Part shown: piece after piece, positions 1-23,685 of the stretch
Layout of the letters: each line of letters starts with the position of its first letter
Numbering within the stretch: the stretch's first letter is position 1
IMG/VR virus record: IMGVR_UViG_3300032331_002256
Span: 1 to 23,685 of that record
DNA: 23,685 nucleotides
Origin: a virus
Strand: one strand, 5' to 3'
The notes under the pieces: generated by a model
Seen by the model: only the letters and a program-made list of their open reading frames with translations
Told to the model about the DNA's origin: nothing
The model's database searches: none
Program-made: the position numbers and the translations under genes

Positions 1-1
1 C

Positions 2-493
2 CATCCTACTCCAGAGGAAGAAATGGTTTGGATTATGGAGAATTTGTGGGCTAATATCGGCGGAACCATTAACAGCAAGGGATACAAGGTTATCAACCCC
101 AAGGTTCGTGTGTTGTGGGGTGATGGAATTGACATTGATGGTATCAAGAAGATTCTGTATGCTGTTACCAAGGCTGGATTTGCAACTGAGAACATTGCTT
201 GTTTTGGTATGGGTGGCGGGCTGTTGCAGAAGGTGAATCGCGATACTCAGCGGTGTGCTTTCAAGAGTTCGGCACAGTATCGTGATGGCAAGTGGCACGA
301 TATTTTCAAGAATCCCAAGGATCAGAGCAAGGTATCCAAGAAGGGCAAGCTCAAGTTGACCAAGGTTGATGGCAAATTCGTCACTGTTGGTGAGAATGAT
401 CCCGGCGAGGATTATTTGAAGGTTGTGTTTACGAATGGTGTGTTGGTCAAGGAAATTGACTTTGATACCGTTCGCAAGAACGCTGCTCTGTAA
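2..493 (+). CDS. nadV: Nicotinamide phosphoribosyltransferase-like protein (NadV/NAMPT or Namat), C-terminal part
   Basis: The gene enters from the left edge; the frame is open from base 2 and codes about 163 residues to TAA. The fragment aligns by eye to the C-terminal third of NAMPT: NSKGYK, then GDGIDI, then ENIACFGMGGGLLQK followed by RD, the SKKGKL stretch, and a closing FDTVRKNA like the FDEIRKNA of animal NAMPT. The Gly-Asp, Gly-Gly and Arg of these motifs form the phosphoribosyl/nicotinamide pocket in NAMPT. The family joins nicotinamide to PRPP to give NMN; phage relatives (Namat of NARP1) instead use ADPR-pyrophosphate to give NAD+ directly, and sequence alone does not separate the two. 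Lysine is almost always AAG here (about 20 of 21), unlike the next small genes. The PRPP-synthetase-like gene at 3961 is the natural partner. Confidence 0.93.
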   Translation, partial: HPTPEEEMVWIMENLWANIGGTINSKGYKVINPKVRVLWGDGIDIDGIKKILYAVTKAGFATENIACFGMGGGLLQKVNRDTQRCAFKSSAQYRDGKWHDIFKNPKDQSKVSKKGKLKLTKVDGKFVTVGENDPGEDYLKVVFTNGVLVKEIDFDTVRKNAAL

Positions 494-537
494 TTTGAAC
501 AAAAAGGTTTGCGGTAATCCTTTTCTTAAAACCGCTC

Positions 538-566
538 TTGACTTTCTCTAAAACCGATGGTAGACT
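538..566 (+). promoter_or_regulatory. Sigma70-like promoter upstream of the 620 gene
   Basis: TTGACT (538-543), 17-base spacer containing TAAAA and ending in GG, then TAGACT (561-566). It shares the window-wide consensus. Unlike most others it leaves a leader of about 45 bases, which carries a tandem 17-base repeat, before the ATG at 620. Confidence 0.7.
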
Positions 567-583
567 GTTCACAGTTAAGATTA

Positions 584-617
584 CTAAATACTTCAAAAAT
601 CTAAATACTTCAAAAAC
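584..617 (+). repeat. Tandem 17-base duplication in a 5' leader
   Basis: Two head-to-tail copies of CTAAATACTTCAAAAA plus one variable base (T at 600, C at 617), ending 2 bases before the ATG at 620. The repeat lies between promoter and start codon, so it is within the predicted leader RNA and could affect initiation or bind a regulator. Confidence 0.85.
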
Positions 618-619
618 AT

Positions 620-970
620 ATGCCTTGCCGAGATGCCCGGGACGATCAAGCTGCCATTGACTATGCACGTAAGGATCTTCAACAAAAAAACGACGTGCTG
701 CAAAAGCGGTTGGATAACGTCACTCGTTTGCTGTGTGGTGTGATGCACGGCATCGGAGATGATGCCACAGACGAAGTGATGCGCAACGTGGGTGGTCTCA
801 AGGACTGGTGGACCGAACATCAAAGGTTGGATGCCATTCGGGAAGCCAAGGAACGTTCTGTTCAAGAACGACGTGAACGTAAACGACTCAAAGCAGAGAA
901 ACAATTGCAACTCCAGCAGACTGCTTTGTCAAAACTGAGTGATGACGAACGACGGGCACTTGGTCTCTGA
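620..970 (+). CDS. Hypothetical phage protein, charged and helical (MPCRD N-terminus)
   Basis: 116 residues. It begins MPCRDARDD, then a probable coiled coil (about 12-45, QQKNDVLQKRLDNVTRLL), a middle with LKDWWTEHQRLD, and a very basic/acidic helix (about 70-110). Small proteins starting MPC.D with LLC and a WW..H..D motif recur in large phage genomes as I recall them, but I know of no assigned function. The start follows the promoter at 538 and lacks a Shine-Dalgarno motif. The opposite-strand frame over this region is a shadow. It ends 7 bases before the next promoter, so it may be monocistronic. Confidence 0.8.
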   Translation: MPCRDARDDQAAIDYARKDLQQKNDVLQKRLDNVTRLLCGVMHGIGDDATDEVMRNVGGLKDWWTEHQRLDAIREAKERSVQERRERKRLKAEKQLQLQQTALSKLSDDERRALGL

Positions 971-976
971 AAAGTG

Positions 977-1004
977 TTGACTTTCCGTAAACCCGTGATA
1001 AACT
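977..1004 (+). promoter_or_regulatory. Promoter predicted to give a leaderless mRNA (gene at 1012)
   Basis: TTGACT (977-982), 16-base spacer with TAAACCCGTGA, TAAACT (999-1004). Only 7 bases separate the -10 from the ATG at 1012, so the expected transcription start coincides with the start codon. Confidence 0.72.
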
Positions 1005-1011
1005 AAAACAT

Positions 1012-1467
1012 ATGACAAATAACGTTCCTCAAGAAACCATCAACAGTGTACTTGTTGACATCCTCAAGGGTGCCAACGATGCAAGCAGCGAAATCTATGG
1101 TGCCAGCAAAACTGGCATTGTGAAGGCAGTTGATTTTGCACAAGAACAAGCTCCGTTGGTTGTACAAGAATTTCTGACGTGGAAGTTTGCCCAAAGCGTA
1201 ATCTACGTAATTATTGCACTGATTTCTATCGGAGTTCTTGCATGGATTTTTGCACAGTCTCGTAAATGGGCATCTGAAAACAACGATGGTTCTGAAATAT
1301 TTGGTTGGTTTGGTATGTCTATTTCTTTGTTTGCCAGCGTGGCAGTGGTGTTTTCTGTGCTTGTTCCCAACGTCGAACAAATGGTGAAGGTCAAGGTGGC
1401 TCCCCGTGTTTTCATCATTGAATGGGTGAGCGATCAGGTTAATCCTCCCAAGCATCACAACCGATAA
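1012..1467 (+). CDS. Two-TM membrane protein, possibly holin-like
   Basis: 151 residues. An amphipathic N-terminal region (1-60, including APLVVQEFLTWKFAQ) precedes a hydrophobic segment at about 62-81 (SVIYVIIALISIGVLAWIF) and a second at about 97-118 (FGMSISLFASVAVVFSVLV); the C-terminus is short and hydrophilic. The layout and length resemble small phage holins or envelope proteins, but no family-specific motif is visible and no endolysin is next to it, so holin is only a suggestion. It sits directly behind its own promoter and has no room for a ribosome binding site. Confidence 0.75.
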   Translation: MTNNVPQETINSVLVDILKGANDASSEIYGASKTGIVKAVDFAQEQAPLVVQEFLTWKFAQSVIYVIIALISIGVLAWIFAQSRKWASENNDGSEIFGWFGMSISLFASVAVVFSVLVPNVEQMVKVKVAPRVFIIEWVSDQVNPPKHHNR

Positions 1468-1498
1468 ATTGTATAACAATCAGTCACAAACCTACTAC

Positions 1499-1517
1499 AT
1501 TATTAACACACCTATGA
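1499..1517 (+). repeat. 19-base direct repeat spanning a start codon (copy 1)
   Basis: The sequence ATTATTAACACACCTATGA is identical at 1499-1517 and 1696-1714. In both copies the ATG is the start codon of a gene (1514 and 1711). The repeat holds no Shine-Dalgarno sequence, so it may be a duplicated initiation region. Confidence 0.85.
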
Positions 1518-1714
1518 CAAGAGACAATTTAACAAAACTTAACGGAATACTTGATTATCTTACCAATTTAGAGATTGATATTGTCAATAATCGCGTTTGC
1601 GTCAACTGGCACACGCAAATCAAGCAAAAAGATTGGTCCAACGTGTTGTATTTGGCAAATTTAGAAATAAACGAAATTTATCAATCCGAAAAAAAATTAT
1701 TAACACACCTATGA
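1514..1714 (+). CDS. Hypothetical small protein
   Basis: 66 residues from ATG 1514. The frame also opens at TTG 1469, but the ATG inside the repeated initiation sequence is preferred because the same sequence precedes the next gene. The content is mixed hydrophilic: DNLTKLNGILDYLTNLEIDI, a VNW motif and KDWSNVLYLANLEI. It reads like a small alpha/beta domain; no family recognised. The TGA overlaps the next ATG as ATGA. Confidence 0.65.
   Translation: MTRDNLTKLNGILDYLTNLEIDIVNNRVCVNWHTQIKQKDWSNVLYLANLEINEIYQSEKKLLTHL
1696..1714 (+). repeat. 19-base direct repeat spanning a start codon (copy 2)
   Basis: Exact second copy of 1499-1517. Here it also contains the stop of the 1514 gene, joined to the ATG at 1711. 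Confidence 0.85.
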
Positions 1715-2073
1715 TAAACAACGATGTCACAGAAACGACGACAATTGAACGTACATATTGGTACGATATCAATGGCAAAATGGTTCCTGATCATGAGAAC
1801 ATGGCAGCATATCTACTGGATGAATGCATATTGGGCGTAACCTCGGCAGTTAACAGACACAATGATAAAGAATGTTTGGGATTGTGTATAAATATAAATG
1901 ATTATTTTGGACCCGGTTCAGATGCTGAATCTGTAACCTACGATGAATTGCCAATTTTGTATGAATTGTATAAACAACAAAAGTATGATGGTGTTGCACA
2001 ATTTGTAGCCGATAAACGAGGCGTCCCAAACAAACACTGGAGGGAAACATATTATGATGATCAACAAAGGTAA
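1711..2073 (+). CDS. Hypothetical protein
   Basis: 120 residues from the ATG that overlaps the previous stop. An upstream in-frame start at 1597 would run through the neighbouring gene and is rejected. The N-terminus has ETTTIERTYWYDINGKMVPDH; the rest is acidic (DYFGPGSDAES, YDELPILYELYKQQKYDGVAQF). Soluble, with no membrane segment and no recognised domain. It overlaps the next gene (2054) by 20 bases, which argues for translational coupling. Confidence 0.65.
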   Translation: MINNDVTETTTIERTYWYDINGKMVPDHENMAAYLLDECILGVTSAVNRHNDKECLGLCININDYFGPGSDAESVTYDELPILYELYKQQKYDGVAQFVADKRGVPNKHWRETYYDDQQR

Positions 2074-2272
2074 ACACCTATACAAAATCATTCCGTTTTG
2101 GATGAAAAAAGAACGTACAAAACCCGATCCATCACCTGAAAAAGAAATTAAAGACGTAGTTGAAGAAAAACCTTGGATCAATCAAGACGTTAAATGGAGT
2201 TTCAGTCTATCAATGCCACGATGGATGTGGATTCTGATATATCTGTTTATTCTGTATATGCTTTGGATTTAA
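2054..2272 (+). CDS. Small C-tail-anchored membrane protein
   Basis: 72 residues. A basic start (INKGKHLYK) and a Pro/Glu/Lys-rich middle (DPSPEKEIKDVVEEKPW) lead to a single hydrophobic C-terminal helix at about 54-72 (RWMWILIYLFILYMLWI), so the bulk should be cytoplasmic with a tail anchor. GGAGGG at 2039-2044 lies about 10 bases before the ATG and is one of the few Shine-Dalgarno-like sites in the window; a second in-frame ATG follows immediately. Function unknown. Confidence 0.65.
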   Translation: MMINKGKHLYKIIPFWMKKERTKPDPSPEKEIKDVVEEKPWINQDVKWSFSLSMPRWMWILIYLFILYMLWI

Positions 2273-2276
2273 TAAT

Positions 2277-2735
2277 ATGGCAAAAAGTAATCATTATCTT
2301 AATTCAAATGGTGAACAAATTGATTTCACTGTTCACGTAACCACCCGCCCAAATCTACGGGATGGCATTGGTGAAATGTTGATGTATCGTGGAAAAAACA
2401 TTCTTGAAATTATGTTTGACAAATGCATTGTTGATCCCACGGTGACTTGTTTTGATATGGAATATCCAGAACGGTGGGCAAACATTCTGGAGCTTCGTGC
2501 TATTTCAACTCGTATGCTTATATGTTTTCCTAATTTGAAGCAAGCCTACATCAAGACTCATTCAGTATACATTATTCAGTGTGTTAACAGAGAACATATT
2601 GGTATTTGTGATGACGCCAGCAAGTATCCAGAAAAGGATTATGCTGATCTCAACACTCGTTATTGTGATGGCCCAGACAAACTCACCGGACTATGGTCAA
2701 TGACACCTTCCGATGGATTCAAGAAAATTGCATGA
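2277..2735 (+). CDS. Hypothetical protein
   Basis: 152 residues, soluble, with no membrane segment. Notable stretches are IDFTVHVTTRPNLRDGIGEML, ICFPNLKQAYIKTHSVYIIQC and DGPDKLTGLWSMTPSDGF. It contains several cysteines, but no clear zinc-binding spacing. The TGA overlaps the ATG of the PTH2 gene (ATGA at 2732), so the two are probably translated together. No family recognised. Confidence 0.7.
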   Translation: MAKSNHYLNSNGEQIDFTVHVTTRPNLRDGIGEMLMYRGKNILEIMFDKCIVDPTVTCFDMEYPERWANILELRAISTRMLICFPNLKQAYIKTHSVYIIQCVNREHIGICDDASKYPEKDYADLNTRYCDGPDKLTGLWSMTPSDGFKKIA

Positions 2736-3145
2736 ACAAAGCCAAACAAGTTATCGTAATTCGGACTGACCTAAAAAACCATCAAGGTCAAAAAGTTCGT
2801 ACCGGCAAACTTATTGCACAAGCATGTCACGCTAGCATTGCATTTCTCACCAATCGGATGAAGAAAAACATTTCTAATCCAGAAGCGTTGTGGTGGGTCA
2901 ACTTGAGTCAAGCCGAAAAAGAATGGATCAACGGTTCATTTTTCAAAGTTGTGGTAGGAGTTAACAGCGAAAAAGAACTGCTTGACATTTTGGAAAAAGC
3001 CCGTAGTATGAATGTAGAGGCTCAGTTGATTACTGACCAAGGTCACACCGAGTTTAATGGTGTGCCTACCAACACTTGTCTAGCGTTGGGACCAGATTAC
3101 AGTGACAAAATTGACCTCATAACTGGAAACCTAAAACTATTGTAA
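2732..3145 (+). CDS. Peptidyl-tRNA hydrolase, PTH2 type
   Basis: 137 residues, the normal size of a PTH2 domain. The enzyme cleaves the ester between tRNA and peptide on peptidyl-tRNAs dropped by stalled ribosomes, recycling tRNA. The order of motifs matches archaeal/eukaryotic Pth2: VIRTDLK, GKLIAQACHAS (about 25-35, the Lys and His of the active-site loop), FKVVVGV, LITDQGHTEF (about 99-108), LALGPDYSDKIDLITGNLKL to the end. A longer in-frame start at 2693 would overlap the upstream gene by 43 bases; ATG 2732 begins just before the first strand and is chosen. PTH2 is mainly archaeal/eukaryotic but occurs in large phages; here it may keep tRNAs usable during infection. Confidence 0.93.
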   Translation: MNKAKQVIVIRTDLKNHQGQKVRTGKLIAQACHASIAFLTNRMKKNISNPEALWWVNLSQAEKEWINGSFFKVVVGVNSEKELLDILEKARSMNVEAQLITDQGHTEFNGVPTNTCLALGPDYSDKIDLITGNLKLL

Positions 3146-3149
3146 ATAT

Positions 3150-3374
3150 ATGAAATACGTTCTGATTGGACTTGGCGCTGTTGTTGGTGGTGTTGCTCTG
3201 ATTATCGGACTCAGTGCACTGTTTGCACTTCCCGTGATGTGGCTTTGGAACTATGTGGTTCCATTTCAGTTTGGTCTCAAGGAGATTGATTTTCTTCATG
3301 CTTGGGCATTGAACGTGTTGTGTGGCTTTATTTTCAAGAGCGGTTCAATCAATACTTCTAATAAGAAGGACTAA
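3150..3374 (+). CDS. Small two-TM membrane protein
   Basis: 74 residues. TM1 is at about 3-27 (YVLIGLGAVVGGVALIIGL...), running into MWLWNYVVPFQFGL; a second hydrophobic stretch is at about 47-62 (FLHAWALNVLCGFIF). The pattern LWN.-VP-FGL-I.F..A..L..L is common in small membrane proteins of large phages and of some bacteria, with no known role. It starts 4 bases after PTH2 and has no Shine-Dalgarno motif. Confidence 0.75.
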   Translation: MKYVLIGLGAVVGGVALIIGLSALFALPVMWLWNYVVPFQFGLKEIDFLHAWALNVLCGFIFKSGSINTSNKKD

Positions 3375-3399
3375 TAAAAAGACTTCTCCGATACACACT

Positions 3400-3567
3400 A
3401 TGAAATTTATCAATTTTTGGCCTGTATACTTTTTTGCAGCGGCGTATCTGCTAAATGTGTATATGTATGGAAAAAAGGAAGCTAATCAAATAAACCTTTT
3501 TATGCTTCCTATTATGATGTTCTTCGGAGTTATTATTTGTTTTTTGTGTGTTATTGCGCCACGATAA
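3400..3567 (+). CDS. Small two-TM membrane protein
   Basis: 55 residues from ATG 3400 (MKFINFWPVYFFAAAYLLNV); the frame is open further upstream but overlaps the preceding gene. Two hydrophobic segments, about 6-21 and 33-52 (MLPIMMFFGVIICFLCVI), are joined by the short polar linker YGKKEANQ, giving a hairpin in the membrane. No family recognised. It is the last gene before the promoter at 3585. Confidence 0.6.
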   Translation: MKFINFWPVYFFAAAYLLNVYMYGKKEANQINLFMLPIMMFFGVIICFLCVIAPR

Positions 3568-3584
3568 CCAATTCAAAAAAAAGA

Positions 3585-3611
3585 TTGACAACTTAAAAAA
3601 GCTGCTAGACT
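3585..3611 (+). promoter_or_regulatory. Promoter predicted to give a leaderless mRNA (mini-ORF 3618)
   Basis: TTGACA (3585-3590), 15-base spacer (short), TAGACT (3606-3611), then GTTAAC and ATG at 3618. The same TAnnnT-GTTAAC-ATG arrangement is seen at 19697-19711. Confidence 0.65.
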
Positions 3612-3617
3612 GTTAAC

Positions 3618-3674
3618 ATGATTACATTTATTTCATACTTCATCGTTCCAACTGCCTCGTTAAACCAATCATAA
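3618..3674 (+). CDS. Possible 18-residue leader peptide
   Basis: ATG to TAA encodes MITFISYFIVPTASLNQS. The ATG is exactly where the promoter at 3585 predicts the transcript start, and the stop lies 3 bases before the next gene (3678). It may be a real micro-protein with a hydrophobic first half, or a leaderless initiation device feeding ribosomes to the 3678 gene by reinitiation. Too short to judge from coding content. Confidence 0.4.
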   Translation: MITFISYFIVPTASLNQS

Positions 3675-3677
3675 GTT

Positions 3678-3956
3678 ATGGATGCATATCAGTTATTCAA
3701 ATCAACTGAAGGTCTTTCTGAAAAAGAACGCACCCGTAAGTTGTACGAACATCAGATCGTGAAATACGAAGGCGAAGTCAAAGGTTTTCAAATCATGATC
3801 CGACGTGAAGAATTGAGTGAACACCATTGGCGAACCAAACGAGACAACATCGATAATTTGAAATCTGAATTGCATAAAGCCAGATACAATTTAACACGCA
3901 CCAAAACATTGTTGTCTAACCTTGACAAACCACCGGTTTTGAATTATAGTATTTGA
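3678..3956 (+). CDS. Hypothetical coiled-coil protein
   Basis: 92 residues, strongly charged and helical: SEKERTRKLYEHQIVKYEGE, RREELSEHHW and NIDNLKSELHKARYNLTRT suggest a two-helix coiled coil spanning about 14-80. No family recognised. Lysine codons are nearly all AAA, in contrast to the prs-like gene that begins 4 bases after its stop. Probably in one transcript with the mini-ORF upstream and the synthetase downstream. Confidence 0.75.
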   Translation: MDAYQLFKSTEGLSEKERTRKLYEHQIVKYEGEVKGFQIMIRREELSEHHWRTKRDNIDNLKSELHKARYNLTRTKTLLSNLDKPPVLNYSI

Positions 3957-3960
3957 ACAT

Positions 3961-4941
3961 ATGAGCAACCTAAAAATCTTTAGCGGAACCAGCAATCTTC
4001 CTCTCGCACAACGAGTTGCAGACAATCTGTTCACCAAGTTGGGTGAGATTTATCATCACAACTTTCCAAGTGGTGAATCATACTGCCAGTTCAAGGAAAA
4101 CATTCGTGGCAGCGACGTGTTCCTCATTCAGGGAATCACTCAACCAGCCAACGAAAACCTGATGCAACTGTTGGTCATGGCAGACGCAGCTCGTCGTGCC
4201 AGTGCTGATCGTATCACCGCTGTTGTTCCTTATTTTGGTTATGCCCGGCAGGACCGTAAGGACAAGAGCAGGGTGCCGATTACTGCTAAGCTCGTATTGG
4301 ACCTGTTTGAGGCCAGTGGTATTGACCGAGTGGTGACGATGGATTTGCACTCCCCTCAGGTTGGTGGATTCACCAATCTGCCGTTTGACCATTTGACGTT
4401 TGAGCCTGTGTTGGTTGAATATATTCAATCTTCTCAATCTGATGTCAAGAATGTCATTATCATGGCTCCTGACGTTGGTGCTGTAAAACGAGCCGAAAAG
4501 TATGCTTCCTATTTGAAGTGTGACTTTGGATTCATTTCAAAGAAACGTGTGGGTGATGACAAAGTTGAATTGCAAAGCATTTCAGGTGATGTATCTGGCA
4601 AGACGGTGTTTATCATTGATGACCTAACAGAATCGTGTGGCACCCTCATCCAGGCCGCTGACGCATGCAAGAAGAACGGTGCAACCAAGGTGGTTTGTGC
4701 TGTGACGCATGGATGTTTCACTGACACTGGCATGGAACGTCTTTCCAACGCTATGCCCCGACCCAATGTGATTGAACAAAATGCATCCATTGATGAATTT
4801 GTACATAGTTCCACGGTGAATCACTGGTGGAAATTGGCTTACAAGCCGGCCAACATCAAGTCATTGGACGTTAGCAATTTGTTTGCCAAGGCCATCAACA
4901 GCATTCACAACAATGAAAGTGTCAGCGAACTGTTTGTGTGA
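3961..4941 (+). CDS. prs: Ribose-phosphate pyrophosphokinase-like enzyme (Prs or ADPR-PP synthetase Adps)
   Basis: 326 residues, close to full-length PRPP synthetases (about 310-320). Motifs in order: FPSGESYCQF (35-44), VVPYFGYARQDRK (88-100, ATP-binding flap), RVPITAKL, MDLHSPQVGGF (127-137), APDVGAVKRA, and the PRPP loop IIDDLTESCGTL (218-229). PRPP synthetase transfers pyrophosphate from ATP to ribose-5-phosphate; the phage NARP1 member Adps transfers it to ADP-ribose instead. Deviations from the usual housekeeping motifs are GG where QG is normal after DLH..Q, and ES where DT is normal in the loop. With the NAMPT-type gene upstream, NAD+ synthesis during infection is the likely role. Lysine is mainly AAG (about 16 of 21). 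Confidence 0.93.
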   Translation: MSNLKIFSGTSNLPLAQRVADNLFTKLGEIYHHNFPSGESYCQFKENIRGSDVFLIQGITQPANENLMQLLVMADAARRASADRITAVVPYFGYARQDRKDKSRVPITAKLVLDLFEASGIDRVVTMDLHSPQVGGFTNLPFDHLTFEPVLVEYIQSSQSDVKNVIIMAPDVGAVKRAEKYASYLKCDFGFISKKRVGDDKVELQSISGDVSGKTVFIIDDLTESCGTLIQAADACKKNGATKVVCAVTHGCFTDTGMERLSNAMPRPNVIEQNASIDEFVHSSTVNHWWKLAYKPANIKSLDVSNLFAKAINSIHNNESVSELFV

Positions 4942-4977
4942 GTGATATCAAAAATAAAATTCCAAAAATAAGTAAAT

Positions 4978-5196
4978 ATGAACACAAAATATTTAAGTAT
5001 CTATCCTACATGGCATTGCAGAAAAGCTGGGGGATTATTTGTTGGAATCAGATGTCAATTTCCAGCGAGAATCTATGATAGTGAATCATTTGCCGCTAAA
5101 CATACATACACCTGTTTACGCTTGACTTTTGGATTAATTGTGTGTAGTATCAATCTAGATATAAAATACAATTACATAAAAACACTTCCTCAGTAA
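4978..5196 (+). CDS. Hypothetical small protein
   Basis: 72 residues beginning MNTKYLSIYPTWHCRKAGG, with a moderately hydrophobic C-terminal half (LRLTFGLIVCSINLDIKY) that reads as beta strands rather than a membrane helix. No family recognised. It follows the prs-like gene after 36 AT-rich bases without a visible promoter or terminator, and ends 4 bases before the next gene. Confidence 0.55.
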   Translation: MNTKYLSIYPTWHCRKAGGLFVGIRCQFPARIYDSESFAAKHTYTCLRLTFGLIVCSINLDIKYNYIKTLPQ

Positions 5197-5200
5197 GAAT

Positions 5201-5443
5201 ATGACATCCAGAGACTTCTGTTATTGGTTGCAAGGTTATTTTGAGATTGCCAGTCTTGCTGATTCATCAAACGGACAAATCACGACGGCACAATCAGATA
5301 TGATTAAACGACATTTGAACATGGTGTTCGTCCATGAAATCGACCCAATCATAGACCAAGGAGATCCAGCCACGCAAAGTCTACTTGACCAAGTACATAA
5401 CGGCACAACTCTACTTAATAGACCCGAAGGAGCAAGGTGCTGA
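5201..5443 (+). CDS. Conserved phage hypothetical (MTSRDFCYWLQGYFEI family)
   Basis: 80 residues. The N-terminus MTSRDFCYWLQGYFEI and the later QSDMIKRHLNMVFVHEIDP match, from memory, a small family of unknown function frequent in T4-like and other large phages. It looks like a three-helix soluble domain. It is followed immediately by the Nudix gene (1 base gap). Confidence 0.75.
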   Translation: MTSRDFCYWLQGYFEIASLADSSNGQITTAQSDMIKRHLNMVFVHEIDPIIDQGDPATQSLLDQVHNGTTLLNRPEGARC

Positions 5444-5444
5444 T

Positions 5445-5876
5445 ATGAATACTACAAAAATTAAAACTGGTGTGGCGTGTGTATTGATTGACGGTTGGGA
5501 ATATCCAAATGTTGGAAAACCCATTTGGTTGAGTCAGCGACTCGGTTCGTATCAAACTGGCAAATATGCATGTCCCGGGGGTATGGTTGATGATACGGAT
5601 GAAAGTGATGTACATGCAATTCAACGTGAAGTATTGGAAGAAACGGGTATTCATATCACAGATTTGACACGATTCAAACGAAGCATTGTGTCAAATCATC
5701 CAGGCGGCAAAAGTGATGTTACTCAATGGTTTAGTTTACAACTGGACAAGGAGTTGGAAGAGACTCCAAGAGACACCGAACCCCACAAACATTCTCCTTG
5801 GACACTGTATACGTTGGAAGATGCTAAGAATCTGCCGTTAATGGTAAGCACCCGTGACGTTTTGAACACACTATGA
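5445..5876 (+). CDS. Nudix hydrolase
   Basis: 143 residues from ATG 5445, one base after the previous stop; an upstream in-frame ATG (5385) would overlap that gene. Nudix enzymes split nucleoside diphosphates linked to another moiety. The Nudix box is at about 45-69: PGGMVDD, DESD, then REVLEETGI with the metal-binding Glu residues. There is one residue more than usual between the Gly and the first Glu. A strand with QWFSLQL and a PHKHSPWTLYTLED segment complete the fold. The substrate cannot be read from sequence; ADP-ribose, NAD(H), oxidised or modified dNTPs are all possible, and the NAD genes make the first two attractive. Confidence 0.9.
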   Translation: MNTTKIKTGVACVLIDGWEYPNVGKPIWLSQRLGSYQTGKYACPGGMVDDTDESDVHAIQREVLEETGIHITDLTRFKRSIVSNHPGGKSDVTQWFSLQLDKELEETPRDTEPHKHSPWTLYTLEDAKNLPLMVSTRDVLNTL

Positions 5877-6421
5877 AAATTCTAAAATACATTTATGATG
5901 TTGTGAAGCGGGCCAATGATGTTGAATCGACTAAAAATCACACCGTTGAATATCTAAATTCAGCGATCAAATTCTTTGAAGATCAGTATAAATGTAAAGT
6001 CAATTGTGACATCAAGTATCACGATTACCAGTCTCTTTTTTTCAAAGGCGTATATTCTCCTGATGAAAACACCATTGACATTTATGGATTGTCGGTGTAT
6101 GATGAGAAACAACTTGTTACAACCCTGTTTCATGAGCTTGTTCACTATTGGCAACACAAAGTTGTTAAAACGTTACACTCCATACCACTGTCAGAGTTTG
6201 GCATTCCTGAATTTTGCCAAAGTTATGGTGGGTATAGCCGTAGTAAAATCAACAACTATCGTGATGTTTTGATTTTATTCAATGGTATTGATACTACTCG
6301 TATACCATACGAAGACAAACCGCATGAAATTGAAGCACGTGAACTGTCGGAAAAATTGAATGAAGAATTTGAAAGACCCACAATAATTTATGAAAGAAAT
6401 CTATTTAGTAACGCAAGGTAG
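5873..6421 (+). CDS. Putative zinc metallopeptidase (HExxH)
   Basis: 182 residues; the ATG overlaps the Nudix stop (ATGA). The HExxH zinc site is at 87-91 in LFHELVHYWQH, and a downstream KPHEIEARELSEKL (149-162) offers the third ligand, an arrangement seen in small phage/bacterial metallopeptidase-like proteins. The N-terminal part includes a strand (NTIDIYGLSVYDE) before the zinc helix. It is related in layout to SprT-type or IrrE-type domains but I cannot name the family. Possible roles are cleavage of a host regulator or of DNA-crosslinked proteins. The next gene starts inside its last 32 bases. Confidence 0.75.
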   Translation: MKILKYIYDVVKRANDVESTKNHTVEYLNSAIKFFEDQYKCKVNCDIKYHDYQSLFFKGVYSPDENTIDIYGLSVYDEKQLVTTLFHELVHYWQHKVVKTLHSIPLSEFGIPEFCQSYGGYSRSKINNYRDVLILFNGIDTTRIPYEDKPHEIEARELSEKLNEEFERPTIIYERNLFSNAR

Positions 6422-6866
6422 CTACAGCGACTACGGAGTTCGTGGTGTATTTGCAGACAAAGATCTTGCAACAGAATATGCTGCTCAAATCTCCACCAAA
6501 TATGAGGCTGCAAGGGTTGTTACTTGGCAAATCATGACCGAGTTGATTGCACCAATTGGCTATCGTGGTTATTCGATAAAAATGGATGTTGACGGTAATA
6601 CCGATGAAGTGGAAAACGATGAAGTTGGCATAGATACCGATGAAAACTCATATCCTGACTGCGACTTTGTATTGGATTCTCCCGATAAATGGACCGGCAA
6701 TGGTAAATATATTACCACAGGTTACTACAATTTTTTCATTTGTACCGATAAAGGAGCAGAAGGTGCAATTAAAATTGCCAACGAACGTCGAATTCGTATG
6801 ATTGCCGAAAACAAATGGCCCAAAAAGGGATTAACTCTGGAAGAATATGAATCTACATTGGGTTGA
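6390..6866 (+). CDS. Hypothetical protein
   Basis: 158 residues. It begins MKEIYLVTQGSYSDYGVRGVF, continues with ADKDLATEYAAQI (a pattern seen in small phage/bacterial proteins that start with a strand and a 'FADKEKA' helix), then an acidic insert (DVDGNTDEVENDEVGID) and a C-terminal KIANERRIRMIAENKWP helix. Function unknown. It overlaps the metallopeptidase gene by 32 bases and the next small frame by 20 bases. Confidence 0.75.
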   Translation: MKEIYLVTQGSYSDYGVRGVFADKDLATEYAAQISTKYEAARVVTWQIMTELIAPIGYRGYSIKMDVDGNTDEVENDEVGIDTDENSYPDCDFVLDSPDKWTGNGKYITTGYYNFFICTDKGAEGAIKIANERRIRMIAENKWPKKGLTLEEYESTLG

Positions 6867-6978
6867 AGAAATTAAACCCGTCTTGGAGATGCAAGAATTC
6901 CTTGACGGATTGATAGAATGTGGTAGAGTTGAACAAGGTATTGAACACACCGAATGGTGGAAGGAAGAACCAGAATGA
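6847..6978 (+). CDS. Small acidic protein (43 residues)
   Basis: ATG 6847 to TGA 6978, whose TGA overlaps the next ATG (ATGA at 6975). The peptide includes VEEIKPVLEMQEFLDGLIEC and a terminal HTEWWKEEPE. It fills the 108-base gap between two certain genes with an open frame and correct overlaps at both ends, the layout used throughout this window. A shorter start at 6889 is possible. No function recognised. Confidence 0.55.
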   Translation: MNLHWVEEIKPVLEMQEFLDGLIECGRVEQGIEHTEWWKEEPE

Positions 6979-7439
6979 AAACTTGGACTCAAATTATTGC
7001 AGATGTTCACCGTCAAAAGATTGAACGTAATTGGACAAAGTTGTATTGGTGCATTGACTTGCATGACACCATCATCACTGGCAAATACAACAAATTCAAT
7101 GAGGGTGCCACAATTTTTCCTTACGCAAAAGAAACTCTCGACTTTTTGTACAATAGCAACGATAATGTCATCACACTGTGGACCAGCAGTTATTATGATG
7201 CCATTATGGACATTACAAATAGATTTGGATTGAAATTTCACCATTTCAATGTCAATCCAGGTTGTCCATCGAATGATCTATGTGATTTCAAAGGAAAGTT
7301 GTATTTCAATTTTCTGTTGGATGACAAGGCGGGATTTGATCCACACAACGACTGGCGAGAGATTTATGACGTTTTGACCAACGCTAATCCCCAAACTATT
7401 AAAAATAGAAGATTGTTGGAAGACATGAATGAGAAATAA
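6975..7439 (+). CDS. HAD-like phosphatase
   Basis: 154 residues from the ATG overlapping the preceding stop. HAD signatures: WCIDLHDTI at 25-33 (motif I; D28 would be the nucleophile, though the general-acid position is H-D-T rather than the common D-x-D-G/S-T), TLWTSS at 67-72 (motif II), a lysine in FKGKLYF (about 105-111), and LLDDKAGFD at 114-122 (motif IV acidic pair). The size and the DLHDT form match small HAD proteins common in phages. The likely reaction is removal of phosphate from a small metabolite or nucleotide; substrate unknown. It sits in a run of nucleotide-related enzymes. Confidence 0.8.
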   Translation: MKTWTQIIADVHRQKIERNWTKLYWCIDLHDTIITGKYNKFNEGATIFPYAKETLDFLYNSNDNVITLWTSSYYDAIMDITNRFGLKFHHFNVNPGCPSNDLCDFKGKLYFNFLLDDKAGFDPHNDWREIYDVLTNANPQTIKNRRLLEDMNEK

Positions 7440-7442
7440 TGT

Positions 7443-8162
7443 ATGAGTGCAGATCCTTTTAGGGATATTGTTAAAAAATATGCGCACTTGTACCGAGATT
7501 CAGAGGACTGTCGAGTAAAAAACTTTGAGACGAGGAGCAAAGAATACATCGAATGGAAAAAGTTGAACGATGTATATGAAAAAGCAATGCAATGTCTCAA
7601 ACACACAGAAACTTATATGAAAAACACTGTGGAATACGTAGAAGCACCAAATTACAATGATCTATTGGATCTTACCCCCACCGTTTTTCTTGGAGGAGGT
7701 ATTACCCAATGCAAAAATTGGCAAAACGATTTGATGGCTAAACTAGAGTCTGCCAATCCTCTTGTACGAGTGTACAATCCTCGACGCAACAGTTTTGACA
7801 TTTCAAATCCCAATGACAGTCAAATCCAAATTGATTGGGAACACTACTATTTGAATGTCTGTGATATTTTGGTATTCCACTTTGCATCAGAAACGCTGTG
7901 TCCGATTACTCTATTTGAACTTGGTGGTGCATTGGAGAGAAATCTTCATAAGATGGATCATCGTAGGCCACAAAAGGTTCTTGTGTATTGTGAACCTGAA
8001 TACCAAAGAAAATTTGACGTTAATTACCAAGTTAATTTGGTAAAAGAAGAAACTAAACAAAATCAATTTGCATATATTTACAGCGACTATAACAAGTTTG
8101 TTGATGGGTTGATTGAACACATTCAACTTTATAACAATGAGTACATAAAGAAAGACGAATGA
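7443..8162 (+). CDS. Nucleoside 2-deoxyribosyltransferase-like protein
   Basis: 239 residues. An N-terminal helical extension (1-75) precedes a domain with VFLGGGITQCKNWQ (81-94), VYNPRRNSFDI, DWEHYYLNVCDILVFHFA (131-148) and PITLFELGGALE (154-165). These are the features of the nucleoside deoxyribosyltransferase/nucleotide N-hydrolase fold, in which the glutamate of the last motif attacks the N-glycosidic bond. Relatives exchange bases on deoxyribonucleosides or hydrolyse (modified) nucleotides to base and sugar phosphate. It may cleanse the pool of unwanted nucleotides or remake bases; NAD-derived substrates cannot be excluded. The TGA overlaps the next ATG. Confidence 0.85.
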   Translation: MSADPFRDIVKKYAHLYRDSEDCRVKNFETRSKEYIEWKKLNDVYEKAMQCLKHTETYMKNTVEYVEAPNYNDLLDLTPTVFLGGGITQCKNWQNDLMAKLESANPLVRVYNPRRNSFDISNPNDSQIQIDWEHYYLNVCDILVFHFASETLCPITLFELGGALERNLHKMDHRRPQKVLVYCEPEYQRKFDVNYQVNLVKEETKQNQFAYIYSDYNKFVDGLIEHIQLYNNEYIKKDE

Positions 8163-8815
8163 GAAAGTTACCGATTTACAATAACCGTGATGTCAAGAAC
8201 TTTGTTTCGACTGATTGGCATCTTGGTCACAAACAACCGTTCATTTGGCAAAAGCGTGGATACAATAGTGTTGACGAACATGATACTGCACTTATCAACA
8301 AGGTGAACGAATTGGTTGGTCCAGACGATAACCTCTTTTACCTTGGAGATTTTTGTCTCAATACAGATGAAGCTAGGTTTGAGTCTTATCTTGACCGAAT
8401 CAACTGTCAAAATATTCATTTGATTTGGGGCAATCATCCTAATCCAATTCGTAAGGTTTATGACCGTGCAGTCACAGCTCAATATCAGCGTGACGACATT
8501 GAGGTATATCCATTTCGATACCGCAATTTGAACATCCTTGGTTATCAGTATGAGTGTGTAATCAATGGTAAGTATGTGGTGTTAAATCACTTTCCTATTA
8601 GCGTATGGGAGAACATGAAAGAAGGTTCCTATATGTTGTGTGGCCACAGTCATTATAGCTATCCGGCGACACGGGCAGAGGCTCAGGAAGGCTTAACATT
8701 GGATTGCGGATGGGATGGACATGCACGACCTCTTTTGTTTGATGAAATCATAGAGATTATGAACAAAAAGCAGGTTCGAGCGGTTGATCATCATGTAAAA
8801 GATCAATCTCGATAA
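8159..8815 (+). CDS. Calcineurin-like metallophosphoesterase
   Basis: 218 residues. All five metal-binding motifs are present in order: STDWHLGH (17-24), YLGDF (61-65), IWGNHPNP (89-96), LNHFPIS (142-148) and CGHSHYS (161-167). Phage members of this type are often annotated as phosphoesterase or helper of polynucleotide processing; the exact substrate (2',3'-cyclic phosphate, nucleotide, or phosphodiester) is not readable here. It is the last gene of the block, 5 bases before a strong terminator, and overlaps the upstream gene by ATGA. Confidence 0.92.
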   Translation: MRKLPIYNNRDVKNFVSTDWHLGHKQPFIWQKRGYNSVDEHDTALINKVNELVGPDDNLFYLGDFCLNTDEARFESYLDRINCQNIHLIWGNHPNPIRKVYDRAVTAQYQRDDIEVYPFRYRNLNILGYQYECVINGKYVVLNHFPISVWENMKEGSYMLCGHSHYSYPATRAEAQEGLTLDCGWDGHARPLLFDEIIEIMNKKQVRAVDHHVKDQSR

Positions 8816-8820
8816 CAACA

Positions 8821-8853
8821 GCCCCACATTAAAATAAATGTGGGGCATTTTTA
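8821..8853 (+). terminator. Rho-independent terminator
   Basis: Perfect 10-bp stem, GCCCCACATT (8821-8830) pairing with AATGTGGGGC (8837-8846), 6-base loop, followed by ATTTTTAT. It ends the 4978-8815 block. Confidence 0.93.
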
Positions 8854-8857
8854 TGTG

Positions 8858-8887
8858 TTGATATAGTGTACCACTACAGTATATATT
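8858..8887 (+). promoter_or_regulatory. Promoter for the 8895 block
   Basis: TTGATA (8858-8863), 16-base spacer, TATATA (8880-8885), or TATATT two bases later. The ATG of the next gene is 7-9 bases beyond the -10, so this transcript should also start at or within a few bases of the ATG. Confidence 0.6.
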
Positions 8888-8894
8888 CTTGGTT

Positions 8895-9170
8895 ATGACC
8901 GAAAAATTACTACACGAAGAAAGTCACAAGTTTTTGACTGATATAGGTTTTGTTGCCAGATCAATATTGGGTGAGACCCAACGAATTGCATATGATTATC
9001 CTGAAGCAGTTTCGCTTGTGTTATATCGTGGAACTAAAATAACCAGTTTTGAAAAACTATTTCAGGTTGTCGTGGAACAAACGTATGCACAAGGACGTGA
9101 ACAAGGAAAAAATGATGCGGTGGGTTTGTTGATGAAAAATTTCACACGTATCATTTTCGACTTAAAATAA
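8895..9170 (+). CDS. Hypothetical protein
   Basis: 91 residues from ATG 8895 (a TTG two codons upstream is less likely). Soluble helical protein: TEKLLHEESHKFLTDIGFVA, VSLVLYRGTKITSFEKLFQV, TYAQGREQGKNDAV. No family recognised. First gene after the terminator and promoter, starting the block that leads into the oxygenase and glycosyltransferases. Confidence 0.65.
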   Translation: MTEKLLHEESHKFLTDIGFVARSILGETQRIAYDYPEAVSLVLYRGTKITSFEKLFQVVVEQTYAQGREQGKNDAVGLLMKNFTRIIFDLK

Positions 9171-9173
9171 CTT

Positions 9174-9404
9174 ATGAACAATTCAAATTACGCAGCCGAA
9201 CAAATTGTTAAAATGCTTATTAAGCGTGGGTGGGTATCAACTGATGCTTACGATGTAAACAATCTGATATCCGATATCTCCACCATAATTACAAATGCAG
9301 CTATTGCTAACATTAATTTAGCATCCTCTATTCCGAGTTATCAATTTTCCAATTGTGATACAACTACATTTTCAATTGATCAGACAATCAAACTCAATCC
9401 CTAA
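9174..9404 (+). CDS. Hypothetical small protein
   Basis: 76 residues: NYAAEQIVKMLIKRGWVST resembles a short helix-turn segment, followed by an Asn/Ile/Ser/Thr-rich tail (SDISTIITNAAIANINLASS). No recognised family. Gap of 3 bases on each side to its neighbours. Confidence 0.6.
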   Translation: MNNSNYAAEQIVKMLIKRGWVSTDAYDVNNLISDISTIITNAAIANINLASSIPSYQFSNCDTTTFSIDQTIKLNP

Positions 9405-9407
9405 CAT

Positions 9408-9974
9408 ATGAAAACAAACGTTATAATTGTAGATGACTTTTACACTAATCCTCTGGATGTAAGACAAGTAGCATTGACTCAGGAATTTAAGGTTCGTGGA
9501 AATTATCCCGGATCACGATCTGGACCAATGTTAAATGACTCTATCAAAGACACCATTCAAAAAATCGTGCAACATGCAGGTGGAAACATCATCGACTTTC
9601 CTACAGACGGATACAACGGTTCATTTCAAACAACATACGCTTGGGAGAGATCTTGGATTCACTCAGACCACAATAACAACTGGGCTGGTGTGTGTTATTT
9701 GACTCCAGATGCTCCTCTTTCGGGTGGGACCGGTACATTTAGACACAAGGCAACAAAGTGTTGTGAACGACCCGAAGACGCAGATTTGGCAAAAAGAATC
9801 GAAGCTGATGGAGCAGACGTTACGTGTTGGGATCCTGTCGATTTGATAGGAAATAGATTCAACCGACTCGTTTTGTTTAGAGGACAATCCTATCATGTTA
9901 GTCTTGATTATTTTGGACAGACACTCGATACGTGTAGATTGTTTCAAGTATTTTTCTTCAGTACAGAATATTGA
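9408..9974 (+). CDS. 2-oxoglutarate/Fe(II) oxygenase-like protein (DUF6445-like)
   Basis: 188 residues. The facial triad is visible: H85 and D87 in WIHSDHNNNWAGVCYLTPD, and H163 in LFRGQSYHVS, with R177 (TCRLFQVFFF) placed to bind 2-oxoglutarate. The strand SGGTGTFRHK between them is typical of the double-stranded beta-helix fold. From memory this order matches DUF6445, which is common in marine phages and bacteria. Expected chemistry is hydroxylation of an unknown substrate. It leads directly into two glycosyltransferases, so a hydroxylate-then-glycosylate modification is conceivable. Confidence 0.78.
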   Translation: MKTNVIIVDDFYTNPLDVRQVALTQEFKVRGNYPGSRSGPMLNDSIKDTIQKIVQHAGGNIIDFPTDGYNGSFQTTYAWERSWIHSDHNNNWAGVCYLTPDAPLSGGTGTFRHKATKCCERPEDADLAKRIEADGADVTCWDPVDLIGNRFNRLVLFRGQSYHVSLDYFGQTLDTCRLFQVFFFSTEY

Positions 9975-9979
9975 ACGAT

Positions 9980-11272
9980 ATGCCGTTGAAACTGTTTAAA
10001 ATTGTAGTGTATGGTCTTGATACTCAAGTAGAGTTGAAAACCAATTCTTTGAGCCACGAACATATGGGTGGCAATCATGAACTTGAATATGGAAAAATTG
10101 ATGCTATTGTGTTTCAAACAGACGACAACTTTCCATCTATTTTGCAAAGTTGGGAACCGGATCTTGTTGTTGTAGTGGGAAATATCACATCGTTCCACAA
10201 CATAAACAAACACTTTGATACACTCAAGTCGAAGTTGTATTTGTTTTCATTGGAAGAGTGGAATCGTTATGGTGAAAGTTATATATCAGATTTATTGTTT
10301 CAACGATACATTTCCAATAGCATAAAAAACTACGACAGTCAAAATAAGATCTCAGTATATACTGCATCGTGCAACACCAAGGATAGACTTTTGGTTGCAT
10401 ACGAATCTTTGGAAAAACAGACACATCAAAACTGGGAATGGTCAATATACGATGATTCGTCTGATAATGAAACGTGGGAGGTTGTAAAAAGTTTGGCTAA
10501 ACGTGATAGTCGTATCATCATAAACAAAAACAACAATCAGTCACTATATTCTCGTATTGGACTTAATAAATTCAATGCAGCGGTAAATTGTAGTTCAAAA
10601 TACATCATTGAGTTGGATCATGATGATGCGTTTACTCATGATGCTCTTGAGAAGATATTGTTGACCCATATCAAACATCCAGATTGTGGATTTGTGTATG
10701 GTGATTGGACAGAAATGAACCGTGATACTTTTCAAGAGTATAACTACGGAGAATGTTTTGCGTGGGGATATGGTAAACTTTATGATGCCACTCACCCATT
10801 TTTGAATAGACCAATGAAAGTTGTTGGTGCACCAAATGTAAATCCACTTACAATCAGAAGACTGTGGAGTTTATACAACCATCCAAAGTCATGGAAACGA
10901 GATGTTTACATGAAAATCGGCGGTCACAACAAGTTTTTGAATAGTGCTGACGACTATGAAATGATGATACGAACGTTTTTGAACACAAAAATGGTACACT
11001 TAAATCATTTCTGTTATATTCAGTACATGTATAACAACAATACCAAAGTAAGTAATGGAGGACTTGGTTCTAACTATCACACCGACATATTTAGACATGT
11101 GAGAGTGATAGAGAACCATTACCGAGAACAAATCAAAAAACGATTTGAAGATTTAGGAAAAGTAGATTGGGCATATCAACCACTAAAAAAAGATTGTTTG
11201 GAAGATTTTTACAAAGGACGAGGAAAATATCCATCCGATGAAAACAACGTTAATCTAGAATTTAAACCTTAA
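9980..11272 (+). CDS. GT2-family glycosyltransferase with N-terminal extension
   Basis: 430 residues from ATG 9980; a TTG at 9971 overlapping the previous stop is an alternative. The N-terminal ~120 residues are a separate alpha/beta domain (LVVVVGNITSF). The GT-A fold follows: ISVYTASCNTKDRL (about 124-137), a KQTHQNWEWSIYDDSSD segment for nucleotide binding, and the metal-binding DHDD (about 213-216) in IIELDHDDAFTHDAL. Acceptor unknown: virion protein, modified DNA base, or host surface sugar. It is followed after 3 bases by a second GT2 gene, so the two likely work in sequence. Confidence 0.88.
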   Translation: MPLKLFKIVVYGLDTQVELKTNSLSHEHMGGNHELEYGKIDAIVFQTDDNFPSILQSWEPDLVVVVGNITSFHNINKHFDTLKSKLYLFSLEEWNRYGESYISDLLFQRYISNSIKNYDSQNKISVYTASCNTKDRLLVAYESLEKQTHQNWEWSIYDDSSDNETWEVVKSLAKRDSRIIINKNNNQSLYSRIGLNKFNAAVNCSSKYIIELDHDDAFTHDALEKILLTHIKHPDCGFVYGDWTEMNRDTFQEYNYGECFAWGYGKLYDATHPFLNRPMKVVGAPNVNPLTIRRLWSLYNHPKSWKRDVYMKIGGHNKFLNSADDYEMMIRTFLNTKMVHLNHFCYIQYMYNNNTKVSNGGLGSNYHTDIFRHVRVIENHYREQIKKRFEDLGKVDWAYQPLKKDCLEDFYKGRGKYPSDENNVNLEFKP

Positions 11273-11275
11273 AAT

Positions 11276-12508
11276 ATGAGCGAAAGAAATATCAAAATAG
11301 TATTGAACTCAATGTTCAAAAATGAAGCAGCCGTAGTCGAAAGAATGTTGAATTCAGTATACAAATACATTGACTATTGGGTTATTCAAGACAACGGATC
11401 TACAGATGGAACGCAAGAGATTGTCACCAATTTCTTCAAGGAGAAAAACATTCCTGGTGTACTTTATTATGAACCATGGCAATATTTTGGTTACAATAGA
11501 AATCATGCTCTACAAAAATGTTTGCAAACAGATCATGGGTGTGAATACATTTTGCGTATGGACGCTGATGAAATTCTACAAGTTGATGATTCCTTCGACT
11601 GGAATCAAATACGATCAAATGATGCGTGGAACATTATTGGTCGTACCACAGATATAGATTTCTTCAGAATGTGGATGTGGAAAGCAGATCTTCCTTGGTA
11701 TTTTGCAGATGATCGTCGTCACGAAACCATTCATATGAAAGATGATCAGCCATATAGCTGTGCCAATCTTCCTTCTTCGTTTCGTCACGTTCTAATGGGT
11801 GGCGGTAATACATGGGTAAACCCATACAAGTTCTTCATTGACGCTCTAGAACTCGAAAATCAGGTCGTAGTAAAACAAAAAGGAAAAGATCTATACCACC
11901 TTTTCTATTTGGCAAAATCATACTATGACTCCATCTACGGAGAAACTCTGGTTCACGAACTGGATCATACAAAAGAAATGTGTCGTAGAGCAGAGTTCTA
12001 TTTCACAAAATATATCAAAGCCCAAATTCCATCATATCCAAATGTGGATTTATACAAACTTCAACTTCATGATGAATATGTTTACTACGCATTTTATTTG
12101 ATGGGAAATATGTGTGAGTTGATTGGTGAATATGATAAAGCAGTGGAGTATTGGAAAAAAGGAGCATGGTTTGATAGATCACGCAATGAAACTCTAATCA
12201 AATTGTGTAGCCATTACCTATACAGAATGGATGATATTCCAAACCTTTATATCTATGCCAATATTGCTGTACGAAACAAAAATCCGTTTCCACAGTATCG
12301 AGCAGTTTGGGTTGAACGTGAAGCATATGTAGACTCCGGATGGAAAGCTCTTGACTTTCACGCAATTGGCTCGTACCATATGGGATATTACGATGAAGCT
12401 AAAACTGCATCAGAGCTACTTCTTTCAGATGCATACAAATCAATTTTGCCTGAAACTCAAGTGGAACGAGTAAAAGTCAACCTTAAGTTCACACAAGAAA
12501 AAGTATGA
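11276..12508 (+). CDS. GT2-family glycosyltransferase with C-terminal TPR-like region
   Basis: 410 residues. The GT-A domain opens with IVLNSMFKNEAAVVERML (8-25), then VIQDNGSTDGTQEIV (36-50) and the DxD-type motif RMDADEI (94-100). The C-terminal half is helical with TPR-like repeats (about 268-320: YAFYLMGNMCELIGEYDKAV, EYWKKGAWFDRSRNE). This 'low-copy GT2 plus TPR' layout is known from bacterial protein/peptide glycosyltransferases and phage genes. Acceptor unknown. Its stop overlaps the macro-domain gene by 4 bases (ATGA). Confidence 0.88.
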   Translation: MSERNIKIVLNSMFKNEAAVVERMLNSVYKYIDYWVIQDNGSTDGTQEIVTNFFKEKNIPGVLYYEPWQYFGYNRNHALQKCLQTDHGCEYILRMDADEILQVDDSFDWNQIRSNDAWNIIGRTTDIDFFRMWMWKADLPWYFADDRRHETIHMKDDQPYSCANLPSSFRHVLMGGGNTWVNPYKFFIDALELENQVVVKQKGKDLYHLFYLAKSYYDSIYGETLVHELDHTKEMCRRAEFYFTKYIKAQIPSYPNVDLYKLQLHDEYVYYAFYLMGNMCELIGEYDKAVEYWKKGAWFDRSRNETLIKLCSHYLYRMDDIPNLYIYANIAVRNKNPFPQYRAVWVEREAYVDSGWKALDFHAIGSYHMGYYDEAKTASELLLSDAYKSILPETQVERVKVNLKFTQEKV

Positions 12509-12960
12509 TCATTAGACAAGACGGAGACATCTTTACGTGTCCTGCACAAGCAATTATTCACCAAGCAAATTGTTTTTGTACAATGGGCAGTGGAATCGCT
12601 CGTCAAATTAGAGAAAAATATCCAGAGGCATATGACACCGATTGTCTAACCAAATCGGGAGAGTTCAAAAAGTTGGGAACTTTTAGTTGGGTGAAAGCAC
12701 ACGATGACAAGTACATCTACAACTGTTATAGTCAGTATCGATATGGCCGTGAACAGCGTCATACCAATTACGAAGCCATTTATACTGGTCTCTCCGCCAT
12801 CGAACAACATGCTAAAACCAACGGACTCACCAGTTTGAGTTTGCCACACAATATGGGATGTATGCTTGGTGGTGGATCGTGGAACATCGTAAATGCTATC
12901 ATAGAAGACATTTTTGGAGAAAATAGCATAGATTTGTATATCTGTCGTTATACCCCTTGA
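12505..12960 (+). CDS. Macro domain protein, ADP-ribose-1''-phosphatase (Poa1/ALC1-like) type
   Basis: 151 residues, a single macro domain. Key elements: GDIF (7-10), AIIHQANCFCTMGSGIARQI (16-35, with the ribose-binding Asn22 and the Gly loop), LGTFSWVK, NCYSQYRYG, TNYEAI, and SLPHNMGCMLGGGSWNIV (112-129, phosphate loop). The HQAN...MGSGIA plus GCMLGGGSW form resembles yeast Poa1 and related enzymes that dephosphorylate ADP-ribose-1''-phosphate or remove ADP-ribose from proteins. In a phage with NAD-synthesis genes it may recycle ADP-ribose derivatives or reverse defence-related ADP-ribosylation. Confidence 0.9.
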   Translation: MIIRQDGDIFTCPAQAIIHQANCFCTMGSGIARQIREKYPEAYDTDCLTKSGEFKKLGTFSWVKAHDDKYIYNCYSQYRYGREQRHTNYEAIYTGLSAIEQHAKTNGLTSLSLPHNMGCMLGGGSWNIVNAIIEDIFGENSIDLYICRYTP

Positions 12961-13367
12961 AAAAAGCATTCACACTTATAGAACTGCTGTTAGTCACAAT
13001 CATTTTGGTTGGATTAACAGCAGTTTTTGTTATAAACCTTCAACCACATCCTCTGGAAGCGTACAGAGAGTCTAAAGAGTCTCTCAAGTTGTTTGTATCA
13101 TACCACGTACACCGATCAAAACTTGATCAAAAACAACATACGATTGTATTCGATCCCGAAAAAGGACTAGTCACGTCATTGATTGATTGTCCCATAGATA
13201 TATCGTTAATAACAAACGGACTGGTAATAGTTGATTTTGCAGAACCAATTACGTTTTTTATAGACGGACAATTGAGTGGCGGAGAAATAAAAATAACCTC
13301 ATTGGATGGAAACATAATCAATATCCTTGACATCAATCCAATAGGAATCGTAAGATATAGACCATGA
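12957..13367 (+). CDS. GspH-like pseudopilin (type II secretion / type IV pilus-like)
   Basis: 136 residues, TTG start in TTGA overlapping the macro-domain stop. The N-terminus KKAFTLIELLLVTIILVGL is a textbook class III prepilin signal: two lysines, A before F as cleavage site, Glu at mature position 5, then a hydrophobic helix. The rest follows minor pseudopilin GspH: SLKLFVSYHVHRSKLDQ helix, HTIVFDPEKGLV strand, ITFFIDGQLSGGEIKITS. In the cell it would be processed by the host prepilin peptidase and inserted in the inner membrane. Such proteins are bacterial; in a phage this is unusual. It may be a decoy subunit of the host pilus/secretion machine or captured host DNA. Confidence 0.82.
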   Translation: MKKAFTLIELLLVTIILVGLTAVFVINLQPHPLEAYRESKESLKLFVSYHVHRSKLDQKQHTIVFDPEKGLVTSLIDCPIDISLITNGLVIVDFAEPITFFIDGQLSGGEIKITSLDGNIINILDINPIGIVRYRP

Positions 13368-13552
13368 AAGAATTGAAAATCATCACGTTTGTCGTTGTAG
13401 TCTTAGCAATATCGTTGGCAATAAGCTATTCAGCTATGAAAATTTGGCACAAAGACATTCCTCCATCGATCATAACTTTTCCAATACTCATTTTTTTCGC
13501 CCTTTTCTACAAGGGAGATAAAAAAAACATTGACACAAACTCAAAAGATTGA
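13364..13552 (+). CDS. Small two-TM membrane protein
   Basis: 62 residues; the ATG overlaps the pseudopilin stop. Hydrophobic segments at about 5-25 (KIITFVVVVLAISLAISYSA) and 34-50 (PSIITFPILIFFALFY) leave a lysine-rich cytoplasmic tail. Function unknown; tight coupling to the pseudopilin suggests they may act together in the inner membrane. Confidence 0.65.
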   Translation: MKELKIITFVVVVLAISLAISYSAMKIWHKDIPPSIITFPILIFFALFYKGDKKNIDTNSKD

Positions 13553-13558
13553 TACATT
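13530..13558 (+). promoter_or_regulatory. Promoter predicted to give a leaderless mRNA (gene at 13565)
   Basis: TTGACA (13530-13535), 17-base spacer, TACATT (13553-13558), then six bases and ATG at 13565. The -35 lies inside the end of the preceding small membrane gene. Confidence 0.6.
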
Positions 13559-13564
13559 GACATC

Positions 13565-14077
13565 ATGAACCACACTCAAAATCCAAATATTACTCCACGT
13601 CCTGAGGTAAAGTCCAAAACCGTTGATCCAAGTCATCCTGCAATTCAAAAACTCGTTACAGAGTATGCAAGGTGGTCAGAAGATCCAAAATTCGAAAATT
13701 CTTCAAAGGAAGACTATGAAAAGGATATTCTCAGTTGTTTTGACGAGTGGGATCTTGATGGATATCAGCTCACCAAACACCTAGAAAGTAGCGTGTACCT
13801 TGAGGGTAACAGTGAACTTGTTGGAATTCTCGACGGTTTCTACTTTATCAAACGTGAAGTGGAAAAGGACATGAACAAAAAGTGGGTCAAAGAAAACAAT
13901 CTGTCTCTCGATCATATGCTTCTTGGACGAAAGGTCACATACAAACAAAATCTTCATAAAGGTAGTGGATACATTACTACCATCGATCCAGAAACCTATC
14001 GTGTTACGGTGAGTTCTGATATTTCAAAGGTTGGTGGATATATAATGAACTTTGAAAACGTAACTTTGGAGAGTTAA
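13565..14077 (+). CDS. Hypothetical protein
   Basis: 170 residues. The first 25 residues are polar and probably disordered; next comes a helical segment (AIQKLVTEYARWSEDPKFEN, EWDLDGYQLTKHLES), and the last ~50 residues (GRKVTYKQNLHKGSGYITTI, TYRVTVSSD) read as a small beta-barrel, perhaps SH3-like. No family recognised. Predicted to be read from a leaderless transcript. Confidence 0.7.
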   Translation: MNHTQNPNITPRPEVKSKTVDPSHPAIQKLVTEYARWSEDPKFENSSKEDYEKDILSCFDEWDLDGYQLTKHLESSVYLEGNSELVGILDGFYFIKREVEKDMNKKWVKENNLSLDHMLLGRKVTYKQNLHKGSGYITTIDPETYRVTVSSDISKVGGYIMNFENVTLES

Positions 14078-14078
14078 T

Positions 14079-14507
14079 ATGGAACAACTGTTGTGTCATG
14101 TATTTGCAGATTACGTCATTCAAAGTGACTGGATGGCACTCAACAAAAGCAAACGGTCATGGCCTTGTTTGGTTCACGTACTATTGTATACCAGCGTTTT
14201 TCTGTTGTTGACTACCAGTTGGAAAGCATTGGCCGTCATTGGCGTGACGCATTTCCTATTAGACAGGTTTCCAGTGATTGTTCGACGGTTGATCTGGTTC
14301 AAGAATCATCTTGGTCCTGGCGGGAAATATGTTCCATTTGAACATTGTAAAGTTACGGGATACTATGACCACTTTTCGAGTCCATCAAATATTGAGATGA
14401 ATGGATATTCTCAGAGATTGAGTTACATCACTATTTGGTTGTATATCATCACCGATAACTTTCTTCATCTAACTATAAACTATTTGGCAATCAAGTATTT
14501 GGGTTAA
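14079..14507 (+). CDS. DUF3307 membrane protein
   Basis: 142 residues with the family pattern: HVFADYVIQSDWMALNK at the start, WPCLVHVLLYT (28-38), a hydrophobic stretch, and VTHFLLDRFPVI (56-67), then RRLIWFKNHL; further hydrophobic helices at the C-terminus (ITIWLYIITDNFLHLTINYL). DUF3307 proteins are polytopic membrane proteins of unknown function, frequent in phages. GGAGAG lies 6-11 bases before the ATG, a reasonable ribosome binding site here, though it is also the end of the upstream gene. Confidence 0.88.
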   Translation: MEQLLCHVFADYVIQSDWMALNKSKRSWPCLVHVLLYTSVFLLLTTSWKALAVIGVTHFLLDRFPVIVRRLIWFKNHLGPGGKYVPFEHCKVTGYYDHFSSPSNIEMNGYSQRLSYITIWLYIITDNFLHLTINYLAIKYLG

Positions 14508-14511
14508 CATT

Positions 14512-15219
14512 ATGAATCTCAGTGTAAAAAGCGAAGAGTCGTTGGACAATCTATCGGTTCGTGAGAAGTTTACAGATCATTCCCGTGAACGGTGGCGGGA
14601 TGAGTTTCCATACAAACGAATGCGTCGTTGGATTCAGTCTTGTGTTGGACACCATATTGACGATGTGATTCATGAGTTTGTAAATTCCACTTGGATTCCG
14701 AGGCACCATCGTCGTGCATCCACTCTTCGTCGTTACATTGAATTTGACACCTTTTTGAAAAATGGTGAGGTGTACTATTACACTGAATATGGAATGATGG
14801 GTAAACATAACAATTACAGCAATTTCGTGTCGGTGAAAGTTGGTCATCGTAAAACGATTTATGTTGATCCCACCACAAAAATTGTAAGTGTTTGTGTACA
14901 CCCATCAAAAAAGAATACGTGGCAACTTTCACGCAAACAGCATTTTGACTCAAAATGTCGAATTCTTGGAGATTATCATCAGCTTTGCAAAATTGACGGT
15001 ATTTGGTATGAAATCAAAGGTGAGATTGTGCCATCGTATGCTCTTAGATGGGCATTTGATCATAACATTGATCGTAAAAAATCCACTGATATTCTTACTG
15101 AACCTAGTTCTAATTGGCAAAACAAAGACATCAAGATTCCACATGTCAAAATTGTGTTGAAACGACAACTTTCAGCCAAAGAACTCAAGAATCACAATCT
15201 GAAAAACGGAAGAATCTGA
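14512..15219 (+). CDS. Hypothetical protein, His/Arg/Trp-rich
   Basis: 235 residues, basic: REKFTDHSRERWRDEF, RRWIQSCVGHHIDDVIHEFV, PRHHRRASTLRRYIEF, then a beta-rich centre (EVYYYTEYGMMG, RKTIYVDPTTKIVSV) and a closing KRQLSAKELKNHNLKN. It resembles, from memory, an uncharacterised family seen in large phages; nothing in it points to an enzyme. Could bind nucleic acid. It ends just before the promoter at 15220. Confidence 0.75.
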   Translation: MNLSVKSEESLDNLSVREKFTDHSRERWRDEFPYKRMRRWIQSCVGHHIDDVIHEFVNSTWIPRHHRRASTLRRYIEFDTFLKNGEVYYYTEYGMMGKHNNYSNFVSVKVGHRKTIYVDPTTKIVSVCVHPSKKNTWQLSRKQHFDSKCRILGDYHQLCKIDGIWYEIKGEIVPSYALRWAFDHNIDRKKSTDILTEPSSNWQNKDIKIPHVKIVLKRQLSAKELKNHNLKNGRI

Positions 15220-15247
15220 TTGACTTGTTCTAAACTTGTGGTAAAGT
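15220..15247 (+). promoter_or_regulatory. Promoter predicted to give a leaderless mRNA (gene at 15254)
   Basis: TTGACT (15220-15225), 16-base spacer with TAAACTTGTGG, TAAAGT (15242-15247), AATCGT, ATG. Nearly identical in design to the RNA-ligase promoter at 18083, including the AATCGT before ATG. Confidence 0.8.
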
Positions 15248-15253
15248 AATCGT

Positions 15254-15427
15254 ATGTGGATGACAAACCTTGAACGACTTGATCACGTGCTTGATCAAGC
15301 TAGAGACAAAGCACAACACCTTGAAAACAGTCAGACCGCCGATGCTATCGGTGATCTGATCAAAGCAATTGATCTGTTGACAGAGATTGTGACAGACCTT
15401 CAAAAAAATGACAGTGGACATTCGTAA
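15254..15427 (+). CDS. Small helical protein (57 residues)
   Basis: Begins MWMTNLERLDHVLDQARDKA, continues QHLENSQTADAIGDLIKAID and ends in a short polar tail: two amphipathic helices, a hairpin or coiled coil. The ATG sits six bases beyond a good -10 and 3 bases separate its stop from the next gene, so it is the leaderless first gene of the operon running to about 17390. No family recognised. Confidence 0.7.
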   Translation: MWMTNLERLDHVLDQARDKAQHLENSQTADAIGDLIKAIDLLTEIVTDLQKNDSGHS

Positions 15428-15430
15428 TAT

Positions 15431-15724
15431 ATGAAACCCGATCAAAGCGGAATTTGGGAGTGGTTTGAGGAAGACGGCACCAAACGACTTGTGGAAGTTG
15501 TGGATGTATGCAAAGGCATGTTTCCGCCGTATTTGCGAGTATATTGGTGGGGTGGTTATTACAATGTAAACGATGAACATGACGCACTGAATTCGCAATG
15601 TGACGAATTGACCAAGGCTGAGTGGCCTGATCGTTGGGGAAATCGTGTGGCAGATAATCATGGTTTGCCAGAAGATATGTTGTATCTGATGCCTACCGAA
15701 GAACAAATGATCAAATACGCATAA
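15431..15724 (+). CDS. Conserved phage hypothetical (MKPDQSGIWEWF type)
   Basis: 97 residues, Trp/Tyr-rich: KPDQSGIWEWFEEDGTKRLV, PYLRVYWWGGYYNVNDEHD, EWPDRWG, and LYLMPTEEQM near the end. The layout, a compact beta domain with exposed aromatics, recurs in small phage proteins as I recall them. No function is known to me. Confidence 0.72.
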   Translation: MKPDQSGIWEWFEEDGTKRLVEVVDVCKGMFPPYLRVYWWGGYYNVNDEHDALNSQCDELTKAEWPDRWGNRVADNHGLPEDMLYLMPTEEQMIKYA

Positions 15725-15727
15725 TTT

Positions 15728-16045
15728 ATGGAAATCAAGACTAAACTCCGAGAAATCACTTGGTTAACAGCAATGAGTCCAAATCATGGTTATGGATGTG
15801 GATTTGTTGGTGTTTCAACAGAACACCCTTGGTATGGCAAAGATTATGATGATATTGAAGCAGATATTCATGGTGGATTAACTTGGTCAGCGGATCATGT
15901 TGGAGATGATCCAAAGGATGGATATTGGTGGGTAGGTTTTGATACTGCCCACTATGGAGACAATATGGTCAATTGTGACAAACAATATTGTCTTGATCAA
16001 ATTGAACACTTGAAGCAGCAGGCATTGGATGCAATCAAAAAATGA
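15728..16045 (+). CDS. Conserved phage hypothetical (HPWYGK...HGGLT...GFD.AHYGD)
   Basis: 105 residues. The motifs GFVGVSTEHPWYGKDYDDI, DIHGGLTWS and WWVGFDTAHYGDN, then a C-terminal helix (DQIEHLKQQALDAIKK), match a family widespread in phages of many hosts, of unknown function. The conserved His/Asp/Gly positions could be a metal or ligand site. In operon with its neighbours (3-base gaps). Confidence 0.8.
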   Translation: MEIKTKLREITWLTAMSPNHGYGCGFVGVSTEHPWYGKDYDDIEADIHGGLTWSADHVGDDPKDGYWWVGFDTAHYGDNMVNCDKQYCLDQIEHLKQQALDAIKK

Positions 16046-16048
16046 ATT

Positions 16049-16273
16049 ATGACAGTAACACAACTAATTGAAACATTGAAGAATTATCCACCCGATTTGC
16101 CAGTGGTGGTATCTGGCTATGAAGGTGGATACAACGACGTGGACAGTTTTGAAAATGTCAAGATTGTTCTTGGCTATAACGATGAGTGGTATTATGGCAG
16201 TCATGAAGATGTTGCTAGTATTTACGATGAAGAAAGAAAAAAGAATGCGGTTGATGCGTTGCTTATTAGGTGA
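16049..16273 (+). CDS. Conserved phage hypothetical (DLPVV..GYEGGY.D)
   Basis: 74 residues: TVTQLIETLKNYPPDLPVVV, SGYEGGYNDVDSFENVKIVL, then WYYGSHED and VDALLIR at the end. This N-terminal helix-strand pattern and GYEGGY motif are typical of a small phage/bacterial family without assigned function. Next start 4 bases downstream. Confidence 0.78.
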   Translation: MTVTQLIETLKNYPPDLPVVVSGYEGGYNDVDSFENVKIVLGYNDEWYYGSHEDVASIYDEERKKNAVDALLIR

Positions 16274-16277
16274 ATAT

Positions 16278-16490
16278 ATGTGGCGAAGAATTGTAGTTGG
16301 AACTGAAAAACCCGTAGCAGTATGGCAACAGAATGGTGCAACCGAAGTATATGATCGTGATGCACTGGAACTAAACATTGAACGTTGTATCAATAGACTG
16401 AATACTGACACAGAATTGGACGATTTCAACAGAGCAGCTCTAAGCAGCGCGATTTTATCATTGAAACAAGGACTCGCATTACTAGTATGA
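16278..16490 (+). CDS. Hypothetical small protein
   Basis: 70 residues from ATG 16278. The frame is open further upstream to 16119, but that part lies wholly over the preceding gene. MWRRIVVGTEKPVAVWQQNG looks like paired strands, then a helical C-terminal half (LELNIERCINRLNTDTE, ALSSAILSLKQGL). The TGA overlaps the next ATG. Function unknown. Confidence 0.65.
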   Translation: MWRRIVVGTEKPVAVWQQNGATEVYDRDALELNIERCINRLNTDTELDDFNRAALSSAILSLKQGLALLV

Positions 16491-16786
16491 CTACTACACA
16501 CAAAATTTCAGTGGACAGAGGATGTCTTGCAGTAATCTGCACCGATGACACCTGTTCTTTCAAAAAGACGTGTAGTTCACATACTACCGCTGGGGATTTT
16601 CGTAGTGAAGACGGATTTACGCCAGAATTACACTTGGTTGACGGTGATGTATATTGTGACACTTACAATCAAAAAATTGACGACAATGACAAATACGGAT
16701 TTTATCCAATCAATTATCGTTCTTTAGATATTGGATTGTTGACTTGGAAACAATTGGAAGAAATCAGAGACAAATACAACATATGA
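16487..16786 (+). CDS. Hypothetical Cys-rich small protein
   Basis: 99 residues. Cysteines cluster at the N-terminus: GCLAVICTDDTCSFKKTCSS, followed by H, T and AGDF, and one later (DVYCDTYN). The C-x4-C-x4-C-x5-C spacing followed by His suggests a small metal or disulfide site. The C-terminal half ends in a helix (TWKQLEEIRDKYNI). No family named with confidence. Overlaps neighbours by ATGA on both sides. Confidence 0.68.
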   Translation: MTTTHKISVDRGCLAVICTDDTCSFKKTCSSHTTAGDFRSEDGFTPELHLVDGDVYCDTYNQKIDDNDKYGFYPINYRSLDIGLLTWKQLEEIRDKYNI

Positions 16787-17094
16787 AACGCCATCGCAGA
16801 TATCGTGAAAAGTGGAATCTGAATAGTATCAGTGTAGCCTCAACTCACGGTGAACGTATTCACGACTTTATGAAAGGTTGGGGTACGATTGCCAAGGATG
16901 GTAAATCTGTTCTATGGGATAGTTATAGACCCCCAACCAAAAAGCAGCGTGACAAGTTGGATAGACATTGGAAAAAGAATCCTCCATTCTCCAATATCAT
17001 TTTTCCAGTTATTAATAAAGTGATGCCTACTATAACTGCCGCCGAAATTGTGTCTGTCCAACCGATGATGGAACCACCAAATAAAGACGCATGA
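16783..17094 (+). CDS. Hypothetical basic protein
   Basis: 103 residues from ATG 16783, which overlaps the previous stop; earlier in-frame starts fall inside that gene. A basic N-terminus (MKRHRRYREKWNLN), RIHDFMKGWGTIAKDGKSV, a PPTKKQRDKLDRHWKKNPPF segment, and a hydrophobic C-terminal portion (NIIFPVINKVMPTITAAEIV). May bind nucleic acid; function unknown. Confidence 0.65.
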   Translation: MKRHRRYREKWNLNSISVASTHGERIHDFMKGWGTIAKDGKSVLWDSYRPPTKKQRDKLDRHWKKNPPFSNIIFPVINKVMPTITAAEIVSVQPMMEPPNKDA

Positions 17095-17390
17095 AAATCA
17101 CATATTATGAAATTTATTACACCGGTACTATACATGAACGTAGTATAGATACCACAGATAAAAACTACATATCTCATACAGATAATGATGTAACATTTAA
17201 TGATACATATACGGATGAGTATTGGGAACAACGTGAAGTCATAAGAACGGAACCTCGTTTTTTTGAAACTATTCGACAAGAGCGTATTGCCGCATACAAA
17301 GAAGAAATTGCACGTTATCAAAAAGATTTGACGGTATTTGAAAACAGTACCGGTTACGATCATTACCGGCGACTATTGAAAGAAAACTAG
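17091..17390 (+). CDS. Hypothetical protein
   Basis: 99 residues, Tyr/Thr/Asp-rich first half (TYYEIYYTGTIHERSIDTTD, DNDVTFNDTYTDEYWEQR) and a helical, probably coiled-coil second half (QERIAAYKEEIARYQKDLTV). No family recognised. Last gene of the 15254 operon; the promoter at 17403 follows 12 bases after the stop. Confidence 0.65.
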   Translation: MKITYYEIYYTGTIHERSIDTTDKNYISHTDNDVTFNDTYTDEYWEQREVIRTEPRFFETIRQERIAAYKEEIARYQKDLTVFENSTGYDHYRRLLKEN

Positions 17391-17402
17391 GTTAAAAATC
17401 CC

Positions 17403-17431
17403 TTGACTTTTTTCAAAACCTGTGTTAGAGT
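17403..17431 (+). promoter_or_regulatory. Promoter predicted to give a leaderless mRNA (gene at 17439)
   Basis: TTGACT (17403-17408), 17-base spacer with CAAAACCTGTGT, TAGAGT (17426-17431), seven bases, ATG 17439. Confidence 0.78.
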
Positions 17432-17438
17432 TACTACT

Positions 17439-17729
17439 ATGAAAGATTTATCAGATAACAGTTTGCTCATGATTGAGCCAACGGATAGAGTTAAAGAACC
17501 CGCTGTAAATGATGCATATACAGCCAAAATGGAAATGCTAATGAAAAAGGCAACGAATGGTCCACCTTACAAGGGGTTTCATGTATGTGCATGTGGAGAA
17601 CGTAGCACCAATTATGATTTTTACATTGGCAAATATACTACCAATTCTCTCGCAGTGCATTATTTGAGATATCATCGTAGTGAAGTTCCTGCATCAGAAA
17701 TTGAAAAACTTAGAAAATTGTTTCTATGA
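17439..17729 (+). CDS. Conserved phage hypothetical with CxC...H....H motif
   Basis: 96 residues from ATG 17439; the frame opens earlier (17403), but that segment is the promoter. The core GFHVCACGERSTNYDF, followed by TNSLAVHYLRYHRSEVP, gives C50, C52, H74 and H79, a likely small zinc site, then an acidic helix (ASEIEKLRKLF). The TNSL.VHYL..HR.EVP motif is one I recall from many phage hypotheticals. It might bind nucleic acid or protein; no function assigned. Confidence 0.78.
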   Translation: MKDLSDNSLLMIEPTDRVKEPAVNDAYTAKMEMLMKKATNGPPYKGFHVCACGERSTNYDFYIGKYTTNSLAVHYLRYHRSEVPASEIEKLRKLFL

Positions 17730-18076
17730 ATAACAAGTATTCCTTGAGAGTGTTTCATCCAGATGGTCATTACGACAACACCAGTCGGCATAAACACCTT
17801 CAATCTGACTACGATGAACCCACTCGTTACGATTATTTTGAAACTTCTGGCAATCCTCTAAAAGAAGTGGTTTATTGGAACCGAATTTACAAAATGCATA
17901 ACGGTCGCAAACCCGTGATACCTCAACGTATTGAAAAATGGGAGTGTGGACAATACACCGTGGTCAAGTTCAATCCTTGGCTTTTTAAGATCACCAATTT
18001 TGTGTTGACTATTCTACCCAAGTCTATTCGTAGATACAGACGCAATTGGAACTACGTTAGATTTTTTGGAATGTAA
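17726..18076 (+). CDS. Hypothetical protein
   Basis: 116 residues. SLRVFHPDGHYDNTSRHKHL at the start, KEVVYWNRIYKMHNGRKPVI in the middle, then a C-terminal basic aromatic region (FNPWLFKITNFVLTILPKSI, RRYRRNWNYVRFFGM). One moderately hydrophobic segment (about 84-98) could associate with membrane. No family recognised. The ATG overlaps the previous stop. Confidence 0.65.
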   Translation: MNNKYSLRVFHPDGHYDNTSRHKHLQSDYDEPTRYDYFETSGNPLKEVVYWNRIYKMHNGRKPVIPQRIEKWECGQYTVVKFNPWLFKITNFVLTILPKSIRRYRRNWNYVRFFGM

Positions 18077-18082
18077 TTTTAC

Positions 18083-18110
18083 TTGACTTGTTGTAAATCT
18101 GTGGTAACAT
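18083..18110 (+). promoter_or_regulatory. Promoter predicted to give a leaderless mRNA (RNA ligase)
   Basis: TTGACT (18083-18088), 16-base spacer ending CTGTGG, TAACAT (18105-18110), AATCGT, ATG 18117. The TGG before TA makes an extended -10. Closest to the window consensus. Confidence 0.85.
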
Positions 18111-18116
18111 AATCGT

Positions 18117-19211
18117 ATGAAACTTGACTTAGACAAACTAGACCTAACGCAGTTTATGGCCCATCATCATATGGTCGCTGGTGAGGTTGTAATGTTGGTT
18201 CAACCACAACACATAGGCACCAAGTGGAGTCAAGATAACAAACATCTTCGGTCCAGTGTGTGGAATAGTGAGGGAGAACTTATTAGTGCAGGCTTTCCTA
18301 AGTTTACCAACTGGGGCGAGAATCCTGACAACTTTCCTGTTCCTTCGTCATTGAAGAACTGCACTGTAATGGAAAAGTTGGACGGTTCACTTTTAATCGT
18401 TAGCAAGTATAAGGGTCAATATATTCTACGTACCCGTGGAACCGTTGACGCTTCTACTATGGCTAATGGTCATGAGTTGGAAGTGTTCAAGGAAAAGTTC
18501 CTAAAGAGTTTGAACCACGATACTCCTGATACTTGGAATGTATCTATTTTGTTTGAGTGGGTGAGTCCTATCAATAAAATTGTATTAAATTATGGCGATG
18601 AACCTGATTGGTATGTAGTTGGTCTAGTTCATCACAGTGATTATAGTCTATATTCCCAAAAAGATTTGGATATGTGGGCAAAAAATAAGGGATTCAAGCG
18701 TCCTGCTACTTATACTTTTACTGATGTCAATGATTTGTTAAAGAATGTTGACCAGTGGAAAGGTAAGGAAGGTGTGGTTGTTTATTCAAAGAATGACCAA
18801 ATGCTTCACAAGGTAAAGGGTGCTTGGTATCTTGCTCTACATCATATGAAGAGTGAACTATCAAACATTGAAAAAGTATTGGATGTGTGGCTAGAACAGG
18901 GTATGCCTGATTATCAGACTTTCTATAACTATATTTTTACCACCTTTGATTTTGAATTGGCAGAGCAGTGCAAAGGTATGATCAGCCGTATTGTTGATGC
19001 CAAGAAGGAAGTCAACAAGATTGTGGATGGTATGAATAATTTTGTGAATAACAGACTTTGTTCATTGCCGTCACGAAAAGAACAAGCACAATTGGTTATA
19101 TCATCATATGGTGAAACAAACAGAGCTGCTTTTGTGTTCAAAATTTTGGATGGTAAGTCATTGGGCAAAGAAGAATACAAGAAGTTGTTATTTCAAGTTC
19201 TAAAGAACTAA
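18117..19211 (+). CDS. rnlA: RNA ligase, T4 Rnl1-like
   Basis: 364 residues, close to T4 Rnl1 (374). Nucleotidyltransferase motifs are in order: I, EKLDGSL (86-92) with K87 as the adenylated lysine; RTRGTVDAS (105-113); IIIa, ILFEWVSPINKIVLNYGD (144-161), very like the FEFV.P.NRIV of Rnl1; IV, EGVVVY (218-223); V, LHKVKGAWY (230-238). A helical C-terminal domain (about 245-364) follows, as in Rnl1 where it recognises tRNA. The enzyme seals 5'-phosphate and 3'-hydroxyl RNA ends, classically repairing host tRNA cut by anticodon nucleases. No polynucleotide kinase-phosphatase is seen in this window. Own promoter and terminator. Confidence 0.93.
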   Translation: MKLDLDKLDLTQFMAHHHMVAGEVVMLVQPQHIGTKWSQDNKHLRSSVWNSEGELISAGFPKFTNWGENPDNFPVPSSLKNCTVMEKLDGSLLIVSKYKGQYILRTRGTVDASTMANGHELEVFKEKFLKSLNHDTPDTWNVSILFEWVSPINKIVLNYGDEPDWYVVGLVHHSDYSLYSQKDLDMWAKNKGFKRPATYTFTDVNDLLKNVDQWKGKEGVVVYSKNDQMLHKVKGAWYLALHHMKSELSNIEKVLDVWLEQGMPDYQTFYNYIFTTFDFELAEQCKGMISRIVDAKKEVNKIVDGMNNFVNNRLCSLPSRKEQAQLVISSYGETNRAAFVFKILDGKSLGKEEYKKLLFQVLKN

Positions 19212-19214
19212 ATC

Positions 19215-19249
19215 AAAAACCCCACTTTAACTGGTGGGGTTTTTGTTTT
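19215..19249. terminator. Bidirectional rho-independent terminator
   Basis: 11-bp perfect stem AAAAACCCCAC (19215-19225) / GTGGGGTTTTT (19234-19244), 8-base loop; T-rich downstream on the plus strand and, by symmetry, on the minus strand. It separates the converging RNA ligase and EF-hand genes. Confidence 0.93.
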
Positions 19250-19252
19250 CAA

Positions 19253-19573
19253 TCAATCTTTCTTATGTGGAGGGCCGTCGTTCTTTGGACCTCTTGGTCC
19301 GCCAGGAGGTGGACCAAAACGTCTCAATGCCTTTCGATCTTCTTCACTTACCTTGGCACGTTCCTCCTTGTCCAACTTTCCGTCTTTGTTGGTATCGTAC
19401 TTAGCGACGATTGCATCACGTTGTTTCTTTTGTTCATCCGTCAACTTTGGACGTGGCGGACCTTCACGCTGTTCTTTGGGTGGACCATCTTGGGGGCGTG
19501 GACCCTTTGGACCTTCTTGTGCATTTACAGTCAACGCCAATGCCACGAACAACATGCTAATATATCTAATCAT
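19253..19573 (-). CDS. Secreted proline-rich EF-hand protein
   Basis: 106 residues, the only confident minus-strand gene. Signal peptide at 1-18 (MIRYISMLFVALALTVNA, cleavage after VNA). The mature protein is Pro/Gly/charged (GPKGPRPQDGPPKEQREGPP), followed by one perfect EF-hand loop DTNKDGKLDKEE (60-71) between helices (TDEQKKQRDAIVAKY and ERAKVSEEDRKALRR), and a PPPGGPRGP tail. It should be exported and bind calcium. Proteins of this build are, from memory, abundant in Verrucomicrobia and Planctomycetes and unusual in phages, suggesting capture from a host. AAAAGG about 6-7 bases before the ATG is a Shine-Dalgarno-like site that most plus-strand genes lack. The plus-strand frames across it are shadows. 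Confidence 0.88.
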   Translation of the reverse strand: MIRYISMLFVALALTVNAQEGPKGPRPQDGPPKEQREGPPRPKLTDEQKKQRDAIVAKYDTNKDGKLDKEERAKVSEEDRKALRRFGPPPGGPRGPKNDGPPHKKD

Positions 19574-19592
19574 ATTTAACCTTTTCTGTTTT

Positions 19593-19616
19593 CACGAATG
19601 AGTCATATCATTCGTG
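19593..19616. promoter_or_regulatory. Inverted repeat in the leader of the EF-hand gene
   Basis: CACGAATGA (19593-19601) and TCATTCGTG (19608-19616) form a perfect 9-bp inverted repeat with a 6-base loop, about 20 bases upstream of the EF-hand start. No T-run follows on either strand, so it is more likely an operator or mRNA 5' hairpin than a terminator. Confidence 0.6.
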
Positions 19617-19674
19617 CGTATACATATGACGTTAAAAGTTGAATTTTAAATCTTTTACTTTTGCTTAACAATTC

Positions 19675-19702
19675 TTGACAGTTGATAAAGTCGTGGTAAG
19701 AT
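19675..19702 (+). promoter_or_regulatory. Promoter predicted to give a leaderless mRNA (gene at 19709)
   Basis: TTGACA (19675-19680), 16-base spacer with TAAAGTCGTGG, TAAGAT (19697-19702), GTTAAC, ATG 19709. Points away from the EF-hand gene. Confidence 0.82.
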
Positions 19703-19708
19703 GTTAAC

Positions 19709-19912
19709 ATGCGTCTATCTCAAATCTATAAAACCACTTACAAAAATGAATACGACAGTCTGCCCAGTTGGAAGAAACTCGCAATCGACGAAGATCGTAA
19801 ATCGAACAAACACACGGGCATTAGTGAAGATTTTGTTCGAGGGGTGATTCAGAAGGCAGAAAGCCAGTTCGACGAAAAACTAAAAGCAAAAAAGAAGTCA
19901 AAAAAGAATTGA
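19709..19912 (+). CDS. Small basic protein
   Basis: 67 residues, with a lysine-rich C-terminus (EKLKAKKKSKKN) and a helical core (YDSLPSWKKLAIDEDRKSN, GISEDFVRGVIQKAESQFD). Size and charge suit a DNA- or RNA-associated accessory protein. No family recognised. Monocistronic by position: promoter at each end, leaderless start. Confidence 0.72.
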   Translation: MRLSQIYKTTYKNEYDSLPSWKKLAIDEDRKSNKHTGISEDFVRGVIQKAESQFDEKLKAKKKSKKN

Positions 19913-19936
19913 CTTTGATAAAAAAACCCATATGAT
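19909..19936 (+). promoter_or_regulatory. Promoter for the DUF262-HNH gene
   Basis: TTGACT (19909-19914), 16-base spacer, TATGAT (19931-19936). The -35 overlaps the stop of the preceding gene. Unlike the leaderless promoters it leaves a leader of about 100 bases before the ATG at 20042. Confidence 0.78.
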
Positions 19937-19975
19937 TTAATCATACAGCATTCAAGTGCGTACTAAGAGGTTTCA

Positions 19976-20008
19976 ATGGAGAATCTTTCAATTGTAAAGA
20001 TGCCATAA
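19976..20008 (+). other. Possible leader micro-ORF before the DUF262-HNH gene
   Basis: ATG to TAA encoding MENLSIVKMP, with AGAGG at 19966-19970 as a possible ribosome binding site, inside the leader RNA. Within it ATCTTT and AAAGAT (about 19984-20001) can pair as a 6-bp hairpin. This may be a regulatory leader or chance. Confidence 0.3.
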
Positions 20009-20041
20009 ATCATCAGATATAAGTGTATGTGACGTGTACGT

Positions 20042-21748
20042 ATGACGATGTTGTCAACAAAAAACATTATGAGTAATAATCGCAAGTATAAGGAAATAAA
20101 CACGGCAGGCACCAACATTCAAAAGTTATATGGCATTCTCCATTATGATGAAGGTGTTGATATTACCACTCTTGAGGGAAAAGAAGTAAAACGGGCTCAA
20201 TTTACCCTTCAACAAATCAAAGATCTGTTTGAAGACAACAAGTTTGATTTTCCCGAAGAGTATCAACGTGGTCAGGTTACCACATGGCGATCTTTTGGTC
20301 GTCAATGGGTCACAACCCTTTTTAGTCAAGATGGATTTGAACATTTTGACAAACTTCACTTTCGTGAAATCAGAAAGAAAAACTCCAATAGCGTTCGTTA
20401 TCAAGTGGTTGAAGGCGGTCAACGACTGAGAGCCATCAACGATTTCTTTTTCAAACACTCGAAGGATTATCGTTTCCACGAAGGTTTTTATGTCAAGACC
20501 GACAGCGGAGCCATTTTGAACTTCGGAGGATTCACTTGGGATAAACTTCTTAGTCTCAGTGAGTATGATGTGGAATTGGATAGATACCTCACAAAGGTTC
20601 TTTCACGAGCATTTGATGTGTCTGTATATCGAAATTATACTTTATCCGAAATTGCAGACATCTTTTGTAAGATCAACAAAAAGACTCCTCTCAACGATCA
20701 AGAACTTCGTACAGCAATCGGCGGTGAATGTTCTTACGCTGTTCGTAAACTGTCACGCCATGATGCTGAACCTTGTAAGTTTGGTGCATACAAACTTCAT
20801 AAGATGTTTGAGGTATATGAAACGAAAAACGGATATCGTGGCAGTTGGATGGGAATAAAGCCTGCTCGATACGAGTTTGAGGCAACTCTTTCCACGTTTA
20901 TGTTGTTTGAGGAGACATATGCCACCAACAACTCGTTTAACGTCAATAATGAGAACCTTCGAAAAATGTATGAACGTCACTCATACACCGAGTATGGTGA
21001 TCGAAACGATCCTGAGTTTTTGCATGATGATGTAAAGATTGAAGAGTTTAAAAACGCCACTAAGCCTCTCACCAAACTTATCAACAAAGTGTTGTCCCGA
21101 TTTGATACGATCTATCAAATGGTTGATGTGTGTGGATTTACACACAATTCAAAACAAATTCTCACCAAGGGCAATTTGTTTGTTTTGTATGGAATTCTCT
21201 ATCACATTGATACATATTTTCCAGAGTACAATGTGAGTTACGACGCTCGTAAGTTCTATATGTGGTTCTGGAAGAAACACAGTGCGATGTGTAAAACGAC
21301 CGAGGCTGGAACGGGTAAAGTTATTGAATCGAACTATGCTTTGAAAGCTCGTAAGGCACATCGAGAGAAGTCTGAAATCGAAGAGTTGTTTTCGTATTGG
21401 AAGAACATTTTCAGTACCATTACCGAAAATGAAATTGCTGATGCCGGAATTATTCTCAAAGACAAAAAGCGGGTGATTTCCGACGTTGAAGCTCAAACTC
21501 TGTATGCCCAACAAAATGGTAAAGACATAATCACTGGTCAAGACATGCCAGTTGAAGTTCTTCAGAAGGGTCATATCGTGGCACACTCAAAAGGTGGACC
21601 GTCAACGATTGAAAACGCCGTCTTGATCAACAAATTCGATAATCTCCGTCAAGGATCATTAGACTTCAATAACTTTTTTGAAGTTCCCGATTCAGAAGAT
21701 GATGACGAAGATCTTGAAGAAGAGGATCTCCAAGAAGAAGAACAGTAA
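20042..21748 (+). CDS. DUF262-HNH protein (GmrSD/SspE-like endonuclease)
   Basis: 568 residues from ATG 20042; ATG 20069 (559 residues, MSNNRKYKEIN) is equally plausible. The N-terminal DUF262 domain shows EEYQRGQVTTW (72-82) and YQVVEGGQRLRAINDFF (120-136); the usual DGQQR motif reads EGGQR here. A long helical middle follows, then a C-terminal HNH nuclease: GHIVAHSKGG (510-519), ENAVLI, FDNLRQG, with H511, H515 and N525/N534 as likely catalytic and metal residues and no zinc cysteines. An acidic tail (SEDDDEDLEEED) ends it. The pairing is that of type IV-like restriction enzymes that sense modified DNA or phosphorothioation. In a phage it may attack competing phages or host DNA. Confidence 0.85.
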   Translation: MTMLSTKNIMSNNRKYKEINTAGTNIQKLYGILHYDEGVDITTLEGKEVKRAQFTLQQIKDLFEDNKFDFPEEYQRGQVTTWRSFGRQWVTTLFSQDGFEHFDKLHFREIRKKNSNSVRYQVVEGGQRLRAINDFFFKHSKDYRFHEGFYVKTDSGAILNFGGFTWDKLLSLSEYDVELDRYLTKVLSRAFDVSVYRNYTLSEIADIFCKINKKTPLNDQELRTAIGGECSYAVRKLSRHDAEPCKFGAYKLHKMFEVYETKNGYRGSWMGIKPARYEFEATLSTFMLFEETYATNNSFNVNNENLRKMYERHSYTEYGDRNDPEFLHDDVKIEEFKNATKPLTKLINKVLSRFDTIYQMVDVCGFTHNSKQILTKGNLFVLYGILYHIDTYFPEYNVSYDARKFYMWFWKKHSAMCKTTEAGTGKVIESNYALKARKAHREKSEIEELFSYWKNIFSTITENEIADAGIILKDKKRVISDVEAQTLYAQQNGKDIITGQDMPVEVLQKGHIVAHSKGGPSTIENAVLINKFDNLRQGSLDFNNFFEVPDSEDDDEDLEEEDLQEEEQ

Positions 21749-21752
21749 AGCC

Positions 21753-21782
21753 AAAGCCCGTTGACAACAACGGGCTTTTTTC
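21753..21782 (+). terminator. Rho-independent terminator
   Basis: 11-bp stem AAAGCCCGTTG (21753-21763) / CAACGGGCTTT (21768-21778), 4-base loop, then a T-run to 21782, just after the DUF262-HNH stop. Confidence 0.93.
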
Positions 21783-21794
21783 TGCATTATTCCA

Positions 21795-21822
21795 TTGACT
21801 TTCTTTAACAAGGTGGTACAGT
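21795..21822 (+). promoter_or_regulatory. Promoter for the rIIA-like gene
   Basis: TTGACT (21795-21800), 16-base spacer ending AAGGTGG, TACAGT (21817-21822). The predicted start leaves a leader of about 22 bases before the ATG at 21851, without a Shine-Dalgarno motif. Confidence 0.75.
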
Positions 21823-21850
21823 GGTATTGTAATCTAAATCAAACACATAA

Positions 21851-23685
21851 ATGAAGACCATCGAAAGTAATCGTATCCTTCAAGAGTCGAATCCGTTTAC
21901 CAGCTATCAGTTTGGTATTCGTAATGAAGACCTTCCTCACATTTTTGGAGTGCTTCGCAATCAGATGTACTCTGACAAGATCCTCGCTGTTATTCGTGAA
22001 TACAGCACCAACGCATATGACGCACACGTCGTTGCTGGTATCAAGGATTCTCCTATCTTCATCACTCTTCCGTCTGCTCTGTTTCCTGAGTTTCGAGTTC
22101 GTGACTACGGATTTGGTATGAGCGAAGATCAAGTGAAAGACATTTATGCTTGGTATGGCAACAGCACCAAACGAAACGACAATAATACTGTGGGACAGCT
22201 TGGATTTGGTTCCAAGAGCGCATTTGCATACGGCGACAACTTTGTAGTCACCAGTTACCACGACGGCAAGAAAACCATTTACAACGCCGTTATTGATCCT
22301 TCCAAGAAAGGAAAGATCAGCAAACTTCATGAGGAACCCATGTCGAAGGATGATCTTACTGGCATTGAAATCACCGTGCCGGTAAAACCCTCTGACTTCG
22401 GTTTGTTTGTTCAAAAGGCACGTAATTTCTACGCATATTGGGATATTATGCCTCGTTTTGCTGGCTATGACAAAAACACTTTTTGTGCCCGACCCAATGT
22501 TGTAATCGAATCAGATACATGGAGCATTACGGGTGATTTGGGTGGAATTTCAACGTCTCGTATTTTTGCTTTGATGGGCAATGTTGTGTATCCTATCAAC
22601 TTCGAGATTTTGTCTGAAAAGTCCGGCGTTGACACATCAGATGTTGTTGTTGTAAACAACATTACGTTGTTGAAGAATTTCCTAGGTCGTAACTATAATA
22701 ATCTGATTATCAAGTTCAAGATCGGAGATCTGGAAATCAGTTCGAGTCGTGAGAGTCTTCAATATAGTGATCATACCCTTAAAAACATTTATGCTCGAAT
22801 CAATTGTGTAATTGATCATATCAAACAGAGTGTTCATGAAAAGTTTCATGTATGTAAAAGCATGTGGGACGCAAAGCTTTTGTACCATGAATACTTTGAG
22901 AACTATGGAAGCAAATTTTATGGAATGGAAAGTCAAATTGGCAATGTAAAATGGAATGGTGTTTATGTAAATTCTTCTCATTTTCTTGGCTTCCAACGTT
23001 GGTGTAACGTCAACGGACATATTGATGATGCAACATACGACTCTTTTGTTAGAAAAGGTATTGCTGAAGGTCAATATGACAGTGTATTGACTACGGGACG
23101 GTGGCGTAACAACGGATGGCGTCTTCGTAGTTGTACTTTGCACGAAAGTCCTGATATTGCGGCGAGTCATTCGTCTGTGTTTATCGTGAACGATATTCCA
23201 AAAGTGTCTTTGCTTACCAAGTGTATTCAACAGATTTTGCAAAATAAATCTAGTCACAATGTGAGCCGTGTATACATTCTTCAATTCAAGAAAGATGGAT
23301 TGAAGGACGAATTCATCAAACACTATAACCTTGAAGGATGTCCGATGTATTATGTCTCGGAAGTGTTTGACGAGGTTCGTGAAAAAAACAAGCGTGTTCG
23401 TAAACCCACATCTGAGTTGTCTTCTGTTAAGACCGTTGACCTTGGAAGAACGTTTCTATCAAGATCAACTTGGTATGACAATCAGGTTGATTTGGCACAG
23501 GAAAAGGGATATTATGTTCCGATTGAGTTCAATGAACCTGTTCACGATACTCGTCGAATTGAATTTGAAGACATCAAGTCTATGCTTACCATTGTAAATA
23601 AAATGTCAGGTAATCATGTCACACCAAACATTTGTCTTTATGGATTCAATGCCAGGATTCTATCGTCACGGTCTTTTAAGAACAA
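21851..23685 (+). CDS. rIIA: rIIA-like GHKL ATPase, incomplete at the right edge
   Basis: An open frame of at least 611 residues runs off the window without a stop. The N-terminal Bergerat ATPase fold is clear: N-box REYSTNAYDAH (49-59), G1 box RDYGFGMS (84-91), G2 box GQLGFGSKSAFAYGD (115-129), then the ISSSRESLQYSD segment typical of phage rIIA and other GHKL proteins. In T4, rIIA is a membrane-associated early protein that protects against exclusion by prophage RexAB; its molecular role is still unclear. rIIB is usually next, so it may lie just beyond the edge. It has its own promoter after a terminator. The long minus-strand frames over it are shadows. Confidence 0.9.
   Translation, partial: MKTIESNRILQESNPFTSYQFGIRNEDLPHIFGVLRNQMYSDKILAVIREYSTNAYDAHVVAGIKDSPIFITLPSALFPEFRVRDYGFGMSEDQVKDIYAWYGNSTKRNDNNTVGQLGFGSKSAFAYGDNFVVTSYHDGKKTIYNAVIDPSKKGKISKLHEEPMSKDDLTGIEITVPVKPSDFGLFVQKARNFYAYWDIMPRFAGYDKNTFCARPNVVIESDTWSITGDLGGISTSRIFALMGNVVYPINFEILSEKSGVDTSDVVVVNNITLLKNFLGRNYNNLIIKFKIGDLEISSSRESLQYSDHTLKNIYARINCVIDHIKQSVHEKFHVCKSMWDAKLLYHEYFENYGSKFYGMESQIGNVKWNGVYVNSSHFLGFQRWCNVNGHIDDATYDSFVRKGIAEGQYDSVLTTGRWRNNGWRLRSCTLHESPDIAASHSSVFIVNDIPKVSLLTKCIQQILQNKSSHNVSRVYILQFKKDGLKDEFIKHYNLEGCPMYYVSEVFDEVREKNKRVRKPTSELSSVKTVDLGRTFLSRSTWYDNQVDLAQEKGYYVPIEFNEPVHDTRRIEFEDIKSMLTIVNKMSGNHVTPNICLYGFNARILSSRSFKN

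Follow-up and report, generated by a model that had tools for sequence, protein, structure and literature searches.

The locus considered here raises the question of why a phage should carry one gene on the strand opposite to its neighbours, and what the small protein it encodes might do. The window, a stretch of 23,685 nucleotides of viral DNA (IMG/VR record IMGVR_UViG_3300032331_002256), had been given a first-pass annotation from its letters, in which the interval 19253-19616 was read as a lone antisense gene for a secreted EF-hand protein, independently regulated and captured as a moron from a host related to Verrucomicrobiota or Planctomycetota. The gene is real, although it is shorter than the interval: an ORF for 106 amino acids, with an ATG start and a TGA stop, occupies 19253-19573 on the minus strand, and the 43 bases of 19574-19616 are non-coding by the ORF call and constitute its 5' leader. 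It is also the sole minus-strand gene of the window, since each of the other minus-strand ORFs shadows a longer plus-strand tiling.

The convergent neighbour (18117-19211, plus strand) encodes a T4-type RNA ligase/tail-fibre attachment protein (PF09511, E 1e-14; phrog_562, E 1e-38) and provides a syntenic anchor. A bidirectional intrinsic terminator at 19214-19245, found on each strand, is common to this gene and the EF-hand gene. On the other side, a sigma-70-like promoter TTGACA-16-TAAGAT (19675-19702, plus strand, 10/12 matches) serves the divergent gene at 19709-19912 (plus strand), whose 67-residue product has no assigned function (cluster c17); a homologue of it is found near the EF-hand gene in several relatives. 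Both the terminator and the divergent promoter had been anticipated in the first-pass annotation.

Several other plus-strand genes of the window deserve mention. The gene at 20042-21748 encodes a 568-residue protein, GmrSD_N/DUF262-like in one part and HNH-like at the C-terminus, weakly matching NsnA and the HNH region of Cas9d, and is possibly a phage-borne restriction-type gene. It is absent from a related contig, L131, where an rIIA-like gene directly follows the gene for the 67-residue protein. In the window, the gene at 21851-23685, which continues past the window end, is one that we take, by eye, to be rIIA-like, and this fits the T4-like nature of the phage. Farther upstream lie a gene for a 136-residue protein whose N-terminus MKKAFTLIELLLV resembles that of type IV prepilins (12957-13367; TIGR02532, weak match to ComGD), a gene for a macro-domain protein resembling the antitoxin DarG (12505-12960; PADLOC, E 1.5e-20), for which a role in counter-defence against DarT-type ADP-ribosylation is possible, and an adjacent pair of family-2 glycosyltransferase genes (9971-12508), the second with a TPR-like part.

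The EF-hand protein begins with a Sec-type signal peptide (residues 1-18, 19520-19573, minus strand), read from the sequence as MIRYISMLFVALALTVNA followed by QEG, with cleavage predicted between VNA and QEG. Its hydrophobic core and the small residue at position -1 are retained in the aligned homologues, and the region is helical (residues 6-16) in the AlphaFold2 model. Export through Sec to the periplasm or the cell surface is probable, in keeping with the earlier prediction of secretion. The signal peptide is followed by a Pro/Gly/Gln/Lys-rich stretch, a helix-loop-helix core (residues 46-86, 19316-19438, minus strand) and a C-terminal PPPGGPRGPK tail. The model has a mean pLDDT of 64 and is confident for the core only (about 70-88, with 76-88 across residues 41-80), with helices at residues 46-59, 69-74 and 77-86; the remainder appears disordered, and the Pro/Gly/Lys-rich tails are probably unstructured.

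The core contains one canonical 12-residue EF-hand loop, DTNKDGKLDKEE (residues 60-71, 19361-19396, minus strand), with the pattern D60-x-N62-x-D64-G65-x-L67-D68-x-x-E71, near-invariant in 14 aligned phage proteins. The perfect EF-hand described earlier is thus borne out: the loop has Asp at position 1, Asp/Asn at 3, Asp at 5, Gly at 6, a hydrophobic residue at 8 and Glu at 12, and lies between two helices, 46-59 and 69-74 in the model. Pfam EF-hand_1/5/7 match this loop alone (E 3e-4 to 2e-3), scoring 18-21.6 bits against curated gathering cut-offs of 25.4-30. Such a sub-threshold score is expected for one short motif, and the name EF-hand is therefore taken from the loop and not from the Pfam threshold. 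The chain holds this single loop and not the usual pair, and a loop of this kind may be expected to bind Ca2+ or a similar cation. Family searches returned no PHROG or NCBIfam family for the protein.

Among characterized proteins, the nearest experimental parallel is the calcium-binding protein CaBP of Caulobacter, an EF-hand protein of the periplasm that the ECF sigma factor SigV activates (PMC13171946). It is likewise small, Sec-exported and tied to an ECF sigma factor, as the chromosomal homologues described below appear to be, but it is a cellular protein of 133 residues, it has three EF-hands, its mobility was measured to shift with Ca2+, and no phage copy is mentioned in that work (PMC13171946). 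EfhP of Pseudomonas (PMC4053335, PMC9132961) is also a bacterial EF-hand protein, one that modulates stress responses; unlike the phage protein, it has two EF-hands and measured Ca2+ binding, and is not phage-borne. Lanmodulin (6mi5, 8fns) is another small periplasmic EF-hand protein and gives a weak profile match (E about 6e-3). However, its EF-hands, of which there are several, have Pro at position 2 of the loop, while the phage protein has one loop with Thr61 at that position.

Homologues were found in 2.9 million viral contigs at 31 loci by the single sequence and at 49 by a family alignment; 50,697 sequenced phage records gave no DNA or protein match to the gene. With the RNA ligase as an independent anchor (ligase identity of at least 70% and 4 kb or more of sequence downstream), the EF-hand gene is present in 19 of 20 loci, 0.7-3 kb downstream of the ligase gene, and each of the 23 EF-hand matches near a ligase anchor runs opposite to the ligase gene. 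Several of the anchored contigs are near-identical to one another, and these counts therefore represent fewer independent cases than contigs. The group to which the window belongs (group 1) comprises 20 distinct proteins, the window's included, and in 18 of them both immediate neighbours are on the opposite strand. The median dN/dS among 18 group-1 genes is 0.20, indicating purifying selection. Low pN values are seen for the helix-loop-helix (0.09) and the C-tail (0.06), while those of the signal peptide and the Pro-rich part are higher.

The exception among the anchored loci is L131, a 171 kb contig with an 84% identical ligase and no copy of the EF-hand gene anywhere in it; several more distant relatives are also without the gene. 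In L131, the space from the ligase terminator to the next gene in synteny is taken up by two unrelated minus-strand genes (L131:11125-11824), one for 123 residues and the other for 107 residues with a peptidyl-tRNA-hydrolase-like start MSTGKIASQAGHA. The opposite-strand slot thus persists though its content changes, and it has the look of a site for accessory genes on that strand. In a second group of phages (L010-L031), the EF-hand gene sits between tail-tube-like and tail-sheath-like genes, and it is often adjoined by a homing-endonuclease-like gene of the same orientation, which suggests a way in which it could move. The first-pass annotation had proposed this comparison of presence and absence, and had named a conserved gene of constant orientation among related phages as the outcome that would speak against capture as a moron; 19 of 20 loci with a constant strand is that outcome for this lineage. 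The gene is a settled part of a T4-like lineage and not a recent hitch-hiker.

Its origin was sought, again along the lines first proposed, in a search of one genome per species across ~85,000 prokaryote species. The best 37 chromosomal matches are all from Verrucomicrobiota, and a profile built from the phage proteins recovers single-EF-hand chromosomal members with E down to 2e-25. The gene is, on the evidence of these matches, host-derived, and its source is Verrucomicrobiota specifically, a more exact placing than the Verrucomicrobiota/Planctomycetota-like host of the earlier proposal. The phage lineage itself probably infects Verrucomicrobiota, the host phylum being assigned here from the homologues of the EF-hand gene. 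The chromosomal members, an unnamed family (L033-L076), are stand-alone genes encoding secreted proteins of mostly 80-105 residues with the same domain order and core sequence as the phage protein: a signal peptide, a K/P-rich linker, a helix with the AKYDTNKDGKLDKEER loop, an 'SEEDK' helix and a short K-rich tail. They are monocistronic like the phage gene, and their flanks showed no recurring operon partner (an ECF sigma gene, for example). They differ from the phage protein, to which they are about 40-60% identical, in lacking the PPPGGPRGPK tail.

The two sets also differ in their promoters. An ECF-sigma-type promoter, TGTAAC-N15-18-CGTC, precedes 31 of the 53 chromosomal homologues, where shuffled sequences would give 0.025, and none of 37 phage promoters has it; regulation thus differs in the phages, and the chromosomal genes, with their TGTAAC-N16-CGTC arrangement, are without the phage box described below. 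The upstream regions of L033-L076 carry a very uniform version, TGTAAC-N16/17-CGTCT, which is a probable conserved envelope-stress regulon signal of Verrucomicrobiota. In a tree of 84 proteins the phage copies form two main groups, apart from the chromosomal sequences, and its well-supported branches require at least two label changes. This indicates one or more transfers, long ago, the short alignment limiting further resolution.

The regulation of its own that had been claimed for the gene is seen as a predicted promoter and a terminator, both conserved in the phage homologues. Reading upstream on the minus strand, the Shine-Dalgarno sequence AAAAGG noted earlier lies at 19580-19585, and most homologues have an AAAGGA-type motif in the equivalent position. 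Just 5' of it, at 19593-19616, the leader forms a hairpin with a perfect 9-bp stem CACGAATGA/TCATTCGTG and the loop TATGAC (fold -11.8 kcal/mol, z -3.8). The homologues keep this hairpin with 19 different stem sequences, among them GTAATC/GGTTAC, TCAGC/GCTGA and GTCAACT/GGTTGAC, and its retention through differing stems amounts to covariation; it is absent in a third phage group. A -10-like element TATGTATAC at 19618-19626 aligns with TATGTATAG of the group-1 relatives. It is preceded, at 19654-19671, by a tandem box with an 11-bp period, TTGTTAA-GCAA-AAGTAAA, recognized by upstream comparison and resembling OmpR/PhoB sites. The consensus of this box in the phages is TTGTwAAG-N3-nTGTAAAA, with 7-base direct repeats of 11-base period, and its distance upstream of the start codon is 93-102 nt for groups 1 and 2, compared with 61 nt for the third group. 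A terminator follows the stop codon in nearly every phage copy. A cassette of box, -10 element, leader hairpin, Shine-Dalgarno sequence and terminator, common to divergent phage groups, is new here. A sigma-70 reading of the same minus-strand region, TTGTTA-17-TAAAAT, was set aside, as the relatives have no conserved TAAAAT and instead conserve the tandem box with a -10 element TATGTATA further downstream.

Of 37 phage promoters, 29 contain the box, and of 53 chromosomal promoters none does; this count was made on the same promoters from which the pattern was derived. An independent check was provided by ten large phage records (1.65 Mb), which hold six exact matches, all at the EF-hand promoter and one per record, while the reversed control pattern has four matches in the same records; of the four records that give no exact match, L131 lacks the gene and the others have a degenerate box. 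Occurring once per record and at this gene, the box is a gene-specific site, and the possibility that it marks a phage-wide promoter class was rejected.

Sites for the PhoB/OmpR family are arranged as direct TGTnA repeats with a period of 11 bases, and the phage cassette has this layout, adjoining a promoter. Upstream of pstS in the Verrucomicrobiota genomes that carry EF-hand homologues, a Pho box YGTCAC-N5-YGTAAC is found in 15 of 24 cases, and where those homologues are closest to the phage gene the box stands before the gene preceding pstS (TTGTCACACGAATGTAACA, ATGTTACACAAATGTAACA, GCGTCACGCAATTGTAACA). The phage box (e.g. TTGTTAAGGAAATGTAAAA) shares period and core with the host Pho box, but each of its half-sites ends in A where those of the recovered TGTCAC-type host boxes end in C, as in the pair of host ATGTTACACAAATGTAAC and phage TTGTTAAGGAAATGTAAA. 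Scored with a host Pho matrix, the phage box is the top site in most group-1 promoters, though at p<0.05 against shuffles in only 9 of 36. The TGTwAA half-site was not found before pstS in 24 + 29 + 60 Verrucomicrobiota loci, where TGTCAC- and TTAAC-type half-sites are seen; the TTAAC-type repeats belong to AT-rich, more distant genomes, and site preference thus varies within the phylum. The Pho box of Verrucomicrobiota also occurs at times as three tandem half-sites (L191-L220, L251-L253). Assignment of the phage box to the OmpR/PhoB type is made with moderate confidence, while the mismatch at the half-site end and the matrix scores mean that the regulator may not be PhoB, which is itself a low-confidence choice. 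Host PhoB does bind some promoters of cyanophage S-PM2d, and the study that tested such boxes calls bioinformatic prediction of Pho boxes in phage genomes unreliable (PMC10976474). The PhoB-controlled cyanophage genes (pstS of P-SSM2 and genes of S-PM2d; PMC10976474) share with the present gene an upstream direct-repeat site for a host regulator; they differ in their cargo, and in that PhoB binding was measured there, while the box here resembles a Pho box.

The explanation that best accommodates these observations, and in which we place about even confidence, is that the gene specifies a long-established, host-derived, Sec-exported, cation-binding envelope protein, expressed from its self-contained cassette by the host RNA polymerase with a regulator of the OmpR/PhoB family. 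As the cassette is self-contained and opposes the phage operon, its expression likely depends on host polymerase and regulator more than on the phage programme. The host polymerase would transcribe it with the aid of a host OmpR/PhoB-family response regulator, and the leader hairpin, probably the stabilizing element, would together with the terminator give a stable monocistronic mRNA. Once exported to the periplasm or surface, the protein would bind Ca2+ or a related cation. It would replace or boost a protein for envelope homeostasis whose synthesis in the host is under ECF sigma control, and the envelope or cation balance of the infected cell would be kept suitable until lysis.

Two alternatives concern the control of the cassette and the standing of the gene. 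The cassette might be constitutive, or controlled by something outside the OmpR/PhoB family, such as a phage factor or a repressor for which the box is the site, the role of the protein being unchanged; this is a doubtful but serious contender. The partial match to the host Pho box would suit it, and group-2 phages have a good -35 TTGAC beside the box, for which no activator is needed. Yet the direct repeat of TGTnA at 11-bp spacing is a typical PhoB-like layout, the box in group 1 stands immediately upstream of a weak -35, and its confinement to one promoter is unlike the site of a phage-wide transcription factor. Far less credible, and the least probable of the readings considered, is that the gene is a sporadic, recently captured moron without a fixed role. 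What stands of the moron label is the foreign origin, the terminator and, by its sequence, the promoter of its own, and the gene is indeed missing from L131 and several more distant relatives. Patchy presence, however, does not describe close relatives of which 19 in 20 carry the gene at the same place and strand, and the phage clades are separate from the chromosomal sequences, with dN/dS at 0.2.

The other two alternatives concern the purpose of the protein. In superinfection exclusion or adsorption interference, the secreted protein would coat or modify the receptor or sequester the Ca2+ of competitors, its own promoter allowing early synthesis. A small secreted product with its own promoter on the opposite strand, retained under selection, is what such a role would call for, and the two other minus-strand genes in the L131 slot recall exchangeable accessory functions. 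On the other hand, the protein has no PADLOC match, and the presumed host phylum has the same protein on its chromosomes under an ECF promoter, which makes a purely anti-competitor role less natural; we regard this role as unlikely. A virion or lysis component, packaged or acting with the lysis machinery at the envelope, with Ca2+ as a structural ion, is more improbable still. Many T4-like phages need divalent cations, and the group-2 gene sits among tail genes, but virion genes would hardly be expected to encode a Sec signal peptide or to be transcribed separately from the opposite strand, and the chromosomal homologues are stand-alone cellular genes.

Returning to the preferred reading of a host-derived envelope protein under host-type control, a bolder version of it can be offered tentatively, with rather more doubt than confidence. 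A host gene under ECF stress control, taken perhaps more than once, may have been rewired to a PhoB-type phosphate-starvation switch and kept outside the phage programme, so that envelope cation buffering would follow the nutrient state of the host. Auxiliary phage genes that derive from the host and have host-type regulation are already known, and the present gene belongs among them; its cargo and presumed host phylum are new among the sources searched. Single phage genes under the control of a host regulator are known mainly from the phosphate genes of cyanophages; if the reading is true, such control extends to a new phylum, Verrucomicrobiota, and to a new cargo, an envelope EF-hand protein. 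The analysis also identifies a widespread unnamed family of Verrucomicrobiota, small secreted EF-hand proteins with a uniform ECF-type promoter.
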